A stretch of 64,000 nucleotides of DNA from Candidatus Sulfopaludibacter sp. SbA3 (GTDB lineage: Bacteria; Acidobacteriota; Terriglobia; Bryobacterales; Bryobacteraceae). The DNA lies in contig CAMDCN010000002.1 of the NCBI GenBank assembly GCA_945890485.1, positions 434,001 to 498,000 on the forward strand. Direction: 5' to 3'. Made by a program: the position numbers and the translations under genes. The notes beneath the pieces were generated by a model. The model was given only the letters and a program-made list of their open reading frames with translations. It searched no databases and was not told the origin of the DNA. This document shows, piece by piece, positions 1-64,000 of the stretch (within the stretch, counting starts at the first letter, position 1; each line of letters opens with the position of its first letter).

Positions 1-313
1 AGTACGCCATGTTGCGATACGAAAACGTGAACCGGTAAAGCGCCGCCTTGTCCATCGTCAGATGCAGCGAGTTCATCGGGTCGCCCCAATTGGCGCCGCT
101 CAGCCGCACCGCGTCCAGCCAGCGATTCTCCCCCGGCGTCAACGATCCCGCGAAATTCAAGAGGCGCGGCCCTTCGGCCAGATTGTCGACGCTTCGATAC
201 GTCTTCCAATCGCCCCGCGTCGAAGGCAGAAACCGGTAGCCCAAGTCCGTAGACACCTCCGGCGCCTGTCCGAACACCGCCATCGGAATCGCGAACCAAA
301 GTGCCCATCTCAT
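1..313 (-). CDS. Outer-membrane barrel protein of the cytochrome operon (N-terminal part, cut by window edge)
   Basis: About 104 residues are visible before the window ends. The product begins MRWALWFAIPMAVFGQA, a good signal peptide, followed by GYRFLPSTRGDWKTYRSVDN, which resembles the start of large beta-barrel proteins that accompany multihaem cytochromes in acidobacteria. The ATG overlaps the stop of the upstream decahaem gene in an ATGA, so the two are translationally coupled. By position it is the expected porin-like sheath of a porin-cytochrome conduit (MtrB/PioB role). The role is inferred from context and the N-terminus; the barrel strands themselves lie outside the window. Confidence 0.6.
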   Translation of the reverse strand, partial: MRWALWFAIPMAVFGQAPEVSTDLGYRFLPSTRGDWKTYRSVDNLAEGPRLLNFAGSLTPGENRWLDAVRLSGANWGDPMNSLHLTMDKAALYRFTFSYRNMAY

Positions 314-1200
314 CGCAAAAAGTCCCGATTCACGTGCGAACCATGAATCTTGGCGTGGCACGAAGTACAGTTCCGGTAGATCGGCAGCCGCAGGTCATGC
401 ATCCCGGTCGCTACCGAACCCAACGTCCCCGTCCGGTTTGAAGGCGCCGGCAAATTCGAGTGGCACTCGAGACAAAGGTTCATCACCTCCGCCCGGTTCA
501 ACATCCGCGGATTCGCCGACCCGTGCGCCTCGTGGCAACTCCCGCAACCCTCCAGCCGCATCGGCGCATGTTCAAACGCAAACGGCCCCCGCTTATCCGC
601 ATGGCAGTTTAAGCAGCCCGGCTCGTTGTTCCGCGTCCGCGCCGTCCCGCGCAGCCCCGCATTCTGCAACGAGCCATGCGGATTGTGGCAGTCGACGCAG
701 CCAACCGTTCCCTGCGTAATCCGATGCGCATGCGGCCGCAAGAACTGCGAGACCACATCGGAATGGCACGACGAGCACGTCGAAGCCGCCTTCGGCTTGG
801 CATGATGCACCGAGTGGCAATTCACGCACGACACCTGCCCCGCACTATGCGACCCGTGTACCCGCCCCGCATGCGTCGCCTGATTCTTGTGGCACGTCAG
901 GCAGGAAGCGTCCACCTCTTTCGCCGGCGCTTTGGCATGGTTTAAGATGAACTTCGCCTCCGCCGCCTCCCCATGCTTCAACCCCGCCCCATGGCAAGAC
1001 TCGCACGAGTAGTCCTTCCAACCCCGGCCAGTGTCCTTCTCAATTCCGCCGTGCCGCGTCTTTAGAAAGGCCTTGCCCAAATCTTCATGACAAGCCAGAC
1101 ACGCCTCCGTGCCCACAAAGCCCGCCGCTTCCCGATCTTTCTTGCCGGGTGCCGCGGCGGCCAGCGAAGCGAACAGCAAAAATGCAAACAGAAAGCGCAT
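310..1200 (-). CDS. DmsE-type decahaem c-type cytochrome (periplasmic)
   Basis: The 296-residue product has a signal peptide (MRFLFAFLLFASLAAAA) and ten CXXCH haem sites: CLACH, CESCH, CLTCH, CVNCH, CSSCH, CVDCH, CLNCH, CGSCH, CLECH and CTSCH. Ten haems in about 300 residues fit the DmsE/MtrA family, which carries electrons through an outer-membrane barrel. I chose the ATG at 1200 because AAGGG lies 9 bases upstream; a TTG at 1209 and an ATG at 1206 are also possible. The gene follows the OmcA/MtrC-like gene after 12 bases and overlaps the barrel gene by 4 bases. Family assignment is strong; the electron partner is inferred. Confidence 0.9.
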   Translation of the reverse strand: MRFLFAFLLFASLAAAAPGKKDREAAGFVGTEACLACHEDLGKAFLKTRHGGIEKDTGRGWKDYSCESCHGAGLKHGEAAEAKFILNHAKAPAKEVDASCLTCHKNQATHAGRVHGSHSAGQVSCVNCHSVHHAKPKAASTCSSCHSDVVSQFLRPHAHRITQGTVGCVDCHNPHGSLQNAGLRGTARTRNNEPGCLNCHADKRGPFAFEHAPMRLEGCGSCHEAHGSANPRMLNRAEVMNLCLECHSNLPAPSNRTGTLGSVATGMHDLRLPIYRNCTSCHAKIHGSHVNRDFLR

Positions 1201-1212
1201 CAGCATCAACCC

Positions 1213-3234
1213 TTACTGCGCATGCGCTTTGGCGACCGAGAACGCCGCGTTCGGTCCGTGGCAAACGTTGCAGCTCTCGCCCAGCGGAGCCGTCGTCAAT
1301 TGCACATGGGCCGCCGCGTCCTTCGACGTGTGGCAGGAAAGGCAAGCCGCCCCGGCCGGTCCCGGATTCGTCAGCCAACCCCGCGGGTCCACCACATTCT
1401 GTAAATTCTCCGCAATCGGCAAGCGCTCCGTGTTATTGATGTGGCAAGCCGAACAGTTCCGCGCATCGGTCGGCAGAGCCGCCTTGCTGAAGTCGTTCGC
1501 CGAACCGCCGAATCCATAGATCACATAGGGCCGTCCCTGCGTCGTCCCGGTATGAATCCGATGGATCATCGTCGAGAAGTTCACGCTCTCCGCCGGCATC
1601 TGCGCCGGTGTCCGCCGCGCGGCATCCGTCAGCGTCGGGTTGTGGCACTCCACGCAATGCTCAATCTGATTCCGATTCCGCCCATGCGCCTCAAGGTCCG
1701 AATGGCACGTGTTGCACTTATTCAAACTCACAATCGCCCGCCGCGGCTCCACCGCCTTCCCCTCTACGCTCAAGTATGTCGTGACGTTCTTCAACGTGTC
1801 CCGCACCGTCACTGCCGCCCGGCCCGGACCTTCAAAGGTCACGTTCCGATACCCCTCCGCCGTAATCGAGAATGAACCCGTCGCCCCGGCCGGAATCGCC
1901 CTGGCGAAATGGTGAGTTGCCGTTCCACCAGGGTTGGGAGGATCGTTCCGGCCAGCTTCCGACCAATAAGCGGCATAGTCCGATGTCGGACCCGCCAGCA
2001 CGAAAGAAAGCGAGGTCAGCTCCAGCGGCGTCAGCGCATTGCCGTCGCTGTCCTTCAGCCGGTAGCTGATTGATGGCTGCTGCCCCGCGTTCGTATCCCG
2101 CACTTCCAGAATCTCAATCGAAATGCCCTTCAAATTGCGCGACTTCTCCGGCCGCGTATGCGCGCCGTCAATCGAGAGGTCCCATTCGCGCTGCCCCGAC
2201 GGACGGTGGCACTGCGCGCACCGCGAATCGTCAAGCTGCACCGGATGCCCCTTCCCCGCCGCGAAGTCAATATCGTCATGGCACGCCCCGCAAGCCGCTC
2301 GCGTCGGCTGATACATCGCCGTCGCCTGTGTCGCCGCGTTCGGCCCCTCCTGCACATGGCATGCCGCGCAGTTGCGATTGTTCGCAGGAAAGCCAACATG
2401 GGAGTAGTCGATCTCCTGCTGGCCGAAGCCAACTATCGAGTACTTCCCGCCCGCCTGAACGCTCGGCAGCTCTTTGCCCATATGAATCTTGTGCGTCATC
2501 ACGGTCATGTCCACCGTATTGCCCGTATCCGGATCCACCGTCTGCGGAGAATGGCACAGCACACACATCTCTACGCCCCGACGCGATCCGCCATGCGCGC
2601 TCACCTGCGTATGGCACCCATTGCAGCTCGCGGTCTTGATCACATCCCGCACCTTCGTCACTTCGCCCCCGGCGGGTACAAAGTTGAACGTGGCGCTCGC
2701 ATAGCTCACACCCAGTTCAAACTCGTTCAAATTCCGGCTGGAATAGACGCCAATCGTGTGCGTCGCTGTCCGGTCAAACCCGGCCGGCGCCTTCGTCCGA
2801 AAGGTGTACTTGTACTCCCCATCCGCCAGCTTCGTAAACGCCCCGCCCGTATCCGCCGAAGCCTGCGTCGCCGAAACGCCCGTTATTGGACTCCGCTGAA
2901 CCCGTGTGGTGTACGACGTATAGTGCTTCGCGTCCTGCGGAATCGTCGCCGCCACAAAACTCAGCCCCACCACGCCCGGCGTCACCTTACCTTCCCGGTC
3001 CAGCGGCACGTCCATCGGATCCGCAATCCGCACCGTCGCCGATATCGTCCCGTCCGCCGCAACCTCCGCCCCCTGCACCCGCAGCACCAGCCCTGGCCGC
3101 ACAAAGTTCAGCGTCCGCTCGTTGGCATAGAAAGCCTTCTCGGATGGCGTAAACCCAAAACGCCGAATGCCGCCGGCAATTCCAGCGGCGGCAACCAACG
3201 TTCCCAAAAACCAAATTGATGCTCTGCGGTTCAT
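1213..3234 (-). CDS. OmcA/MtrC-family decahaem c-type cytochrome
   Basis: The 673-residue product has an N-terminal hydrophobic segment (RASIWFLGTLVAAAGIAGG) and ten CXXCH motifs in two groups of five (CNGCH, CVLCH, CAACH, CGACH, CAQCH, then CNTCH, CVECH, CSACH, CLSCH, CNVCH). Each group follows a beta-rich domain without haem sites. This alternation is the OmcA/MtrC layout of cell-surface cytochromes that pass electrons to minerals or partners. The start at 3234 is preceded by GGGAG and sits 2 bases after the stop of the NapC/NirT-like gene; a longer 698-residue reading would overlap that gene. I see no clear lipobox, so surface anchoring is unproven. Confidence 0.88.
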   Translation of the reverse strand: MNRRASIWFLGTLVAAAGIAGGIRRFGFTPSEKAFYANERTLNFVRPGLVLRVQGAEVAADGTISATVRIADPMDVPLDREGKVTPGVVGLSFVAATIPQDAKHYTSYTTRVQRSPITGVSATQASADTGGAFTKLADGEYKYTFRTKAPAGFDRTATHTIGVYSSRNLNEFELGVSYASATFNFVPAGGEVTKVRDVIKTASCNGCHTQVSAHGGSRRGVEMCVLCHSPQTVDPDTGNTVDMTVMTHKIHMGKELPSVQAGGKYSIVGFGQQEIDYSHVGFPANNRNCAACHVQEGPNAATQATAMYQPTRAACGACHDDIDFAAGKGHPVQLDDSRCAQCHRPSGQREWDLSIDGAHTRPEKSRNLKGISIEILEVRDTNAGQQPSISYRLKDSDGNALTPLELTSLSFVLAGPTSDYAAYWSEAGRNDPPNPGGTATHHFARAIPAGATGSFSITAEGYRNVTFEGPGRAAVTVRDTLKNVTTYLSVEGKAVEPRRAIVSLNKCNTCHSDLEAHGRNRNQIEHCVECHNPTLTDAARRTPAQMPAESVNFSTMIHRIHTGTTQGRPYVIYGFGGSANDFSKAALPTDARNCSACHINNTERLPIAENLQNVVDPRGWLTNPGPAGAACLSCHTSKDAAAHVQLTTAPLGESCNVCHGPNAAFSVAKAHAQ

Positions 3235-3236
3235 CC

Positions 3237-4601
3237 TCAATCTCCCAACTCTTTCAACGCGGCCAAATTCTTCTCTTCGACGCCCAGCACCTTGTGACAG
3301 CTTTCGCAATCCTGCGTCATCGTCTTGCCGGACTTCGTCTTCAACTCCTCACCATGGCAGCGGAAGCACCCCGGCGAATCCGTGTGCCCCTTGTGCAGAG
3401 GGTAGTTGCCCCAGGTCAGCTTCATCTCGGGGTACACGTTCATTTGATACAGCGCCAACAACTGCGCCCCCGCCCGCTCAATCTCCGTCCTATGCAGCAC
3501 CAGCGCGTCCGGAGCCTGTTGTTTGTAGTAAGCCAACAACTCTGCGGGAATCTGTTGCGCCGCCACCTCCCGGCTGGGATAAGCCTTGCCCAACGTCGCC
3601 AGCGCCGCCTTCCGGAACTGCGGTATCTTCTGCGGCAGCGCGCCAGTAGTCATCTGCCGGTCGACTGCCCGCTCCGCCGTCTCAAACGCGTGCGCCGGCC
3701 GGTTGTGGCAATCAAGACAATCCATCTCGCGCTCGAAAGCAACCGTCCCCGGACCCGTATACTGCTCCACCTGCCCGCCCTTCTCAACCCGTACGCCTAC
3801 CATCGTCTTCCGCTGCGCATCCGCCGCCTGATAAACGATCCGCGTACCCCCGCCCATATGCGCCCCGTGAATCCGGCCCACCTTCATCATCAGCGCCGTA
3901 TCCAGCCGCTCTCCGGCATCATCGAACTTGCTCTGCCGCCACAGCTTGTCGCCGAAATCATGCTCCCGGTTGTGGCAGTTTTCGCAGGTTTCCGCCGAAG
4001 TCTTCAACGCGTGCGGCGGCGACGGAATCGGCCGGTTGTACTGATTCGTCAGCAGTAAATACAATTGCCGCGTCCCGTTCAGCTTCGCCTGAATCATCGC
4101 GCCGGCGCCTTCGCCCACATGGCAATCGACGCAGCGCACCTGTGCATGCGCCCCGCCAATATGCGCCGCAAACTCCGGACCCATCACGCCATGGCAAGCC
4201 GTCCCACAGAAGTTGGTCGTCTCCATGTACTTCACCGTGCGATAGGTCAGTGCTCCGCCCACCACCAGATTGAAGCCGGTCGCAATCGCGAGAAAGATCA
4301 ACAATCGTTGAATCTTCGGATTCGAAAGCTCAATCTTCTCGGGCAAATGCAGTTGGTGGTCCGGAGACTCTCGCTTCCGCTGCATGCTGATGCCAATCGG
4401 CACCAGAACCAGCCCGGCAAAAAACAACACCGGCAACGCGACAAACTGCAGAATCCCCAAATACCCCGACTGTTCGCTCGCTCCCGTCAGGAAGATCCAC
4501 AAGACAATCGACGACATCACCAACCACAGCCCCACCCGGCTGATCCAGTTGTCGGTCAGGTACAGGACCGGCAGGACCCAACGGCGCGTAAATGCTGCCA
4601 T
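3237..4601 (-). CDS. NapC/NirT-type inner-membrane multihaem cytochrome (quinol oxidation candidate)
   Basis: The 454-residue protein has three predicted membrane segments: two in the first 80 residues and one before the haem region (RLLIFLAIATGFNLVVGGAL). Five CXXCH sites follow (CVDCH, CENCH, CLDCH, CFRCH, CESCH), plus an unusual CGTACH (CX3CH) as the first haem-like site, where NapC/NirT proteins normally have CXXCH. NapC/NirT proteins and Geobacter ImcH take electrons from quinol to periplasmic cytochromes, which fits its place upstream of the two decahaem genes. It lies 10 bases after the monohaem cytochrome gene. Whether the CX3CH site binds haem cannot be told from sequence. Confidence 0.82.
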   Translation of the reverse strand: MAAFTRRWVLPVLYLTDNWISRVGLWLVMSSIVLWIFLTGASEQSGYLGILQFVALPVLFFAGLVLVPIGISMQRKRESPDHQLHLPEKIELSNPKIQRLLIFLAIATGFNLVVGGALTYRTVKYMETTNFCGTACHGVMGPEFAAHIGGAHAQVRCVDCHVGEGAGAMIQAKLNGTRQLYLLLTNQYNRPIPSPPHALKTSAETCENCHNREHDFGDKLWRQSKFDDAGERLDTALMMKVGRIHGAHMGGGTRIVYQAADAQRKTMVGVRVEKGGQVEQYTGPGTVAFEREMDCLDCHNRPAHAFETAERAVDRQMTTGALPQKIPQFRKAALATLGKAYPSREVAAQQIPAELLAYYKQQAPDALVLHRTEIERAGAQLLALYQMNVYPEMKLTWGNYPLHKGHTDSPGCFRCHGEELKTKSGKTMTQDCESCHKVLGVEEKNLAALKELGD

Positions 4602-4611
4602 CTTTACGGAC

Positions 4612-4926
4612 CTACTGTTTCAAGGTCCGCAGGAACGCCACCAGGTTGGTCGCATCCGCGTCTGCTATCGCAATCCCTTTCATCTTGCCGACGCCTTCGA
4701 CGGACTCTTTCTTCAACGCCGCGTCGGTTTTCGCCTGTACTTCCTTCGAACCTAAGTGCCGCATCTCCACTTTCATCATCTTAGCGATCGCGGCATTCGC
4801 CGCCCCGTCGCCGCCATGACAGCGCTTGCAGCTCTTGTCATAGATGGCTTTTCCGGCCGCAACATCCGCCGCAAACGCGCCGCAGGTGAAGAAAAGAAGA
4901 GTTAGTAAGGTCGGAGTCATTTTCAT
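4612..4926 (-). CDS. Small class I monohaem cytochrome c (periplasmic)
   Basis: The 104-residue precursor has a signal peptide (MKMTPTLLTLLFFTCGAFA) followed by one haem motif, CKRCH, with a downstream Met-rich segment (AKMMKVEM) that could supply the axial methionine. It ends with the helix NLVAFLRTLK typical of class I cytochromes. It is the first gene of the cytochrome operon and probably shuttles electrons between the membrane multihaem protein and the decahaem conduit. I chose the ATG at 4926 because GAGG lies 5 bases upstream; another ATG is 6 bases further in. Confidence 0.85.
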   Translation of the reverse strand: MKMTPTLLTLLFFTCGAFAADVAAGKAIYDKSCKRCHGGDGAANAAIAKMMKVEMRHLGSKEVQAKTDAALKKESVEGVGKMKGIAIADADATNLVAFLRTLKQ

Positions 4927-5050
4927 GGCTACCTCGGCAACTGCAATTGAAGCCCCATCGCTAAGCCTCTCCATTTCCAGGCATCCGATATCCGAATTGC
5001 GCCATATACCCCAGCTCGCTTGGGTCAAATAACCCTCGTCGTCCCCGGCC

Positions 5051-5056
5051 TATACT
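5051..5056 (+). promoter_or_regulatory. -10-like TATACT before the amidohydrolase gene
   Basis: TATACT matches the sigma-70 -10 consensus at five of six positions and ends 8 bases before the ATG at 5065. There is no Shine-Dalgarno sequence, so transcription would begin at or next to the start codon. I see no clear -35 hexamer. This is part of a pattern repeated across the window. Confidence 0.45.
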
Positions 5057-5064
5057 ACAGTCCA

Positions 5065-6564
5065 ATGACACTCCTCCACGGCGGAGCCCTCATCGACGGC
5101 TCCGGCTCTCCCGCCACCCCCAGCCAACTCCTCTTCGACGGCGACACCATACTCGAAATCGGCGCCTTCGACGCCCCTGCCGATGCCCTCCGCCTCGACT
5201 GCACTGGCCTCCTCATCGCCCCCGGCTTCATCGACCTCCATAGCCACTCCGATCTCCAGGTCCTCGAACGCCACCGCGCCAAAACCGACCAGGGCGTCAC
5301 CACCGAAGTCGTCGGCAACTGCGGCTTCTCCGCCTATCCCTGCGGTACCCACCGCCACGAAGTGCAGGAGTTCGCCAACGGCATCCTCTTCGGTTACGGC
5401 CGCGACTGGGCCTGGCCCAACGCTCAGCAGTACCTCGCCGACGCCACCGCCCAGGCCGATCTCGTCAACGTCCACTCCCTCGTCGGCCATGGCACCCTCC
5501 GCGTCGCCACCATGGGCCCCCGCCAAGGCCCGGCCACCCCTGCCGAACTCGACCGCATGGAGCAGAGCCTCGCTGAATGCCTCGTCGGAGGAGCCGCCGG
5601 ATTCTCCACCGGCCTCATGTACGCGCCCGGCTCCACCGCGCCCACCGAAGAGCTCGAAGCGCTCTGCCGCGTCACCGCCCGTGCCAATAAGGTACACGCC
5701 ACCCACATGCGCAGCTACGGTGACGACCTCCTGGCGTCAATCGACGAGCAGTTGGCGCTCGCCCGCTCTACCGGCTGCCGCCTCCAGATCTCCCACCTCC
5801 AAGCCGTCGGCCGACGCAACTGGACCAAGCAATCCCAAGCCCTCGAAAAGCTCGAAGCCGCCCGCGACGAAGGCATCGACGTCGCCTTTGATAGCTACCC
5901 CTACCTCGCCGGCAGCACCGTCCTCACCCAACTCCTCCCCGCCTGGGCCCTCGACGGCGGAACCCCGGCCCTCCTCGAACGCCTCGCCGACCCCGCACTC
6001 TGCAGCAAAATGAAAGCGACCATGATCGAGCAAACCCCTCAGCAATGGAGCGACATCTTCATCACGGCCGTGGGCTCACCCATCAGCGAACGCTTCGTCG
6101 GCCAGGACCTCGCCTCCATCGGCGAAACCCTCGGCGAACATCCCGTCGACGCCGCGCTCCATCTCCTCCGCGTCGAATCCGCCAACGTCAACATCCTCGC
6201 GTTCAACCAGTCCGACGACAACCTCCGCCACCTGCTGACCCACCCCCTCTGCACCGTCATCAGCGACGGCTTCTACGTCAAGGGCCGTCCCCATCCCCGC
6301 CTCTACGGCACCTTCCCCTTCCTCCTCGGCGAGATCGTTCGCGAACGCCGCTGGATGCCCATGGAACAAGCCATCCACAAGATCACCGCCCAACCCGCCG
6401 CCCGCTTCGCCATGCCCCGCCAGGGCCTCCTCGCCCCTGGCTACTACGCCGACATCACGGTCTTCGACCCCGCCGCCATCGCCGGCCGCGCGACATACGA
6501 AGCCCCGGAAACGGCCCCCGCCGGAATCATCCACTGCTTCCGGCGGGGGCGCCGCACCGTCTAG
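5065..6564 (+). CDS. N-acyl-D-amino-acid deacylase-type amidohydrolase
   Basis: The 499-residue product belongs to the amidohydrolase superfamily, D-aminoacylase group. It shows the metal-binding HxH in PGFIDLHSHSD, the conserved NCG (EVVGNCGFSAYP), histidines in THMRSYGDDL and SHLQAVGRRNW, the DSYPY segment, and the family signature HPRLYGTFPFLLG near the end. Such enzymes hydrolyse N-acyl-D-amino acids or related amides, probably in the cytoplasm since there is no signal peptide. The start at 5065 fits the family's usual N-terminus; an open frame upstream is not used. Its stop codon directly abuts that of the convergent flotillin-like gene. The exact substrate is not clear. Confidence 0.88.
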   Translation: MTLLHGGALIDGSGSPATPSQLLFDGDTILEIGAFDAPADALRLDCTGLLIAPGFIDLHSHSDLQVLERHRAKTDQGVTTEVVGNCGFSAYPCGTHRHEVQEFANGILFGYGRDWAWPNAQQYLADATAQADLVNVHSLVGHGTLRVATMGPRQGPATPAELDRMEQSLAECLVGGAAGFSTGLMYAPGSTAPTEELEALCRVTARANKVHATHMRSYGDDLLASIDEQLALARSTGCRLQISHLQAVGRRNWTKQSQALEKLEAARDEGIDVAFDSYPYLAGSTVLTQLLPAWALDGGTPALLERLADPALCSKMKATMIEQTPQQWSDIFITAVGSPISERFVGQDLASIGETLGEHPVDAALHLLRVESANVNILAFNQSDDNLRHLLTHPLCTVISDGFYVKGRPHPRLYGTFPFLLGEIVRERRWMPMEQAIHKITAQPAARFAMPRQGLLAPGYYADITVFDPAAIAGRATYEAPETAPAGIIHCFRRGRRTV

Positions 6565-8472
6565 CTACTTCCCCGGCGTCAGGTACTTCATCAGGACCGC
6601 CGCCAACCCATCCAGCGAGGCGCCGTTGCCCCCCGCCACCAAAATATTCGGCACAATCGGCATCCCGCTCTTGGCAATCGCGTCGATGCCATTCACAATC
6701 GCCGTCGCATTCGCGCCGAACGCCTTCACCTGCGCATCGTAAGCCTCAGCCTTCGCCAAGCCCACGGCCCGCACCTCAGCGCCCTTCGCCTTGCCGGTCT
6801 GTTCGATGTAGAACGCCTCGCCGTCGGCTTCCGCCTTCCGCGCGTTCGAGTTGTTCGTCTTGATCGTCACCCCGACCTTCGACTTCGCCAGCTCGGCCTG
6901 CATATCGGCCGTACCCCGAGCCTGCTCGGTCTCGATCCGCTGCTGCTGCGCCTGCTTCTGCTGTTCGAACGTCGCAATCTCCTGCTTGGCAATCTCCCGC
7001 TCCGTCAGCACCTTCACCAGATCTTGCGGCAGAATCACGTCCTGAATGTAGACCCCGCGGGTCTCCACAAAGTACGACGATAACTGCTCGCTAATCCGCG
7101 CAAACGCCTCCCGCTGCACCTGCTGCCGCGTCTCTACAAACCGCACCGCCGGCATCGACTGCAGCGTGTCCCGGAAGTGGTTCCCCACCGCCGCCTGCAG
7201 CACTTCATCTACAAGGTTGCGAATAGTCCCGACCGTCGAGATCACCCGCGGCGCCCGCGTATCCGGAATGTGAATCTGCACTTGCAAGTCCATCTTGAAC
7301 ACGAACCCTTCCGAACTCTTGGCCACAATCTGTTCGAGCTTCGCGTCCAAATGATGCGCCGAAGAAACCCGGTCCGCCCAGTTCAACGTCAGAATCGCCG
7401 TCGGCACCAGTTCCGCGTTATAGCAGTAGGGGTTGATGGGATATTTGCCCGTCCGCAGCGGCTCCTGCCAAATGCCGCGATGGCCCGGCCGAACCAGCGA
7501 CCCGAACTTGAACTCCGCTCCCGAAGTATCGGAAGGCGGCAAGCCCACATACGCTTTGATCACCGCGACCTCGCCCTGCTCCACCACCAGCATTGGCACC
7601 TTTTCGACGCGCACCAAAAACGGGTTCAGCAGATACGCGCCATACAGCAGCGGGTCATGCTGCAAGCCAATCCGGCCGCCGTTATCAAGAAACGCTTGGA
7701 AGTCCTGATAGTTGTTATGCAGCTCGTTCTTGTTGCTGAACAGCCGCTCAATCAACTCCGCGTCATGCGTATCGCCGCGCCGCTCCATCTCCGTAATGTC
7801 CTGAAACTGGCCCAACCGGCTCGCGATATCGCCCGAAGAAAGCGGATCACCCTCCAACGTCGAAACAATCCCAATCACGTCAGAATCCGAGTTCGAATTC
7901 TTCGCAATCCGGACCACTTCCAGGTCCGCCGGGCTCAACCCAAAGCTCATCGGCGTCAACTGCTGCCGCTGCAGCTCTTCCGATACCGGCCGTCCGAAAA
8001 CCCGGTCCCGCGTAATCACGAAGAACGCAATCGGATGCAGCGGCAGCGTCGTACCCGGCGCCAGCACCGGCCGCTGCACGCCTTTCTGCCCGCCTTCCTG
8101 GATGAACGTCTCCAACTCCGTGAACTGCCCAAAGCTCGGCTTGTACAACCCGCTCTTGGCGCCCGTTGGCAACGGCTGACCCACCTGCGCGATCACCACG
8201 CCAATCTGACCCGCCGGTACCTGCACCCACGGATACTTCTCGACGCCATACAGCGGCCACAGCTTGAACCGCAGCCCGGGCATCAACAACTCTGACTGAT
8301 ATCCCGCCTCGCCCTTGAAAGCGATCGGGTTATCGTCGTCCAATTTCTGCGCCGAAAACCGGCGCGTCACCAAACCCACCTCGGTGGGTCCAATCCGGTG
8401 CAGCGAGAGCAACGACACGACGGCCGCCGCACCCGCCGCTGCCAAAAGCAACAGCAAGAACGCAATGAACAT
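6565..8472 (-). CDS. Flotillin-like SPFH/band-7 membrane protein
   Basis: The 635-residue protein starts with a membrane anchor (MFIAFLLLLLAAAGAAAVV) followed by an SPFH/band-7 region that extends to about residue 480. Residues about 480-560 (REIAKQEIATFEQQKQAQQQ onward) look like a coiled coil, and the C-terminus is Ala/Gly-rich. This is the flotillin layout: oligomeric scaffolds of membrane microdomains. The ATG has a good Shine-Dalgarno sequence (TAGGAG, 5 bases). It is longer than typical bacterial flotillins (about 500 residues). No NfeD-type partner is adjacent. Its stop codon touches that of the amidohydrolase gene, with no terminator between them. Confidence 0.82.
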   Translation of the reverse strand: MFIAFLLLLLAAAGAAAVVSLLSLHRIGPTEVGLVTRRFSAQKLDDDNPIAFKGEAGYQSELLMPGLRFKLWPLYGVEKYPWVQVPAGQIGVVIAQVGQPLPTGAKSGLYKPSFGQFTELETFIQEGGQKGVQRPVLAPGTTLPLHPIAFFVITRDRVFGRPVSEELQRQQLTPMSFGLSPADLEVVRIAKNSNSDSDVIGIVSTLEGDPLSSGDIASRLGQFQDITEMERRGDTHDAELIERLFSNKNELHNNYQDFQAFLDNGGRIGLQHDPLLYGAYLLNPFLVRVEKVPMLVVEQGEVAVIKAYVGLPPSDTSGAEFKFGSLVRPGHRGIWQEPLRTGKYPINPYCYNAELVPTAILTLNWADRVSSAHHLDAKLEQIVAKSSEGFVFKMDLQVQIHIPDTRAPRVISTVGTIRNLVDEVLQAAVGNHFRDTLQSMPAVRFVETRQQVQREAFARISEQLSSYFVETRGVYIQDVILPQDLVKVLTEREIAKQEIATFEQQKQAQQQRIETEQARGTADMQAELAKSKVGVTIKTNNSNARKAEADGEAFYIEQTGKAKGAEVRAVGLAKAEAYDAQVKAFGANATAIVNGIDAIAKSGMPIVPNILVAGGNGASLDGLAAVLMKYLTPGK

Positions 8473-8654
8473 GGGGGCTCCTAGTTAGGACCGTCGCCGC
8501 CCTGTCCTCCCCAGCGGCACACCATATATTTCCGAGCCCCAGTTAATGCCCGGTCCTGTCATCAATTCTCGCCGCACCCGGTTACCTACGCAACAGAAAT
8601 CGGAAAGCGATTCGCCGATCTTATACCTGAATCTGAGAGACTCGAATAAGACTT
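8473..8654. other. Divergent intergenic region between flotillin-like and DUF3592-type genes
   Basis: These 182 bases hold the leaders and presumably the promoters of two divergent genes. A possible -10 (TTATAC, about 8621) serves the rightward gene, but I found no convincing -35. The region is less GC-rich than its surroundings. I see no RNA gene or long repeat in it. Confidence 0.4.
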
Positions 8655-9155
8655 ATGGCCTTCCCTCCCCGCACCCCGGTCCATCCCCTCCGCACCGCCG
8701 GCAAGGTGATGTCGTTCACCGGCGTCTTCTTCGTCGGCGTCGCCATGATCGGGGCCTGGAAGCCCTACTACGAACTCCAGCAGTCGCCCCGCGCCCACGT
8801 CAAAGTCGTCAAAAACGACATCGGCTACAAAACCGCCAAAGGCTTCGCCTTCCAACTGCAGATGAGCTGGATGACCGAAATGGGCGAACAACGCACCCAG
8901 TTGACGACCCCCGTCGAAGCCGCCACGGAAGAGGAAGCCCGCCGCAAGTACCGTGGCTCGGAGATCGTCGCCGGCCAGGAGTACGATTTCCCCGTCGACC
9001 CCGACGATCCTTCCCGCATCCTCCCCTTCAACGGCTACAACTGGAAGACCTTCGGCCAATTCGGCATCACGGCCCTCCTTGGCTTCCTCAGCTTCGGAGT
9101 CGGCATGTACCTGTCAAAGCACGGGCAGAAGCTCGAAAAGAAGCCGCAGATCTAG
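8655..9155 (+). CDS. Small membrane protein, DUF3592-like
   Basis: The 166-residue protein has a hydrophobic segment near residues 18-35 (VMSFTGVFFVGVAMIGAW) and a second near 138-156 (FGITALLGFLSFGVGMYL). Between them is a soluble domain of about 100 residues ending in YDFPVDPDDPSRI. Two helices flanking an extracytoplasmic domain with a value-of-conversion motif (VDPDDP) is typical of DUF3592 proteins, whose function is unknown. Its end overlaps the dUTPase stop by 4 bases (CTAG) on the opposite strand. Confidence 0.75.
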   Translation: MAFPPRTPVHPLRTAGKVMSFTGVFFVGVAMIGAWKPYYELQQSPRAHVKVVKNDIGYKTAKGFAFQLQMSWMTEMGEQRTQLTTPVEAATEEEARRKYRGSEIVAGQEYDFPVDPDDPSRILPFNGYNWKTFGQFGITALLGFLSFGVGMYLSKHGQKLEKKPQI

Positions 9156-9583
9156 CGGCCGGAGCTCCCGAACCCACCCTCGCCCCGCACCGTCTCGCTC
9201 AGTTCGCTTTCCACCAACTCAACGGCCTCATACCGAGCGATGATCATCTGAGCAACCCGGTCGCCCTTGGCAATCGCGTACGGCGCCTTGCCCAGGTTCA
9301 GAAGAATCACTTTCAACTCCCCCCGATACCCCGGATCCACCGTCCCCGGACTATTCGGAATGGTGATGGCATGCTTCAAAGCCATCCCGCTCCGCGGCCG
9401 CACCTGCGCCTCGAACCCCGGCGGCAGCTCAATCGAAAGCCCCGTCGCCACCGCCTGCGGCACGCCAGGCTCCAACACCGTCTCCACCACGGAACACAGG
9501 TCCATCCCCGCGTCCTCCAACGGACCATGCGCGTAAGCCGGCAGAATTGCCTCGGGCGTCAGCTTTCGTACCTTAAGTTGCAT
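9152..9583 (-). CDS. dut: dUTP pyrophosphatase (dUTPase)
   Basis: The 143-residue product has all five trimeric dUTPase motifs in order: AGMDLCS, RPRSGMALKH, GTVDPGYRGELKV, GDRVAQMII and the C-terminal RGEGGFGSSGR that closes over the active site. It hydrolyses dUTP to dUMP and pyrophosphate, keeping uracil out of DNA and supplying the thymidylate precursor. Its ATG is only 15 bases from the start of the divergent ThyX-like gene, so neither gene has room for a conventional promoter plus leader between them. Length is normal for the family. Confidence 0.96.
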   Translation of the reverse strand: MQLKVRKLTPEAILPAYAHGPLEDAGMDLCSVVETVLEPGVPQAVATGLSIELPPGFEAQVRPRSGMALKHAITIPNSPGTVDPGYRGELKVILLNLGKAPYAIAKGDRVAQMIIARYEAVELVESELSETVRGEGGFGSSGR

Positions 9584-9598
9584 AATGAAGTATTTAGT

Positions 9599-11032
9599 AT
9601 GCCAGCCCCCCCGCCCGAACGGCGCATTTTATCCGTCGCCCCCCTAGCCCCCGAAAAGAGCGCCTACGCCCTCGCCCGCTATAGCCGCTCGGCCGATTCC
9701 ATCACCCAGTCCCTCGATTGGGTCCGCTCCCACGACTCCTCCAAGTTCCTCGAAAGCTTCTACTTCCAATACGGCCACGCCTCCATCGCCGACCTCGGTC
9801 ATCTCACCTTCTGCCTCGAAGGCATCTCCGAACTCGCCGCCGCCGAAGCCGAAGACGAGCAGCTCTGGGACGGCCAAGCCAAATCCTCCCGCTACCAGGA
9901 CTTCGGCAAAACCGGCTTCATCATCCCCCCCGAACTCACCGGCATCGAAATCACCCAGTTCCAGGCCGCCGGCGACACCCTTCTCGCCGCTTACCGCCTC
10001 GTCCACGACGCAGCCTTCGCCCATCTCACCAACCAACTCCCCCGCCCGGAGTCGATGAAGCCCGACGCCTACCAGCGCAACATCGCCGCCCGCGCCTTCG
10101 ACGTCGCCCGCTACCTCCTCTTCTGGGCCGTCCCCACCAACGTTGGCCAAGTCACCAGCATCCGCACCCTCGAAAAACAGATCCGCCGCCTCAAAGCCTC
10201 GCCCTACGCCGAAGTCCGCGCCATCGGCGCCGAAATCGCCGCCGCCTGCGCCGCGCCTCCCGCCTGCCGCTGGGACGACTCCCAAACCGAACCCCTCGCC
10301 CCCACTCTCGCCAAATACTGCGACGCCGATTCCCATCTCGCCGAATCCACCGCCGCCCTCCGCCTCTGGGCTCAGCAGAACCTCCCCGACACCCACGCCC
10401 CCGGCCCTGATATCGATCTCTTCAAACCCACCGATACCGCCGCCGAAATCGCAGCGACTCTCCTTTACCCCGTCACCAATTGGCCCTTCCGCGCCCTCTA
10501 CGAATGGGCCGCCGCGGCCTCCCCCGCCATCCGCCAGGAGGTCATCGACACCGCCCTCCAATCCCGCTCCAAACACGACGAACTCCTCCGCGGTTTCCGC
10601 GGCGGCCTCTACTGCTACGACATGGTCATGGACGTCGGCGCCTATCGCGACTTCCACCGCCACCGCCGCTGCCAACAGTACCGTCAGGATTACTCCGGCC
10701 AACTCGGCTACGAAACCCCGAAGGTCATCACCGAAGCCAACCTCACCGTCGAATACCAGGCCGCCATGGACCACGCCCTCGCCACCATGCGCCTCCTCCC
10801 CGCTCCGGCCAACGAATACCTCCTCCCCTTCGGCGCCCGCAGCCGCTTCCTCTTCAAGATGGATTTCGCCGAAACGGAGTACATCTGCCGCGTCCGCAGC
10901 GGCGTCAAAGGCCACTTCAGCTACCGCTCCATCGCCTGGCAGATGAAGGAAGCCATGGAAAAGCTCGAACCCGAACTCGGCCGCCTCCTCTCCGGCACGC
11001 CCCCATGGATCGAAGACCCCCTCAAGCGCTAG
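9599..11032 (+). CDS. Tandem-domain ThyX-like (flavin-dependent thymidylate synthase superfamily) protein
   Basis: The 477-residue protein is about twice the length of ThyX and appears to hold two related domains. The first (about 1-230) has FQYGHASIADLGHLTFCL, like the ThyX substrate-binding helix, then SSRYQDF. The second (about 280-477) has FHRHRRCQQYRQDYSG at about residue 351. Canonical ThyX carries RHR followed seven residues later by an essential Ser; here that position is Asp and a Ser follows two residues later. The family link is good, but thymidylate synthase activity is uncertain. Adjacency to dut suggests a nucleotide-related role. Confidence 0.78.
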   Translation: MPAPPPERRILSVAPLAPEKSAYALARYSRSADSITQSLDWVRSHDSSKFLESFYFQYGHASIADLGHLTFCLEGISELAAAEAEDEQLWDGQAKSSRYQDFGKTGFIIPPELTGIEITQFQAAGDTLLAAYRLVHDAAFAHLTNQLPRPESMKPDAYQRNIAARAFDVARYLLFWAVPTNVGQVTSIRTLEKQIRRLKASPYAEVRAIGAEIAAACAAPPACRWDDSQTEPLAPTLAKYCDADSHLAESTAALRLWAQQNLPDTHAPGPDIDLFKPTDTAAEIAATLLYPVTNWPFRALYEWAAAASPAIRQEVIDTALQSRSKHDELLRGFRGGLYCYDMVMDVGAYRDFHRHRRCQQYRQDYSGQLGYETPKVITEANLTVEYQAAMDHALATMRLLPAPANEYLLPFGARSRFLFKMDFAETEYICRVRSGVKGHFSYRSIAWQMKEAMEKLEPELGRLLSGTPPWIEDPLKR

Positions 11033-11706
11033 CGGCTCTAATCCTCCTCGCCGCGCCCGTCGTGGCCGAGGAAGCCAAGCCGCTCCACGCCCACTGGGCC
11101 TTCCACTCCGACCGCGCCCGCTGCGCCGACCCCGCCCATCCCGACAAACGCTGGGCCCCCACGGCCATCCCCGACACCAGTCCCGGTTGCTACCGGAAAC
11201 GCTTCTCGCTAACTGCCGGCACCCGCTTCGCCCTCGAATTCGACGGCCCCGCGCCCACGGAAGTCTTCCTGAACGGCCAGCCCCTCCCGCCTCCTTACGA
11301 GTTCGCCGTCCCCCTCAACACCGAAAACCTCCTCGCCATCGTCGCCCCCGCCGGCCTAGCCACGCCCCTCCGATTAGTCAAAGACCCCACCTCACCCCCA
11401 CCAATTCCCCCCGCCAGATCCGGATCCTTCCGTCTCACCGCCTCTGCCGGACCCCTCCCCGCCGACCGCACCGGCTTCGCCGTCATCACCGCCAATCGGG
11501 AAGGCCCCTTGAAATGGACCATCCGCGGCCAAGCCCGCCTCGCCGGCCCCGCCTCCTTCGGACCCGTCAACCTCATCCGCACCACCTGCACCGCCGGCAA
11601 AATCACCGTCACCGCCACCACCCCCTCCGGCGAATCCGCCACTCTCGATCTCTGGTCCACCGCCGTCCCCCTCGGCAACTCCTGGATGCGAGAACCATCA
11701 CGCTAA
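11005..11706 (+). CDS. Secreted GH2-like jelly-roll binding protein without catalytic domain
   Basis: The 233-residue product begins at an ATG that overlaps the end of the ThyX-like gene by 28 bases. It starts MDRRPPQALAALILLAAP and then VVAEEA, a signal peptide. The body (CYRKRFSL, LEFDGPAPTEVFLNGQPL) resembles the N-terminal sugar-binding jelly roll of family 2 glycoside hydrolases. The C-terminal half (about 130-233) looks like an immunoglobulin-like fold with DRTGFAVITA. No glycosidase barrel is present. I infer a secreted carbohydrate-binding or structural role; the resemblance is from memory of the family. Confidence 0.55.
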   Translation: MDRRPPQALAALILLAAPVVAEEAKPLHAHWAFHSDRARCADPAHPDKRWAPTAIPDTSPGCYRKRFSLTAGTRFALEFDGPAPTEVFLNGQPLPPPYEFAVPLNTENLLAIVAPAGLATPLRLVKDPTSPPPIPPARSGSFRLTASAGPLPADRTGFAVITANREGPLKWTIRGQARLAGPASFGPVNLIRTTCTAGKITVTATTPSGESATLDLWSTAVPLGNSWMREPSR

Positions 11707-11713
11707 AAAGTAC

Positions 11714-11741
11714 TTGACACCCCTGTGCAATTCGCTATGCT
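11714..11741 (+). promoter_or_regulatory. Sigma-70-type promoter of recA
   Basis: A perfect -35 box TTGACA (11714-11719) and a -10 box TATGCT (11736-11741) are separated by 16 bases. The predicted transcription start near 11748 gives a leader of about 38 bases to the recA ATG at 11786. It is one of the two clearest bipartite promoters in the window. I did not recognise a LexA operator overlapping it. Confidence 0.8.
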
Positions 11742-11785
11742 GAGGAAGGCGAAGAAAGAGCGAAACAGTTTCTCAGGGGAAAAAT

Positions 11786-12919
11786 ATGCTGGCTACTAGC
11801 GAAACATCGCGCGTTGTGGACACTATGGTGAAGGGCTCAAACACGAGCCCGCGACAGGAAAAGCTAATGTTGGACGAAAAAGAGAAAATGCGAGCCCTCC
11901 AAGCCACGCTTGGAGCCATTGAGAAACAGTTTGGCAAAGGTTCCGTGCTGCGGCTCGGTTCGAAGGAATCGATTCAGCCGGTAGCGGTCATCCCGTCGGG
12001 CTCCATCTCCCTCGACCACGCCCTCGGCGTCGGCGGCTTCCCCCGTGGCCGCATCATTGAGGTGTTCGGCCCGGAATCCTCCGGTAAAACCACTATCGCC
12101 CTCCAGGTCGTAGCCGAAGCCCAAAAGGCCGGCGGCGTTGCCGCCTTCGTCGACGTGGAACACGCCCTCGACCCCGCCTACGCCCGCAAACTCGGCGTCG
12201 ATATCGACAACCTCCTCGTTTCGCAGCCCGATTTCGCCGAACAGGCCCTCGAAATCACCAACACTCTCATTCAGTCCGGCTCCATTGACGTGCTGGTAGT
12301 CGACTCCGTGGCCGCCCTCGTCCCCAAAGCCGAACTCGATGGCGAAATGGGCGATTCCTTCGTCGGCGTCCACGCCCGGCTCATGAGCCAGGCCATGCGC
12401 AAGCTCACCGGCGTCGTCTCCAAGTCCAACACCTGCCTCATCTTCATCAACCAGATCCGCGAGAAGATCGGCGTCATGTTCGGTAGCCCTGAAACCACCA
12501 CCGGTGGCCGCGCCCTCAAGTTCTATTCGAGCGTCCGCCTCGATATCCGCCGTATCGGCGCCCTCAAGGAAGGCGAAGAAGTCATCGGCAATCGCACCAA
12601 GGTCAAGGTCGTCAAGAACAAGGTCGCCCCGCCCTTCCGCGAAGCCGAATTCGACATCATCTACGGTCAGGGCATCTCCCGCGAAGGCGACCTCATCGAC
12701 CTCGCCGTCACCAACACCGTCGTCGAAAAATCCGGCTCCTGGTACAGCTACAAAGGCGATCGCATCGGCCAAGGCCGCGACAACGCCCGCCAGTTCATCA
12801 AGGACAACCCGGACTTCTTCCGCCGCATCGATATCGAACTCCGCGACAAACTCGGCCTCGCCCAGGCTCCCGTCATCGCTGAGCCAGAGAAGGCTGCCGC
12901 CGCTACGTCGAAGAAGTAA
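11786..12919 (+). CDS. recA: Recombinase RecA
   Basis: The 377-residue product has the Walker A loop GPESSGKTT, the Walker B segment [10 protein letters not shown], loop L1 with [40 protein letters not shown] (L2 region) and the [17 protein letters not shown]-terminal segment. RecA forms filaments on single-stranded DNA, drives strand exchange and triggers LexA cleavage. The ATG at 11786 has AGGGG upstream; a second ATG at 11867 (MLDEKEK) also has AGGA and would give the usual length of about 350 residues, so 27 residues at the N-terminus are uncertain. A promoter and terminator bracket it as a single-gene unit. Confidence 0.98.
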
Positions 12920-12966
12920 TCACTGTCCGGTTTCGCACACCTGACGTCGGAACCGCACAGCTCGAA

Positions 12967-12999
12967 CCGGGAGAATTCGGCCTCCCGGGTCCTCTTTTC
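12967..12999 (+). terminator. Rho-independent terminator of recA
   Basis: A 7-bp stem (CCGGGAG at 12967-12973 with CTCCCGG at 12982-12988) with an 8-base loop is followed by the pyrimidine tract GTCCTCTTTT. It lies 48 bases after the recA stop, the expected place. Confidence 0.75.
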
Positions 13000-13018
13000 A
13001 ATCACTTAGGGAATGGTA

Positions 13019-13053
13019 CGCGGACTGCACAAGTACCGGTTATGCAGTCCGCG
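13019..13053. repeat. Perfect 11-bp inverted repeat in the recA downstream region
   Basis: CGCGGACTGCA (13019-13029) pairs exactly with TGCAGTCCGCG (13043-13053) across a 13-base loop. It lies between the recA terminator and the end of the convergent hydrolase gene. Neither side has a T-tract, so it is not a classical terminator. It may stop leftward readthrough by another route, protect an mRNA 3' end, or bind a protein. Confidence 0.7.
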
Positions 13054-13104
13054 AAGCCAATTTCTCACTACCTGCTGGTCGCCTTCGCTCTCGCGATGGG
13101 GATG

Positions 13105-15153
13105 TCACTGTTGCACAACGTCCGTCTTGGCCAAGTCAGCCTGGACAATCCGTACCACCGTCTCGAGCAGCGCGGCCCGGGGATACCGGGTTTTATCCAT
13201 ATTGCTCCGGATCGTCGAGTCGGGAGACTTATCGAACGGCAGGGCCACCGCGAAGTGATCCCCTTTCGCTACACCCAGATACTTGCTTCCGGGTACGATC
13301 GCGTCCTGACGCGTCAACTGGCCATCATGGATCGGATCGAAGGAATTCATGAGCATCCATGTCTGCAGGAGGGCCTTCGAAGTGTTCTCCTTGCCGCTAG
13401 CCGCCACTACTGAGTAAGTCGGCACCATCGGGTTCGGGAAGGATGCTAGAAACGCCTGCCGGGCAGCCTTCGAAAGGCTCTTGAAGCCGGACGACATATC
13501 GCCCCGGCACGTCTTGAACTTAAACTGCTGAATCCACCGGTCGGCCTGCCCCGGCATCGCATCAGCGATCGGCGACCCGCCGCTCGCCCCCGCCACGCTT
13601 ACAAACGCCGCCACTTTATCGGTGATCCCTTCCCGCGCCAACGCCTCCTGAATATCCGGCGTGCCCTTGCTATACCCCACCAGAATCCATTTCCGCTGGT
13701 CCGTCTTCCAGCTATCGTTCACATACTTGGCGATCTCTTTCGCATTCACCTCGGCGGCATCATTCCCCACCTGCAGCAACTCCGCCGTCACACCAAACTG
13801 CTTCCGCAGCGCTTGAATTCCCTCGTCAAATGCCGGACTCTCCGCAAAACACGAACTCATGAATCCCGGCACCACCAGCACCCGGTATTCCTTCGTCACC
13901 GGAGCCAACTTCACATCCGTCTTCCCCGGCTTCTGAATCCAGTCCTGGCACCCGCCCCAGTTCCCCGTATCCGGATTATTCTGCACCAGCACGCTGCAGA
14001 ACGTATCACTGAACAGTTCGCTCGCGTCCTGCCCGTCGTTCTCCATGTAGATGATCAGTGTCCGTCCATCGGAAACGAACTCCTGCCCGTGCGCCGTATT
14101 CGCCTTCAGAAGAGGCGTCTTCACGGTCATGTACTCCCTTGCCGCCACCATGCCCGTATCCTGCAGGCTCTGCCCGATAAAATCCCGTTCTTTATCCGTC
14201 TCAGGATCAATCTTGTGCGTAATCTTTCCGTTCCGCTTGTCCTTGTCGAAGCCCACATCGTGGGTACCCGCCCCGGCCCACACCGTGCGCCCGCCCACTT
14301 TGAACGGAGCCCGCCAAATCCGGAAGTGATGCCGCGCCGCGACCACCATCAAAGGATCCGCGTGCGCCCAGCCGTAGTCCTGCGGCCGCTCAAACAGATA
14401 CAGCTCGCTCATCGGAATCGTCAGATACGCCTGCTTCGAAAAACTAGCCAACGCCCCCCGCAGAATCGTGTCCTTAATCGTCCGGTCCACCGTCACCCAG
14501 TCCGCCGCCTGCAGCGCTGCAACCACCTGCACTTCGCTCCCGACAATGAAGAAGTTCACGCGGTCGCCCGGCGTCCCGTCCTTATCCCCCACCCGCACCG
14601 GCACGGAATTCAACTGCTCCGTCGTCATCTTCACGAGAGGCAACTGCTCCCTCACTGCCTTTGACGCTACCGCCGCCACCCGCTCCAACTTCACCGTGAA
14701 CGATCCATCCGCCCCGTCGGTCGAAGCCTGGTTGATCCCCAAAAACAGCCGCCCCTTCACGGGCACCCGCCGCTCGCCTTTCGGCCCAATCAGAAACGGC
14801 CGATTCGTCGCATTCTCGCCCACCCGGCCCACCAGCGCCCCGCGCTTCCCATCACCCACGGGAAACGACTTAATCATGTCCATCCAGCCCCGCGCAATCC
14901 CGTCCGGCAGAATCTCTTTCCCGTTGTAGCGCAGCGAACCCGTGGCCGTAAACCGCAGAATGTCGCCCGCCGCTACATCAATCCCGGTATCGATCCATTG
15001 CTTGTTGCCCGGCACCGTCAACTCGACCGTGCCACCGGTCTGCGCCGCGGTACTCGCCGTCGAAGCCGGCTTCACCACGTCGTACCGGCTCGCCGGCGTC
15101 TGCGCCAGAACCATCCCGCCCGTCAACAAACCAATCCACAAAATCCGCATCAT
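13105..15153 (-). CDS. Secreted LecA-like / LssY_C-like / alpha-beta hydrolase fusion protein
   Basis: The 682-residue product has a signal peptide (MMRILWIGLLTGGMVLAQ). Residues about 42-150 (WIDTGIDVAAGDILRFTATG) resemble the LecA/PA-IL-like galactose-binding fold. Residues about 185-360 (DRVNFFIVGSEVQVVAALQA, TIPMSELYLFERPQDYGWAH) resemble the LssY C-terminal domain. Residues about 425-670 look like an alpha/beta hydrolase with a nucleophile elbow GYSKG and a late DHFAV segment. The gene overlaps the upstream hydrolase by an ATGA, so they are co-translated. Domain calls are by eye; I cannot name a substrate. Confidence 0.7.
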   Translation of the reverse strand: MMRILWIGLLTGGMVLAQTPASRYDVVKPASTASTAAQTGGTVELTVPGNKQWIDTGIDVAAGDILRFTATGSLRYNGKEILPDGIARGWMDMIKSFPVGDGKRGALVGRVGENATNRPFLIGPKGERRVPVKGRLFLGINQASTDGADGSFTVKLERVAAVASKAVREQLPLVKMTTEQLNSVPVRVGDKDGTPGDRVNFFIVGSEVQVVAALQAADWVTVDRTIKDTILRGALASFSKQAYLTIPMSELYLFERPQDYGWAHADPLMVVAARHHFRIWRAPFKVGGRTVWAGAGTHDVGFDKDKRNGKITHKIDPETDKERDFIGQSLQDTGMVAAREYMTVKTPLLKANTAHGQEFVSDGRTLIIYMENDGQDASELFSDTFCSVLVQNNPDTGNWGGCQDWIQKPGKTDVKLAPVTKEYRVLVVPGFMSSCFAESPAFDEGIQALRKQFGVTAELLQVGNDAAEVNAKEIAKYVNDSWKTDQRKWILVGYSKGTPDIQEALAREGITDKVAAFVSVAGASGGSPIADAMPGQADRWIQQFKFKTCRGDMSSGFKSLSKAARQAFLASFPNPMVPTYSVVAASGKENTSKALLQTWMLMNSFDPIHDGQLTRQDAIVPGSKYLGVAKGDHFAVALPFDKSPDSTIRSNMDKTRYPRAALLETVVRIVQADLAKTDVVQQ

Positions 15154-15890
15154 CGAATCGACTCCAAAATCGCGTTCGTCAACTCCGGCGGCGCCAGAAT
15201 CAAGCCCTTAATCTGTGCCCAGAGTAGCGGATCCGCCTCCATCCGCGCGTGTCCCCCGCCAAACACCCGCCGCAAACTTAGCTCCGGAAACGGATGCAGC
15301 GACCAAATCGGATACCGGAACCGGAAATTTCCCAGAATTTTCGTCTGCCGCGGATCCATCGCCTGGATATAATCCTCGCCCCGCACGGTCAGAACCTCTT
15401 TCTGATAAAAATTCGCCGCCCGCTTCACGTTCGGCGGAATGTGCCCGTCCCGCCGCATCGACACGCTATCCACCTGCACCGTCAAATCCACCATCACCCC
15501 GGCCTTCTTTAAATCCCGCGCCAACCGCACCACCTCGCCCCCGCCCAGGCTCTGCCCGTATAGGATCAGCTTCACGCGTCCCCGCTCTTCCGGATCCAGC
15601 TTCTTGTTCTTATTCGCATCAAAGGCAGCCAGCACCAGCCGCTTCGCCTCTCGATGCCGGTAATGCGACAGCGTCTCGGCGTATACCTTTGGCAACCCCA
15701 TCGCCCGGATATCCAGAGCTACCTTCCGGACCCCCCGGTCCGGGTCGTTCCAGCGGTCCAAGCCGCCCATGAAGCCAAGGATCAGCGTGCTCCCTTCCGG
15801 AAGCGGCGTCGGGACAGACAATTCCTTCATCGACTGCGCACCCGCCAAGCCGCAACAGGCCGCCAAACTCAAAGCTACCTTTCGTAACAT
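15150..15890 (-). CDS. Secreted alpha/beta hydrolase-like protein
   Basis: The 246-residue protein has a signal peptide (MLRKVALSLAACCGLAGAQ), an oxyanion-type ILGFMGG stretch, and a nucleophile elbow GQSLGG in LILYGQSLGGGEVV. DANKNKKLDPEE at about residue 90 looks like a calcium-binding EF-hand-type loop. A late GGGHARM could supply the catalytic His. It lies first in a two-gene operon with the larger hydrolase fusion (4-base overlap). A GGAGA ribosome site lies just upstream of the ATG. Lipase or esterase activity is inferred from the motif only. Confidence 0.72.
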   Translation of the reverse strand: MLRKVALSLAACCGLAGAQSMKELSVPTPLPEGSTLILGFMGGLDRWNDPDRGVRKVALDIRAMGLPKVYAETLSHYRHREAKRLVLAAFDANKNKKLDPEERGRVKLILYGQSLGGGEVVRLARDLKKAGVMVDLTVQVDSVSMRRDGHIPPNVKRAANFYQKEVLTVRGEDYIQAMDPRQTKILGNFRFRYPIWSLHPFPELSLRRVFGGGHARMEADPLLWAQIKGLILAPPELTNAILESIR

Positions 15891-15930
15891 CCGTATCTCC
15901 TAGATGTCACACCCGGTCGCGGCGTTTCCG

Positions 15931-16254
15931 CTAACTGGCCACCACCGCCGTGCCCGACACCGATACCATCAACATCGATCCGCCCGAGCCAACCTGAATC
16001 GTTTCGTAGTCGATATCGATTCCGATCACTGCATTGGCGCCCATCTGTTTCGCCTGCTCCTGAATCTCTCCCATCGCAATCGCCTTCGCCTTGCGGAGCT
16101 CGGCTTCGTAGGCGCCGCTCCGGCCTCCCACGATATCCGTAATCTTGGCGAAAAAGTCCCGAAAGACATTCGCCCCCAAAATCGCCTCACCCGAGACAAT
16201 TCCCAGGTACTGCAACTGCCGTCCTTCCAGCGTCGATGTCGTCGAAAGCAACAT
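15931..16254 (-). CDS. YbjQ/UPF0145-family protein
   Basis: The 107-residue protein matches the YbjQ family: an N-terminal [21 protein letters not shown], then [20 protein letters not shown], and [16 protein letters not shown] with a C-terminal beta strand VSVSGTAV. Members form small pentameric rings and have been annotated as putative heavy-metal-binding, but the function is not settled. It is 5 bases after the TesA-like esterase gene on the same strand and probably shares its transcript. Confidence 0.9.
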
Positions 16255-16259
16255 GATTC

Positions 16260-16943
16260 CTACCTCTTCCGCAGCAGCGGCGCCAACACCGGAAAAACAT
16301 TCCGGTCAGCCACGATCTTACATCCCTCCGCCGTCGGATGAATACCATCCTGCAGCATCAGCTTCGGCTCCGTCGCCACCCCGTCCAGCAAAAATCGGAT
16401 CCGCGGCACCTTGTGCTTCGCCGCCAGCGCCGGATACATCTGCTCAAAATCCCGAATATACTCCGGTCCATAATTGCGCGGCAGCGTGATTCCGGCCAGC
16501 ACCACCTTCGCCCCCGCGCCCTTGAAAGCCGTAATCATCTTGTCCAAATTGTCCTTGCTCAGCGAAACCGGCAGCCCCCGCAACCCATCGTTCCCGCCCA
16601 GCTCCAGAATTACGATCTCCGGCTTCTCCGCCAAGGCCTGCGGAATCCGCTCCACGCCGCCGCTTGTCGTATCCCCGCTAACCCCCTGGTTCACCACCCG
16701 GTAACTGTAGCCCTGGGCATCCAAAGCCTTCTGCAAATAGTCCGGATACGATTCCCCCGCCTCCAACCCATAACCCGCACTCAAGCTATCGCCAAAAGCA
16801 ACGATCACCGGCCGATCATCCTTCTTCACTTCCTTCACCGGCGCAGCCTCTGGCTCAGCCGCGGGCCCCGGCCCCGCCACCGGTTCCGCGGGCTTACCGC
16901 AACCAACCAACACCACGGCCAAAGTTACAAGGAGAATCCGCAT
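16260..16943 (-). CDS. tesA: TesA-like SGNH arylesterase/lysophospholipase, predicted lipoprotein
   Basis: The 227-residue product has a lipobox (AVVLVGCG, Cys15), a Pro/Ala-rich linker and the SGNH blocks: GDSLSAGYG (Ser), [10 protein letters not shown] (Gly), [11 protein letters not shown] (Asn) and DGIHPTAEG (Asp/His). TesA enzymes hydrolyse esters and acyl thioesters; the lipobox implies membrane tethering on the outer face. It is transcribed away from ybbA-ybbP, the same layout as tesA-ybbAP in Escherichia coli. A TATTAT hexamer 8 bases before the ATG suggests a leaderless mRNA. Confidence 0.88.
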
Positions 16944-16951
16944 CTAATGCC

Positions 16952-16957
16952 ATAATA
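16952..16957 (-). promoter_or_regulatory. -10-like TATTAT before the TesA-like gene
   Basis: On the minus strand TATTAT ends 8 bases before the ATG at 16943. No ribosome-binding site lies in the 8-base gap. With only 18 bases between the divergent starts, this promoter lies next to the ybbA start codon. Confidence 0.45.
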
Positions 16958-16961
16958 AGGC

Positions 16962-17663
16962 TTGGCGACCACCCCAGCTTCCTCCCCCTCCCCCGCCATT
17001 CGTGTCCGCGGGCTCACCAAGTCGATCACCACCCCCTCCCACCGCGTTGATATCCTCCGCGGCCTCGATTTCGACGTCCCCGCCGGCCAGTTCGTCGCCA
17101 TCATGGGACCCTCCGGCAGTGGCAAAAGCACTCTCCTCGGCCTCCTCGCCGGACTCGATAACCCCTCCGCCGGCAGCATCCTTCTCGACGGCGAAGAAAT
17201 CGTCGGCCTCTCGGAAGACGACCTCGCCCGCCTCCGCGGCCGCAAACTCGGCTTCGTCTTCCAAAGCTACCAACTCATCCCCACCCTCACCGCCGAAGAA
17301 AACGTCCTCCTCCCCGCTGAACTCTCCGGCGCCACCGGCAACCCAGAAAAACGCGCTCAGGAACTCCTCGATAGCGTCGGCCTCTCCCAGCGCCGCGACC
17401 ACTATCCCGTCCAACTCTCCGGCGGCGAACAGCAACGCGTCGCCCTCGCCCGCGCCTTCATGCTCGCCCCGCCCATCCTCATGGCCGACGAACCCACCGG
17501 CAATCTCGATTCCTCGAACGGCCAGCACGTCCTCGACCTCCTCCTCACCATGAACCGTCAGGAGCGCACCACCCTCGTCCTCGTCACCCACGATCCCCAA
17601 CTCGCGGCCCGCGCCGACCGCCGACTGCTCATGCGCGACGGAGTCATCGTCAGTGACGAATAG
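16962..17663 (+). CDS. ybbA: ABC transporter ATP-binding protein, YbbA/LolD type
   Basis: The 233-residue protein has Walker [11 protein letters not shown]-loop [10 protein letters not shown], signature LSGGEQQRV, Walker [13 protein letters not shown] and the switch His in LVTHD. This is the MacB/LolD/YbbA class, which powers FtsX-type permeases that do mechanical work rather than move solutes. The only workable start is a TTG at 16962. It overlaps the permease gene by 11 bases, so the two form one unit. The neighbouring TesA-like gene supports the YbbA assignment. Confidence 0.9.
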
Positions 17664-20235
17664 CGGCCTCTCCTACTCCACAGCGCTAAAGATTGCCTGG
17701 CGCGAATCCGGCTCCTCGGCCTCCCGCTTCCTCTTCGTCATCCTCGCCGTCGCCATCGGCACCGGCTCGCTCACCGGCGTCCGCGGCTTCTCCCGCTCTT
17801 TCCGCGCCATGCTGCTGAAAGACGCCCGCACCCTCATGGCCGCCGACCTCTCCGTCCGCGTCTTCGAACAACCGACGGACGACCAGCTAGCCGCCTTCGC
17901 CCGCTGGGAAGCCCAAGGCCTCGACCGCACCTGGATCACCGAAACCGTCTCCATGCTCTCCGGTGACGCCGTCGCCGTCCCCCAACTCATCGCGGTCAAA
18001 GCCATCGATCCCGCCAAATACCCCTTCTACGGCGAGGTCACCACCACCACCGGCATCTCACTCCCCGATGCCGTCTCCGGCGATGGAGTCGGCGTCTCCG
18101 ATGACCTCCTGACGCGAACCGGTCTCACCCTCGGCTCGAAAGTCCGCGTCGGCACGGAGACATTTACCATCCGCGCCGTCCTCCTCCAGGAACCCGACCG
18201 CATGAGTGGCTCCATCAACGTCGGCCCCCGCGTCATGATGTCCCGCGAAAATCTCGACCGCACCGGCCTCACCCAACTCGGCTCCCGCGCCAGCCAGCGC
18301 CATCTCTTCCGCATCCCCTCCGCCAAGGCCGACGAAGTCATCCAGAAAGTCCGCGACGACCTCAAAAAAGTCTTCCCCGACGCCGTCATCGCCGACTACC
18401 GCGAAACCCATCCCCTCATCACCCGCGGCCTCAACAACGCCACCACCTTCCTCAGCCTCGTCTCGCTCATCGCCCTCGTCGTCGGCGCCCTCGGCGTCGC
18501 CATGGCCATGCAGTCCCACCTCCAAACCAAGCTCGATTCCATCGCCATCATCAAAGCCCTCGGCGGCCGCTCCTCCCACATTCTCCGCATCTATCTCTCG
18601 CAAACTCTCGTCCTCGCTCTCGCCGGTGGAGTCATCGGCCTCATCGTCGGCCTGGGTGTCCAGTTCCTCTTTCCCATCCTGATCTCCAAGTTCTTCCCCG
18701 TCTCCCCCACCATGGAGTTCGAGTGGCTCTCCATCCTCGAAGGCCTCGGCCTCGCCGTCCTCTCAACGCTCCTCTTCACCCTCCCCACCCTCCTCGGCAT
18801 CCGGCAAATCCGCCCCATCGTCATCCTCCGCCGCGACATGGAGGGCGAAGCCCCGCCCGCCGCCGAACGCTGGAAGCAATGGCGCGCCTCTGCCTTCGCC
18901 GGCGTCATCATCCTCATCGGCATGACCGCCATGGCCACCGTCCTCATCGACGCCGGCTGGCGCGACTCCCTAAAAGTCAGCGCCTGGTTCGTCGGCGGCC
19001 TCACTGTCGCCCTCTTCGCCCTCGCCGGCCTCAGTTGGGCCCTCCTCCGCGGCATCCGACTCCTCCTCCGCGCCCCCGGCCGCAGCCTCCCCTCCGCCCT
19101 TCGCCACGGCCTCGCCAATCTCTACCGCCCCGGCAACCACGCCGAAGCCGTCCTCGTCGCCCTCGGCGTCGGCGTCATGTTCACCCTCACCGTCTACCTC
19201 CTCCAAAGCAGCCTCCTCGGCCAGATCGCCGCCAGCGCCCCGCCCGGCATGCCCAACGTCTTCCTCATCAACATCACCGAAAGCGACCGTGTCGCCGTCA
19301 AGGCCTTCCTCGATAAGGGCCCCGGCGTCGAAGGCGACGTCATCGTCTCCGCTACCGCCAGCGGCCGCATCAAAGCCATCAACGGCAAGCCCATCGAGCA
19401 GATCGCCGTCGACGGCCCAGTCAAACGCTACCTCCGTGCCCGCAACCTCACCTGGAACACTGAAATCCCCAAACAAGCCGAAGTCCTCGAAGGTGCCTGG
19501 TGGAAGACCTGGTCCCCCGACCGACCCGAAATCGCCGTCAATCAGGACACCGCCCGCCTCCTCGGCCTCAAGCCCGGCGCCGTCATGGACTGGGACTGCG
19601 GCGGCCGCCGCATCGCCATGCGCGTCGTCGCCATCTATCGCACCGAAGCCGTCGGCCCCGGCTCCAACACCGAGTTCATCACCAGCCCCGACACTCTCCG
19701 CCAGGTCCCCATGCTCTACTTCGGCGCCGTCCGTGTCGCTCCCGCCCAAATCCCGCAACTGCAGAAACAGTCCTTCGATAAGTTCCCCGCCATCACCGTC
19801 ATCAACCTCGCCGATGTCCTCGACCGCGTCCAGGAAGTCATCGATCAGGTCGCCCTCGTCGTCCGCTCCATTTCGGCCTTCTCCATCCTCGCCGGTATGA
19901 TCATCCTCGCCTCCAGCGTCGCCGGCTCGCGCGTCCGCCGCATCCGCGAAGTCGTCATCCTCAAAACGCTCGGCGCCACGCGCCGCCGCATCGCCCGCAC
20001 GTTCACCGTCGAGTTCCTCCTCCTCGGCGGCGTCGCCGGTCTCATGGGCAGCCTCCTCGCCAGCGCCTTCGCCAACCTGCTGCTCACCCGCCTCCTCGAC
20101 GCCAAGTTTGTTTTCTCCCCTTGGCCCAACCTGGTGGCTATTGTCGCCAGTGCCCTAATTGCCTTAGCCGCCGGATGGCTCGCCAGTTTCCGCATCCTCG
20201 GGCAAAAACCGCTTGAAATCCTACGCAACGAGTAG
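17653..20235 (+). CDS. ybbP: FtsX-family ABC permease, YbbP type
   Basis: The 860-residue protein has the YbbP layout. One membrane helix lies at the N-terminus (FLFVILAVAIGTG), then a periplasmic domain of about 200 residues. Three helices with an FtsX domain follow (about 260-380), then further helices including LRHGLANLYRPGNH, a second periplasmic domain, and a final FtsX domain (about 735-855) with VVILKTLGATRRRIAR. It starts at a GTG inside the ATPase gene. With YbbA it probably extracts or releases an envelope substrate, perhaps lipid-like given the TesA-type neighbour; the substrate is unknown. Confidence 0.88.
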   Translation: MTNSGLSYSTALKIAWRESGSSASRFLFVILAVAIGTGSLTGVRGFSRSFRAMLLKDARTLMAADLSVRVFEQPTDDQLAAFARWEAQGLDRTWITETVSMLSGDAVAVPQLIAVKAIDPAKYPFYGEVTTTTGISLPDAVSGDGVGVSDDLLTRTGLTLGSKVRVGTETFTIRAVLLQEPDRMSGSINVGPRVMMSRENLDRTGLTQLGSRASQRHLFRIPSAKADEVIQKVRDDLKKVFPDAVIADYRETHPLITRGLNNATTFLSLVSLIALVVGALGVAMAMQSHLQTKLDSIAIIKALGGRSSHILRIYLSQTLVLALAGGVIGLIVGLGVQFLFPILISKFFPVSPTMEFEWLSILEGLGLAVLSTLLFTLPTLLGIRQIRPIVILRRDMEGEAPPAAERWKQWRASAFAGVIILIGMTAMATVLIDAGWRDSLKVSAWFVGGLTVALFALAGLSWALLRGIRLLLRAPGRSLPSALRHGLANLYRPGNHAEAVLVALGVGVMFTLTVYLLQSSLLGQIAASAPPGMPNVFLINITESDRVAVKAFLDKGPGVEGDVIVSATASGRIKAINGKPIEQIAVDGPVKRYLRARNLTWNTEIPKQAEVLEGAWWKTWSPDRPEIAVNQDTARLLGLKPGAVMDWDCGGRRIAMRVVAIYRTEAVGPGSNTEFITSPDTLRQVPMLYFGAVRVAPAQIPQLQKQSFDKFPAITVINLADVLDRVQEVIDQVALVVRSISAFSILAGMIILASSVAGSRVRRIREVVILKTLGATRRRIARTFTVEFLLLGGVAGLMGSLLASAFANLLLTRLLDAKFVFSPWPNLVAIVASALIALAAGWLASFRILGQKPLEILRNE

Positions 20236-20277
20236 GGTACGCTATGGTAGACTTCGCTAAGTTAGAAGGGTGAACGA

Positions 20278-21246
20278 TTGCGCTACTTAGTCACCGGCGC
20301 CGCCGGATTCATTGGTAGTCACACCGTCGACCGCTTGCTTGCGGATGGACACGAAGTTATCGGTATCGATAGCTATATCACTGGCAAACGGGAGTTTCTA
20401 GCCAACGCTAGTACTTCCCCACATTTCTCCCTCACCGTTGGTGATCTCTTCGACTTCACCACCGTTCTCGAAGCCTGTGAAGGCGTCGACGCCGTCTTCC
20501 ATCTCGCCGCCAATACCGACGTCCGCTACGGCACCGACCACCCCCGCCGCGACCTCGATCAAAATGTCATCGTCACCTGGAACATCCTCGAAGCCATGCG
20601 CCGCCGTGGCATCAAGACCATCCTTTTCTCCAGCACCGCCTCCATCTACGGCGATGCCACCATCCTCCCCACTCCGGAAGACGGCCCCCTCGCCATCCAG
20701 ACCTCCCTCCAAAGCGCCTCCAAGCTGGCCGCCGAAGCTTTCATTGCTGCGTATGCCAATGGTTACGGCATCCGCGCCCTCATCTTCCGCTTGGCCTCTA
20801 TCGTCGGGGAGCGCGACTCCCACGGCCACATCTTCGATTTCTGCCGCCAACTCCGCAAACATCCGGATCGCTTGAACGTCCTCGGCGACGGCACCGTCCG
20901 CCGCAGCTACCTCGACGTCGCCGACTGCGTCGATGCCATGCTCCTGGCCCTCCAACACGCCGCCTCTCCCGTCAATGTCTTCAACGTCGGCTCCCTCACA
21001 AACTGCCAACTAACCGAATCCATCTCCTGGATTACCAGCGAACTGAACCTCCAACCGGTCATCGAATTCGGCGGCCCCGGCCCCGCCTGGGTCGGCAGTT
21101 CTCCCGTCATCTTCCTCGACTCCTCCAAGCTTACGAGCCTCGGCTGGCAACCAAAGCTCGGCCTCGAAGCCGCCGTTCGCCGCACCGTCAACTACCTCTC
21201 GGCGAACCCCTGGCTGTTCAGTGGGTTGCCCGAAGGCCGCGCCTAG
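20278..21246 (+). CDS. NAD-dependent sugar epimerase/dehydratase lacking the catalytic Tyr
   Basis: The 322-residue protein is an extended short-chain dehydrogenase with the NAD motif VTGAAGFIGSH and LAANTDVRYG. The catalytic region reads SSTASIYG and then QTSLQSASKLAAEAF. The family consensus is YGASK, so Gln145 stands where the catalytic Tyr is expected while Lys149 is kept. RSYLDVADCVDAM and the C-terminal region are normal. It starts at a TTG with GAAGGGTG upstream. It probably binds NAD and a nucleotide sugar, but classical epimerase chemistry is doubtful. It is followed 18 bases later by the ThiF-like gene. Confidence 0.85.
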   Translation: MRYLVTGAAGFIGSHTVDRLLADGHEVIGIDSYITGKREFLANASTSPHFSLTVGDLFDFTTVLEACEGVDAVFHLAANTDVRYGTDHPRRDLDQNVIVTWNILEAMRRRGIKTILFSSTASIYGDATILPTPEDGPLAIQTSLQSASKLAAEAFIAAYANGYGIRALIFRLASIVGERDSHGHIFDFCRQLRKHPDRLNVLGDGTVRRSYLDVADCVDAMLLALQHAASPVNVFNVGSLTNCQLTESISWITSELNLQPVIEFGGPGPAWVGSSPVIFLDSSKLTSLGWQPKLGLEAAVRRTVNYLSANPWLFSGLPEGRA

Positions 21247-21264
21247 CCCCACAATCAAACCAGA

Positions 21265-22281
21265 ATGACTTCTTCCCAGCGGGAGCGTTACTCCCGCCAA
21301 ATCCTGTTCGCGCCCATCGGCGAGGCCGGCCAGGAACGCCTCCTCTCCTCCCGCGTCGCCATCGTCGGCTGCGGTGCCCTCGGCTCCTTCCAAGCCGCCT
21401 CCCTCGCCCGCGCCGGCGTCGGCCACCTCCGCCTCATCGATCGCGACTACGTCGAAGCCTCGAACCTCCAGCGCCAATGGCTCTACGACGAAGCCGACGC
21501 CGCCGAAGCCATGCCCAAAGCCGCCGCCGCGGCCCGCGCCATTGCCCGTTTCAACTCCACCATCGAAGTCGAACCCCTCATCGCCGACCTCACCCCCGCC
21601 AACGCCGACGATCTCCTCTCCGGCGCTGATCTCATCCTCGACGGCACCGACAACTTCGAAACCCGCTACCTCATCAACGATTTCGCCCTCGCCAACCAAG
21701 TCCCCTGGATCTACGGCGCCGCCGTCGGCAGCTACGGCCTCACCATGCCCATCCTCCCCGGCCAAACCTCCTGCCTCCAGTGCGTCTATCCCGCCCCTCC
21801 CTCCGGCGCACAACCCACCTGCGAAACCGACGGCGTCCTCGGCGCCATCACCTCCGCCATCGCCGCCCTCCAAACCGGCATGGCCATCCGCCTCCTCACC
21901 GGCTCCCTCCCCGCCACCAAACTCACCACCCTCGACGTTTGGTCCGGCGCAATCCGCCAAATCGACCAGCCCCCGCCCGATCCCAACTGCCCCGCCTGCG
22001 GCCGCCGCGAATTCGTCTATCTTGATGGCGACCGCCGCGCCCCCATCAGCCTCTGCGGCCGCAACGCCGTCCAAATCCACGAACGCAACCGTCCCCTCGA
22101 CCTCGCCGAACTCGCCTCCCGCCTCGAACGCCTCGGTACCGTCCGGCGAAACGATTTCGCCCTCCGCTTCTTCCTCGATCCCTACGAACTCACCGTCTTC
22201 GCCGACGGCCGCGCCATTATCAAAGGCACCCAGGACATCGGCATCGCCCGCAGCCTCTATTCCCGGTACATCGGCGCATAG
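21265..22281 (+). CDS. ThiF/MoeB/HesA-family adenylyltransferase with C-terminal extension
   Basis: The 338-residue protein has the E1-like nucleotide motif VAIVGCGALGS, the RxxR-type loop (ASNLQRQWLY), the DGTDNFETRYLIND segment and zinc-binding cysteine pairs (CLQC and CPAC). An extra C-terminal segment of about 90 residues begins near LCGRNAVQIH. Relatives adenylate the C-terminal glycine of a ubiquitin-like sulphur carrier for thiamin or molybdopterin synthesis. No ThiS/MoaD gene is adjacent, so the pathway is not clear. Confidence 0.88.
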   Translation: MTSSQRERYSRQILFAPIGEAGQERLLSSRVAIVGCGALGSFQAASLARAGVGHLRLIDRDYVEASNLQRQWLYDEADAAEAMPKAAAAARAIARFNSTIEVEPLIADLTPANADDLLSGADLILDGTDNFETRYLINDFALANQVPWIYGAAVGSYGLTMPILPGQTSCLQCVYPAPPSGAQPTCETDGVLGAITSAIAALQTGMAIRLLTGSLPATKLTTLDVWSGAIRQIDQPPPDPNCPACGRREFVYLDGDRRAPISLCGRNAVQIHERNRPLDLAELASRLERLGTVRRNDFALRFFLDPYELTVFADGRAIIKGTQDIGIARSLYSRYIGA

Positions 22282-22357
22282 GATACTCCTGATAGGGCCT
22301 AACTGACCGAATCCCACAAGATTTTGTAGTTTTCCACAATCTCCCCACAGCAGGCCA

Positions 22358-22366
22358 TGTTATGAT
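22358..22366 (+). promoter_or_regulatory. Extended -10 promoter (TGTTATGAT) of the MerR-TPR gene
   Basis: TGT followed by TATGAT is an extended -10 element, which does not need a -35 box. It ends 12 bases before the GTG start at 22379, so the leader would be about 5 bases with no ribosome site. Confidence 0.55.
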
Positions 22367-22378
22367 CGACCCTGTAAC

Positions 22379-23299
22379 GTGGCTACTCAGCAGTCTTGGA
22401 CTCGCGATCAAGTCCGACGCGTCCTGTCGGTGACGGAGCGCCATCTCCGCAGTTGGGAACAACAGGGCCTCATCCCCCAACAGGACCGCTATGGTCTAGG
22501 AGATCTCCTCGCCCTCCGCGCCCTCAACTCTCTCCGCGAGAAGAAAGTTCCCGTCGCCCGCATCCGCCGCAGCTTCCAATCTCTTCGCGAGCGCCTCCAG
22601 CACATCGCCAACCCCTTCACCGAACTCAAAGTCTTCCTCGACGGTAAACGCATCGGCGTCCACCTCGCCGGCCAGAAGATGGACTCCCTCTCCGGCCAGC
22701 TCCTCTTCGATTTCGACGCCGCCGCTCTCCAAAAACTCCGCCCCTTCCCCCGTCCCGAAGGCCGCGCCATCGAAGATCGTCGCAAGAAATCAGCCGAAGC
22801 CGATCAATGGTTCCAGCGCGGACTGGAAGTCGAACAGACCGGCGGCCCCATCGCCGACGCCATCGCCGCCTACGAGAAAGCCGTCAGCCTCAACCCCCAA
22901 GCCGCCGGCGCCCTCGTCAATCTGGGCACCATCTGCTTCCATCAACGCCGCTGGGCCCAGGCCGAAGAACACTACCGCAAAGCGGTCGAGGCCGACCCCG
23001 AATACGCCCTCGCCCATTTCAACTTGGGTAACCTCTACGACGAACGAGGCGACCGCCTCCGTGCCCTCTCCCATTACCACGCCGCTCTGCGCCTCAACCC
23101 CCAGTACGCCGACGCCTATTACAATCTCGCCCTGCTCCATCAAGCCTCCGGCGACGTCATGCAAGCCGTCCAACTCTGGAGTACCTATCTCAAGCTCGAC
23201 CCCTCCAGCCAGTGGTCCCGCGTCGCCCGCCGCGAACTCGCCAAGCTAAAACAAGCCACGGTCATCCAAGGCTCCCGCTCCCTCACCCAGCACGCTTAG
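22379..23299 (+). CDS. MerR-type HTH protein with TPR repeats
   Basis: The 306-residue protein has a winged-helix MerR-like head (RDQVRRVLSVTERHLRSWEQ, then RYGLGDLLALRAL) at residues 8-75, a linker, and three to four TPR units from about residue 140 (AIAAYEKAVSLNPQAAGALV, YRKAVEADPEYALAHFNLGN, YHAALRLNPQYADAYYNLAL). The DNA-binding head and protein-binding tail imply a regulator that senses a partner. The start is a GTG without a ribosome site behind an extended -10 element. It overlaps the convergent histidine kinase gene by 4 bases (TTAG). Confidence 0.85.
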   Translation: MATQQSWTRDQVRRVLSVTERHLRSWEQQGLIPQQDRYGLGDLLALRALNSLREKKVPVARIRRSFQSLRERLQHIANPFTELKVFLDGKRIGVHLAGQKMDSLSGQLLFDFDAAALQKLRPFPRPEGRAIEDRRKKSAEADQWFQRGLEVEQTGGPIADAIAAYEKAVSLNPQAAGALVNLGTICFHQRRWAQAEEHYRKAVEADPEYALAHFNLGNLYDERGDRLRALSHYHAALRLNPQYADAYYNLALLHQASGDVMQAVQLWSTYLKLDPSSQWSRVARRELAKLKQATVIQGSRSLTQHA

Positions 23300-24606
23300 C
23301 CGTGCAGCGGTACCCGGATCGTCACCTCTAACCCCAAATCCGCATTCCGCGCGCTGATCTGCCCGTGGTGTAGATGCACCGCCCGCTGCGCAATCGCCAG
23401 CCCCAACCCCACGCCCCCGCTCCGTCGCGCCCGGTCGTCCTCCACCCGGAAAAACGGCCGGAATATCTTCTCCCGCATCTCCTCCGGCACCCCCGGCCCC
23501 AAATCCCGCACCACCACCAGCGCCTCGTCCCCCTCCCGCACCAGCCGCACCGTCACCTGCTCCTCCGCCGGCGAATAGCGAATCGCGTTCCGCAACACAT
23601 TCTCCATCGCCCGCCGTAGTAACTCCGCGTCCCCCTGCAATACCATCGGCCCCTGTAACTCCCGCACCAGTTGCACGCCCTTCTCATCCGCCTCGATCAA
23701 CAAATCATCCAGCAGATCCTCAAGCAACTCCTTCAAATCCACCGCCGCCGACTTCCGCTCCGCCGGATCCCCCTCCGCCCGCGTCATCTCAATCAATTCG
23801 CCCACCAGCATCGAAATCCGCTGCGCCTCTTTCTTGATCCGGTCCAGCGCCACCCCCCGGTCCGAGCTCGTCCTCGCCAACTCCACCGCCACGCTCAGCC
23901 GTGCCAATGGCGAACGCAACTCATGCGAAATATCCTGCAACAATCGCCTTTCCGCCGTCAGCAGCGTCTGAATCCGCTCCGCCATCTCATCGAACGATCG
24001 CGCCACATCCCCAAACTCATCCCGCCGCCTCAACCCCGTCCGTGCTTCCAAATCCCCCGACCCGAACCGCATCACCGTCTCTCGCAACTGCCGCAACGGC
24101 CGTCCAATGTAGTGCGCCAGCACGTAAATCCCCAGCACAAACACAAACACAATCGGCAAATAGTAGGGCAGATAGTTCGGAGCATCAAACCGCGGCTCCG
24201 TGCTCACCACATGCATCACGTAGCGACCGTCCTCGCTCCGATGCACCATCATCGCCCGCCGCGGAGGCCGCCCAAACGGCCACCGGAACGGCGGCGGCCC
24301 CGGCTGCAATCCCAAAATCTCCCGGCTCTCCCCGGTCAGCAAATCCTTCCCGCTCGCATCCAGCAGCGAATGCCGCCCCGGAAACCGGCCATTCATCCGG
24401 CCGATCTCCTCCCGCAAGGCCGCCGCTCCGCCTGTCTCCCACGCCGCTCGCAAATCGTCCAACTGCGAGTCCAAAACCCGCCGCATGAAGTTATTCCCCG
24501 GCGAATCCCGCCGGAACAAATAGAACGACGTCGCGAAGAACGCGAAACTCGAAATCACAAACAGCAGGCTGATCCAAAGCAGAATGCGGACGAAAATCGA
24601 CTTCAT
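23296..24606 (-). CDS. Membrane sensor histidine kinase (CpxA/EnvZ-like)
   Basis: The 436-residue protein has a membrane helix at residues 7-28, a periplasmic domain to about 150, a second helix (YLPIVFVFVLGIYVLAHYIG) and a HAMP domain (GRPLRQLRETVMRFGSGDLE). The H-box is DISHELRSPLARL, with N-box NVLRNAIRYS, G1 DLGPGVPEE and G2 GVGLGLAIAQ. It is encoded directly after the response regulator with stop and start touching. The Spy-like gene at the head of the operon points to an envelope-stress role like Cpx. Confidence 0.92.
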   Translation of the reverse strand: MKSIFVRILLWISLLFVISSFAFFATSFYLFRRDSPGNNFMRRVLDSQLDDLRAAWETGGAAALREEIGRMNGRFPGRHSLLDASGKDLLTGESREILGLQPGPPPFRWPFGRPPRRAMMVHRSEDGRYVMHVVSTEPRFDAPNYLPYYLPIVFVFVLGIYVLAHYIGRPLRQLRETVMRFGSGDLEARTGLRRRDEFGDVARSFDEMAERIQTLLTAERRLLQDISHELRSPLARLSVAVELARTSSDRGVALDRIKKEAQRISMLVGELIEMTRAEGDPAERKSAAVDLKELLEDLLDDLLIEADEKGVQLVRELQGPMVLQGDAELLRRAMENVLRNAIRYSPAEEQVTVRLVREGDEALVVVRDLGPGVPEEMREKIFRPFFRVEDDRARRSGGVGLGLAIAQRAVHLHHGQISARNADLGLEVTIRVPLHG

Positions 24607-25284
24607 CTAGCCCTCGGCCGCCGGCAAACTCAACTGATAGCCAACCCCCCGCACCGTCAATATCTTCGCGCTCGAGCCTTCCAGCTTCTTCCGGATATGG
24701 CTCACATGTACGTCAATCGCCCGGTCAAACGCCGTTGCGTCCCGCTGATACAGCCGCTGCGCAATCTCATCCCGCGATACCACCCGCCCCGCCCCCCGGT
24801 GCATCACCTCCAAAATGTCGAACTCCACCGACGTCAACTCCAACGCCCTTCCGTCCACATTTGCAGCCCTCGCCCCCGGATCCACCCGCAATCCGTACGG
24901 CTCCGCCAATCCAGCCTGTCCCCCGCTCCGCCGCAATATCGCCCGAACTCGCGCCATCAATTCCATCGGCTCAAACGGCTTCGGCAGATAGTCGTCCGCC
25001 CCGCCCTCCAATCCACGAATCCGGCTCGCCGACTCCAACCGCGCTGTCAACATCAGCACCGGTACATTGCTCGTCTTCCGCAGCTGCTCCAGCACCGCAA
25101 ACCCATCCAGCCGAGGCATCATCACATCCAACAACACCAGGTCATACGACCCCGCCGCCAACCGAGCCAACCCGCTCTCCCCATCGTGCGATAGGTCCAG
25201 CCCCACTCCCTGGCTCGCGAAAAACTCCTGCATCAACGTCCCCAATTCGACGTCGTCATCCACCATCAGCAGCGTAGGATTCAT
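24607..25284 (-). CDS. OmpR-family response regulator (CpxR-like)
   Basis: The 225-residue protein has a receiver domain with acidic pocket VDDD, phosphoacceptor Asp in LVLLDVMMP and conserved Lys in LPKPFE. A winged-helix DNA-binding domain follows (ELTSVEFDILEVMHRGAGRV, HVSHIRKKLE, VRGVGYQL). It is the partner of the downstream kinase. It starts 9 bases after the Spy-like gene. Confidence 0.93.
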   Translation of the reverse strand: MNPTLLMVDDDVELGTLMQEFFASQGVGLDLSHDGESGLARLAAGSYDLVLLDVMMPRLDGFAVLEQLRKTSNVPVLMLTARLESASRIRGLEGGADDYLPKPFEPMELMARVRAILRRSGGQAGLAEPYGLRVDPGARAANVDGRALELTSVEFDILEVMHRGAGRVVSRDEIAQRLYQRDATAFDRAIDVHVSHIRKKLEGSSAKILTVRGVGYQLSLPAAEG

Positions 25285-25293
25285 GCGAAAAAC

Positions 25294-25818
25294 TTACCGG
25301 CCCCGCCGCTGCACAGGCGCCATCAGGATCGGAATCATGTTGTAAACGTTATCCGCCTTCTGCTTTTGCTTCTCGTCCAGCATCGCCAGCACGTCCAGGA
25401 AGACCTTCGCCTCCGCCGCCGCCAACTGCGCCTGCACTGCGCCATACTTTTCATACAACGGCGTCGCATCCGCCCCGCTCTTCACTGCGGCCCGAATCTG
25501 TCCCTTCACCTGAATCGAATCCAGTTGCAGCGGTTGCACATTCTCCTTGCCCCGGTCCAGCACCGTCTTCAACTGTTTCTTCTGCTCTTTCTTCAAATTC
25601 AACTGGTCGCTGAGCGTATCCAGCATCATCCGTTCCCGCTCCGCCGGGTCCATCGGCCCGCGTCCCATCCCGCCCCCCATACCCCCGCCACCCATACCTC
25701 CCCGGCCCCCGCCGCCGCCCATCCCGCCCATACCGCCGCCGCCGCCCCCGCCCGGACCCTGTCCCATCACCAATCCGCACATCAACACGAGCGCCGCAAC
25801 AATTCTCATAACCTTCAC
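25294..25818 (-). CDS. Spy-like periplasmic chaperone/stress protein with Gly/Met-rich segment
   Basis: The 174-residue product has a signal peptide (VMRIVAALVLMCGLVMGQ), then about 37 residues made almost entirely of Gly and Met with some Arg and Pro. The helical Spy/CpxP-type domain follows (RMMLDTLSDQLNLKKEQKKQ). Spy/CpxP proteins bind unfolded envelope proteins and damp Cpx signalling. A GTG at 25818 has GGAGAG 8 bases upstream; an in-frame ATG 9 bases later is the alternative. It heads the regulator-kinase operon, so it is probably both target and feedback element. Confidence 0.8.
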   Translation of the reverse strand: MKVMRIVAALVLMCGLVMGQGPGGGGGGGMGGMGGGGGRGGMGGGGMGGGMGRGPMDPAERERMMLDTLSDQLNLKKEQKKQLKTVLDRGKENVQPLQLDSIQVKGQIRAAVKSGADATPLYEKYGAVQAQLAAAEAKVFLDVLAMLDEKQKQKADNVYNMIPILMAPVQRRGR

Positions 25819-25902
25819 CCTACTGCCTCTCCCTGTCCCGGAAAAGCCCCCCTTTGCAAAGAATTGTCAATCCAGGGGGATTTCCCCCACTTCCCCGACT
25901 CG

Positions 25903-25908
25903 TAAGAT
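25903..25908 (+). promoter_or_regulatory. -10-like TAAGAT before the ECF sigma gene
   Basis: TAAGAT ends 12 bases before the TTG start at 25921. The same octamer TAAGATGA precedes the hybrid kinase gene at 37878, also 12 bases from its start. No clear -35 box or ribosome site is seen. Confidence 0.4.
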
Positions 25909-25920
25909 GAGACTAGCCGC

Positions 25921-26499
25921 TTGCCGTCACCCGCCACCGCCGAAGATACCGATTGGGCCTTAGCCCAAGCTGTACTCGCGCGCGACCGCAAGGCCATCGC
26001 CGAGTTCGTCATGCTCTGCTCCGACCCCCTCTATCGCTACGTCCGCTCCCGCCTCCAACCCCGCTTCGAGTTCGTCGACGATCTCGTCCAGGAGGTCTTC
26101 CTTACCGCCTGGCGCAGCCTCCCCCAATACCGCGGCCAGTCCCCTCTGAAATCCTGGCTCCTCGGCATCGCCCGCCACAAAGTCGAGGATCACTACCGCG
26201 ACCGCCTCCGCGACCTCGCCCTCCCCGACGACGCCACCGAAACCATCCCTGAACCCTCGCCCGGCGTCGAATCCGTCCTCGACCAAGCCCGCTCCGCCGC
26301 GGCCACCGCCTCCATCCTCAACGCCCTCCCCGAACCCTACCGCGTCGTCCTCCTCTGGCGCTACTGGGAGCGGCGTTCCGCCGAAGAGATGGCCGCCCTC
26401 ACCGGCAAGACGCCCAAAGCCATTGAACGGCTCCTCTCCCGGGCCCGCCAGGAATTCCGCCAGCAATGGCTCAGCCAATCGCAGGAGGCCACCCGATGA
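25921..26499 (+). CDS. ECF-type RNA polymerase sigma factor
   Basis: The 192-residue protein has sigma region 2 (EFVDDLVQEVFLTAWRSLPQ, with the region 2.4 SPLKSWLLGIARH) and region 4 (LLWRYWERRSAEEMAALTGK, then TPKAIERLLSRARQEFRQQW). It directs RNA polymerase to an alternative promoter set. The TTG at 25921 is the likely start. It overlaps the small downstream gene by an ATGA, so that product may be its regulator. Confidence 0.9.
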   Translation: MPSPATAEDTDWALAQAVLARDRKAIAEFVMLCSDPLYRYVRSRLQPRFEFVDDLVQEVFLTAWRSLPQYRGQSPLKSWLLGIARHKVEDHYRDRLRDLALPDDATETIPEPSPGVESVLDQARSAAATASILNALPEPYRVVLLWRYWERRSAEEMAALTGKTPKAIERLLSRARQEFRQQWLSQSQEATR

Positions 26500-26825
26500 A
26501 CGAGGAACTCTGGTTCGCCCAACTCGCCGAAGAGACCCCGCTCGAATCCGCCATCCCGGCCCCGTCCTGTCTCAAGTCGCTCGTATACTCTCAACTCATC
26601 AGCGAGGCTGAAACCGAAGGCCCTCTGCTGCCCCTGCCCGAAACCAAAGCCGCCGGCCGCGGCTTGTGCGTCTTTGAACACCTCATCGAAATCCTGCCCG
26701 TCGGAGCACCTCTGCAGAACTTCCAGTACTGCAAAATCTGCCACGCCCGCGTCCTCGGCGAACGCGTCGAACAAGCCCCCATCTTCTGGCCCTGCTGCCC
26801 CTACAGCGAGTTCCAGAATCGCTAG
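26496..26825 (+). CDS. Small Cys-rich protein coupled to the ECF sigma gene (candidate regulator)
   Basis: The 109-residue protein starts in an ATGA overlap with the sigma gene. It has no signal peptide or membrane helix. Its C-terminal half holds a compact cysteine cluster (CKICHARVLGERVE, then WPCCPY) that looks zinc-binding rather than haem-binding. Position suggests a soluble anti-sigma or redox/zinc-sensing partner; I do not recognise a named family. Its stop overlaps that of the convergent outer-membrane gene (CTAG). Confidence 0.7.
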   Translation: MNEELWFAQLAEETPLESAIPAPSCLKSLVYSQLISEAETEGPLLPLPETKAAGRGLCVFEHLIEILPVGAPLQNFQYCKICHARVLGERVEQAPIFWPCCPYSEFQNR

Positions 26826-27478
26826 AACTCCCGCACAAAACCAAACATATTCTGGAAGTTCGCCAGGTTGCGCTGCCCTCGCGGTCGCAACTCCCGGCTG
26901 ATTGGATTCGCCGAAAGCGTCTCCCAGAAGCTATATCGGAACCGCCAGCCCGCTGCCACCCGCACGTCGATCCCCACCGCCGTCCGCCAGAATACCCGCG
27001 TCGCCGCAAACCGCTCTGGCGGCAGCGCCACCGCCCCCTTCGCCACCACCACAGCCCCTGCCTCGGAACTCACCCGCACCATCCCCAATCCCCCGGCCAC
27101 ATACGGTCGAAACCGGCTCGCCCGCGGGCGAAAATAAATCAGCCCATCCAGGCTCCCGGCGTTCTGCGAACTCGTCCGCTTCTGCTCAAACGTCGTCTCC
27201 TGTCCGCCCTCCACCCGCGTCTCCGTGAATTGCAGCGCGTTCCGGTTCCACACGTAGCTGCCCTGCACGCTCAAATATTCCCGCCAATGCTTCCCCGCAA
27301 ACAGATGCAGCGAGGCCCCGTTCTCCGGCTTATACAGCGAAATCGCCGTCGACTCCTGCGTGATAATCGTCCGCCCATCGGCCGACAACGTCGACAGGCC
27401 CCCCATCCCACCCGCATACCACTGCCCATGGCTCGCGCACACCATCCCCAACCCAAATAACATCCCCCGCAAAATCAT
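26822..27478 (-). CDS. Outer-membrane beta-barrel protein
   Basis: The 218-residue product has a short signal peptide (MILRGMLFGLGMVCASHG), then alternating hydrophobic strands (YLSVQGSYVWNRNALQFT, YVAGGLGMVRVSSE, GIDVRVAAGWRFRYSFWETL) and a C-terminal Phe (FVREF), the usual barrel end. Conserved RPYVAGGLG resembles OmpA/OmpW-like eight-strand barrels. The start codon lies in the loop of a 14-bp perfect hairpin, so its translation is probably controlled. Substrate or function is unknown. Confidence 0.72.
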   Translation of the reverse strand: MILRGMLFGLGMVCASHGQWYAGGMGGLSTLSADGRTIITQESTAISLYKPENGASLHLFAGKHWREYLSVQGSYVWNRNALQFTETRVEGGQETTFEQKRTSSQNAGSLDGLIYFRPRASRFRPYVAGGLGMVRVSSEAGAVVVAKGAVALPPERFAATRVFWRTAVGIDVRVAAGWRFRYSFWETLSANPISRELRPRGQRNLANFQNMFGFVREF

Positions 27479-27498
27479 TCCTCTATTTTGCGGGGGAT
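27462..27498. promoter_or_regulatory. 14-bp perfect hairpin enclosing the outer-membrane gene's start codon
   Basis: ATCCCCCGCAAAAT (27462-27475) is the exact reverse complement of ATTTTGCGGGGGAT (27485-27498), with a 9-base loop. In the minus-strand mRNA the loop reads AGAGGAATG, which is the ribosome site plus the start codon at 27478. The arms are the last leader bases and codons 2-6. It could be an RNA switch on translation, or a DNA operator in the divergent promoter region. Confidence 0.75.
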
Positions 27499-27564
27499 TT
27501 CCGCCTAAGTCACGACTACATCACCGAAGCGCTTCACAATTTTTCTCACTACCAGGACATCGAC

Positions 27565-28323
27565 ATGACAAGAACTCTGTTCGCGCTTCCCCTCTTCGCT
27601 CTCGCCCTCTGCGCCCAAACGCCCGGCGTCCGAACCATCGGCTCGCCCACCACCATTGATCAGTCCGGCTCCTACATTCTCACCAACAGCCTCTTCACCA
27701 GCTCTAGCACCGGCGCCGGCATCACCATCACCGCCAGCGACGTCACCCTCGACCTGAATGGCCAAACCATCACCGGCCCCGGTAACGGCTCCCACGCCGG
27801 CCTCCGCATCCTCAACGCCCAGAACGTCACCGTCAAAAACGGCAACATCACCGGCACCCTCATGGGCGTCATGGTCAACAATTCCGCCAACGTCCGCATC
27901 GAGGCCCTCAATATCCGCGGCTTCGGCCTCGCCGTCTCCGCGCCCCCGCCCGAAATCGGCGTTCTCATCAACCAATCCCGCGGCGTCGTTGTTCTCAACA
28001 ACTCCCTCTTCAACGTCGGCCTCGGCCTCTTCGTCCGCGGTAGCCGCAGCTTCGGCAACCGCCTGCAAAACAACACCATCACCGCCATGGCTAATGGGGT
28101 CCTCGGCATCTGCTACAACCCCGCCGACGGCGACCCCCAAGGTCCCAAGGGCGACCTGATCACCGGCAATCTCATCCGTGGATTCCCCACTTCCATTCAA
28201 ATGAATAGCCGCTCCGACTACAACGTCATCGACGCCAACACCCTCATCTACACCGTCGCTGCCCTCGAAAACACAAACCCCACCAACATCGCGCAAGGCA
28301 ACCGCACCGCCCAGATCCAGTAA
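27565..28323 (+). CDS. Secreted right-handed beta-helix protein
   Basis: The 252-residue product has a signal peptide (MTRTLFALPLFALALCAQ) and a chain of short coils rich in Asn, Val and Ile (LDLNGQTITGPGNGSHAGLR, NVTVKNGNITGTLMG, VVVLNNSLFNVG, NRLQNNTITAM). This is the parallel beta-helix fold of pectate lyase-like and NosD-like proteins. AGGA lies 7 bases upstream of the ATG. The fold is clear; no catalytic residues are obvious, so carbohydrate binding or cleavage is only a possibility. Confidence 0.8.
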   Translation: MTRTLFALPLFALALCAQTPGVRTIGSPTTIDQSGSYILTNSLFTSSSTGAGITITASDVTLDLNGQTITGPGNGSHAGLRILNAQNVTVKNGNITGTLMGVMVNNSANVRIEALNIRGFGLAVSAPPPEIGVLINQSRGVVVLNNSLFNVGLGLFVRGSRSFGNRLQNNTITAMANGVLGICYNPADGDPQGPKGDLITGNLIRGFPTSIQMNSRSDYNVIDANTLIYTVAALENTNPTNIAQGNRTAQIQ

Positions 28324-28371
28324 CCTCCGCAACGCGGCGGCGGAGTTGTTATAAAGGTGGGTACCCTTCCG

Positions 28372-28770
28372 ATGCCCCCCGCCAAAAAGGCAACCCGCCG
28401 CCGCTTGCCGACGATTCGCATCGGCCATCTCTCCATCACCCTCCTGCCCGGCGAATCCATCGATCGCGTCCAACAAATCACTGACCAAGTGTGGGAGCGC
28501 TGGCAACCGCAAAACATCGTCGAACAGTTCGATTGCGACATGATCATCCACGCCCTCTTCAAAATCGAACGCTACGAACGCTTTCGAGATCAGTTCGTCG
28601 CCAGCGGCATCCAAGCCGAAGACCTCGATCGGGCCAGCAAATCCTACCAGTCCACCGTTGCCACCGCCGAACGCAGCCTCCTCATCGCCCGCGAATCCCA
28701 ACCCCGCCACCACACCAAAGTGACCCCGGATATGCTCGCCGATTGGCCCGTCGATGGGCCCATCCAGTAG
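28372..28770 (+). CDS. Conserved-looking hypothetical protein at the head of the DUF2760/Hsp70 operon
   Basis: The 132-residue protein begins with a basic stretch (MPPAKKATRRRLPTIRIG). It is otherwise a soluble, helix-rich domain (DRVQQITDQVWERWQPQNIV, FDCDMIIHALFKIERYERFR). I do not recognise the family. The ATG at 28372 was chosen because AAGGTGGG lies upstream; a GTG at 28357 is possible. It is 36 bases ahead of the DUF2760 gene and probably co-transcribed. Confidence 0.65.
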   Translation: MPPAKKATRRRLPTIRIGHLSITLLPGESIDRVQQITDQVWERWQPQNIVEQFDCDMIIHALFKIERYERFRDQFVASGIQAEDLDRASKSYQSTVATAERSLLIARESQPRHHTKVTPDMLADWPVDGPIQ

Positions 28771-28806
28771 GACACGGTGTATCCTGAAGGATTCAGGAGC
28801 TTTTCG

Positions 28807-29349
28807 TTGTCTCGTATTGCTGACGCCTTCTCATCTTTCTTCGGGATCCTCTTCTCCGGAACCCTTTCTCCCGACATAGCCAAGACCTACGGCTATACCA
28901 AAATCGTCGAAAAGAAGCCGGAGCCCAAAGTCGCCCCCGTCCCCGTTGCCAAATCCAGCGACGGCGCCCTCCAAATGCTCGGCATCCTCCAGCGCGAAGC
29001 CCGCCTCGTCGACTTCCTCATGGAAGATATCTCCGCCTATCAGGACGATCAGGTCGGCGCCGCCGTCCGCACCCTCCACGAACAGGCGGGCAAGGCCATA
29101 GGCCGCTATCTCACCCTGACGCCGATCATCGACGGCGTCGAAGGTACTTACACGGAAACCCGCGCCGCCGGCCAGCTCGCCAAAGATAACGCCGCTCTGA
29201 AGTTCCTCGGCAACGTCCCCGCCCAAGGCAAGCCCCAGGGCGGCACCCTCCGCCACAAAGGCTGGCACGCCTCCAAAGTCGACCTCCCCGAAGTGAAGCC
29301 GGCCATGTCCGTCCACATCCTCGCCCCCGCCGAAATCGAAATCGAATAG
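28807..29349 (+). CDS. DUF2760 protein
   Basis: The 180-residue protein starts at a TTG with AGGAG 7 bases upstream. An N-terminal hydrophobic/amphipathic helix (IADAFSSFFGILFSGTLS) is followed by a Pro/Lys linker and the domain GALQMLGILQREARLVDFLM, EDISAYQDDQVGAAVRTLHE, ending HKGWHASKVDLPEV. This matches DUF2760, a family of unknown function that I recall being encoded beside unusual Hsp70 proteins, as here. The next gene starts 1 base after its stop. A co-factor or client role for the two Hsp70s is inferred. Confidence 0.85.
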   Translation: MSRIADAFSSFFGILFSGTLSPDIAKTYGYTKIVEKKPEPKVAPVPVAKSSDGALQMLGILQREARLVDFLMEDISAYQDDQVGAAVRTLHEQAGKAIGRYLTLTPIIDGVEGTYTETRAAGQLAKDNAALKFLGNVPAQGKPQGGTLRHKGWHASKVDLPEVKPAMSVHILAPAEIEIE

Positions 29350-29350
29350 C

Positions 29351-30988
29351 ATGCAGCCCACCCTTGGCATCGACCTCGGCACCACCAACTGTGCCGTCGC
29401 ACGCGCCGAAGAAGAAGCTGGCGTTGAAGTCCTCGGCATCCCCCAACTCGTCAATCCCGGCGAAGTCCGCGCCGAGCCCCTCTTCCCCTCCAGCCTCTAT
29501 CTTCCCGGCCCCTCCGAATTCGCCCCCGGCGCGCTCGCCCTCCCCTGGGACGAGAACCCGCCCTACCTCACCGGCGAGCTAGCCAAGAAGCGCGGAGCCG
29601 AAAACCCCTCCCGTCTCGTCCACTCCGCCAAGTCCTGGCTCGCCGTCGCTGGCGATATGCCCCACGTAACCGCCGTTGAAGCCACCCGCGCCTACCTCGC
29701 CCACCTCCGCGCCGCCACCCCTAACTTCGACGCCCACAACGTCCTCATCACCGTCCCTGCGTCCTTTGACGCCGCCGCCCGCGACCTCACCCTCCAAGCC
29801 GCCCAACAAGCCGGCTACCCCACCCCCGTCCTCCTCGAAGAGCCCCAAGCCGCCTTCTACGCCTGGCTCGAACGCCACCCCGATTGGCGCGAACGCATCC
29901 ACCCCGGCGCCCTCATCCTCGTCGTCGACATCGGCGGCGGCACCACCGACTTCACCCTCATCCGCGTCACCGACCAATCCGGCGACCTCACCCTCGAACG
30001 CATCGCCGTCGGCGAACACATCCTCCTTGGCGGCGACAACATGGACCTCGCCCTCGCCCGCGCCGTCGAAGCGGAAATGCCCAAGCTCGACGCCGCCCAG
30101 CTCCACGCCCTCTGGCAGCGCTGCCGCGTAGCCAAGGAAAAGCTCCTGGCCCCCGGGTCCACCCAAGCCGAAGAACCCGTCACCATCCTCGGCCGCGGCA
30201 CCGGCCTCATCGGCGGCACCCTCAAAGGCGTCCTCCGCCGCTCGACTCTTGAACAGGTCCTCCTCGATGGCTTCCTCCCCTCCGCCGAGGCCACGGACGT
30301 TCCCGCCCGCCCCCGCCGCGCCGCCCTGCAAGAGGTCGGCCTCCCCTACGCCTCCGACCCCGCCATCACCCGCCATCTCGCCGCCTTCCTCCGCGGCCAA
30401 CAACCCACCCACGTGCTCTTCAACGGTGGCGTCCTCAACGCCCCCTTAGTCCGCGAACGCCTGCTCTCGGTTCTCAACTCCTGGCTCCCCGCCCCCGTCG
30501 AAGTGCTCTCCGGCGAAGACCTCATGCACGCCGTCGCCCGCGGCGCGGCCTACTACGGCCTCGCCCGCCAGGGCCGCGGCCTCCGCATCCGCGGCGGCGT
30601 CCCCCGGACTTACTACCTCGGCATCGAATCCGCCATGCCCGCCGTCCCTGGTTTCCCGCCGCCGATGAAGGCGCTCACCGTCGTCCCCTTCGGGCTTGAA
30701 GAAGGGTCCGCCGTCGCCCTGCCCAAGTACGAGTTCTCCCTCCGTACCGGCGAACCCGCCGAGTTCCGCTTCTTCTCCTCCACCACTCGAAAAGACGACC
30801 AGCCCGGCGACCTCCTCGACCCCATCCCCCCCGGCGTCGAAGAGCTCGCTCCCATGGAAGTCACCCTCTCCGGCGCACCCGCCCGCGTCTCTCTCGAAGC
30901 GCAGGTCACGGAAACCGGCATGCTCGAAATCTATTGCGTCGCCACCAGCGGAGAACGCTGGAAACTCGAATTCAACCTACGCTCATGA
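29351..30988 (+). CDS. Hsp70-family protein A (short DnaK-like)
   Basis: The 545-residue protein has the actin-fold ATPase motifs GIDLGTTNCAVA (phosphate 1), VVDIGGGTTDFTLI (phosphate 2) and FNGGVLNAPLVRERL (adenosine region). Its C-terminal beta region (about 415-545) is shorter than the DnaK substrate-binding domain and there is no helical lid. It is not classical DnaK (about 638 residues). It shares a 4-base ATGA overlap with the second Hsp70 gene. ATP binding is likely; clients are unknown. Confidence 0.9.
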   Translation: MQPTLGIDLGTTNCAVARAEEEAGVEVLGIPQLVNPGEVRAEPLFPSSLYLPGPSEFAPGALALPWDENPPYLTGELAKKRGAENPSRLVHSAKSWLAVAGDMPHVTAVEATRAYLAHLRAATPNFDAHNVLITVPASFDAAARDLTLQAAQQAGYPTPVLLEEPQAAFYAWLERHPDWRERIHPGALILVVDIGGGTTDFTLIRVTDQSGDLTLERIAVGEHILLGGDNMDLALARAVEAEMPKLDAAQLHALWQRCRVAKEKLLAPGSTQAEEPVTILGRGTGLIGGTLKGVLRRSTLEQVLLDGFLPSAEATDVPARPRRAALQEVGLPYASDPAITRHLAAFLRGQQPTHVLFNGGVLNAPLVRERLLSVLNSWLPAPVEVLSGEDLMHAVARGAAYYGLARQGRGLRIRGGVPRTYYLGIESAMPAVPGFPPPMKALTVVPFGLEEGSAVALPKYEFSLRTGEPAEFRFFSSTTRKDDQPGDLLDPIPPGVEELAPMEVTLSGAPARVSLEAQVTETGMLEIYCVATSGERWKLEFNLRS

Positions 30989-33621
30989 AGATCGGCATCG
31001 ACCTCGGCACCACCAACTCCGCCCTCGCCTATTGGGACCCTTCCGACGACGACGCAGCCATCAGCGTCTTTGAAATCCCCCAGTTCACGGCGCCCGGACG
31101 CATCGAAAAGCTCCGCACCCTCCCCAGCTTCCTCTACCTCGCCGACCAGACCTACGTCGGCGCCTACGCCCGCGAACAAGGCGCCCTCACCCCCACCCGC
31201 TCCGTCCACTCCGCCAAAAGCTGGCTCTCGAACTCTGACGTCGACCGCACCGCCAAAATCCTCCCCTGGGAAGCCCAGCCCGAATCCCGCGAACTCTCTC
31301 CCGTCGAAGTCTCCGCCGCCTTCCTCAAACACATCCGCGAAGCCTGGGACACCGCCCACCCGGAAGCCCCCCTCGCCGCGCAAGACATCGTCCTCACCGT
31401 TCCCGCCTCCTTCGACGAGGAAGCCCGCGAACTCACCGTCATGGCCGCCACCCAGGCCGGCCTCGAAAACGTCACTCTCATCGAAGAGCCCGCCGCGGCC
31501 TTCTACTCCTGGATCGCCAACCACCTCACCGCTTCGCAAAAGCAGCTTTTCGACGGCCAGACCGTCCTCGTCTGCGACGTCGGCGGCGGCACCAGCGACT
31601 TCACCCTCATCAAGGTCTCCCGCACCGGCGACATGGTCGAGTTCACCCGCACCGCCGTCGGCAAGCACCTCCTCCTCGGCGGCGACAACCTCGACCTCAC
31701 CCTCGCCTGGCTCGTCGAAGCCAAGCTCGGCCAACAGCTCTCCCTCCGCCAACGCTCCGCCCTCCGCCGCCAGTGCGCTGCCGCGAAAGAACGTCTCCTC
31801 AACGAACCCAATCTCGAAAAGGTGGAGATCACCGTCCTCGGCGCCGGCAGCTCCCTCATCGGCGGAACCCTGCGTTCCGAGATCCTCCGCTCCGAGGCCC
31901 TCGAACTCGCTCTCGAAGGCTTCCTGCCCGCCGCCCCGCTCGCCGAACGGCCCAAAGACGATAAGCGTAGCCTCTTCCGCGAGCTCGGCCTCCCTTACGT
32001 CTCCGACCCCGCCGTCACCAAGCACCTCGCGGCCTTTCTCACGGACAACGGCATCACCGAAGGCCCCGACGCCATCCTCTTCAACGGCGGCTTCTTCATC
32101 CCGGAACTCCTCCGCCAGCGCGTCGCCGACGTTCTCGAACACTGGTTCGCCAAGCGCCCGGCCATCTTTGAAAACCGCGACCTCGATCTCGCCGTCGCCG
32201 TCGGTGCGGCCTACTACGCCAACGTCCGCACCGGCGGCAAAGGCGTCCTCGTCCGCGGCGGTCTCCCCCGCGCTTACTTCATCGGCCTGTCGAACGACCG
32301 CAAGCAGTCCATCTGCCTCGCCCCCCGCGGCAGCGAAGAAGGCACTGAGATCACCCTCGACCACGAAGGTCTCCAACTCGTCGCCAACCGCCCCGTCAGC
32401 TTCCGCCTCTACAGCTCCCTCCACCGCACGGAAGACCAGATCGGCGACCTCGTCGACCTCTCCGCCGAACCCGAAATCCACTCCCACGCCCCGCTCCAAG
32501 CCCTCATCCGCTTTGGCAAGCCCACCGGCGAACGCCTCGTACCCGTCAAGCTCGGCGCCAAGCTAACCGCTGTCGGAACGCTTGAAATCTGGTGCGATTC
32601 GAAGGTCAGCGACAACCGTTGGCGCCTGCAGTTCGAGCTCCGCAAATCCGCCGCCCCCACCACCCAGCGCGCCGCCACGGTCATTGCCGATGAAGCCGTC
32701 GCCGCCGGCGAAGCCCTCATCCGCCAGACCTTCGAAGCCGGCACGCTAGCCCCCGAAGAACTCCCCGCCAAGCTCGAACAGCTCCTCGGCCTCGGCCGCG
32801 CCAGTTGGCCCTTAAGCGTCATCCGCCGCTACTCCGATCTCTTCCTCCAGTTAGGCGAAGGCCGCAAGCGCTCCGCCGCTCACGAATCCCGCTGGTTGAA
32901 TCTCGGAGGCCTCTGCCTCCGCCCCGGCTTCGGCTTCCCCGGCGACGAACTCCGCATTGAACAGGCGCGCCGCGTCTACGCCGGCGGCCTCGCGTTCGGC
33001 AATCAGGTCCAACCCGAAATCGAATGGTGGATCTTCTGGGGCCGCGTCGCCGGTGGACTCAATCGCAATCAACAGACGGACATCTACCAGCGAATCGCCA
33101 ATCAGATCCTCCCGAAAGGAAACAAAAAGGCCCCCCGCATCAACCCCAGCCTCTTGCGCGAACTCTGGCGCACCGCCGCCAGCCTCGAACACCTCCCCGC
33201 CGGCACCCGCACCGAACTCGGCGAAGCGTGTCTCAAGCGTCTCCGCAACAACCAATCGACACACCCCGAGACGGACCTCTGGTGCCTGAGCCGCATTGGA
33301 GCCCGCAAGCTCTTCTACGGGCCGATGAACCTGGTCCTCCCCGCAGCGACCGCGGTTCGCTGGGCCGAGCAGCTTCTAAAACATCCGCACGCCCACGTCC
33401 CCGAAACCCTGGTCGCCCTCTGTCAAAAAACAGGCAACGCCACCCTCGACGTCCCCGCCACCACAATCAACCTCATCACTGCCCGCATCCAGCAGCACAA
33501 GGACGCCGAATCCTTCCTCGCCCGCCTCGAAGGCAAAGCCACCGACTCTGCGGAATCTCTCTCCCGCCTCTTCGGCGAAGAGCTCCCCAGCGGCTTGGTA
33601 TTCGCTGGTGACAACCCATAG
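30985..33621 (+). CDS. Hsp70-family protein B with C-terminal DUF3731 domain
   Basis: The 878-residue protein has GIDLGTTNSALAYWD, CDVGGGTSDFTLIKV and the adenosine-site FNGGFFIPELLRQRV. About 530 residues align in layout with protein A. A further 320 residues (from about 560) form an all-helical region (RRYSDLFLQLGEGRKRSAAH, LGGLCLRPGFGFPGD) matching DUF3731, a domain seen almost only on such Hsp70s. The tandem pair plus DUF2760 suggests a dedicated chaperone machine. The ATG overlaps the previous stop. Confidence 0.9.
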   Translation: MKIGIDLGTTNSALAYWDPSDDDAAISVFEIPQFTAPGRIEKLRTLPSFLYLADQTYVGAYAREQGALTPTRSVHSAKSWLSNSDVDRTAKILPWEAQPESRELSPVEVSAAFLKHIREAWDTAHPEAPLAAQDIVLTVPASFDEEARELTVMAATQAGLENVTLIEEPAAAFYSWIANHLTASQKQLFDGQTVLVCDVGGGTSDFTLIKVSRTGDMVEFTRTAVGKHLLLGGDNLDLTLAWLVEAKLGQQLSLRQRSALRRQCAAAKERLLNEPNLEKVEITVLGAGSSLIGGTLRSEILRSEALELALEGFLPAAPLAERPKDDKRSLFRELGLPYVSDPAVTKHLAAFLTDNGITEGPDAILFNGGFFIPELLRQRVADVLEHWFAKRPAIFENRDLDLAVAVGAAYYANVRTGGKGVLVRGGLPRAYFIGLSNDRKQSICLAPRGSEEGTEITLDHEGLQLVANRPVSFRLYSSLHRTEDQIGDLVDLSAEPEIHSHAPLQALIRFGKPTGERLVPVKLGAKLTAVGTLEIWCDSKVSDNRWRLQFELRKSAAPTTQRAATVIADEAVAAGEALIRQTFEAGTLAPEELPAKLEQLLGLGRASWPLSVIRRYSDLFLQLGEGRKRSAAHESRWLNLGGLCLRPGFGFPGDELRIEQARRVYAGGLAFGNQVQPEIEWWIFWGRVAGGLNRNQQTDIYQRIANQILPKGNKKAPRINPSLLRELWRTAASLEHLPAGTRTELGEACLKRLRNNQSTHPETDLWCLSRIGARKLFYGPMNLVLPAATAVRWAEQLLKHPHAHVPETLVALCQKTGNATLDVPATTINLITARIQQHKDAESFLARLEGKATDSAESLSRLFGEELPSGLVFAGDNP

Positions 33622-33749
33622 GGATTTATTTTCGACCGCTTAACTGATTCATTCGCCGCTACTTCTGCGTTCCTGCTCCTCGCCCGCCTTCGGGATTTCC
33701 GCCTTCTGTCTCTCTACCCTGAAGACATCGCAAGGAAGGAGCACTCTTT

Positions 33750-34523
33750 ATGACCGAAGAACAGAAGCAGCGCCGCGCGGAAACCGCGCGTGCCAATGGC
33801 CGCAAAAGCAAAGGCCCAGTCACCGCCGCCGGGAAATACCGCAGTTCTATGAACGCCATCTCAACCGGCGAACATACCGAACATCATCAGGACGACCTGC
33901 CGCCGTTCTTCCATCTGCTCTCCACGGACAATCGGACAAACTACCTCCGTAGCTTCCAGGATCTTCTCCGTCGATATCAGCCAAACTGTGAATTCGAACG
34001 CGGACTCATCCGACGCATGGCTATCGAACTGTTCCTCTTCGATCGGCAGAACGACTTGACCATGCTCGCCGGCGTTGAAGAAATGGACTGGGCCCTCGAT
34101 AGGCATCCCGAAAGCGACTCGTCAGAACAGTTTCTCCTCGGCCATCAGCGACTCTGCAAGCAAAGGGACCTCCTGCGCATGATCGACCGGAATAAGCGGA
34201 CGCACCTATCCGCATACCAAAATTTAATGAAACTATTCGTCCAGTCGAGGAAGCAACTCCCGCTGCCACCGGAGCAGGAGCCGGAAATAGCTGCCGATAT
34301 CGCCGTCCCGGCGGGTCAGGCCGAAATGGAACCCAGCGCCACTTCTGCCCCAAAATCCTCCAAATCATTGAACATAAGCGGTTTAGCCAAGCCAAAGGAT
34401 CCCGTCGGCGGACCTGCGATTTCACCCGGACCCATTGTACGAATCCCACCAGCCACCGCGTTTCAAATGGAAAACGAGGGTGCAACCCGTAAACCGGACC
34501 CACTTCGAAGTGTTACCCTTTAG
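33750..34523 (+). CDS. Hypothetical protein with RANGRKSKGPVTAAGK-type N-terminus
   Basis: The 257-residue protein starts after a good ribosome site (GGAAGGAG). Residues about 12-35 read ARANGRKSKGPVTAAGKYRS followed by NAISTGEHT, a pattern I recall from many acidobacterial and planctomycete hypothetical proteins (N-x-S-x-GP-x-T-x-x-GK-x-R-S). The middle is helical (FERGLIRRMAIELFLFDRQN), and the tail is Pro/Ala-rich and disordered-looking. The basic start may bind nucleic acid. The function is unknown. Confidence 0.75.
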   Translation: MTEEQKQRRAETARANGRKSKGPVTAAGKYRSSMNAISTGEHTEHHQDDLPPFFHLLSTDNRTNYLRSFQDLLRRYQPNCEFERGLIRRMAIELFLFDRQNDLTMLAGVEEMDWALDRHPESDSSEQFLLGHQRLCKQRDLLRMIDRNKRTHLSAYQNLMKLFVQSRKQLPLPPEQEPEIAADIAVPAGQAEMEPSATSAPKSSKSLNISGLAKPKDPVGGPAISPGPIVRIPPATAFQMENEGATRKPDPLRSVTL

Positions 34524-34526
34524 TCA

Positions 34527-34545
34527 CAAGAGGTTCTCCCTCTTG
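34527..34545. repeat. 7-bp hairpin upstream of the Oar-like receptor gene
   Basis: CAAGAGG (34527-34533) pairs with CCTCTTG (34539-34545) across a 5-base loop. It lies just after the upstream stop and 14 bases ahead of the AGGAGG ribosome site of the receptor gene. There is no T-tract, so it may be a leader structure rather than a terminator. Confidence 0.5.
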
Positions 34546-34575
34546 GTTCCCCACTCCTTAGGAGGTCTATCAATA

Positions 34576-37500
34576 ATGAAGATACCTGCGCAACGCTGGT
34601 CTTCCCTCGCAGTTTTGTGTCTTTCCCTCGCGCTTCCCGGCCTGGCTCAGCTCGCCAGTAACACGTCGATCGTCGGCAATGTCGCCGACGCTACTGGCGC
34701 TTCCATCTCCGGAGCCCAAGTCACGGCTCTCAACCAGAACACCGGTGAAACCGTAAACGCCACTTCTAACGAAACCGGCAACTACGAATTCCAGTCCCTG
34801 AAAGCGGGTGTCTACACCGTCACCGTTCAGAAGACCGGCTTCTCCACCACGGCAACCAAAGACATCAACCTCTCGGCCAACCAGACCGTCCGTTCGGACT
34901 TCGCCCTGAAAGTCGGCTCCGTCGACACCCGCGTTGAAGTCACCGCCGACAATCCGCCCATCAAGACGGACGAAGCGTCGATGAACGAAGTGATCTCCAC
35001 CAAGGCCACTGCGGAACTGCCGCTCAACGGCCGCAACCCGATGCGCCTCGCCATCACCACCCCTGGAGTGATCCTCGGCGCGCGCGGCACCAACAACCCC
35101 GGCGGCGGCGAAGCCTACATCGGCGCCGGCCTCCGCGAAATCACCAACAGCGTCTCGCTCGACGGCGTTAGCATCATGTCGAACCTGATCACCACCACGA
35201 CGCTTCGCCCCTCGGTCGACGCGGTCCAGGAAGTGCAGGTTCAGACCGGCACCTACCCCGCCCAGTACGGCGGCTACCTCGGCGTTCAGGTCAACATGAT
35301 CACCAAGTCCGGCTCCAACGCCTTTCATGGCGCGGCCTATGAGTTCCTCCGCAACGAGAAACTCGACGCCAAACCCTTCTTCCTCGCCCAGGGCCGTAAG
35401 AAGCCGCCCTTCCGGCAGAACCAGTTCGGCGTCCAGTTCAACGGCCCCGTGGTGATTCCGAAACTCTACAACGGCAAGAACAAGACCTTCTTCATGTTCG
35501 GCTGGGAAGAGCTACGCCTGGTCTCGCAAGCCCCGGTTATCGATAGCGTTCTCACGCCCCTGATGCGCCAAGGCAACTACAGCGAAGTTCTCAATTTGGC
35601 GACGCCGATCATCGTCCGGGATCCTATTACCGGCAACCCGTTCCCGGGCAACATCGTCCCGTCGAACCGCATCGCCCCCCAAGCCACCCGCGCTCTGGCC
35701 TACATGCCCCTGCCCAACGGGACCGGCCTGCTTCAGAACTACAACACCAACGTCGCCGCCAATAACTCGAGCCGCCAGTACGTTGGCCGCCTCGATCAGT
35801 CGATCGGCGAGAACAACCGCTTCTTCTTCCGCTACGTCACCAATACGACCACCCTCCTCAACGAGAACTCGAACCCCTTCAACGGTTCTGAGCAGCCTGT
35901 TGGTGACCGGAACTACGTCATCGGTTACACCCGGATCTTCAGTTCGGCCATCGTCAATGACTTCCGCTACGGCAACCAGCGGACCACCATCGATGCCCTG
36001 AACTTCTTCACCCCCGGCAAGCGCTTCCCCGCTACGGCCGGCACGGATCTTGGCATCCCCGGCTTCACGACCTCGGCCGAGAATCCCGGCCTGCCCTCTC
36101 TCGGCATCACCAACTACATGGCCATCGGCGGCCAGAACATGGGCTCGACCAACTGGTTCCAGCAGGACGCTACCCATCAGCTCTCGAACACCACGAGCAT
36201 TCTGAAGTCGGCCCACAACATCGCATTCGGCATCGATAGCCGCAAGGTCATCACCAACCGCTCGGCGAACAACAACCCGCGCGGCGGCTTCGGCTTCAAC
36301 GGCCAGCTCACCGGCTACGCCCCGGCCGACTTCATTCTCGGCGTACCGCAGAACATCACCACCCCGGGCCCGCTGTTCCCCGGCGGCGGCGAGCAGTGGC
36401 GCTATGGCTTCTTCGTCCAAGACAAGTGGCAGGTATCGAACCGCCTCACCATCACCCTTGGCCTCCGCTATGAACTCCCCATCGTGCCCCAGTCCACCAC
36501 CGGCAACGGCACCATTCTGAATCCCGAGCAGACCGCGTTCATCCCCAGCACGGTCCCCCAGAAGATTCCGTACCACCAGGCAGACCGCAACAACTGGGCG
36601 CCCCGCTTCGGCTTCGCCTACCGCATGCCCTCGAAGTTCGTCATCCGCGGCGGCTTTGGGCTCTACTACAACCCCAACCAGATGAATACCTTCACTCTGG
36701 CCACCACCAACCCCCCGTTCTCGACGATTTTCACGTTCAATAACTCGCTCGTGAATGGGATCCTGCCGTCGAACGCACTGACGCTGTCCAATCCGCTTCC
36801 CGCCGCTGGCGGCTCGGTTACGGCTCGTCCCAACGCGTTCCACGTCAACCCCTACCTGCCCAACGGCGCCATGAACCAGTGGAGCTTAAGCATTGAACGG
36901 GGCCTGTGGCGCAGCGCCGGTCTCGCGCTCGAATACCTGGGCAACCACGCCTACCACCTCGATCGCAGCTTCTACCCGAACACCCCGGCGCCCGGTCCTG
37001 GCAATATCAACGACCGGCGTCCCAACCCCCGCTTCTCTTCGATCCGGGTTATCCAGAACGACCTCATCTCCAACTACAACGGGATGAGCGTCGTCTATCG
37101 CCAGAATGGCTTTAAGGGTCTCACCACCCTCTTCAGCTACACCTTCTCAAAGACCCTCGACATCTCCACCGACTCCAACAGCGGCTCCAACGTCATGAAT
37201 CCCTTTGACTGGCGCCTCGACTACGGACTGGCTGGCTGGGATGTCCGCCATCGGACCGTCGGCAGCTACAACTACGAGATTCCGCTGTTTGCCAACTCCT
37301 CGAGCAAGCTCCTCAAGAACACGCTCGGCGGCTGGCAGATGAACGGCATCACCACCATCCAGTCCGGCCTCCCGTTCGGCGCCATCCTCGGTGTTGATCA
37401 GGCGAACGTCGGTATCGGCACTCAGCGCGCCAACTTCTCCGGCTCGCCCATCACGGTCAACTGCGGCAGTGGCAAGCTCGTCAACTGCGTCAACATCAGC

Positions 37501-37779
37501 GGCTTCTCGCTCCCGGCGCAGTTCACCTACGGCAACACCCCCCGCAACTTCATGCGCGGGCCCGGCCTCGTTAACTTCGATTGGAGCCTCTTCAAGAACT
37601 TCACCATCACCGAAAACTTGAAGCTCCAGTTCCGTTGGGAGACCTTCAACACCCTCAACCATCCGAACTTCGGTAACCCCAACAGCTCTTACGTTGTGGG
37701 CTCCACCAACTTCGGTAACATCACCGGCACCGCCACCAACATGCGCCAGCAGCAGTTCGGCCTGAAGTTCCTCTTCTAG
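34576..37779 (+). CDS. Oar-like TonB-dependent outer-membrane receptor with carboxypeptidase-regulatory domain
   Basis: The 1067-residue product has a signal peptide (SLAVLCLSLALPGLAQ) and a CarboxypepD_reg beta-sandwich at about 27-115 (SIVGNVADATGASISGAQVT, TYTVTVQKTGF-like pattern). A plug domain follows (ELPLNGRNPMRLA, VQVNMITKSGSNAFHG), then a large barrel ending in QQFGLKFLF with C-terminal Phe. Acidobacteria encode many such receptors, thought to take up large carbohydrates or peptides. A perfect AGGAGG lies 10 bases before the ATG, the strongest ribosome site in the window, implying high expression. A terminator follows. Confidence 0.92.
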   Translation: MKIPAQRWSSLAVLCLSLALPGLAQLASNTSIVGNVADATGASISGAQVTALNQNTGETVNATSNETGNYEFQSLKAGVYTVTVQKTGFSTTATKDINLSANQTVRSDFALKVGSVDTRVEVTADNPPIKTDEASMNEVISTKATAELPLNGRNPMRLAITTPGVILGARGTNNPGGGEAYIGAGLREITNSVSLDGVSIMSNLITTTTLRPSVDAVQEVQVQTGTYPAQYGGYLGVQVNMITKSGSNAFHGAAYEFLRNEKLDAKPFFLAQGRKKPPFRQNQFGVQFNGPVVIPKLYNGKNKTFFMFGWEELRLVSQAPVIDSVLTPLMRQGNYSEVLNLATPIIVRDPITGNPFPGNIVPSNRIAPQATRALAYMPLPNGTGLLQNYNTNVAANNSSRQYVGRLDQSIGENNRFFFRYVTNTTTLLNENSNPFNGSEQPVGDRNYVIGYTRIFSSAIVNDFRYGNQRTTIDALNFFTPGKRFPATAGTDLGIPGFTTSAENPGLPSLGITNYMAIGGQNMGSTNWFQQDATHQLSNTTSILKSAHNIAFGIDSRKVITNRSANNNPRGGFGFNGQLTGYAPADFILGVPQNITTPGPLFPGGGEQWRYGFFVQDKWQVSNRLTITLGLRYELPIVPQSTTGNGTILNPEQTAFIPSTVPQKIPYHQADRNNWAPRFGFAYRMPSKFVIRGGFGLYYNPNQMNTFTLATTNPPFSTIFTFNNSLVNGILPSNALTLSNPLPAAGGSVTARPNAFHVNPYLPNGAMNQWSLSIERGLWRSAGLALEYLGNHAYHLDRSFYPNTPAPGPGNINDRRPNPRFSSIRVIQNDLISNYNGMSVVYRQNGFKGLTTLFSYTFSKTLDISTDSNSGSNVMNPFDWRLDYGLAGWDVRHRTVGSYNYEIPLFANSSSKLLKNTLGGWQMNGITTIQSGLPFGAILGVDQANVGIGTQRANFSGSPITVNCGSGKLVNCVNISGFSLPAQFTYGNTPRNFMRGPGLVNFDWSLFKNFTITENLKLQFRWETFNTLNHPNFGNPNSSYVVGSTNFGNITGTATNMRQQQFGLKFLF

Positions 37780-37803
37780 CCAACCGCCGCAACGTACTAC
37801 CGC

Positions 37804-37836
37804 AAAGGGCCTCCCCATCAGGAGGCCTTTTGCTTT
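37804..37836 (+). terminator. Rho-independent terminator of the Oar-like gene
   Basis: GGCCTCC (37808-37814) pairs with GGAGGCC (37821-37827) over a 6-base loop. It is extended by AAA/TTT pairing with one bulged G and followed by TTTTGCTTTT. It begins 25 bases after the stop codon. Confidence 0.85.
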
Positions 37837-37877
37837 TCCCTAAGAGAATTATTCGAGTTGCCGATAACTCCAATTGG

Positions 37878-37883
37878 TAAGAT
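37878..37883 (+). promoter_or_regulatory. -10-like TAAGAT before the hybrid kinase gene
   Basis: TAAGAT (within TAAGATGA) ends 12 bases before the ATG at 37896, matching sequence and spacing at the ECF sigma gene (25903). No ribosome-binding site is convincing. Confidence 0.4.
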
Positions 37884-37895
37884 GACCGACTGAAG

Positions 37896-39974
37896 ATGCT
37901 CATTGCTGGACCCTGGATCGCACGTATTGCCGGCCTCGCCGGAGTTCTGGCCCTCGCCACCGGCATCTTTATCCTCGTAGAGGATCGCCTGCCGGGAAAT
38001 CGCGATCGTGTGTTCCGCGTCGGCTACGGACCAATGGCCCCCGCCATGACAGTTACCCCGGAAGGGATGCCCGATGGCCCCATCCCGGAAGGCATTCGCG
38101 AGGCGGCCGCGAATCTGAACCTCCCCCTCGAATGGGTGCCGGCTACCGAAGGACCCGACAAGGCGTTTGCCGCCGGCCGTATCGACCTCTGGCCACTCGT
38201 CAACTTGAGACCGGATCTTACTCCCCGGATCCATTTCAGCGCACCCTATCTGCGGCTCGCCTATTGGGTCATCACCCGCCCCGATGCCCCTCTCCCCGGA
38301 AGCTGGAAAGGTGTACGCATTGCTCGTGCGCGGGGAAGCCAGGCCATCGCGTGGAGTGCCCGAATAGCCCCCGGGGCGACGCCGGTCGAGACCCAGGACC
38401 AGCTCGCCGCCTTCGCCGCCTTTTGCCGGGGAGAGGCCGACGCCGCTCTGGTTGCCGAAGGCATGAGCGACGGCGTACTCTCTGCCAAACCCGAGTCGTG
38501 CGGCGGGCGGCGAATCGGCCTACACACTCACCCGGACTGGATTCTGATGTTTGGCATCGGGGCCAACCGTGCCGATCGCGGCGCCGTCCGCGCGGCCGAC
38601 CGACTGCGCGAAGAACTCAACCGGATGACCCGCAGCGGCCGCTTCGCCTCCATCACGTTCAATTGGGGAATCGTCACCTCGAGTCAGCTCTTCACCATCT
38701 CGGAGTACCTCGAATCCGGCCGCCGCAGCCGCGAACTCTGGTACGGCATGACCGTTCTTGCATTGGTCTGTGTTCTGTTGGGCTGGCAAACCCTCCGCCT
38801 CCGCCGCGCCCGGACCGCTGCTGAATGCGCCAGCCGCGCTAAGTCGGCCTTCCTTGCGAACATGAGCCACGAGATCCGGACGCCGATGAACGGCGTCTTG
38901 GGTATGGCGGACCTGCTGCGGCAGACTCCGCTCTCCGCCGAACAGCGGGAACTGGCCACCACCATCCGCGAATCCGGAGAAGCCCTCCTCGAACTGCTCA
39001 ACGAGATCCTCGACTTGGCCAAAGTAGAAGCCGGCAAACTGGAGCTCCGTCTCGCCCCGGTCTCGCTCTCCGCCCAACTCCAGGAGGTCGAGCGCCTGTT
39101 TCGCGCTCGCGCCGCGGAAAAGGGGATCGCCCTCCGCCTCCGCGCCCTTGCGCAGGGCCCTCTCCTGGTCTCTGCGGATGAACTCCGTCTGCGCCAGATT
39201 CTCGTCAACCTGGTCAGCAACGCGGTCAAGTTCACGGACCACGGCGAAGTCAACATCGGCCTCGAAATAGAAGCCAGAGGCCAGGACCAACTCGTGGCGC
39301 ATGTCACGGTCTCCGACACAGGGATAGGCATCTCGCCAGCCGATCAAGCCCGGCTCTTTGAGGTCTTCACCCAAGGCGAGGACAACGTCGCCGGCCGGCG
39401 CGGCGGCTCGGGCCTTGGTCTCGCCATCTCCAGGCGGCTTGCCGAACTCATGGGCGGCAACGTCACCCTCACCTCGCAAGAGGGGGAAGGCTCCACGTTT
39501 ACCCTCTCTCTCCCGTTCGTCCGCGCCACGGCACTCGAATCGCCCGCTGCCAAAGAACTCGAACCGGGTCCAGCGTCCGCTCGCATCCTTGTCGTTGAGG
39601 ACAACCCCGTGAATCGCCGTGTCCTCGAACTCATGCTCGAGAAGCTCGGCTGCGATTCCACGCTCGTCACTTCGGGCGAGGAGGCCCTCACCATTGCGGC
39701 GACCCAGACATTTGATCTCATCCTGATGGACTGGCAGATGCCCGGGATGGACGGCATCGCGACCGCCCAAGCGCTGAATCAACGCTGGACGGATAGGGAA
39801 CGGGTCCCCATCATCGCCATCACCGCGAATGCCATGCAGGGCGACCGCGAGATCTGCCTGGCCGCCGGCATGGCCGACTACCTCACCAAGCCCATCGATC
39901 TCGCGAACCTCAGCGCCGCCATCGAACGCTGGGCCCCTTCTACCAGTGCATCACCTGTCCACCGTCCACATTAA
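37896..39974 (+). CDS. BvgS/EvgS-like hybrid sensor histidine kinase
   Basis: The 692-residue protein has a signal anchor (residues 8-27) and a periplasmic type-3 solute-binding-like domain (about 40-265, [20 protein letters not shown]). A second helix ([15 protein letters not shown]) precedes HisKA with the H-box [15 protein letters not shown]. HATPase motifs follow ([29 protein letters not shown]), then a receiver domain with Asp in [13 protein letters not shown] and Lys in YLTKPID. A Venus-flytrap-type sensor suggests it binds a small periplasmic ligand. No Hpt domain or partner regulator is adjacent. Its last 35 bases overlap the convergent SDR gene. Confidence 0.92.
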
Positions 39975-40695
39975 TCGTCTGCCCCGTCACTGACGACGAG
40001 CGCGCCGACGACAGAAACGCCACCATATCGGCAATCTCGGCTGGCTCCTGCCATCGGCCCAATGGCGCCACCGCCTTCACTTTGTCGCCAGCCCACTCGT
40101 CATATGTCCGCCGCTGCCCCTCCGGCTGCTGATCATGCCACGCCTGCCAAACCGCCCGGTTCAGCGGCGTCTTCACCATCCCCGGATTCACCGTATTCAC
40201 CCGCACCCCATAGCCCGCCAGGTCCTTCGCCAAACACTGCGCGAAGTTGATGTTCGCCGCCTTGCTCGCCGAGTACGGCGGATCCGTCTGCGACCCGATC
40301 TGCCCCGCCACCGAAGCGATGAACACCATCGTCCCGGCCCGCCGCTCCATCATCCCCGGCGCCAGCACCTGCGCCACGTTCACCATTCCCATGATGTTCA
40401 CATCCAGCACCCTGGCCCAGTCCCCCGGCTCCAGATTCAGAAACGGGAAGCCGAACTTGCCCGAGCCCATCGCCGCCGCGTGTACCAAGTGCCGCACCGG
40501 GCCAAAGTTTGCCTCCGTCTCCCGCAGAGCCTCTCTCACCGACTCGATCGAACTGACGTCCACGCTGCCCGGCCCCCGCCGGTCCCACACCGAAACCCGG
40601 CATCCCTCCCGCTCCAGCGCTTCCACGCAAGCCTGTCCAATACCGCTCGCGCCGCCCGTCACCACCGCGACACTCTCTCTCAGTTCCAGATCCAT
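39940..40695 (-). CDS. Short-chain dehydrogenase/reductase (SDR)
   Basis: The 251-residue protein is a classical SDR: NAD(P) motif [16 protein letters not shown], catalytic Ser in [15 protein letters not shown] (Tyr and Lys) and the C-terminal [14 protein letters not shown]. It should oxidise or reduce an alcohol/ketone with NAD(P). The ATG at 40695 fits the family N-terminus. It lies 14 bases after the patatin gene on the same strand. The substrate is not predictable. Confidence 0.9.
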
Positions 40696-40709
40696 CGCGC
40701 CAGCATATC

Positions 40710-43211
40710 CTACGGCGGGCAGTTGCAGCCGGCGCTCCCCAGCGCCTTCGCCAGATTGCACCAACCCGTCCGGAACTCTTCGGTATCGATGATCACCGGC
40801 CGCAACTTCTTCGGAACGGCCACGTCCCGGCAGCCGTAGCTCCCGCGCAGCGCCTGCACAACATCCGGCCCTTCAAACACCTCTTCGCCCTCTGGTGTCT
40901 TCACCGCGATGTACGGCTGCAGCATCCAATGCGTCCCGAACGAATCCGCAGTCCGCAACGCCAACGGCATCGCGACCATATGAAAGTGCACTCCTGGCGA
41001 ATGCTGCGCCAACTCGACGTTCAACTGCCCCGCGAACTGCGCCCCCGCTCCCATCGCCGACCCGATCCCGCGGTCCTGACTGAACTTCTCGCTCACCCCG
41101 GAGGCTTCGATCACCACCACATGAATCTCCGGTGGGGTTGGGCAAGCCGCCTGCTCCGCCCGAAGCGCGAACAGCAGCATCTCCAGTCCCCGGTTGTCCG
41201 CCGCCCCGCCGTCGGTCACCCAGTACCGATTCTTCTCGCCCACGTCCACTGCGGCGTTCGAGAACACCGGCGGGAAGTTCGCGCTCAGCGCCGCCGCGTC
41301 TTCCAGGCGCGTCGACGGATCGTCGATCAGAACCGGCAACTGCACCTCCGGCACAAATGGTAATCCTGACGGCGGAAATGCGTAGCGCAGCGCCAGATTC
41401 GTCAGCACCAGCCTGCCCCCCGCCACGTCGGACTTCGTCTCCCCGAACTTAACCGATGCCAACTCCGCCAGCGGCAGAGCCGGGTGGCCCGCCTCGCGCT
41501 GGAATCGCCCCGCCAGCGTCGTATTCAGCATCAGGCCAAAGTCGCTGACCTGCCCCATCGTCTGCCTCTCCCGGAGTTCCCACCGCCGCCGAAAGCTCTC
41601 CGCCAACAGAATCCCCAACCGTCCGCCCTTCACCATACGCCACTCGGACGCCCGTTCAATCACATCGGCGATGAACGGCGCCGCCATCGTCTCGTGAAAG
41701 CGGTCCCACGCCGGCAGATCCGGCCGAATCAGCTCCGGCCGCTTCCCCGCGTAATAAGCCAGAGCTGCCGACCCGCCGGATACTCCGCTGCCCGCGACAA
41801 TCGCGCCCTCTGGGGCGCGCTGCGTAATGCCTTCAAGCACTGCCGCTGTAAACAGCGCCGCCCGCGTCCCGCCGCCGGAGGCCGCCACCACGATTCGCGG
41901 CCCGCCCGCGCATCCCAACAACTCCACTAGAGGCTTGCCCCGGCCGGGCTCCGCCGTAGCCTCCAGGCCGGGGATCTGCGTCTGCCGGCTCAACGCCCAC
42001 GCCCCGCCGCCCAGCAGCGCCGCCACCAACAGTCCAATGGCCGCGAAATACTGGCTCAGCCGCCGGTCGATCTGCCGTGGCTTTGGCTCCGCCTTGCCGC
42101 CGGGGTTGCCCGTCGCGGCCAAGTGCACGAACAGATCCCGAAATGCCCACGCCTCGAAATACGGCTGCTCCGGCTTCTCTGGCCTTGGTCGATACGCGAC
42201 AAACCGCCCCAGCCCATGCAGAGCCAACGTCCGCTCGTCGCGCGGCACTTTAGTTGCCTCCGGCCCGGTGTAGGGGTACGGAATCTGGCATTCCGCGCTC
42301 GCATCACTTCGCAGCAGTCCCAACAGCTCTCGCCCCACCAACCGCTCCATCCAGTAGTCGTACCACCAGGTAATCGCGTACGCGAAGACCAGATACAAAA
42401 CGATCTCCAACCCCGGCGCGCCGTCAAACACCGTCGTCACATAGGAGACTTCAGCAATACGCGCCGCTCCCAGCGCAATCAACAACAGCGAGACGCCCAA
42501 CGCGGCATTGCGAAAGAAGCGCGCCGTCAGAACCTGCAGCATCGCGTAGAGCCGCTCGTTCAACGCCGTAAAGACGACGAGCAACGCCATCCCGCCCAGC
42601 ACCGTCGCGCCAGCCACGAAAGTATAAGCCGGTGGAGCCACCAGCACGGCGATCGACGCCGGCAGTAACAGCAGCAGCGCGCTGCCGAACAACCCGGTGA
42701 TCACCTGCCACAAGAGCGCCCAACCTGCAGTCGCGGACCGCCCGCGAGACTGGAACAGCTCCGTCACCGCCAACCCTTGTCGGTATGTCGACTCGGCCAC
42801 GAGCGGCGCAAACAAACTACGCGCCAACCGGGCCGCCAACAGCAGAGCCAAGCCAACAATCGCCGTCACCGGAATCAACAAATGCCGATAGACCCCGCCA
42901 TCTCCCGGCGCCACGTCTGTCCCAAAAATCCAGATCCCGCCGCCAAGCAGCATCAGTACCGCCACCTGCACCCCGAGAAGATGCCGGCGTCCAAACCGGA
43001 AGATCGCATAAGCAACCAGACCGACCACTAGGCCCATCGCCAGGTGCCAGCCCAACGATGGCATCCCTGTCCACAGAGCGGCGGCCACTAAACTCGGCCA
43101 CACGAACGCGTCGGCGTTGTGGCCGTCCACGCCCATCCGCTGCCAGCGGATATCCGCAAATCGCATCCAATCGTCAAGCCAGTTAGCCCACCGGCGCAGA
43201 GTTCCGATCAT
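40710..43211 (-). CDS. Membrane-anchored patatin-like phospholipase
   Basis: The 833-residue protein has an N-terminal half (about 20-330) with seven or eight predicted membrane helices (LLLPASIAVLVAPPAYTFVA, LGVSLLLIALGAARI and others). Another helix lies near 405 (YFAAIGLLVAALLGGGAWAL). The patatin domain follows: oxyanion loop ASGGGTRAA, nucleophile elbow GSGVSGGSAA and catalytic Asp in VTDGGAADNRG. Patatins are Ser-Asp lipid acyl hydrolases. The membrane half is not part of the standard patatin family. TAACAT lies 8 bases before the ATG, with no ribosome site. Confidence 0.85.
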   Translation of the reverse strand: MIGTLRRWANWLDDWMRFADIRWQRMGVDGHNADAFVWPSLVAAALWTGMPSLGWHLAMGLVVGLVAYAIFRFGRRHLLGVQVAVLMLLGGGIWIFGTDVAPGDGGVYRHLLIPVTAIVGLALLLAARLARSLFAPLVAESTYRQGLAVTELFQSRGRSATAGWALLWQVITGLFGSALLLLLPASIAVLVAPPAYTFVAGATVLGGMALLVVFTALNERLYAMLQVLTARFFRNAALGVSLLLIALGAARIAEVSYVTTVFDGAPGLEIVLYLVFAYAITWWYDYWMERLVGRELLGLLRSDASAECQIPYPYTGPEATKVPRDERTLALHGLGRFVAYRPRPEKPEQPYFEAWAFRDLFVHLAATGNPGGKAEPKPRQIDRRLSQYFAAIGLLVAALLGGGAWALSRQTQIPGLEATAEPGRGKPLVELLGCAGGPRIVVAASGGGTRAALFTAAVLEGITQRAPEGAIVAGSGVSGGSAALAYYAGKRPELIRPDLPAWDRFHETMAAPFIADVIERASEWRMVKGGRLGILLAESFRRRWELRERQTMGQVSDFGLMLNTTLAGRFQREAGHPALPLAELASVKFGETKSDVAGGRLVLTNLALRYAFPPSGLPFVPEVQLPVLIDDPSTRLEDAAALSANFPPVFSNAAVDVGEKNRYWVTDGGAADNRGLEMLLFALRAEQAACPTPPEIHVVVIEASGVSEKFSQDRGIGSAMGAGAQFAGQLNVELAQHSPGVHFHMVAMPLALRTADSFGTHWMLQPYIAVKTPEGEEVFEGPDVVQALRGSYGCRDVAVPKKLRPVIIDTEEFRTGWCNLAKALGSAGCNCPP

Positions 43212-43234
43212 GGAGGCCAATGTTACTAAATGCG

Positions 43235-44461
43235 CTATCCGCGCGCGATAGCTACAATAGCCCGGCTGAACCGGTCTACATCTTCGAGCGAGGCGTAAAT
43301 ATTCGGCGTCACCCGGATACACTCAAACTCGCCCGGCATCATCCGCGTCCGCACATGAATCTTGAACTTGCTCAGCAGAGTCGCCGTCAACTGCTCTGCC
43401 CGCAGGCCGTCAATACTCAGCGCGCCAATGCCGCAAGACTGCTCCGGGGAATCAGCGTTCAACAGCTTCACCCGGTCCACCCCGCGGAGCGCCCCTTCCC
43501 AACGCCGACGCAGATACCGCAGCCGCTCCTGCTTCCGCAGCGCGCCCAAGCCCCGATGAAACGCGAGAGCATCCGCCACCGCGTTCCGCATCGCCACCGG
43601 CGCCGTGCCGATGCTCTCGAACTTCCGGATGTTGGCCTTCATCGCCGCCGGCACGCCCAGCAGCGGCCACACCCGCGGAATCAGCTCCCGCCGCATGTAC
43701 AGGAAGCCGGTCCCCACCGGCGCGGTGAGCCACTTGTGCAGGCTCGTCGAATAGAAGTCGCAGTCCAGATCGTCGCAGCGGAAAACCAGATGCGCGAAGC
43801 TGTGCGCCCCATCCACGATCGAATAAATGCCGCGCCGGCGCGCCTCCCGGCAGATCGCCCCCACGGGGAAAATCTGCCCAGTGGTAAACGTCATATGCGA
43901 AACCAGAATCGCCCGCGTCTTCGGCCCCACGTTCGCAAAGAACAAATCGAAAAGCTGCTGCGGATCCTTCGGCGGCGTCGGGTAGGCGAACTTCTTCACG
44001 ACGATCCCTTCGCGTTCCGCCCTTTGATCCAAGCTACTGAACATGCTCGGATAGTCCTGCGTCGTCGTCACCACTTCGTCGCCCGGCTTCAGATCCAATC
44101 CCAGAATCACCGCATGCAGCCCTTCGCTCGTGTTCCGCGTCAGCGCCAACTCTTCGGGCGAACAGCCAAACTCCCTCGCCAGTTCCTCCCGGATCACCTC
44201 CGTCTCCGGTAGCAGCAACTCGTCGACGTAGTGCGACGGAGACAGGTTCGTCACCGTCCAGTAGCGTTCCATCGCCTCCTGCACCACTTTCGGCGCCGGG
44301 CACACGGATCCGTTGTTGAAGTTCAGCAGGTTGCGGTCGACGGTGAACGCCAGCCGCGCGGCGAACCAAAAGTCCTCATTCGCAGCGGCCTCGGCGGCTG
44401 TCTGCCCCTGTAGATTTCCTACCGCGGCGGCCAGCGCTCCCAGAACCAGGCGACGAGTCAT
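43235..44461 (-). CDS. Tat-exported PLP-dependent class V aminotransferase-like enzyme
   Basis: The 408-residue product starts MTRRLVLGALAAAVGNLQGQ, a twin-arginine-like signal. It then shows the class V (isopenicillin-N-epimerase/cysteine desulphurase-like) fold: LNFNNGSVCPAPKVV, TRNTSEGLHAVI, IVDGAHSFAHL (PLP-ring Asp), and the Schiff-base Lys in STSLHKWLTAPVGTG. Periplasmic PLP enzymes are rare; PvdN of Pseudomonas is a known Tat-exported example. Its start is 4 bases after the ankyrin gene stop (TGA-GGGG-ATG), so it is coupled to that operon. The reaction is unknown. Confidence 0.85.
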   Translation of the reverse strand: MTRRLVLGALAAAVGNLQGQTAAEAAANEDFWFAARLAFTVDRNLLNFNNGSVCPAPKVVQEAMERYWTVTNLSPSHYVDELLLPETEVIREELAREFGCSPEELALTRNTSEGLHAVILGLDLKPGDEVVTTTQDYPSMFSSLDQRAEREGIVVKKFAYPTPPKDPQQLFDLFFANVGPKTRAILVSHMTFTTGQIFPVGAICREARRRGIYSIVDGAHSFAHLVFRCDDLDCDFYSTSLHKWLTAPVGTGFLYMRRELIPRVWPLLGVPAAMKANIRKFESIGTAPVAMRNAVADALAFHRGLGALRKQERLRYLRRRWEGALRGVDRVKLLNADSPEQSCGIGALSIDGLRAEQLTATLLSKFKIHVRTRMMPGEFECIRVTPNIYASLEDVDRFSRAIVAIARG

Positions 44462-44465
44462 CCCC

Positions 44466-45779
44466 TCATGGTAGCTGCCGGAACGCGGCCATAGTGACGT
44501 CCGACGGTTTGTAGTTGCCGAACCGGTAACCTTCGGCAATGCGCATCGGGGTCCAGCCGAACTTATTCTTCTGGTCCCAGATCTCGCGCTTTGCCCCGCG
44601 TTTGGCTAGCAGCCGCACCGCACCGGGCGCGTTTTTATACGCCGCCCCGTGCATCGCCGTCTCGCCGTTGTTGTCGACGGCGTTGATGTCATTGCCAAGT
44701 TCGAGAGCGACTTCAATCGCCTCCATCACTTCGGCCTCGGTGCCCGCATCTTCTCCCGGAGACCGCGTGCCCAATCCCGCCGCCGCCATCAACGGCGTCG
44801 ACCCGTCAACGTTCGGCAGCTTCGGGTCCGCGCCGAGTTTCGCGAGCAACCGCATCAGTTCGGCGTCCGCCGTCCGTGCGGCCAGGAAGAACGCGGTGCC
44901 GCCAGCGGTATTCAGCCCGGTCATACCCACGCCGATCTTCTTGCTCATCCGGGCGTTGATATCCGCGCCCTTCGCCACCAGTACCTTCACGAAATCCAGG
45001 CTCGTCAGGTTGCCCGATCCGTCCGGCGCGGGGTCATTGTCGCCCAGGCCGGGTTTCCGTACCCACGTCACGGCATGCAGTGCGGTGTAGCCCGGCCCGT
45101 CCGCGTTCGGATTCGCCCCGGCGTCGAGCAACACCTTGCCGAGTTCGTAATGCGCGTTGACCGCCGCCAGAATCAAGGCCGAGGTTCCCGTCCGTGGCGC
45201 CTTCGGCGGAGCGGAACGGCGACCGCCCGACGGCGTCGTATCGTTCACATCGGCCCCAGCGTTGAGCAGCGCCTTCACCGCTTCAATCTTGCCTTCGCGC
45301 ACGGCGAACAGCAGCGGCGTATAGCCGGAGTCGAGCCGATCATCCACCGGCGCGCCGGCCTTCACGAGTTCCGTGATGACGGCGACATGACCCTCCGCCG
45401 CTGCCCAGTGCAGCGCGGCCTGGCCCTGCTTCTTCTCCTTGGCCTTCACGTCGGCGCCCTTGGCGATCAGCGCGCGCACAGCCTCAATGCTGCCCGTCCG
45501 CGCAGCCGTCATCAGCGCTGTCTCGCCGCCGGGAAGCACCGTGTTCGGATCCGCACCCGCTTCCAGCAAACGCGCAACCATCTTGCCATTGCCGTTCGTA
45601 CAGGCCAGCGTCAGCGCAGTGATCCCGTAGCGGTTCGCTTCCTTCACGTCCGCGCCGCCGCGGATCAATCGCTCCACCGCCGCCAGATCGTCCTGATACG
45701 CCGCGCGGTGCAGGGGCGTCGTGCCATCCGACGCCGCCAAGGCTCCCGCGAAAACCAGTCCCAGTGCCCAGCGCCGCAT
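44466..45779 (-). CDS. Exported ankyrin-repeat protein
   Basis: The 437-residue product has a short signal peptide (MRRWALGLVFAGALAASD) and about nine ankyrin repeats, for example GTTPLHRAAYQDDLAAVERL, GITALTLACTNGNGKMVARL, ETALMTAARTGSIEAVRALI and ETAMHGAAYKNAPGAVRLLA. One repeat carries an insertion (SGGRRSAPPKAPRTG). Ankyrin stacks bind proteins. It begins 2 bases after the DUF1552 gene and ends 4 bases before the PLP enzyme gene, so it probably acts with these exported proteins. Confidence 0.9.
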   Translation of the reverse strand: MRRWALGLVFAGALAASDGTTPLHRAAYQDDLAAVERLIRGGADVKEANRYGITALTLACTNGNGKMVARLLEAGADPNTVLPGGETALMTAARTGSIEAVRALIAKGADVKAKEKKQGQAALHWAAAEGHVAVITELVKAGAPVDDRLDSGYTPLLFAVREGKIEAVKALLNAGADVNDTTPSGGRRSAPPKAPRTGTSALILAAVNAHYELGKVLLDAGANPNADGPGYTALHAVTWVRKPGLGDNDPAPDGSGNLTSLDFVKVLVAKGADINARMSKKIGVGMTGLNTAGGTAFFLAARTADAELMRLLAKLGADPKLPNVDGSTPLMAAAGLGTRSPGEDAGTEAEVMEAIEVALELGNDINAVDNNGETAMHGAAYKNAPGAVRLLAKRGAKREIWDQKNKFGWTPMRIAEGYRFGNYKPSDVTMAAFRQLP

Positions 45780-45781
45780 CG

Positions 45782-47101
45782 CTACACCGCCGTCAATTCG
45801 GGAATCTTGCCGGTGCTGTCGGCAAAGCGGTCCAGCCGCACCCCAACGCGGTCGAGCAAGGTGAGATGCAGATTAGCCAACGGCTCCGGCTTCGTGTACC
45901 GCAGGTGCCGCCCGCCCGCTTTCTTGCCGACCAAGCCGCCAGCCACCAGGATCGGCAGGTTCACATGGTCGTGCTTATCGGCGTTGCTCATGCCGCTACC
46001 GTAGAGATAGACCGAATGGTCAAGCAGGTTGCCGTCGCCGTCCGGCGTGGCCTTCAATTTCTCAAGGAAGTAGGCAAACAGCGACACATGGAAGGCGTTG
46101 ATCTTGGCTACGCGCGCCAGTTTCTCCGGGTCGCCGCCGTTGTGCGTCAACGGGTGATGCGCATCCGGTACTCCGATCTCCGGGTAGGTCCGCGTACTCG
46201 TCTCGCGGGCGAGTTGGAACGTCGTCACGCGCGTCACGTCGCCCTGCAGCGCCAGCACTTGCAGATCGAACATCAGCTTGGCGTGTTCCGTGTACGAAGC
46301 CGGGACGCCCACAGGACGGTCGAGATCCGGCAGCTTCGATTCCGACGTCGCCTTCTCGGCCTTCTGAATGCGGCGCTCTACTTCCCGCACCGTATCGAGA
46401 TACTCGGCCACTTTCGTCCGGTCGCTCGCGCCAAGCTTGCGCTGCAGGCGGGCGATATCCGAACTCATCCAATCGAGCAAGCTCGCGTCCTTCCGTAGCT
46501 CGGCTTGACGATCGCTCGCGCTGCCGCCATCGCCGAACAGCCGTTCAAACGCAATGCGCGGATGGGCCTCCGCCGGTAGCGGCGTCGTAGGCGTCGACCA
46601 GGAGAGGTTGTTCTGATACACGCAGGCGTAGCCGTTGTCACATTGGCCGACGGTGGTCAGCAGGTCCATCGCGAGTTCGAGCGAAGGCAGGCGCGTGCCT
46701 TGGCCAATCTGCTGCGCGGCCACTTGGTCCGCCGTCGTGGCCAGATGGTAGTCGGTGCTCTCGGTCCACTTCGCGGTGGCGGCGCTGAGGAAGGCCGCGT
46801 TCGAAGTCGCGTGCGTACCGGGATAAGCGTTGCGCAGCTCCATGTTGCTCAGCACGGAGAGATAATCCACCACCGGAGCCAGGCTGCGCAGCGTGGGAGA
46901 CAGCGTCCGCAGGTCGGCGCCCGGCGGCGTCCATTCCGCAATGTGCGCGCCCATGGGCATATAGACATAGCCCAACCGCCGCACCGGCGCGGCCGCGGCG
47001 CTCAACGCGGGCGCCATCGCATCGAGAAGCGGCAGCGCTAACGTGGCTCCCATACCGCGCAATAGTGCGCGCCGGGGCAGGGCTTTCTTCGTGATGATCA
47101 T
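45782..47101 (-). CDS. DUF1552 protein, Tat-exported (module 1)
   Basis: The 439-residue product starts with a twin-arginine signal (PRRALLRGMGATLALPLLDA), then RLGYVYMPMGAHIAEWTPPG, the DUF1552 hallmark, and later VYLYGSGMSNADKHDHVNLP and LLDRVGVRLDRFADSTG. DUF1552 proteins are of unknown function. They are nearly always encoded next to DUF1587/1592/1588/1585 cytochromes, as here (ATGA overlap). Metal-binding-type His and Asp residues (DAHHPLTHNGGD) hint at a phosphatase/sulphatase-like active site, but that is speculation. Confidence 0.92.
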   Translation of the reverse strand: MIITKKALPRRALLRGMGATLALPLLDAMAPALSAAAAPVRRLGYVYMPMGAHIAEWTPPGADLRTLSPTLRSLAPVVDYLSVLSNMELRNAYPGTHATSNAAFLSAATAKWTESTDYHLATTADQVAAQQIGQGTRLPSLELAMDLLTTVGQCDNGYACVYQNNLSWSTPTTPLPAEAHPRIAFERLFGDGGSASDRQAELRKDASLLDWMSSDIARLQRKLGASDRTKVAEYLDTVREVERRIQKAEKATSESKLPDLDRPVGVPASYTEHAKLMFDLQVLALQGDVTRVTTFQLARETSTRTYPEIGVPDAHHPLTHNGGDPEKLARVAKINAFHVSLFAYFLEKLKATPDGDGNLLDHSVYLYGSGMSNADKHDHVNLPILVAGGLVGKKAGGRHLRYTKPEPLANLHLTLLDRVGVRLDRFADSTGKIPELTAV

Positions 47102-49359
47102 TGGGCTCTCCTCATCTGAAACGACGGGCTGCCGGTGATCCCCAGGATGAGCGAGGAGAACCGGAAATTATTGTTCTGGGCCTGCCGTACGATCTGCCGT
47201 ACTGCCGGGGCGTCGGTGTATTCCACCCCCCGGCCGAGCGCGTAGGTCAACAGCTTCTCTGTAATGGTTGTAGCAAAAAGCTCGGGCCGAGTCAGTAGGG
47301 CCTTCTCCAGGCCATCGGCGCCATCAAACTTCGCGCCATCGGGCAGGCCGCCGCTCGAGTCAACGGGGACGCCGTCCTCGGCGCGCCGCCACCGGCCAAC
47401 GGCGTCATAGTTCTCGAGCGAGAAGCCCACCGGGTCCATCAATTTGTGGCAGCCGGAACAGGCCGGATTCTTGCGGTGTTCGGCTAGGCGCTCGCGCACT
47501 GTCATTTTCTTCAGCGCCGACTTCGTCTCTTCAAGCGCGGGCACATTGGGCGGTGGCGGTGGAGGCGGCACGCCCAGAATGTTGTCGAGAATCCATTTGC
47601 CGCGGATCACCGGCGACGTGCGCGTAGCGTAGGAGGTCACTGTCAGAATGCTGCCGTGGCGCAGCAGGCCGCCGCGGGCGACATCCGCGCCAAAGGTCAC
47701 CTTGCGGAAGCGGCTGCCATAGACATTGGGCACCCCATAGTGCTTGGCGAGACGCTCGTTCAGAAAGCTGTAGTTCGCGCGGAGGAGATCAACCACGCTG
47801 CGGTCCGCGCGCATCACGCTCTCGACGAACAGGTGCGTCTCCTTGCGGAAAGACTTGCGCAGGTTGTCGTCGAAGTCCGGGAACGCCCGCATGTCCGGCG
47901 TAATCGACGCCAGATTCCGCAGATACAGCCACTGGTCGGCGAAGTTGGTAACCAGCATGCGAGAGCGGTCATCGGCCAACATGCGGCGGACCTGCTTATC
48001 GAGCACACCCGGCTTCCGCAGCTCGCCGCGTTCGGCCAAGCCCAGCAACTCCTCGTCCGGAATGCTGCTCCAAATGAAGAACGACAAGCGGGAGGCGAGT
48101 TCGAGATCGCTGATCCGGTAGGCCGTCTTAGCGGCGACACCGGCGGGATCCTGCTCCACGCGGAAGAGAAACTCCGGGCTGACCAGTACCGCGCGGAGGG
48201 CCATTTCGATGCCTGGCTCGAACCCTTCCTTGGCATGGGTTTCGCGGTAGAACTTCAACGGAACCACCAGGTCCGCGGACTTCACGGGCCGGCGATACGC
48301 CCGGCGCGCGAGGTTGCTGACGATCTTGGTGGCGCAGGCTTCATCCTGCGTCAGGCAGACGAAGATGGCGCGGCGGCTGGGCGTATCGCCGGGGCCTTTA
48401 GCGTTGTACGGCCCGTTCACGGTCACCGAGAACACCGCCGGGGTGATGCGCGGATGGCGGTCCATATTGAAGTGGGCCTGATACGGCTGGCGCTCGGTTT
48501 CGAGGATTGCCGACGCCTGTTTCGGGAAGACCGCGGCTACCGTATGCGGCCCGGCGCTCACACGCAGCCGGACGTTGAACTCCCGATCGACGCCCGAATG
48601 ATCCTGACCCGGAGCGGGCGGCTTGGCGACGAAAGCCTGGATGCGTTCGCCATCAAGCAGAAGATCCACCGCGTGCTGCCCACGCAACCCTTCGACATGC
48701 TCGTTGCGGTCGCGCTGCAGCCGCACCTGAATCTCGTATTCCGCATCAAGCGGGAAGGTATACCGCACGGCCGTGCCGCCGCGGGTGCCCAGCGGCATGT
48801 CTTCGAAATGCTCTTCCTGCGTCAGGTCCGGCGGCAGCATCACGGTCTCGCCGCCCGCCTGCTTCGGAGGGATGCCGATGGCCAGGCGGCTGATCTTGCG
48901 CGCCGCGCCGAGATAGCGCTCGAGCAGCGTCGGCGAGAGATTGCCGACCGTCACGTTGTCGAACCCATGGCTCGCGTCATCGGCCGGCAGCAGGCCGGTC
49001 ACATCCACATCCAACGCGAGCAGGTCGCGAATCGAGTTCTGATACTCGGTCCGGTTCAAACGCCGGAAAGTATCGGTGCGGCCTGGATCAACCGGGCCGC
49101 TGTCGAGCTTCTTCTCAAGCGAGGCAACCAGGGTCTGGTATTCCGGTTCTTTTGGCCGCGGAAGCCCGGTGGGCGGCATGGTCCGGCCCCGCACTCGCCG
49201 CAGCACCTTTTCCCACGTGGCGGCATCGTCGGGCTTCGCCGTATCGAGCGCCAGGCCCGCGGCCTTGGACTGCGTGTTGTGGCACCCGATGCAGTATTGG
49301 TTGATCACTGGCTGTTGGGCCAGCAGCAACGCCGGGAGGAAGGCTGCTACGCGGAGCAT
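47098..49359 (-). CDS. DUF1587/DUF1592/DUF1588/DUF1585 cytochrome c-like protein with extra beta domain (module 1)
   Basis: The 753-residue product has a signal peptide (MLRVAAFLPALLLAQ) and a planctomycete-type haem motif CIGCH near residue 23. DUF1587 follows (RRLNRTEYQNSIRDLLALDV). Residues about 190-330 form a beta-rich, carbohydrate-binding-like insert (YTFPLDAEYEIQVRLQRDRN). Then come DUF1595 (RRAYRRPVKSAD), DUF1592 (LELASRLSFFIWSSIPDEEL), DUF1588 with a poly-Pro stretch, a second haem motif CSGCHKLMDP and DUF1585. The ATG at 49359 has TATAGT 6 bases upstream. The function is unknown; a periplasmic redox enzyme is likely. Confidence 0.9.
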   Translation of the reverse strand: MLRVAAFLPALLLAQQPVINQYCIGCHNTQSKAAGLALDTAKPDDAATWEKVLRRVRGRTMPPTGLPRPKEPEYQTLVASLEKKLDSGPVDPGRTDTFRRLNRTEYQNSIRDLLALDVDVTGLLPADDASHGFDNVTVGNLSPTLLERYLGAARKISRLAIGIPPKQAGGETVMLPPDLTQEEHFEDMPLGTRGGTAVRYTFPLDAEYEIQVRLQRDRNEHVEGLRGQHAVDLLLDGERIQAFVAKPPAPGQDHSGVDREFNVRLRVSAGPHTVAAVFPKQASAILETERQPYQAHFNMDRHPRITPAVFSVTVNGPYNAKGPGDTPSRRAIFVCLTQDEACATKIVSNLARRAYRRPVKSADLVVPLKFYRETHAKEGFEPGIEMALRAVLVSPEFLFRVEQDPAGVAAKTAYRISDLELASRLSFFIWSSIPDEELLGLAERGELRKPGVLDKQVRRMLADDRSRMLVTNFADQWLYLRNLASITPDMRAFPDFDDNLRKSFRKETHLFVESVMRADRSVVDLLRANYSFLNERLAKHYGVPNVYGSRFRKVTFGADVARGGLLRHGSILTVTSYATRTSPVIRGKWILDNILGVPPPPPPPNVPALEETKSALKKMTVRERLAEHRKNPACSGCHKLMDPVGFSLENYDAVGRWRRAEDGVPVDSSGGLPDGAKFDGADGLEKALLTRPELFATTITEKLLTYALGRGVEYTDAPAVRQIVRQAQNNNFRFSSLILGITGSPSFQMRRAQ

Positions 49360-49365
49360 GACCAA

Positions 49366-49371
49366 ACTATA
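49366..49371 (-). promoter_or_regulatory. -10-like TATAGT before DUF1592/DUF1552 module 1
   Basis: On the minus strand TATAGT ends 6 bases before the ATG at 49359, so transcription would start at the A of the start codon. It is the only promoter-like site in the 23 bases between this operon and the anti-sigma gene. Confidence 0.45.
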
Positions 49372-49382
49372 TCGCGGTCAGC

Positions 49383-50048
49383 CTACTCCCAGGGCCGGTC
49401 CTTGACGAAACCGGCGTGTTCGGTGAGGGGTTGGTCTGTGCGGAAGTACTTCTGGTAGGCGGCAATCCAGTCGGTGGCGATGTCCTCCTGGGCGGTAGCG
49501 AGCTCCAGACGGCCATTGCAGACCATGGTTCGAAGATAGTCTTCCAGAGCATCTTTCACGCGTGCCGTCCAGACGCTCCCGCCGTAGGGCTGGGGCCAGA
49601 GATTGCGGATATTCTCCGCGCCGCCGAGGGCCGGGGTGATGAGGTAGTCCACTTCGTAGGAGCGGGGTTGAGGATTGCGGATGCCGTAGTGAGAGAACAC
49701 CTGCTCCGCCATCGCTCGCGGGGCGATGCGGTCGTCGTCCTGGGCGAGGGCCACGCAGACCTCCGCTTGGGTCATCGGACGTGTGGCGCCGGGGGTGAGG
49801 TCGGCGTTCGGCAAGTCGGGACGGCTGCGCATCAACCAGAGACCTGTGGCCGCCACCAGAAACAGAGCCGCGGCGGCGTAGCGCCACCACTCGGCGGACC
49901 GAGGGCTGCGATGGATGTCGGTGAATTCGTTGAGGGCGCGTTCCAGCTCCGCGTAGCGGGCGCGGCACTGTGGGCACTTGTCGAAATGGTCGCGGGCGGC
50001 CTCGCCGTCCATGATGGCCATCAGCTCAGCGTCAGTGCAATGGGTCAT
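49383..50048 (-). CDS. Zinc-finger anti-sigma factor with periplasmic HNH-like domain
   Basis: The 221-residue protein has an N-terminal zinc-binding anti-sigma motif (His21, Cys25, Cys28 in DHFDKCPQC), a membrane helix at 56-73 (WRYAAAALFLVAATGLWLM) and a periplasmic domain. That domain reads YEVDYLITPALGGAENIRNL and then WPQPYGG, CNGRLELATAQEDIATDW and a final AYQKYF. This resembles HNH-nuclease-like proteins with the motif EVDHLI..ELGG..NLWPQ; here the HNH His is Tyr135. It overlaps the sigma gene by an ATGA. The domain is probably a sensor rather than a nuclease. Confidence 0.8.
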   Translation of the reverse strand: MTHCTDAELMAIMDGEAARDHFDKCPQCRARYAELERALNEFTDIHRSPRSAEWWRYAAAALFLVAATGLWLMRSRPDLPNADLTPGATRPMTQAEVCVALAQDDDRIAPRAMAEQVFSHYGIRNPQPRSYEVDYLITPALGGAENIRNLWPQPYGGSVWTARVKDALEDYLRTMVCNGRLELATAQEDIATDWIAAYQKYFRTDQPLTEHAGFVKDRPWE

Positions 50049-50557
50049 CGTCCCTCCACAGCAGCCAGTTTGCCCACCGATCGGGCCAGGGAGGCCGCGA
50101 CGGCGCCGAGCGAGAGGTCCACAACGTCGGCAATCTCACGGTACCTCAATCCTTCAGCGCGGAGCAGGAGGCACCAACGGTCGCGATCCGGCAGCGCGGC
50201 GACGACAGCCTGCAGCCGTTCGCGGCGCCGGCTTAACAAGGCAAGTTCTTCGGGACTGGGAGCGGGGTCGCAGACGTCGATGCTTGCGACGGCACGGCCC
50301 ATCTGTTCGCGGCGCTTGAGCGCCAGATTGTGACCGACGCGGAACACCCAGCCGCGAAGGTTTTCCCGGCCACCCTCCCGCCGCAGATGATGGCAGAGTG
50401 CGAGGAACACTTCCTGGGCAATGTCCTCAGAGTCGGCGTTCGGGAGGCCCAGCGCGACCAGATATCGCAGCAGCGGCCCGCGCCACTGCGCGTACATCCG
50501 GGCGACCTCATCGGCGAGCGGCCAAGGCTGACCGGGCCATAACGCTACATTCGACAC
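50045..50557 (-). CDS. ECF-type sigma factor partnered with the HNH-like anti-sigma
   Basis: The 170-residue protein has region 2 (LPNADSEDIAQEVFLALCHH, ENLRGWVFRVGHNLAL) and region 4 (LPDRDRWCLLLRAEGLRYRE, IADVVDLSLGAVAASLARSV). The likely start is a GTG at 50557; a longer frame upstream would run into the divergent TonB receptor gene and looks unlike a sigma factor. The ATGA overlap with the anti-sigma gene is the usual cognate arrangement. The TonB receptor gene 48 bases away on the other strand is a candidate target. Confidence 0.88.
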   Translation of the reverse strand: MSNVALWPGQPWPLADEVARMYAQWRGPLLRYLVALGLPNADSEDIAQEVFLALCHHLRREGGRENLRGWVFRVGHNLALKRREQMGRAVASIDVCDPAPSPEELALLSRRRERLQAVVAALPDRDRWCLLLRAEGLRYREIADVVDLSLGAVAASLARSVGKLAAVEGR

Positions 50558-50605
50558 TCTATAAAAATACTCTGAACAAATCGGCCTCTGCTGACATATC
50601 GCACT

Positions 50606-53224
50606 GTGAGCTTTCTTATCCTCTTCGCGGCAGCGCTCTCGCTGACCGTTACCGACCCTTCCGGCACGCCCATGGCCGTCGCCGGACAACTCGACCAACT
50701 GTCGAGCGGCGTGAGCACCCGATTTACTACCGACGCGCAAGGCAAGGCCAACGTCGACGGACTGACGGGCCGCTACCGGCTGGCTTTATCGAAGGCCGGC
50801 TTCGTCACGCACTCTGAAGTGCTTGATCTGGACGGCCCGGTATCGAAGACGGTGGCGATGGTCGTCGGCGCGCCCACCTACACGGTCTCCGTGGTGGGCA
50901 CGACGCCTCTGCCGGGGCTGACCCGGTCGCGCGACGAGATCGCAGCGCCGGTGCAGGCGGCGACGGCGGCGGACTTGACGGCGTCGGGGGCGATCGACTT
51001 AGCCGATTTTGCCAATCGGCGTTTGGCCGGGGTGTTCGTGAATGAGATCCAAGGCAATCCGCTGCAGCCGGATCTGAACTATCGCGGCTACACGGCCTCG
51101 CCGCTGCTCGGTACGCCACAGGGCGTCTCCATCTATATGGACGGCGTGCGCCTGAATCAGCCGTTCGGCGACGTCGTGAGTTGGGATCTGATTCCCCGGA
51201 TGGCGATTGCCGAGATGTCGCTGATTCCGGGGTCGAATCCGCTGTTCGGGCTCAATACGCTGGGCGGAGCGGTCTCGCTGCGGACCAAGGACGGAAGGAC
51301 GCATCCGGGTTCGGCGTTGACCCTGAGCGGTGGCAGCTTTGGCCGCAAGGTCGGTGAGTTCGAGCACGGCGGCAGCCTGCAGAATGGCTTCCACTGGTTC
51401 ACTGGCGGCAACCTGTTCTTCGAAGACGGGTGGCGCGATTCCTCGCCGTCGAATGTCCGGCAGCTTTTTACGAAGGTGGGCTATCAGCGGGAGAAGACCG
51501 CGATCGGTTTGACCATGGCCTATGCCAACAACGCGCTGGTGGGCAATGGGCTGCAGGATATCCGCCTGCTCGAACGCGATTTCGCGAGCATCAACACGAA
51601 GCCGGACTTCACCGGCAACCGGTCTCCGTTCCTGAACCTGACTCTGCAGCGGGCGCTGACCTCGCGGCTGACCTTCTCCGCGAACGCCTACTTCCGGCAC
51701 ATTCGGACACGGACTTTGAACGGCGACATTAACGAGGATTCGCTCGACCAGGCCGTCTACCAACCCAACGCCGCCGAACGCGCCGCGTTGACGGCCGGCG
51801 GCTACACGGGCTTCCCGCTGAGCGGAGAGAGCGCTGCCAATACGCCGTTTCCCAAGTGGCGCTGCATCGCCAACGTCCTGCTGGTGGATGAGCCGGCCGA
51901 GAAATGCAACGGCCTCTTGAACCGCAGTACGACGCATCAGCGGAACTACGGCGTCTCCGGCCAGGTGAGTTGGCTGGCTGGGAAAAATCAGTTCACGGCG
52001 GGCGCGGCCTACGACGGCAACAGCGTCGGCTTCCGCCAGTCGACCGAGTTGGGCTATCTGAACCCGGACCGCAGCGTGACGCCGCTCGGGGCGTTCGGCG
52101 ATGGCGTTACCGGCGGCGAAGAGGACGGCGAGCCGTTCGATGTCCGCGTGAACCTGGGCGGACGGATTCATACGGCGAGCGTGTTCGTGACCGATACGGT
52201 GCGCCTGGGCCAGGTGAACCTGACGGCTTCCGGCCGATTCAATCGCACCACGATCGACAACCTCGATCTGATCCGTCCTGTGGCGGGCACCGGTTCACTG
52301 ACGGGCCGGCACACGTTCAACCGGTTCAACCCGGCGGTGGGCCTGACTTACAAGTGGCTCTATGCGAGCTATACCGAAGGCAGCCGCGCGCCGACGTCGA
52401 TCGAATTGGGCTGCGCCGACCCGGAGGCCCCCTGCCGCTTGCCCAACGCCTTGGCGGGGGACCCGCCTTTGAAGCAGGTGGTGACGAGGACGGTGGAGGC
52501 GGGCGTCCGCGGCGGCGGCGAGAGCAGCTTCCGCTGGAACGCCGGGTGGTTCCGGTCCGACAATCGCGATGACATTCTGTTCGTAGCCTCGGAGCAGGTG
52601 AGCTACGGCTACTTCAAGAATTTCGGCAAGACGCTGCGGCAGGGTCTTGAGGCCGGGGCGAGCGCCCGGATCCGCCGCGCCACTCTCGGCGTCAGCTATA
52701 CGTTGCTCGATGCGACGTTCCGCAGCCCGGAAGAGGTGAACGGCGAAGCGAACAGCACGAACGACGATGAGTTCATCGACATCCATCCCGGCGATCGCAT
52801 TCCGCTGATTCCGCGTCACATGACGAAGGTTTATGCCGACGTACAGGTGACGGATAAGTTCGTCGTCAACATGGGCGTGGTGGGGACATCGAGCTCGTTC
52901 GCGCGCGGGAACGAGAACAATCGCCATCAGCCGGACGGGACGTTCTACATCGGGCAGGGCAGCTCGCCGGGCTATGCGGTGGCGAACCTGGGAGCGCGGT
53001 ACGACGTGCATCCGCGGGTACAGCTGTTCGGGCAGATCAACAATCTGTTCGATCGGCGCTACTACACCGGGGGGCAGTTGGGTCCGGCTGGATTTACGCT
53101 CGAAGGGAATTTTGTGGCGCGGCCCTTCCCCGAGGATGACGGTGAGTTTCCGGTACGGAAATCAACCTTTTACGCGCCCGGTGCTCCGCGCGGTATCTGG
53201 GGCGGCATCCGGTTCCGCTTTTAG
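50606..53224 (+). CDS. TonB-dependent outer-membrane receptor
   Basis: The 872-residue product has a short hydrophobic start ([15 protein letters not shown]) and a small carboxypeptidase-regulatory-like domain to about residue 85. A plug follows ([40 protein letters not shown]), then a barrel with typical segments ([13 protein letters not shown]-type [34 protein letters not shown]) ending in RFRF. It starts at a GTG. There is no separate signalling STN domain. Its last 63 bases overlap the convergent kinase gene. The ligand is unknown; the divergent sigma/anti-sigma pair may control it. Confidence 0.9.
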
Positions 53225-55570
53225 CTGACGGAAGAGTTGGCGGGCCTCCTCAACGCGAGGGTGCCCGCCGGGGAAGACGGCCTCCATCTCTCGCAGGCCT
53301 TCTTCGGCGATGGGCCGGCCTTCGTCGCGGCGGCCCTGCTGAGCGATGGCCGCGCCCAGAAAGAGCCGGGCCTCGGCGGGCCGCCAGTTCTCTTTGGGGT
53401 AGGCCTTCCTCGCCAAGGCGTAGGCCTCGCGCAACGCCGTCTCCGCGTCCGCCGCCTTGCCGGTGCGCAGCAGGACGCGGCCGAGAAACGTCAGGCCGCG
53501 CGCCCTTTCAAAATGGCCTGCGGGATAGACCTCCTGCTGCACCGCGACCGCCTTCCGCGCCCACGTCTCCGCATCGGGTTCGCCGAGGTGAGCCTTGACG
53601 AGCGCGAGCAGGTTCATGGCGGTGGCCGTATTGCGGTTCTTCTCGCCGCCTTGGCGCAGGGCGATGGCGTAAGCCTCTTCGCAGATGGCCTTCGCCTTCG
53701 GCAGATCGCCGTTAAAGAAGTGGACGCGTTGCAAACCGAAGAGGGGATAGACGACGTTCCCGGGCGGCCCGGGCAGGGCGCGCAGAATGTCCGCCGCCTC
53801 CTGAAAATACCGGCCGCCGGCCGCGGCGTCGCCACCGTCGTCGGCAATCACGCCGAGGCTGTTGATCAGCGTCGCCGTGGCAATGTGGTTCGTGCCAAAC
53901 AGCTTTCGCATACCCGCCAGCGAGTCTTCAAAATGCATTCGCGCGGATTGCAGGTCGCCAAGCCGGTAAACCGCTTCGCCAAGCAGACTATGTTGGAACG
54001 GCAGATCCGGGCTCCCGAGATCGAGCATCGTGCGCAGGCCACGGCCGAGGTCGTCGCGCGCCCCCGCGAAGTCGCCGGCGGCCATCCGCAGCCGTCCGCG
54101 GGCTGTCAGAGCGCGGGCGGTCGCCGGGTGAACTTCGCCGTAGGTGGCTTCGGCCAGCTTCACGGCCTGCTCCACATGTGGCGCTGCCTGCTGATTCTGG
54201 CCGAGCGCCATGTACGTGCTCGCGATGGTCGAACGCAGGCCGGTCTCCACTTCCGGTTGCCCTTGGAACTCGACGCTGACTGATTTCGCTGCGTCGTCGA
54301 TCACCTCGACGACGCGGAGTTCACGCCCCCGCATGGCCAGAGGCGTGACATTGCCGGACCGGGAGGCGCCGAGGAGGCGCTCGACAAAGCGGGCCACGGC
54401 CTCGGCCTTCTCTCGCTCGCGTTCGGCCACCCGCAACTGCCGCAAGCTCACAACCGTTGCTGTGGCCAGCGTCAATACGACCGCTGCCGCCGCGGCCACG
54501 CCCCAGCGGTGGCGGCGGACAAACTTGCCGGCGCGATATCTCCACGTCGCCGGGCGCGCCTGTACCGGTTCCTTCGCCAGATGCCGCCGCAGATCTTCGG
54601 CCAATTGGCCGGCGGAGCCGTAGCGTCCGGCGGGTGACTTATCAAGTGCTTTGCGCAGGATGCTTTCGAGATCACCAGCCAGTTCGCGGCCGGGGCTCAT
54701 GGGCTCGGCTTCGGTGATCTGGCGCATTTGCGCCCCCGCGCCTTCGACGTCGCCGTAGGGCCAGCGGCCGGTGAGAAGTTCGTAGAGAATGACGCCCAAA
54801 GAGTAGACGTCGCTCCGGGTGGACCCGGTCAACCCGTCTATCTGTTCCGGGCTGGCATACCGTAGCGTCATCATCGGCAGGGAGGTGCGAGCGGCGCCGG
54901 AAGCTTCGATGGGGTCCAATAGCTTCGCCGTGCCGAAGTCGAGCAGCATTGGCTCGCCCGCCGCAGTCACCAGGATATTTGCCGGCTTCAGATCCCGATG
55001 CACTACCAGGTGCTCATGCGCGTACTCGACCGCGGCGCAGACCTTCAGGAAGAGATCAATCTTTCCGCGAAGGCTAACCTTCCGCTCCGCGCACCACCGG
55101 TCGAGCGGCTCGCCCTCAACATACTGCATCACGAGATAAGGGGCACCATCGTGGGTCACTCCGCCATCGAGCAACCGGGCGATATTGGCGTGTTCCAGGC
55201 GCGCCAGAATCTGCCGTTCTTCAACGAATCGCCGCGCGAAGAATTCGGACTGGAAGGAGACGCGCGCCAGCTTCAACGCGACCGTTTGTTGCAGTTCCGG
55301 ATCCGTCCGTTCGGCCAGGAGCACGACACCCATGCCGCCTTCGCCCAACTCCCGGAGGATCCGGTAGCGCCCGATGGTCTGGCCCACGAGCGGTTTCGGC
55401 CCCGGCACGGTATCGAGCGGCCCGGTGCCCTGTTCGAGGAATCGTAGCAGCGATTCGACTTCGTCTCGCAGGTCCGGTCGCTCGGCGTAGAGGGCTTCCC
55501 GGGCGTCGGGCGCCGTCTCCGCCGCCACGGCGGCCAGGTCGCTAATTTCCTTCCAGCGAAGCGCGTCCAT
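53162..55570 (-). CDS. Serine/threonine protein kinase with C-terminal TPR region
   Basis: The 802-residue protein has a kinase domain (about 65-335): Gly-loop LGEGGMGVV, catalytic Lys in [27 protein letters not shown] and a late Arg in [12 protein letters not shown] membrane helix follows at about 355-373 ([19 protein letters not shown]), then an extracytoplasmic region of about 400 residues with degenerate TPR units. This PknB-TPR type is common in acidobacteria and usually sits with an ECF sigma factor. It overlaps that gene by 29 bases. Confidence 0.93.
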
Positions 55571-56141
55571 GGATGTCCCCTTCCAACTCGCGATGCAGCC
55601 ACATGCGGGCCACCGACCAGTGCCGTTTCACGGTGGTCCGTGAGACCTGCATAAGCTCGGCGATCTCTTCGAGTTCCAACCCTCCGAAGTACCGCATTTC
55701 GACGATCCGGCTGCGTTCAGGGTCGATGAGCGCAAAGCGGGTAAGTGCTTCGTCGACAGCGAGAAGCGTCCGGCTGGTTTCGGCGGGCTGATCGAGGGCT
55801 TCGTCCACCGGCAGATGCACCGCGCCGCCGCCGCGCTTATCGGCAAGCCGCTGCCGGGCCTGGTCTACGAGTATTCGCCGCATCATCTTCGAGGCAATGC
55901 CGAAAAACTGTTCCCGATCCCGCCACTGAGCCCGCTTTTGGTCAACCAGCTTCAGGTACAACTCATGCACGAGCGCGGTTGGCTGCAAGGCATTCCCGTA
56001 TCCTTCCCGCCGCAGCAATCCGTCGGCAATCCGCCGGAGTTCGTCGTAGATGATGGGCACGAGGCGTTCGAACGCCGTTTGATCGCCCTCCGACCAATGC
56101 CGCAACAGACCTGTGACGTCCTCGTTACTCATTGCCGCCAT
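55542..56141 (-). CDS. ECF-type sigma factor paired with the TPR kinase
   Basis: The 199-residue protein matches the acidobacterial/planctomycete ECF group usually named TIGR02999: LLRHWSEGDQTAFERLVPII, LQPTALVHELYLKLVDQ, REQFFGIASKMMRRILVDQA and region 4 ALIDPERSRIVEMRYFGG, TTVKRHWSVARMWLHREL. Members are typically encoded just ahead of a serine/threonine kinase, as here. The ATG at 56141 has TAAGAT 8 bases upstream; an in-frame ATG at 56132 is possible. No anti-sigma is present, so phosphorylation may control it. Confidence 0.92.
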   Translation of the reverse strand: MAAMSNEDVTGLLRHWSEGDQTAFERLVPIIYDELRRIADGLLRREGYGNALQPTALVHELYLKLVDQKRAQWRDREQFFGIASKMMRRILVDQARQRLADKRGGGAVHLPVDEALDQPAETSRTLLAVDEALTRFALIDPERSRIVEMRYFGGLELEEIAELMQVSRTTVKRHWSVARMWLHRELEGDIHGRASLEGN

Positions 56142-56149
56142 CGCGCACC

Positions 56150-56155
56150 ATCTTA
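56150..56155 (-). promoter_or_regulatory. -10-like TAAGAT before the sigma-kinase operon
   Basis: On the minus strand TAAGAT ends 8 bases before the ATG at 56141, with no ribosome site between. The same hexamer precedes two other regulatory genes in the window (25903 and 37878). Confidence 0.45.
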
Positions 56156-56191
56156 CCGTGATCCGGGCGGAGCGGACTCCGGCGGCAGGCG

Positions 56192-56482
56192 CTAAATCAG
56201 TTTCGCCACGATGGCTAGCTGAGCGTTAAATTCCGCTTGGCTCGCCGTGTGCATCATTTGCATCATCTGCATCATGGCGGTGAAGATTGTCGGGGAAGCC
56301 ATGGTGCACAAGACGTTATAGATGGTGGAGGTCACCGTCATCACGCCGCCCATGGTGAGGATGGCGGGTTTGTGAGCGGTCTTGTTTACTTCCTTTGCTG
56401 CTTTCAGGATCTTCGAGTAAGTCCGATTCGTTGGCGGAATGGCTGCGCCAGCGTTGGGGTAGTTGATAGGCATCATTGGCAT
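56192..56482 (-). CDS. Small hypothetical protein, Met-rich, in a lower-GC patch
   Basis: The 96-residue product starts MPMMPINYPNAG after GGAG 9 bases upstream. It has a basic middle (SKILKAAKEVNKTAHKP) and a C-terminal half with a hydrophobic stretch and a Met-rich helix (TAMMQMMQMMHTASQAEFNA). I do not recognise a family. A longer frame reaches 56584. Base composition is less GC-rich than the neighbours, like the ORF at 56760, suggesting acquisition. It could be a small membrane-active protein. Confidence 0.45.
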   Translation of the reverse strand: MPMMPINYPNAGAAIPPTNRTYSKILKAAKEVNKTAHKPAILTMGGVMTVTSTIYNVLCTMASPTIFTAMMQMMQMMHTASQAEFNAQLAIVAKLI

Positions 56483-56691
56483 TCTGAAAAGCTCCGCGGA
56501 AATTGCCTGCGCCGTGGACCAATCCATGCCACGAAGCCGGGCGCCAGCAGCGATATTACGGCTGTCCCCCGGCGAAACGCCCAAAGAAGCGCCACGCTCT
56601 CTCCATATCGCGGCGGGATACGAACTGCCCGACCGACGGTTGAGGTGGCCCGTTCGGCTTACAGGGAAAAGCTCTCGGCGCCGCCACTCAA

Positions 56692-56709
56692 GTCAAGGGC
56701 TCTCTTGAC
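56692..56709. promoter_or_regulatory. Inverted repeat overlapping the -35 box (candidate operator)
   Basis: GTCAAG (56692-56697) and CTTGAC (56704-56709) form a 6-bp inverted repeat with a 6-base spacer. The right arm covers all but the ends of the TTGACA -35 box of the 56760 gene. That position would let a dimeric repressor block transcription. Confidence 0.45.
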
Positions 56710-56733
56710 ACCCACCGAACAAAGCCGCATGAT
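56705..56733 (+). promoter_or_regulatory. Sigma-70-type promoter of the 56760 gene
   Basis: A perfect TTGACA (56705-56710) and CATGAT (56728-56733) are separated by 17 bases, the ideal spacing. Transcription would start near 56740, about 20 bases before the ATG. Confidence 0.6.
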
Positions 56734-56759
56734 GATGCATTAATTACGGACAGTGCCAA

Positions 56760-57125
56760 ATGGAAATTCGCGACCTGTTTCATGGAACTGACGGCGACAC
56801 CATCAATGCAATCATGCGCGAAGGGCAGCTTCGGCCGAATAGCGATGGAAATATCTTCTTCTCGGAGTGGCGATTCGATTCTGTTCTGATGCACGGTGCG
56901 GATATCAAGCGAAAAGCAACGTTTGCAGTCAAGCTCCGTGTGTCCATTCCGCCTGACGCCCGCGTTGCCCGCGCAGCCACTCCTGGTGTCGCGGACACCC
57001 TGATAATAGCGACCTCAGCACCGCTGCAAGCGGAGGTGCTGGAGCTGTACATCCGCGAGCCGCGAATGACGACTGTGCATACAGTCAAAGGTCGCACGGA
57101 GATCGCGAATTTCCTCTCAAGGTGA
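56760..57125 (+). CDS. Small protein with ADP-ribosyltransferase-like start (weak similarity)
   Basis: The 121-residue protein begins MEIRDLFHGTDGDTINAIMR, followed by LRPNSDGNIFFSE. An HGT/HGS motif, a helix with 'I..I...G.L.P' and then a '.iFFs' strand recall the H and Y positions of PARP/DarT/HYD1-like ADP-ribosyltransferases, but the Tyr is Phe and the Glu is not assignable. A strong promoter and a candidate operator lie upstream. Codon use is less GC-biased than the neighbours. Treat the function as a hypothesis. Confidence 0.6.
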   Translation: MEIRDLFHGTDGDTINAIMREGQLRPNSDGNIFFSEWRFDSVLMHGADIKRKATFAVKLRVSIPPDARVARAATPGVADTLIIATSAPLQAEVLELYIREPRMTTVHTVKGRTEIANFLSR

Positions 57126-57151
57126 GCTCGTACGCCGCGCCGGCGCCGAGT

Positions 57152-57562
57152 TTAGGTTAAACGCTTGAGACGTACCTGCTGTCCGCTGCCGGGGCGGACG
57201 AAGGCGCCGCTCTTGGCCCCGGCGCGGGTGGAGCTTTCGCGTTCGCGAGTCAGTTCCAGTTCGCCGTTGACGAGGCGCCCGGTGAAGCGAACCTTCGTAT
57301 CGTTGATCTCGTTGCCGGCCTGTTCGGCCGTGACCACGACGAAGGTAACTAACTCGCCGGCGACGATGCCCGTCGCAATCGGTGTGCTCTGATGGTCGCC
57401 GTAGAGTTTGCCGCTGAGCGACGTGCCCTTCTGCACAAACTGGAAGGAGACCTGAATCGGATCCCGGTCCGGCCGTCCGCTGGCAATCTCGCCGACCCAG
57501 ATGCCGGAGAGATCGGCTGCCCAAGCGCTTCCGGCGAGCAGCAATAGAGCCAGGCTACGCAC
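57152..57562 (-). CDS. Small secreted lipocalin/beta-barrel-like protein (module 2)
   Basis: The 136-residue product has a signal peptide (MRSLALLLLAGSAWA) and then DLSGIWVGEIASGRPDRDPI, VSFQFVQKGTSLSGKLYGDH and RFTGRLVNGELELTRERES. This up-and-down strand pattern is common in secreted acidobacterial proteins of unknown function. It overlaps the end of the DUF1552 gene by 8 bases, so it is the third gene of module 2. Confidence 0.78.
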   Translation of the reverse strand: MRSLALLLLAGSAWAADLSGIWVGEIASGRPDRDPIQVSFQFVQKGTSLSGKLYGDHQSTPIATGIVAGELVTFVVVTAEQAGNEINDTKVRFTGRLVNGELELTRERESSTRAGAKSGAFVRPGSGQQVRLKRLT

Positions 57563-58877
57563 GGAGCAGCCCCTTCAATGGGCCGGTGCTATCGGCGAAA
57601 CGCTCCACTGGCGTACCGAAGGCGTCGAGCATGGAGACATAGAGATTGGCCATCTGGCTATCTTCGGCGTAGACGAGATGCTGGCCCGCGTTGATGCGGC
57701 CGCCAGCGTTGCCGCCGAGGACCAGCGGCAGGTTCCGCGGGCTATGGCGATCGCCGTCGCTGAGGGCGGAGCCGAACAGGATCATCGAGTTGTCGAGCAC
57801 GGTCGACTCGCCTTCCTTCATGCTCTGTAGGCGGCGGAGGAGGTAGGCGTACTGTTCCACGTGCCAGCGGCTGATGCGCTCGTACTGGCGGAGCTTGTCT
57901 TCGTTCTTCTGGTGGTGCGAAACGTCGTGGTGCCCGGCGCTGACGCCTTCGAGGAAGCGGAAACTAACGTTGCTGACGGCGTTGCCGAACATGAACGTCG
58001 CGACGCGCGTCGTGTCGGTCTGGAAGGCTGTGGCGATCATGTCGAGCATCAGGCGGACATGCTCGGCGTGGTCGGCGGGGCGCTCGGTGGGAATGGCCTT
58101 CGGGTCCATGGCGGCGCGGGGCTTCCAGGTGCGTTCCTTGGTGTTGGAGGCGCGCTGCACGCGCTCTTCGAGCGAACGCATCACGGAAAGATATTCGTCG
58201 AGCCGGACACGGTCCGCCGTACCGACTTGCGTCCGCAATTTCTTGGCATCGCCGAGGACACGATCGAGCAGCAGGGCGTCCATCTTGGCTTCATTGCCCT
58301 GGGGCCCGGAGGAGGCGCGGAAGAGGCGCTCGTAGACGGAACGGGGGTTGAGTTCGCGAGCGAGCGGCGTGGTGGGGCTGCTCCAGGCGATGTGGGAGCC
58401 GTAGACACGGGTGTAGCCGACTACCGCATCGACGCCGACGGCGACCGGGGTAACGCCGAGTTCGAGCGACGGCAGCGGCGTCTGCCCGGCGATGCGCTGG
58501 GCGGCCAACTGATCGACCGAGACGCCATTGGCGATGTCTTCGCCGGGAGTCTTCTTGATGGTCTGGCAGGTGAGCCAGGCCGCTTCCTTGACGTAGTGGC
58601 CGTCGCCGCCTTTGGAGTTTTCGTTCCAGAGGTTGGTCATCACCGTGATCTGACTCTTCAGGTCTTCGAGCGGCTTCAGCGTGGTGGAGAGCTGGAAATC
58701 GCGGCCCGTGCCTTCGGGCTTCCAGTGCCAAGGGTTTACGCCGTTCGGCATGTAAAGCGCGGCCATGCGGATGGGCGCCTTGCCGGTCGAGTCCGCAGTG
58801 GCGGCCATGGCTTCAAGCCAGGGAAGGCCCAGGCTGACGCCGGCTCCTCGCAGAATGGTGCGGCGGGAGATGCTCAT
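57555..58877 (-). CDS. DUF1552 protein, Tat-exported (module 2)
   Basis: The 440-residue product starts MSISRRTILRGAGVSLGLPW, a twin-arginine signal. It keeps the DUF1552 segments RMAALYMPNGVNPWHWKPEG, HIAWSSPTTPLARELNPRSV and MILFGSALSDGDRHSPRNLP, ending VERFADSTG as in module 1. It overlaps the DUF1592 gene by an ATGA. The His-rich segment GHHDVSHHQKNED replaces DAHHPLTHNGGD of module 1 at the same place. The function is unknown. Confidence 0.92.
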   Translation of the reverse strand: MSISRRTILRGAGVSLGLPWLEAMAATADSTGKAPIRMAALYMPNGVNPWHWKPEGTGRDFQLSTTLKPLEDLKSQITVMTNLWNENSKGGDGHYVKEAAWLTCQTIKKTPGEDIANGVSVDQLAAQRIAGQTPLPSLELGVTPVAVGVDAVVGYTRVYGSHIAWSSPTTPLARELNPRSVYERLFRASSGPQGNEAKMDALLLDRVLGDAKKLRTQVGTADRVRLDEYLSVMRSLEERVQRASNTKERTWKPRAAMDPKAIPTERPADHAEHVRLMLDMIATAFQTDTTRVATFMFGNAVSNVSFRFLEGVSAGHHDVSHHQKNEDKLRQYERISRWHVEQYAYLLRRLQSMKEGESTVLDNSMILFGSALSDGDRHSPRNLPLVLGGNAGGRINAGQHLVYAEDSQMANLYVSMLDAFGTPVERFADSTGPLKGLLRA

Positions 58878-60739
58878 GATGTCTTCTTCTCCTTGGGGCG
58901 CTCTTTTTGACGGAACGGTGTACTTAATACGATGCTTTCAATCAGCGCTTGGGCGCTGTAGTCTTTCGCTTTCACTTCGGCGACGATGGCGTCGACGGTG
59001 CAGGAGTCGCGCAAAGTGAGCCCGCGGCCGAGGGCGTAGCCGAGCAGCTTGTTGGTCAGGTTCCGCAGGAACAGATCCTTGTGCTGCATCAGCGCGGCCT
59101 TCAGTTGGGCGGGGCCTTGAATCTTGATGCCGTCGGTCATCTCGCCCGAGTTGTCGACCGGCTTGCCGGCTTCTTCGGTGCGCCAGCGGCCGATGACGTC
59201 GTAGTTTTCGAGGGCGAAGCCAAGCGGGTCGATGCGGCTGTGGCAACTCGCGCAAACGGCATTGGCGCGATGCTTTTCGAGGCGTTCGCGGACCGTGGTG
59301 GGCGCGGCGCCCGCGGCCGTCTCTTCAAGCGGCGGGACGTTGGCGGGCGGCGGAGGCGGCGGGGTGCCGAGCAGGGAATCGAGGATCCAGGTGCCGCGCA
59401 GGACGGGGCTGGTGCGATATGGGTAGGACGAAACCGCGAGGACGGCGGGCATGCCGAGCAGGCCGCCGCGATTGGAATCCTTGGGCAGTTCCACCCACTG
59501 CGGCTGCTTCGAGGCGTTGGCGCGGACAGCGAGTTTGAAGCCAAAGTGCTTCGAGAAGTTGCTGGTGGCGACCGTGTGCTCGGAGTCGATCAGGCTGAGC
59601 AGCGAGAGATTGCGGACGAGGATCTCGCGGAAGAACTGCTGCGGCTGAATGCGGATATCTCCGCGAAGCTCTTCGTCTTTCGAGTACTCGGGGAATAGCT
59701 TCGCATCGGGGGCCTTGTCGCCCGAGAGTTCCCGGGTGTGCAGCCATTGCTCGGTGAAGCGGCGGGCCAGGTTCCACGAACGGTCGTGCTTCAACATGCG
59801 GCGGGCCATCTGGCGGAGCACTTCGGGGTCCTGCAGCTTGCCGGAGGCGGCTAAGTCGGTGAGCAATTCATCGGGCTGGCTGCCCCAGATGAAGTACGAG
59901 AGGCGCGAGGCGAGGGCGTAGTTGTCGACCTTGTCGACGGGCTCGGTGCGGAAGAGGAAGAGTGGCGAAACCAGCGCACCGCGCAGGGCGAAGAAGATCG
60001 CCGGTTCGAAATCTTCGCCGGCCTTGCGGGCGGAGCGGAAGAGTTCCAGGTACGGCAGCACGTCGGGCTCGGTGACCGGCCGGCGGAAGGCCCGGGGCAG
60101 GAAGGCTTGGAGAATTTTCCGGGCGGCTTGGTCCGGCGTGACGCCGGGGCCGGGCTTGGCGACGAGGATGCGGGCGCGGGACTTGTACTCCTTCGCGGCG
60201 AAGTCCATGGCCAGCTTGGCGGTTTCCATGTACTTCTCCGAATGAAGCGGAGAAAGGAACAGCGTTTCGGCGGCGTTGTCGAAGCCTTCCCCGCCCGCGC
60301 CGTCGATGGGCAGCGCGTGGCCTATGTCGAGATGAATATCGAGCAGGTCCTGTACGGTGGCCGTGTACTCGTCGCGGTTCAGGCGGCGCAGCGGCGAGGG
60401 GCCGGCGGTGATGCCGGAGGCGCAGGCCGTCGTCCGCAGGGTTTCGTCGACGTACTTGGCGAACTCCTCGCGCGTGTTCAGGTCGGCCGACGGTAAACCT
60501 TTCGGGGGCATCTCGCCGTTACGGACGCGCAGCGCGAGGCGGGCCCAATCGTGGGCCGCGGTCTCGAAGCTTTGCGGGCTATCGACTTTCTCTAAGCGAA
60601 ACCCACCGACGGCGGACTTGCCGGAGTGGCAACTTTTGCAGTAGGTCGTCAGGAACTTCTGACTGCTGGCGAAATCGGGCGCAGCGTATGCGGAAACCGC
60701 GCACACCGCGGACAACGCGACTGAGGCGAGGAAACGCAT
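58874..60739 (-). CDS. DUF1587/DUF1592/DUF1588/DUF1585 cytochrome c-like protein (module 2)
   Basis: The 621-residue product has a signal peptide (MRFLASVALSAVCAVSAYA) and haem motif CKSCH. The domains follow in the usual order: RRLNRDEYTATVQDLLDIHL (DUF1587), RAFRRPVTEPD (DUF1595), ALASRLSYFIWGSQPDELLT (DUF1592), SSYPYRTSPVLRGTWILDSL (DUF1588), CASCHSRIDPLGFALENYD (second haem site) and DUF1585. Compared with module 1 it lacks the 130-residue beta insert after DUF1587. TATAGT lies 12 bases and GAAGG 7 bases before the ATG. Confidence 0.92.
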   Translation of the reverse strand: MRFLASVALSAVCAVSAYAAPDFASSQKFLTTYCKSCHSGKSAVGGFRLEKVDSPQSFETAAHDWARLALRVRNGEMPPKGLPSADLNTREEFAKYVDETLRTTACASGITAGPSPLRRLNRDEYTATVQDLLDIHLDIGHALPIDGAGGEGFDNAAETLFLSPLHSEKYMETAKLAMDFAAKEYKSRARILVAKPGPGVTPDQAARKILQAFLPRAFRRPVTEPDVLPYLELFRSARKAGEDFEPAIFFALRGALVSPLFLFRTEPVDKVDNYALASRLSYFIWGSQPDELLTDLAASGKLQDPEVLRQMARRMLKHDRSWNLARRFTEQWLHTRELSGDKAPDAKLFPEYSKDEELRGDIRIQPQQFFREILVRNLSLLSLIDSEHTVATSNFSKHFGFKLAVRANASKQPQWVELPKDSNRGGLLGMPAVLAVSSYPYRTSPVLRGTWILDSLLGTPPPPPPANVPPLEETAAGAAPTTVRERLEKHRANAVCASCHSRIDPLGFALENYDVIGRWRTEEAGKPVDNSGEMTDGIKIQGPAQLKAALMQHKDLFLRNLTNKLLGYALGRGLTLRDSCTVDAIVAEVKAKDYSAQALIESIVLSTPFRQKERPKEKKTS

Positions 60740-60751
60740 GTCGACGCCTTC

Positions 60752-60757
60752 ACTATA
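60752..60757 (-). promoter_or_regulatory. -10-like TATAGT before DUF1592/DUF1552 module 2
   Basis: On the minus strand TATAGT ends 12 bases before the ATG at 60739. The same hexamer, at 6 bases, precedes module 1. Here a GAAGG ribosome-site-like sequence also lies in the gap, so a leadered mRNA is possible from another start. Confidence 0.4.
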
Positions 60758-60763
60758 TAACTG

Positions 60764-61453
60764 TTACGGCTCCTTCACAAACCGGTAGCCGACACCGCGA
60801 ACGGTCAATAGATGGCGTGGCTTGGCGGGATCGTCCTCAATGTATTTCCGGAGCCGGACGATGAAGTTATCGATGGCGCGGGTGTCGGTATCTTCGTGCA
60901 GGCCCCACACCTCTTCGAGCAGGACTTTGCGGGATACCGGCGCGCCGTCGTGTTGGATCAGGTATCGGAGCACGTTAGCTTCCATCAACGTCAGCGGATA
61001 CGCCTCGGCGCCGACGCGGAGTTCGAGCCGGTCGAGATCCACCGACTTGTTGCCGAAGACAAACGCGGGCGGCTTCCGGAGCCACTCCCGCCGGCGGAGC
61101 AGGCTGCCGATGCGGGCGATGAGAATGGCGAGTTCGAACGGCTTTGGCAGGTAGTCGTCGCAGCCGGCGGCGAAACCGTTCAGCACGTCGTCGGCGTGGC
61201 CGCGGGCGGTGAGGATCAGCACCGGAACGAAGAGGCCTGCGGCCCGGAGCTCGCGCAGTACCGTGAAGCCGTCCTTGCCGGGCAGCATGAGATCGAGGAC
61301 GACGACGTCGAAATGGGTTCGTTTCGTCAAAAGGGCCTCAATCGCCGCTTCGCCGTTGTCGACCACGTCTACCGTGTAGCCTTCGGCTTCGAGGTTGAAG
61401 CGCAACCCTTCGGCGAGGGCCCGTTCGTCTTCCACCACGAGAATCTTGCTCAT
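60764..61453 (-). CDS. OmpR/PhoB-family response regulator
   Basis: The 229-residue protein has a receiver domain (VVEDE, phosphoacceptor Asp in VVVLDLMLPGKDG, Lys in LPKPFE) and a winged helix (LTLMEANVLRYLIQHDGAPV, NFIVRLRKYIEDDP, VRGVGYRFV). It overlaps the kinase gene by an ATGA and is its cognate regulator. It is followed by the divergently named but same-strand DUF1592 module, 24 bases beyond its stop. Confidence 0.93.
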   Translation of the reverse strand: MSKILVVEDERALAEGLRFNLEAEGYTVDVVDNGEAAIEALLTKRTHFDVVVLDLMLPGKDGFTVLRELRAAGLFVPVLILTARGHADDVLNGFAAGCDDYLPKPFELAILIARIGSLLRRREWLRKPPAFVFGNKSVDLDRLELRVGAEAYPLTLMEANVLRYLIQHDGAPVSRKVLLEEVWGLHEDTDTRAIDNFIVRLRKYIEDDPAKPRHLLTVRGVGYRFVKEP

Positions 61454-62340
61454 GTCTTGAGAGGGAGTTGCAGGATGAACGTACTGCCGGAGCCTGGCCC
61501 GGCGCTTTCCGCCCAGGCTTTTCCGCCGTGCCGCTGCGCGACGCTGCGGACGATGAACAGGCCGAGGCCGGTCCCCTTCACCTTAGCAGCCAGCGCGCCG
61601 GGGACACGGTAGAAGCGCTTGAAAATCTGCTTCAGCTCGGTCTTGGGGATGCCGGGGCCTTCGTCGCGGACGCGAAGCTGAACATATTTGCCCTCGACCA
61701 AGCGGGTTTCGATTTCCACCTGGGCCGGTTTGCCGGAGTACTTGATCGCGTTATCGAGCAGGTTCGAAACAGCGGCGCGGACGTCGTCGGCGTCGGCGCG
61801 CATGGGGACGGGTTGGGCGGGGGCGAAGGTGAGATGCATGGCCGGCTCCGGGTGGATGGTGCGGAGGCGGTCGAGGCACTCGCTGACGATCGCGTTGAGG
61901 TCGAAGGAGGTGAGGTTGAGCTTGCGGCTCGCGCCCATGCGGCCGGTGCGGAGAACCTGTTCAATCGTTGAATGCAGCCGGTCGTTTTCGGCCAGCATGA
62001 TGCGGTAAAACTCCTGCCGTTTGGCCTCTTCGACGGGCCGGCTTTGCAGCGTTTCGAGGTAAAGCCGGATGGAGGCGACCGGGGTCTTTAACTCGTGCGT
62101 GACGGCATTGATGAACGCGTCATGCTGCTCGTTCCGCCGGATCTCGCGGACGAGGAAGATCGTATTCAGCACCACCCCGCCGATGATGATCGCCAAAAGG
62201 ACGAGGCCGAGGAAGAGCAGGATACCGGTGCGCCAGTTGAGCAGCACCCAGCCGACGTACAGCAGAACCGTGATGGAGACAAGGCCGGCGCCTAACGCGA
62301 TGAAGAACGCGATGGATTTGCGCCGGCCAGTCACGATCAC
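61450..62340 (-). CDS. Membrane sensor histidine kinase
   Basis: The 296-residue protein has two helices at about 8-60 (IAFFIALGAGLVSITVLLYV, LLFLGLVLLAIIIGGVVLNT) with almost no loop between them. The catalytic core follows: H-box FINAVTHELKTPVASIRLYL, N-box NLLDNAIKYS, DEGPGIP and GTGLGLFIV. Without a periplasmic domain it probably senses the membrane itself or an intramembrane partner. The start is a GTG. The desaturase gene directly upstream on the same strand makes membrane-fluidity sensing (as in DesK) an attractive guess. Confidence 0.92.
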   Translation of the reverse strand: MIVTGRRKSIAFFIALGAGLVSITVLLYVGWVLLNWRTGILLFLGLVLLAIIIGGVVLNTIFLVREIRRNEQHDAFINAVTHELKTPVASIRLYLETLQSRPVEEAKRQEFYRIMLAENDRLHSTIEQVLRTGRMGASRKLNLTSFDLNAIVSECLDRLRTIHPEPAMHLTFAPAQPVPMRADADDVRAAVSNLLDNAIKYSGKPAQVEIETRLVEGKYVQLRVRDEGPGIPKTELKQIFKRFYRVPGALAAKVKGTGLGLFIVRSVAQRHGGKAWAESAGPGSGSTFILQLPLKT

Positions 62341-62349
62341 ACTACCAGA

Positions 62350-63165
62350 CTACGCCGCTTTTTCGAGCGGGACTTCTTCATCCAGCTTGGCGACCTTCAC
62401 GGACTTGGCGATCCCCAGCTTTTCGAGCAGCTTGATCTGCAGAAACGACGGGTCGAACTCGTACCACGCCAGGCCGTGCCGGGCCGAGACGGGGTGAGCG
62501 TGATGGTTGTTGTGCCAGCCTTCGCCGAACGTCATCAGCGCGACCCACCAGTTGTTGCGGGAGTCATCGCGGGTGGCGAAGCGGCGGCCGCCCCACATGT
62601 GGGTGGCCGAGTTGACGAGCCACGTGGCGTGCAAGCCAACGGTGACGCGGACGAAGGAGCCCCACAGAAGAAACGGCCAGCCACCGACGGCGAAGAGTAG
62701 CGCCGAAAGGACAACGAGCGGTACCCAATGCCAGGTGTTCAGCCAAACGTAGAACGGGTCCTTGGCGAGGTCCGGGGTGTATTTGGCCATGCGCTTGGTG
62801 TCGGCGTGGTCCGCGGTGCCAACCAGCATCCAGCCCAAGTGCGCCCACCAGGCGCCGTCGCGGGGCGAATGCGGGTCGCCGGGCTGGTCGGACTTCTGAT
62901 GGTGGATGCGGTGCGTGGCCACCCAGAAGATGGGCCCGCCTTCCAGCGTCAGCGCGCCGCAGAGGGCAAAGAAGTGCTCAAGCCACAACGGCACTTTGTA
63001 CCCGCGATGGGTATGTAGCCGGTGGTAGCCCATGCTGATGCCCAGGCAGATGGTCATCCAGTACAGGAAGGCCGCCACGCCGAGGGCGGCCCAGGAAAAG
63101 TTAAACAGCGCGGCAACGGCGCCGACATGAAGAACGATGAGGACGATAACTGTTGGCCAGTTCAT
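62350..63165 (-). CDS. Delta-9-type fatty acyl desaturase
   Basis: The 271-residue membrane protein has the three histidine boxes of acyl-CoA/acyl-lipid desaturases: HRLHTH, HRIHH and HNNHH (in GEGWHNNHHAHPVS). Four hydrophobic segments lie between them. It inserts a double bond into saturated acyl chains using a di-iron centre and oxygen. Its stop is 9 bases before the start of the histidine kinase gene, so the three genes may form one operon. Confidence 0.93.
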   Translation of the reverse strand: MNWPTVIVLIVLHVGAVAALFNFSWAALGVAAFLYWMTICLGISMGYHRLHTHRGYKVPLWLEHFFALCGALTLEGGPIFWVATHRIHHQKSDQPGDPHSPRDGAWWAHLGWMLVGTADHADTKRMAKYTPDLAKDPFYVWLNTWHWVPLVVLSALLFAVGGWPFLLWGSFVRVTVGLHATWLVNSATHMWGGRRFATRDDSRNNWWVALMTFGEGWHNNHHAHPVSARHGLAWYEFDPSFLQIKLLEKLGIAKSVKVAKLDEEVPLEKAA

Positions 63166-63202
63166 ACCTCAACGCTAACAGCGACCCGCAAAAGTCCATG
63201 TA

Positions 63203-64000
63203 TTAGTTGTGTAATAGCTTCCCGAGGATGGCGACGGCCTCTTCACAGGCGGGGCGATCGACGTCGAAATGGGTGACTGCTCGAACCCGGTGAGGCCCCA
63301 TCTCAATCATCACCACGCTCTTTTCGCGGAGCCGTGCCGTCAACTCCGCCGCGGTCATGCCTGTGCCGGTGACGTCGAAGTACACGATGTTCGTGCCGGC
63401 GTAGGGCTCGACGGCGATGCCGGGCAACTGCGCCAAGGCCTCGGCGAGATAGGCCGCATTGGCGTGGTCCTCGCCCAGCCGGCCGCGCATCTCTTCGAGT
63501 GCGATGAGCCCGGCGGCGGCCAGAACGCCGGCCTGTCGCATGCCGCCGCCGAGACGCTTGCGGAGCAACCGCCCTTTGTCCATCTGCTTCTGTGTGCCAA
63601 CGAGCATAGAGCCAACCGGTGCGCCCAGGCCCTTCGACAGACAGAACATGACGGTGTCGGCGTATTGCGCGATCTCGATGGGGTCGACGTTGAGGGCCGT
63701 AGCGGCGTGGAAAAACCGTGCGCCATCCATGTGAACCGGCAGGCCGCGGCTTTCGGCTCCACGCTTGATCTCGGCCAGTTGATCGAGAGGGTAGACGGTG
63801 CCGCCAGCGACGTTGTGTGTGTTCTCGACGGCGATGAGGCCGGTGGGCGCGGCGTGGGGGCCGACGGGGCGGATCTCCTTCGCGATCGCCTCCCAGGTCA
63901 GATGCCCCTTTTCCGTTGTGATGGTTCGCGTCAGGCAACCGGCGAACCATGCGAGCATGGCGAGTTCATAGTTCAGCACGTGGGCGCGCGAGTCGCAGAT
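63203..64000 (-). CDS. ltaE: Low-specificity L-threonine aldolase (N-terminus outside window)
   Basis: About 265 C-terminal residues are visible. The frame stays open to the window edge, where it reads ICDSRAHVLNYE, a conserved N-terminal segment of threonine aldolases. Further motifs are VENTHNVAGGTVYPLDQL, HMDGARFFHA (Asp binding PLP), the Schiff-base Lys in CLSKGLGAPVGS, and KRLGGGMRQAG. The enzyme cleaves L-threonine or L-allo-threonine to glycine and acetaldehyde using PLP. It lies 37 bases ahead of the desaturase gene on the same strand. Confidence 0.93.
   Translation of the reverse strand: MCDSRAHVLNYELAMLAWFAGCLTRTITTEKGHLTWEAIAKEIRPVGPHAAPTGLIAVENTHNVAGGTVYPLDQLAEIKRGAESRGLPVHMDGARFFHAATALNVDPIEIAQYADTVMFCLSKGLGAPVGSMLVGTQKQMDKGRLLRKRLGGGMRQAGVLAAAGLIALEEMRGRLGEDHANAAYLAEALAQLPGIAVEPYAGTNIVYFDVTGTGMTAAELTARLREKSVVMIEMGPHRVRAVTHFDVDRPACEEAVAILGKLLHN

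Follow-up and report, generated by a model that had tools for sequence, protein, structure and literature searches.

A five-gene operon of a Bryobacterales acidobacterium that encodes mtrCAB together with a predicted ImcH-type quinol oxidase behind a sigma-54-like promoter element

The five genes and their products

The window (the whole stretch of 64,000 nucleotides analysed here, G000:C2:434001-498000, from a genome of 7.13 Mb in 35 contigs that has its closest named kin in the acidobacterial family Bryobacteraceae) begins with a run of intact genes on the minus strand, in the order cytc-imcH-mtrC-mtrA-mtrB from position 4926 to position 1 and further to the left (Table 1). The missing part of mtrB, the barrel gene with which the operon ends, was taken from L003, the same contig extending to the left of window base 1. 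The gaps between the first four genes are 10, 2 and 3 bases and mtrA and mtrB share an ATGA overlap at 313-310, in agreement with an earlier note on this DNA that had described five tightly spaced genes on one strand and whose count of 1 + 6 + 10 + 10 haem sites proves exact. Since the operon is flanked by a divergent gene on its 5' side (ATG at 5065) and by a convergent one on its 3' side, which encodes an NtrC-type regulator (L003:10991-12418), it consists of exactly five genes. Compared with three relatives, all five have dN/dS values of 0.07-0.18 and are therefore under purifying selection. Over L003:12100-19300, no sigma-70 promoter was found, and the two terminator-like sites present are fewer than in shuffled sequences.

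Table 1. Features of the operon and of its upstream region (window coordinates unless marked L003)
Feature	Position	Strand	Length	Evidence or remark
Secreted monohaem cytochrome c	4612..4926	-	104 aa	PF00034 38.6 bits; one CXXCH; N-terminal signal-like helix
Predicted ImcH-type inner-membrane hexahaem quinol oxidase	3237..4601	-	454 aa	5 CX2CH + 1 CX3CH
OmcA/MtrC-family decahaem cytochrome	1213..3234	-	673 aa	TIGR03507 473 bits (cut-off 209)
MtrA/DmsE-family periplasmic decahaem cytochrome	310..1209 (ATG at 1206)	-	299 aa	TIGR03508 222 bits (cut-off 192)
MtrB-type barrel gene	L003:12451-14313 (window -1549 to 313; 5' end 1..313)	-	620 aa	PF11854
Sigma-54 -24/-12 promoter-like element TGGGGCTTCAATTGCA	4942..4957	-		15 bases before the cytochrome c ATG
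Two tandem dyads: 5013-4998 TGGGGTATATGGCGCA; 5036-5021 AGGGTTATTTGACCCA	4998..5036	-	16 bp each	predicted activator sites

The profile of the MtrC-like protein matches the structures of MtrF, OmcA, UndA and MtrC (best 4.8e-51), its 20 cysteines, exactly that number, all lie in haem sites, and its structure model has a pLDDT of 64.5. The MtrA-type protein, with ten CXXCH motifs, matches the MtrA chain 6r2q_A over residues 32-292 (9e-34), that is over nearly its whole length, and its previous assignment as a DmsE-like decahaem protein holds. The product of the left-edge gene contains no cysteine and scores 24.5 bits with PF11854 (MtrB_PioB), just above the cut-off of 23, and 22.7 bits with TIGR03509, below the cut-off of that model; a search of its sequence against the PDB gave no useful match. 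Its fold was approached through the ortholog from L088 (same genus, 83% identical), modelled with 16 homologs in the alignment at a mean pLDDT of 78. The model has 27 listed strands, one of them perhaps split (about 26-27), and Foldseek returned MtrB (6r2q_B) first, with an E-value of 1.9e-13 and a TM score of 0.68, the other listed chains reaching at most 0.48. VIA-align against the same chain gave a Z score of 25.3 and an rmsd of 3.7 over 533 residues, the next Z score being 17.1. The barrel of about 26 strands that had been predicted for this gene is thus borne out by the model of its ortholog. Because the third and fourth genes belong to the OmcA/MtrC and MtrA/DmsE families, and with a fifth gene whose product is modelled as an MtrB-like barrel, the locus is, as judged from families and modelled fold, an mtrCAB locus.

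The membrane multihaem protein encoded by the second gene had been taken for a quinol oxidase of the NapC/NirT type. A NapC/NirT-like part is indeed present (PF03264, 31.8 bits, cut-off 24.1), but the similarity to NapC/NirT and NrfH does not extend beyond helix 3 and the first haems, TIGR02161 yields 18 bits versus a cut-off of 310, and a plain NapC/NirT or CymA identity was rejected because the protein has three helices and six haem sites versus a single helix and four haems. The helices are N-terminal (hydropathy peaks at 23-41, 53-71 and 97-115) and beside the membrane part lies a CX3CH (position 132) that is invariant across 12 homologs. Three N-terminal helices, a CX3CH by the membrane part and 5-9 CX2CH are the features by which Zhong and Shi (2018, PMC6295460) recognize ImcH, and the protein, set against Geobacter ImcH by these described features, is better read as a putative ImcH-type quinol oxidase. 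Only one such imcH-type gene was found in the genome. As for the monohaem cytochrome c, we propose that it is a periplasmic carrier; the idea that it replaces the tetrahaem protein of the Group 5 systems discussed below was tried and found unsupported, the local similarity being weak (E 0.015).

Promoter elements and distribution of the operon

The promoter-like element has counterparts in every one of the orthologous five-gene operons (10/10), where the pattern [TC]GG-N8-TTGC[AT] begins 27-32 bases ahead of the first start codon; its chance occurrence is 0.4% per 60 bases, and the ten operons, being related, are not independent. Upstream of it, a pair of dyads of the type TGGGgcATATgcCCCA lies about 40 bases away in the closest relatives, and such pairs, 21-23 bp apart, precede eight of the ten operons (p in shuffles <=0.0025), the remaining cases being L100, with one perfect dyad, and L094, with one clear and one weak dyad. 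The tandem site of the window is unique in its genome, even allowing 3 mismatches. Together with the presence of rpoN in the genome (411 bits), the -24/-12 element and the predicted activator sites suggest that the operon is sigma-54-dependent. A candidate activator is the NtrC-type regulator, which has receiver, sigma-54 activation and Fis-type domains and would bind the tandem dyads. In eight genomes (L003, L047, L048/L088, L049, L052, L089, L090 and L092) its gene faces the end of the operon in convergent orientation, and in six of these a PAS histidine kinase adjoins it; no such regulator gene was found near L087, L091, L094 and L100, where the flanking sequence is in part short. The kinase gene beside it in the genome of the window (L003:9237-11024, minus strand) encodes a C-terminal receiver domain as well.

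An OmcA/MtrC protein scores above the cut-off in 134 of 200 Bryobacterales genomes, and the outer part is thus common in the order; both the order and the genus include genomes with no strong MtrC match, and the trait is therefore dispensable. The order cytc-imcH-mtrC-mtrA-mtrB on one strand was found in ten acidobacterial genomes (the window, L047, L048/L088, L049, L054/L091, L087, L090, L092, L094 and L100, a slash marking the same genome fetched twice). The imcH of L092 reads as two overlapping frames, perhaps through a sequence error, and L089 and L052 show the last four genes only, at a contig end. A single branch of the ImcH tree (support 97) separates the ten operon rows from all others, and the arrangement requires one change versus 9.6 in shuffles. 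Other gene orders with ImcH near MtrCAB occur in L053, L069, L075, L077, L080, L085, L093, L095, L122, L133 and L140. ImcH is encoded in 13 of 32 regions with full MtrCAB, a proportion that is no survey rate as the regions were chosen for long contigs and near kin. A variant in L055 (G008, 5517-8150, minus strand) is a gene between mtrC and mtrA for an 877-aa protein made up of ImcH and four c7 triheme modules, with 18 haem sites in all; TIGR04257 (161.6 bits) matches in four stretches, which correspond to twelve c7-type haems. This fusion links ImcH to a periplasmic haem chain and to MtrCAB, and its sequence predicts a quinol oxidase equipped with a periplasmic wire of its own.

A Group-5-type tetrahaem protein was seen in many of the regions examined, and the tetrahaem genes after mtrB (L058:12983-14068 and the like) encode a PF00034 cytochrome c domain at the N-terminus. 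Tandem OmcA/MtrC genes were observed in several Bryobacterales (L050:5874-10357, L051:7854-12236, L073:7845-12352, L140:407-5209 and L071:6982-11599), in L050 and L051 with no mtrAB within the stretch examined; no mtrC duplication was seen in Group 5 by Baker et al. (2022, PMC8805035). Elsewhere in the genome of the window (G000:C3, L005:11425-14261, plus strand), a second decahaem DmsE gene accompanies a barrel gene with weak GSU2204 similarity and no adjacent OmcA/MtrC gene, and many Acidobacteriaceae (L127, L128, L138, L146 and others) have comparable pairs close to imcH. Two records named Acidimicrobiia (L099) and Nevskia soli (L120) carry ImcH/Mtr genes of acidobacterial type, and these names are probably wrong.

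A predicted outward conduit and its alternatives

We consider it likely, with a probability of about 80%, that this sigma-54-controlled operon encodes an outward conduit leading from ImcH, with or without cytochrome c as a go-between, through MtrA to MtrC and an acceptor outside the cell. In such a scheme, ImcH would oxidise (mena)quinol in the inner membrane and pass the electrons through its haems to the periplasm, from where the monohaem cytochrome c and/or the haem chain of MtrA itself would bring them to MtrA, lodged in MtrB, the outer-membrane barrel. The MtrC-like protein, a presumed surface reductase, would then hand them to an extracellular acceptor, e.g. Fe(III), Mn(IV) or humics. 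In the genus of the window, the histidine kinase and the NtrC-type regulator encoded beside the operon probably turn it on via the tandem dyads. The full path from quinol to the cell surface that the earlier note had drawn thus finds support in the protein families, the ImcH signature and the MtrB fold, its direction and the location of MtrC being the more conjectural parts. Two points favour outward flow: ImcH homologs are known from reducers only (PMC6295460), and Paludibaculum fermentans, a Bryobacterales species in culture, reduces Fe(III) (PMC8407742).

An inward conduit, in which an outside donor such as Fe(II) would feed a quinone through MtrC-MtrA-MtrB and the membrane cytochrome in the manner of Mto/Pio, appears improbable. 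Conduits of the MtrA/MtrB type have been proposed to run both ways, as in the Mto pathway (PMC6295460), and a small cytochrome c could carry electrons in either direction; however, the membrane protein is of the type seen in reducers only, an outer decahaem protein of MtrC type is present, and genes for iron oxidation or carbon fixation were not noticed beside the operon.

A further reading turns on where the MtrC-like protein resides. Shewanella MtrC carries a lipobox. In the window protein no lipobox was found, which leaves its anchoring uncertain, and most relatives lack one too; the N-terminus, moreover, has no clear cleavage site. These traits would suit a periplasmic or shed protein and an operon that makes no continuous wire to the surface. 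We nevertheless regard this as unlikely, given that the gene shares an operon with mtrAB in a conserved order, that the family is one of surface cytochromes, that in L088 and L052, both near relatives, a cysteine stands where a lipobox is plausible, and that the genome encodes GspD of type II secretion (384 bits), a candidate route for MtrC export. Of the earlier claim of an OmcA/MtrC-like decahaem protein on the outside, the family stands and the location is a surmise.

Least probable of all is a conduit that feeds a dedicated extracellular enzyme and not minerals, as DmsEF feeds the DMSO reductase DmsAB: NCBIfam does name the MtrA protein DmsE-family, but the TIGR03508 model spans MtrA and DmsE types alike, the outer position is taken by the OmcA/MtrC-type protein, and no molybdoenzyme or other terminal reductase, including the soluble one next door that would have spoken against a conduit, is encoded among the flanking genes read.

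In soils, Acidobacteria rank with the most common bacteria, and little is known of their role in iron cycling. The host is a soil- and water-type acidobacterium which, if the wire is complete, could respire solids such as iron oxides. The operon predicts ImcH-type quinol oxidation and names an inner-membrane partner that Baker et al. (2022) did not find for the MtrCAB of Bryobacterales; it also offers a testable promoter and two-component system, and its compact set of five genes makes a convenient package for study in a laboratory host. On balance, we favour the view that this Bryobacterales lineage possesses a self-contained module that places a quinol oxidase of Geobacter type and a conduit of Shewanella type under one sigma-54 promoter and an NtrC-type two-component system, and that closes the reported inner-membrane gap.

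Comparison with known systems

Acidobacterial genes of MtrA and MtrC type were noted in 2013 (PMC3669403), and MtrCAB has already been described in Acidobacteriia/Bryobacterales as Group 5 (Baker et al. 2022, PMC8805035). The presence of MtrCAB in an acidobacterium of this kind, which had been thought notable, is hence not so in itself (134/200 genomes); what deserves notice is that the operon also encodes a predicted quinol oxidase, and its probable sigma-54 control. Group 5 and the window share the bacterial order and the mtrCAB core; Group 5 is reported to encode a tetrahaem protein behind mtrB and to lack a quinone oxidoreductase in the vicinity, whereas the window operon has no tetrahaem protein and carries cytochrome c and ImcH in front. 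Six clusters from karst MAGs (2026, PMC13264449) combine a decahaem protein, a porin of 25-36 strands and an ImcH- or NapC/NirT-like protein and are in part prior art for the combination, the text being silent on which of them are acidobacterial, which contain MtrC, and on regulation. An incomplete literature search, and thus weak evidence, revealed neither an ImcH-type partner in an acidobacterial mtrCAB operon nor its sigma-54 promoter, and the combination of MtrCAB and an ImcH-type partner within a single sigma-54 operon is not clearly described so far.

On the inner side, the closest parallel is Geobacter ImcH (Levar 2014; PMC6295460), which is alike in its three helices, its CX3CH as first site and its NapC/NirT-like first part, and differs by having seven haem sites versus six in the window protein. 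The survey of 2018 (PMC6295460), in which similarity to Geobacter ImcH ranged from 31.5 to 49% among homologs, included 19 acidobacterial homologs and found mtrAB beside imcH in none, unlike the window, where imcH is encoded with mtrCAB. Sigma-54 is likewise linked to extracellular electron transfer genes in the RpoN regulon of Geobacter sulfurreducens (promoter consensus TTGGCACGGTTTTTGCT; PMC2725144), with cytochromes other than those of the window operon.

On the outer side, the window shares with Shewanella MtrCAB (6R2Q) the decahaem MtrA in an MtrB barrel, the OmcA/MtrC-family decahaem protein and the adjacent order mtrC-mtrA-mtrB. The window-type barrel is about 12% identical to Shewanella MtrB in the structural alignment and that of the window is cysteine-free, and the MtrC-like protein, unlike Shewanella MtrC, combines the lack of a lipobox with 20 cysteines that all serve haem sites. 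The quinol step falls to a distant CymA in Shewanella and, by prediction, to an ImcH-type protein of the same operon here, so that an inner part resembling that of Geobacter and an outer part resembling that of Shewanella look to be brought together in one five-gene operon.

Follow-up and report, generated by a model that had tools for sequence, protein, structure and literature searches.

A conserved bacterial gene module combines a DUF2760 protein with two non-canonical Hsp70 proteins, one of them carrying DUF3731

Hsp70 chaperones are generally considered reliant on J-domain proteins, which trigger and target them. Among the relatives of DnaK, the eukaryotic Hsp110/Sse1 exchanges nucleotide on Hsp70, while HscA-HscB and HscC represent dedicated Hsp70s outside the DnaK core. 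The module described here, encoding a DUF2760 protein (B) and two Hsp70-type proteins (C and D), resembles each of these systems in part. It shares with DnaK the NBD fold of D (Z about 38), the catalytic residues and a beta-domain behind the NBD in C and D, but C and D have neither the helical lid nor the LLLD linker, their J-contacts are replaced, they come with a partner of their own (B), and the J-domain and GrpE genes are sited elsewhere in the genome. As in Hsp110/Sse1, a simpler Hsp70 (C) is accompanied by a paralogue whose C-terminal part is enlarged (D); nonetheless this pair is encoded together and in bacteria, DUF3731 showed no sequence kinship to the Hsp110 lid in the searches made here, and nucleotide exchange by C or D is conjectural. 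C and D are, like HscA-HscB and HscC, dedicated Hsp70s outside the DnaK core, and D finds its best NCBIfam matches in HscA models (98 bits, far below the cut-offs of 620 and 708.55), whereas C and D have no J-protein partner gene and no lid, and a DUF2760 partner instead.

B and D are plain members of the Pfam families DUF2760 (PF10816) and DUF3731 (PF12531, 'DNA-K related protein'), whose names carry no function. A literature search found no paper naming DUF2760 or DUF3731 and, as far as such searches show, the module is apparently unstudied. Candidate members nevertheless surface in work on other organisms. VC1373-VC1375 of Vibrio cholerae are listed together, as 'DnaK-related', among in-biofilm-repressed genes (PMC9201469); a transcriptome table gives VC1373 the same label (PMC5816637); HapR is reported to activate the VC1375 promoter in vivo and in vitro (PMC10328515); and VC1374 is among the transcripts found to differ when a sensor kinase was mutated, in work with polymyxin B (PMC5636140). 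In Myxococcus xanthus, MXAN_5323, a non-canonical Hsp70 of 925 residues, is required for complete sporulation and for resistance to peroxide; like the other non-canonical Hsp70s of that study, it fails to replace E. coli DnaK (PMC8265645). From annotation and length, our guess is that VC1373-VC1375 and MXAN_5323 belong to the same family as B, C and D.

The window, i.e., the whole stretch of 64,000 nucleotides that was analysed (C2:434001-498000), lies in the 7.1 Mb genome of a soil bacterium whose closest named relatives are Acidobacteriota, Bryobacteraceae-like metagenome assemblies. The four same-strand open reading frames reported by a first-pass annotation are present, all on the + strand: gene A (28372..28770; 132 amino acids, no Pfam match), an upstream neighbour outside the conserved module; gene B (28807..29349; 180 amino acids from a TTG start); gene C (29351..30988; 545 amino acids), with an NBD and a beta-domain; and gene D (30985..33621; 878 amino acids), in which NBD and beta-domain are followed by DUF3731 (32872..33600, residues 630-872). 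The Pfam curated cut-offs (25 bits for DUF2760, 25 for DUF3731, 20.6 for Hsp70) are clearly exceeded by B (119 bits to PF10816), by C (53.7 bits to PF00012) and by D (89.7 bits to PF00012 and 225 bits to PF12531); 34/34 aligned B rows match DUF2760 and 14/14 D rows match DUF3731 as well. The same annotation was right about the tight packing, which applies to B-C (1 nt gap) and C-D (ATGA overlap), and about the lack of DnaJ or GrpE nearby, the genome's single GrpE and all five J-domain matches falling outside the window. The neighbours at 26822-28323, upstream of these frames, are genes for an outer-membrane beta-barrel protein (- strand) and for a NosD-like beta-helix protein; no tie to the module was seen.

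The neighbourhood survey covered 114 loci (L049-L154, L166-L173), reduced to 76 by a 90% identity threshold applied to D or, in loci lacking D, to B or C. Of these, the 58 in which D is complete and no less than 3 kb of upstream sequence is available make up the counted set, the remaining 18 being excluded; it is a biased sample, drawn largely with DUF3731 and mostly from Bryobacteraceae. B adjoins D in 52 of these 58 non-redundant loci: both B and C are adjacent to D in 36 and B alone in 16, while C without B was found in none. In three D loci B and C lie kilobases away or on the other strand, and in three others neither occurs within the stretch examined. The conserved unit is thus formed by the three genes B, C and D, and not by four; accordingly, the proposed co-conservation holds for B, C and D and fails for A. 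Genome-wide, C is missing in five of the six B-D genomes without an adjacent C, and in the sixth C is encoded on a different contig; C is therefore dispensable to B-D, and the smallest combination that recurs in the family is D with B. One family member harbors only a divergent DUF2760 (30% identity), with neither C nor D. Among the recurring neighbours, no family indicates a particular job and no stress gene recurs, and the genes downstream of the module in Bryobacteraceae look lineage-bound and without functional link.

Gene A deserves separate consideration, having been described as the first gene of a four-gene operon and a candidate co-factor. It looks like a real gene, since its dN/dS of 0.10-0.22 against five relatives indicates purifying selection, and it is encoded on the same strand as B, ending 6 nt before the GTG start or 36 nt before the TTG start, an arrangement that would suit a four-gene machine with A as co-factor. 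However, A stands beside the module in only 2/58 loci, its homologues are confined to near relatives, the plasmid collection yields no match to it, and between A and B there is a conserved promoter-like box. A was rejected as a member of the module, the four-gene operon is not borne out, and we consider a four-gene machine with A as co-factor highly improbable.

The start of B is probably TTG 28807 and not GTG 28777, as the homologous TTG starts B in many relatives; a probable Shine-Dalgarno site, CAGGAG (28794..28799, +), precedes it, with GGAG at the same spacing in relatives. The box between A and B is TATCCT (28780..28785, +), a -10-like sequence. In an upstream alignment of 51 loci, which omits 11 named loci (other families, plasmid loci and the divergent L067) and those with less than 80 nt upstream, TATCCT lies within -60..-8 of B in 28/51 loci as compared to 1.3% in shuffles, and within -82..-8 in 36/51, mostly without gene A. 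No matching -35 box was seen in this alignment; we infer that TATCCT may be the operon's own -10-like element. Heat-shock control was rejected, as a CIRCE scan of the window gave no site and a sigma-70 promoter scan no promoter. In Bryobacteraceae-like genomes the conserved block before DUF2760 reads TATCCT-RAA-(N)-TT-GGAG-TTG, and a near match with 1 mismatch occurs at one other genomic site (G000:C1:18549-18568), which may reflect a small regulon or chance. The region also contains a 7-bp perfect hairpin (28782-28798) pairing the Shine-Dalgarno region of B. It is retained in most near relatives, weaker in L064 and L075 and not evident elsewhere, with a strong stem in the nearest relatives only; it was rejected as a meaningful element, terminator-like hairpins being no more numerous here than in shuffles.

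The residues of the two Hsp70s were compared over 38 C and 63 D sequences, after dropping rows that were short or without a recognised start motif, including most plasmid C rows. The catalytic residues, which we take to be D8, K70, E171, D194 and T199 in DnaK numbering, are invariant in 38/38 C and 63/63 D rows save for Thr/Ser at one phosphate-loop position, and the ATPase motifs are indeed as intact as had been supposed. The positions presumed to contact the J-protein (presumably R167, N170, T173, Y145 and N147 in E. coli DnaK) are instead replaced: an Arg stands at the first of them in none of the 38 C rows and in 4 of the 63 D rows, N170 is Glu, Y145 is Ser and N147 is Asp in all C and D rows, and T173 gives way to Gln throughout C and, in most cases, to Ala in D. 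Nothing in either protein aligns with the LLLD linker. The genome's own DnaK keeps all J-contact and linker residues, and its second Hsp70 all but one linker or neighbouring residue. C and D, which lack the lid and the linker and have their J-contact residues replaced, are not of the canonical DnaK type; both, with a catalytic NBD and a substrate-type beta-domain (from the model for D, from collinearity for C), have the features of the Hsp70 superfamily. C and D share most of the replacement residues in the J-face, so that one partner for both, different from DnaJ, would be expected.

In the D model (pLDDT 84.9, pTM 0.60, 58 rows), residues 1-420 superpose on solved NBDs (best Z 38.3, rmsd 3.0, 348 residues) and residues 1-552 on lid-truncated DnaK (7kru_B; Z 37.2, rmsd 5.2, 469 residues); Sse1 (2qxl_A) is also among the matches of the model. 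A fold search with the whole model hardly tests residues past 420, so that we claim no new fold. The superposition of the beta-domain is loose (5.2 A) and peptide binding is putative. From about residue 569 the model is helical almost to the end (segment about 569-860), a range that largely includes the PF12531 match, so that the DUF3731 tail appears as helical as first described and, in the model, occupies the place of the lid. C, up to its residue 545, runs parallel to D as far as about residue 554, and over its full length it is about 38-41% identical to D-type proteins; its beta-domain was assigned by this collinearity. As C stops at the end of the beta-domain, it looks like a naturally lidless Hsp70, and the earlier view that both proteins lack a normal lid is upheld. 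A profile search with DUF3731 found no solved relative at E <0.1. Its top match, at E 0.15, was the plant PRONE exchange domain, with the PRONE-like similarity located at D residues about 675-770 (window 33007-33294); this kinship is too weak to claim, Pfam PRONE remaining below cut-off in 7/14 rows.

Such departures from DnaK may also be read as those of an ATP-driven switch or scaffold rather than a chaperone, in which the Hsp70 folds would position DUF3731 and DUF2760 and the beta-domain would bind no clients, placing the module in signalling or membrane assembly. The canonical linker and J-contact sites are gone and the beta-domain resemblance is loose, as this reading would have it, and a Myxococcus study reports that none of four non-canonical Hsp70s, among which a relative of C and D is conjectural, rescued an E. 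coli dnaK mutant (PMC8265645). On the other hand, NBD and beta-domain are both kept across two phyla, the lidless form is still like truncated DnaK structures, and full catalytic conservation favours hydrolysis cycles; a switch thus seems unlikely to us.

The model of B is poor (pLDDT 64.9). Its N-terminus is an amphipathic helix whose moment is about 0.4-0.55 in the majority of 14 rows, and in Bradyrhizobium (L154) it contains two strongly hydrophobic stretches (2.89 and 2.37, Kyte-Doolittle); on these grounds B is likely membrane-associated. At the opposite end, a near-invariant, acidic-hydrophobic tail, APAE[IV]E (about 29320-29346), lies within 3 residues of the protein end in 34/34 B rows, which suggests a binding element.

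The association of DUF2760 with DUF3731 extends beyond the loci surveyed. Among 61 relatives DUF2760 was found in 32, DUF3731 in 32 and both in 29; in the window's own family (f1), 29/37 genomes have both domains and 35/37 at least one. Over 297 genomes of the phylum DUF2760 exceeds its cut-off in 8, all of them among the 10 with DUF3731, a co-occurrence with a hypergeometric probability of 3e-14 if genomes are treated as independent. A ninth DUF2760 match is weak (22.3 bits, below cut-off), and the two genomes with DUF3731 only are an assembly in about 800 contigs and one with a marginal match (27.4 bits). Together with the adjacency to D, the presence of DUF3731 in 8/8 above-cut-off DUF2760 genomes supports DUF2760 as a putative partner. 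In the plasmid collection B occurs in 11 records, C in 11 and D in 10, deriving from Burkholderia (4), Caballeronia (3), Bradyrhizobium (2), a comamonad (1) and Thiodictyon (1), and wherever all three genes are present they are contiguous and on one strand. The two Bradyrhizobium replicons with the module are typed conjugative; on one of them, pCB82_1 (L154), it lies about 1 kb upstream of groES/groEL. The Thiodictyon plasmid (L150) carries B-C without D/DUF3731 among annotated anti-phage genes, and downstream of them lies a gene with a TIR domain. A contig labelled Nevskia soli (L143) has a DUF3731 gene 58% identical to that of the window; since the phylum search around this genome returned the window's own phylum, its label is probably wrong.

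This distribution raises the question of whether the module is mobile stress-fitness cargo, exchanged on plasmids or islands and serving general proteostasis under stress with no special client. The patchy spread (8/297 phylum genomes above the DUF2760 cut-off), the conjugative Bradyrhizobium plasmids with one copy near groES/groEL, and the B-C pair beside anti-phage genes in Thiodictyon would fit such a role; nevertheless, the module looks resident in its own family, no stress neighbour recurs and the window has no CIRCE site, and we regard the cargo explanation as quite unlikely. Phage or viral origin was rejected, DUF2760 having no match in phage records or viral contigs; the 80 viral loci retained in the alignment with D reach no further than D residues 3-423, the generic Hsp70 NBD. 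A defence role was kept as a side reading at most: PADLOC defence models gave only weak NBD matches to the module (best E 1.2e-4, 18.9 bits) and the one defence-island neighbourhood is without D.

In a tree of C and D (50 rows, with the root on a long branch), C of both phyla falls into one group (99/99) apart from D, and D of most Acidobacteriota groups together (100/100), while Pseudomonadota D and one Acidobacteriota copy (L167) lie outside both the C group and the main D group. Bradyrhizobium rows have long branches and their placement is unsure, and whether D is a single clade depends on the root. C and D are thus ancient paralogues, whose duplication predates the exchange or split between Acidobacteriota and Pseudomonadota.

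The view of the locus as a dedicated chaperone-like machine is sustained for B, C and D, by their co-conservation, their contiguity in two phyla and the same departures from DnaK shared by both Hsp70s, and is not sustained for A. From the anatomy and linkage of these genes we infer the partner, trigger and job of the module as follows. B, C and D would constitute one chaperone module working on the Hsp70 principle without DnaJ and GrpE, a reading to which we give close to, but short of, an even chance. Its core would be D with B. Being the sole constant companion of D, B is proposed as the substitute for a J-protein: located at the membrane via its N-terminal helix, it would recruit D (and C) there, bring clients to the rewritten NBD face and trigger it. 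D would hydrolyse ATP, opening and closing a beta-domain covered by DUF3731, which may serve as its lid or clamp and perhaps also as an internal domain for exchange or dimerisation, and the lidless C might pair with D in the manner of Hsp70/Hsp110. The job would likely be the stress-related handling of membrane-proximal proteins. Against this reading count the four D rows that keep Arg at the R167 position, the loose beta-domain superposition, the three D loci with neither B nor C and the three with both at a distance, the genome with a divergent DUF2760 only, the poor model of B, and the neighbour families, none of which indicates a job.

B-C-D is a real, conserved Hsp70 module, in which the Hsp70 anatomy and the DUF2760 protein of the first-pass annotation stand and gene A does not. 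It is spread over at least two phyla, also on plasmids typed conjugative, and it gives two orphan Pfam families a defined context, DUF3731 as a predicted lid replacement and DUF2760 as a candidate partner. C and D keep the whole ATPase, have lost the J-contact face together with linker and lid, and are accompanied by a single unstudied protein, which makes it testable whether a partner other than a J-protein can drive the Hsp70 cycle. We suggest, tentatively and as a somewhat doubtful possibility, that all three accessories have been replaced, the J-protein by a membrane-anchored DUF2760 protein and the lid (perhaps also GrpE) by DUF3731, with a lidless, facultative paralogue as the third element; if true, this would be an Hsp70 system running without a J-domain protein.
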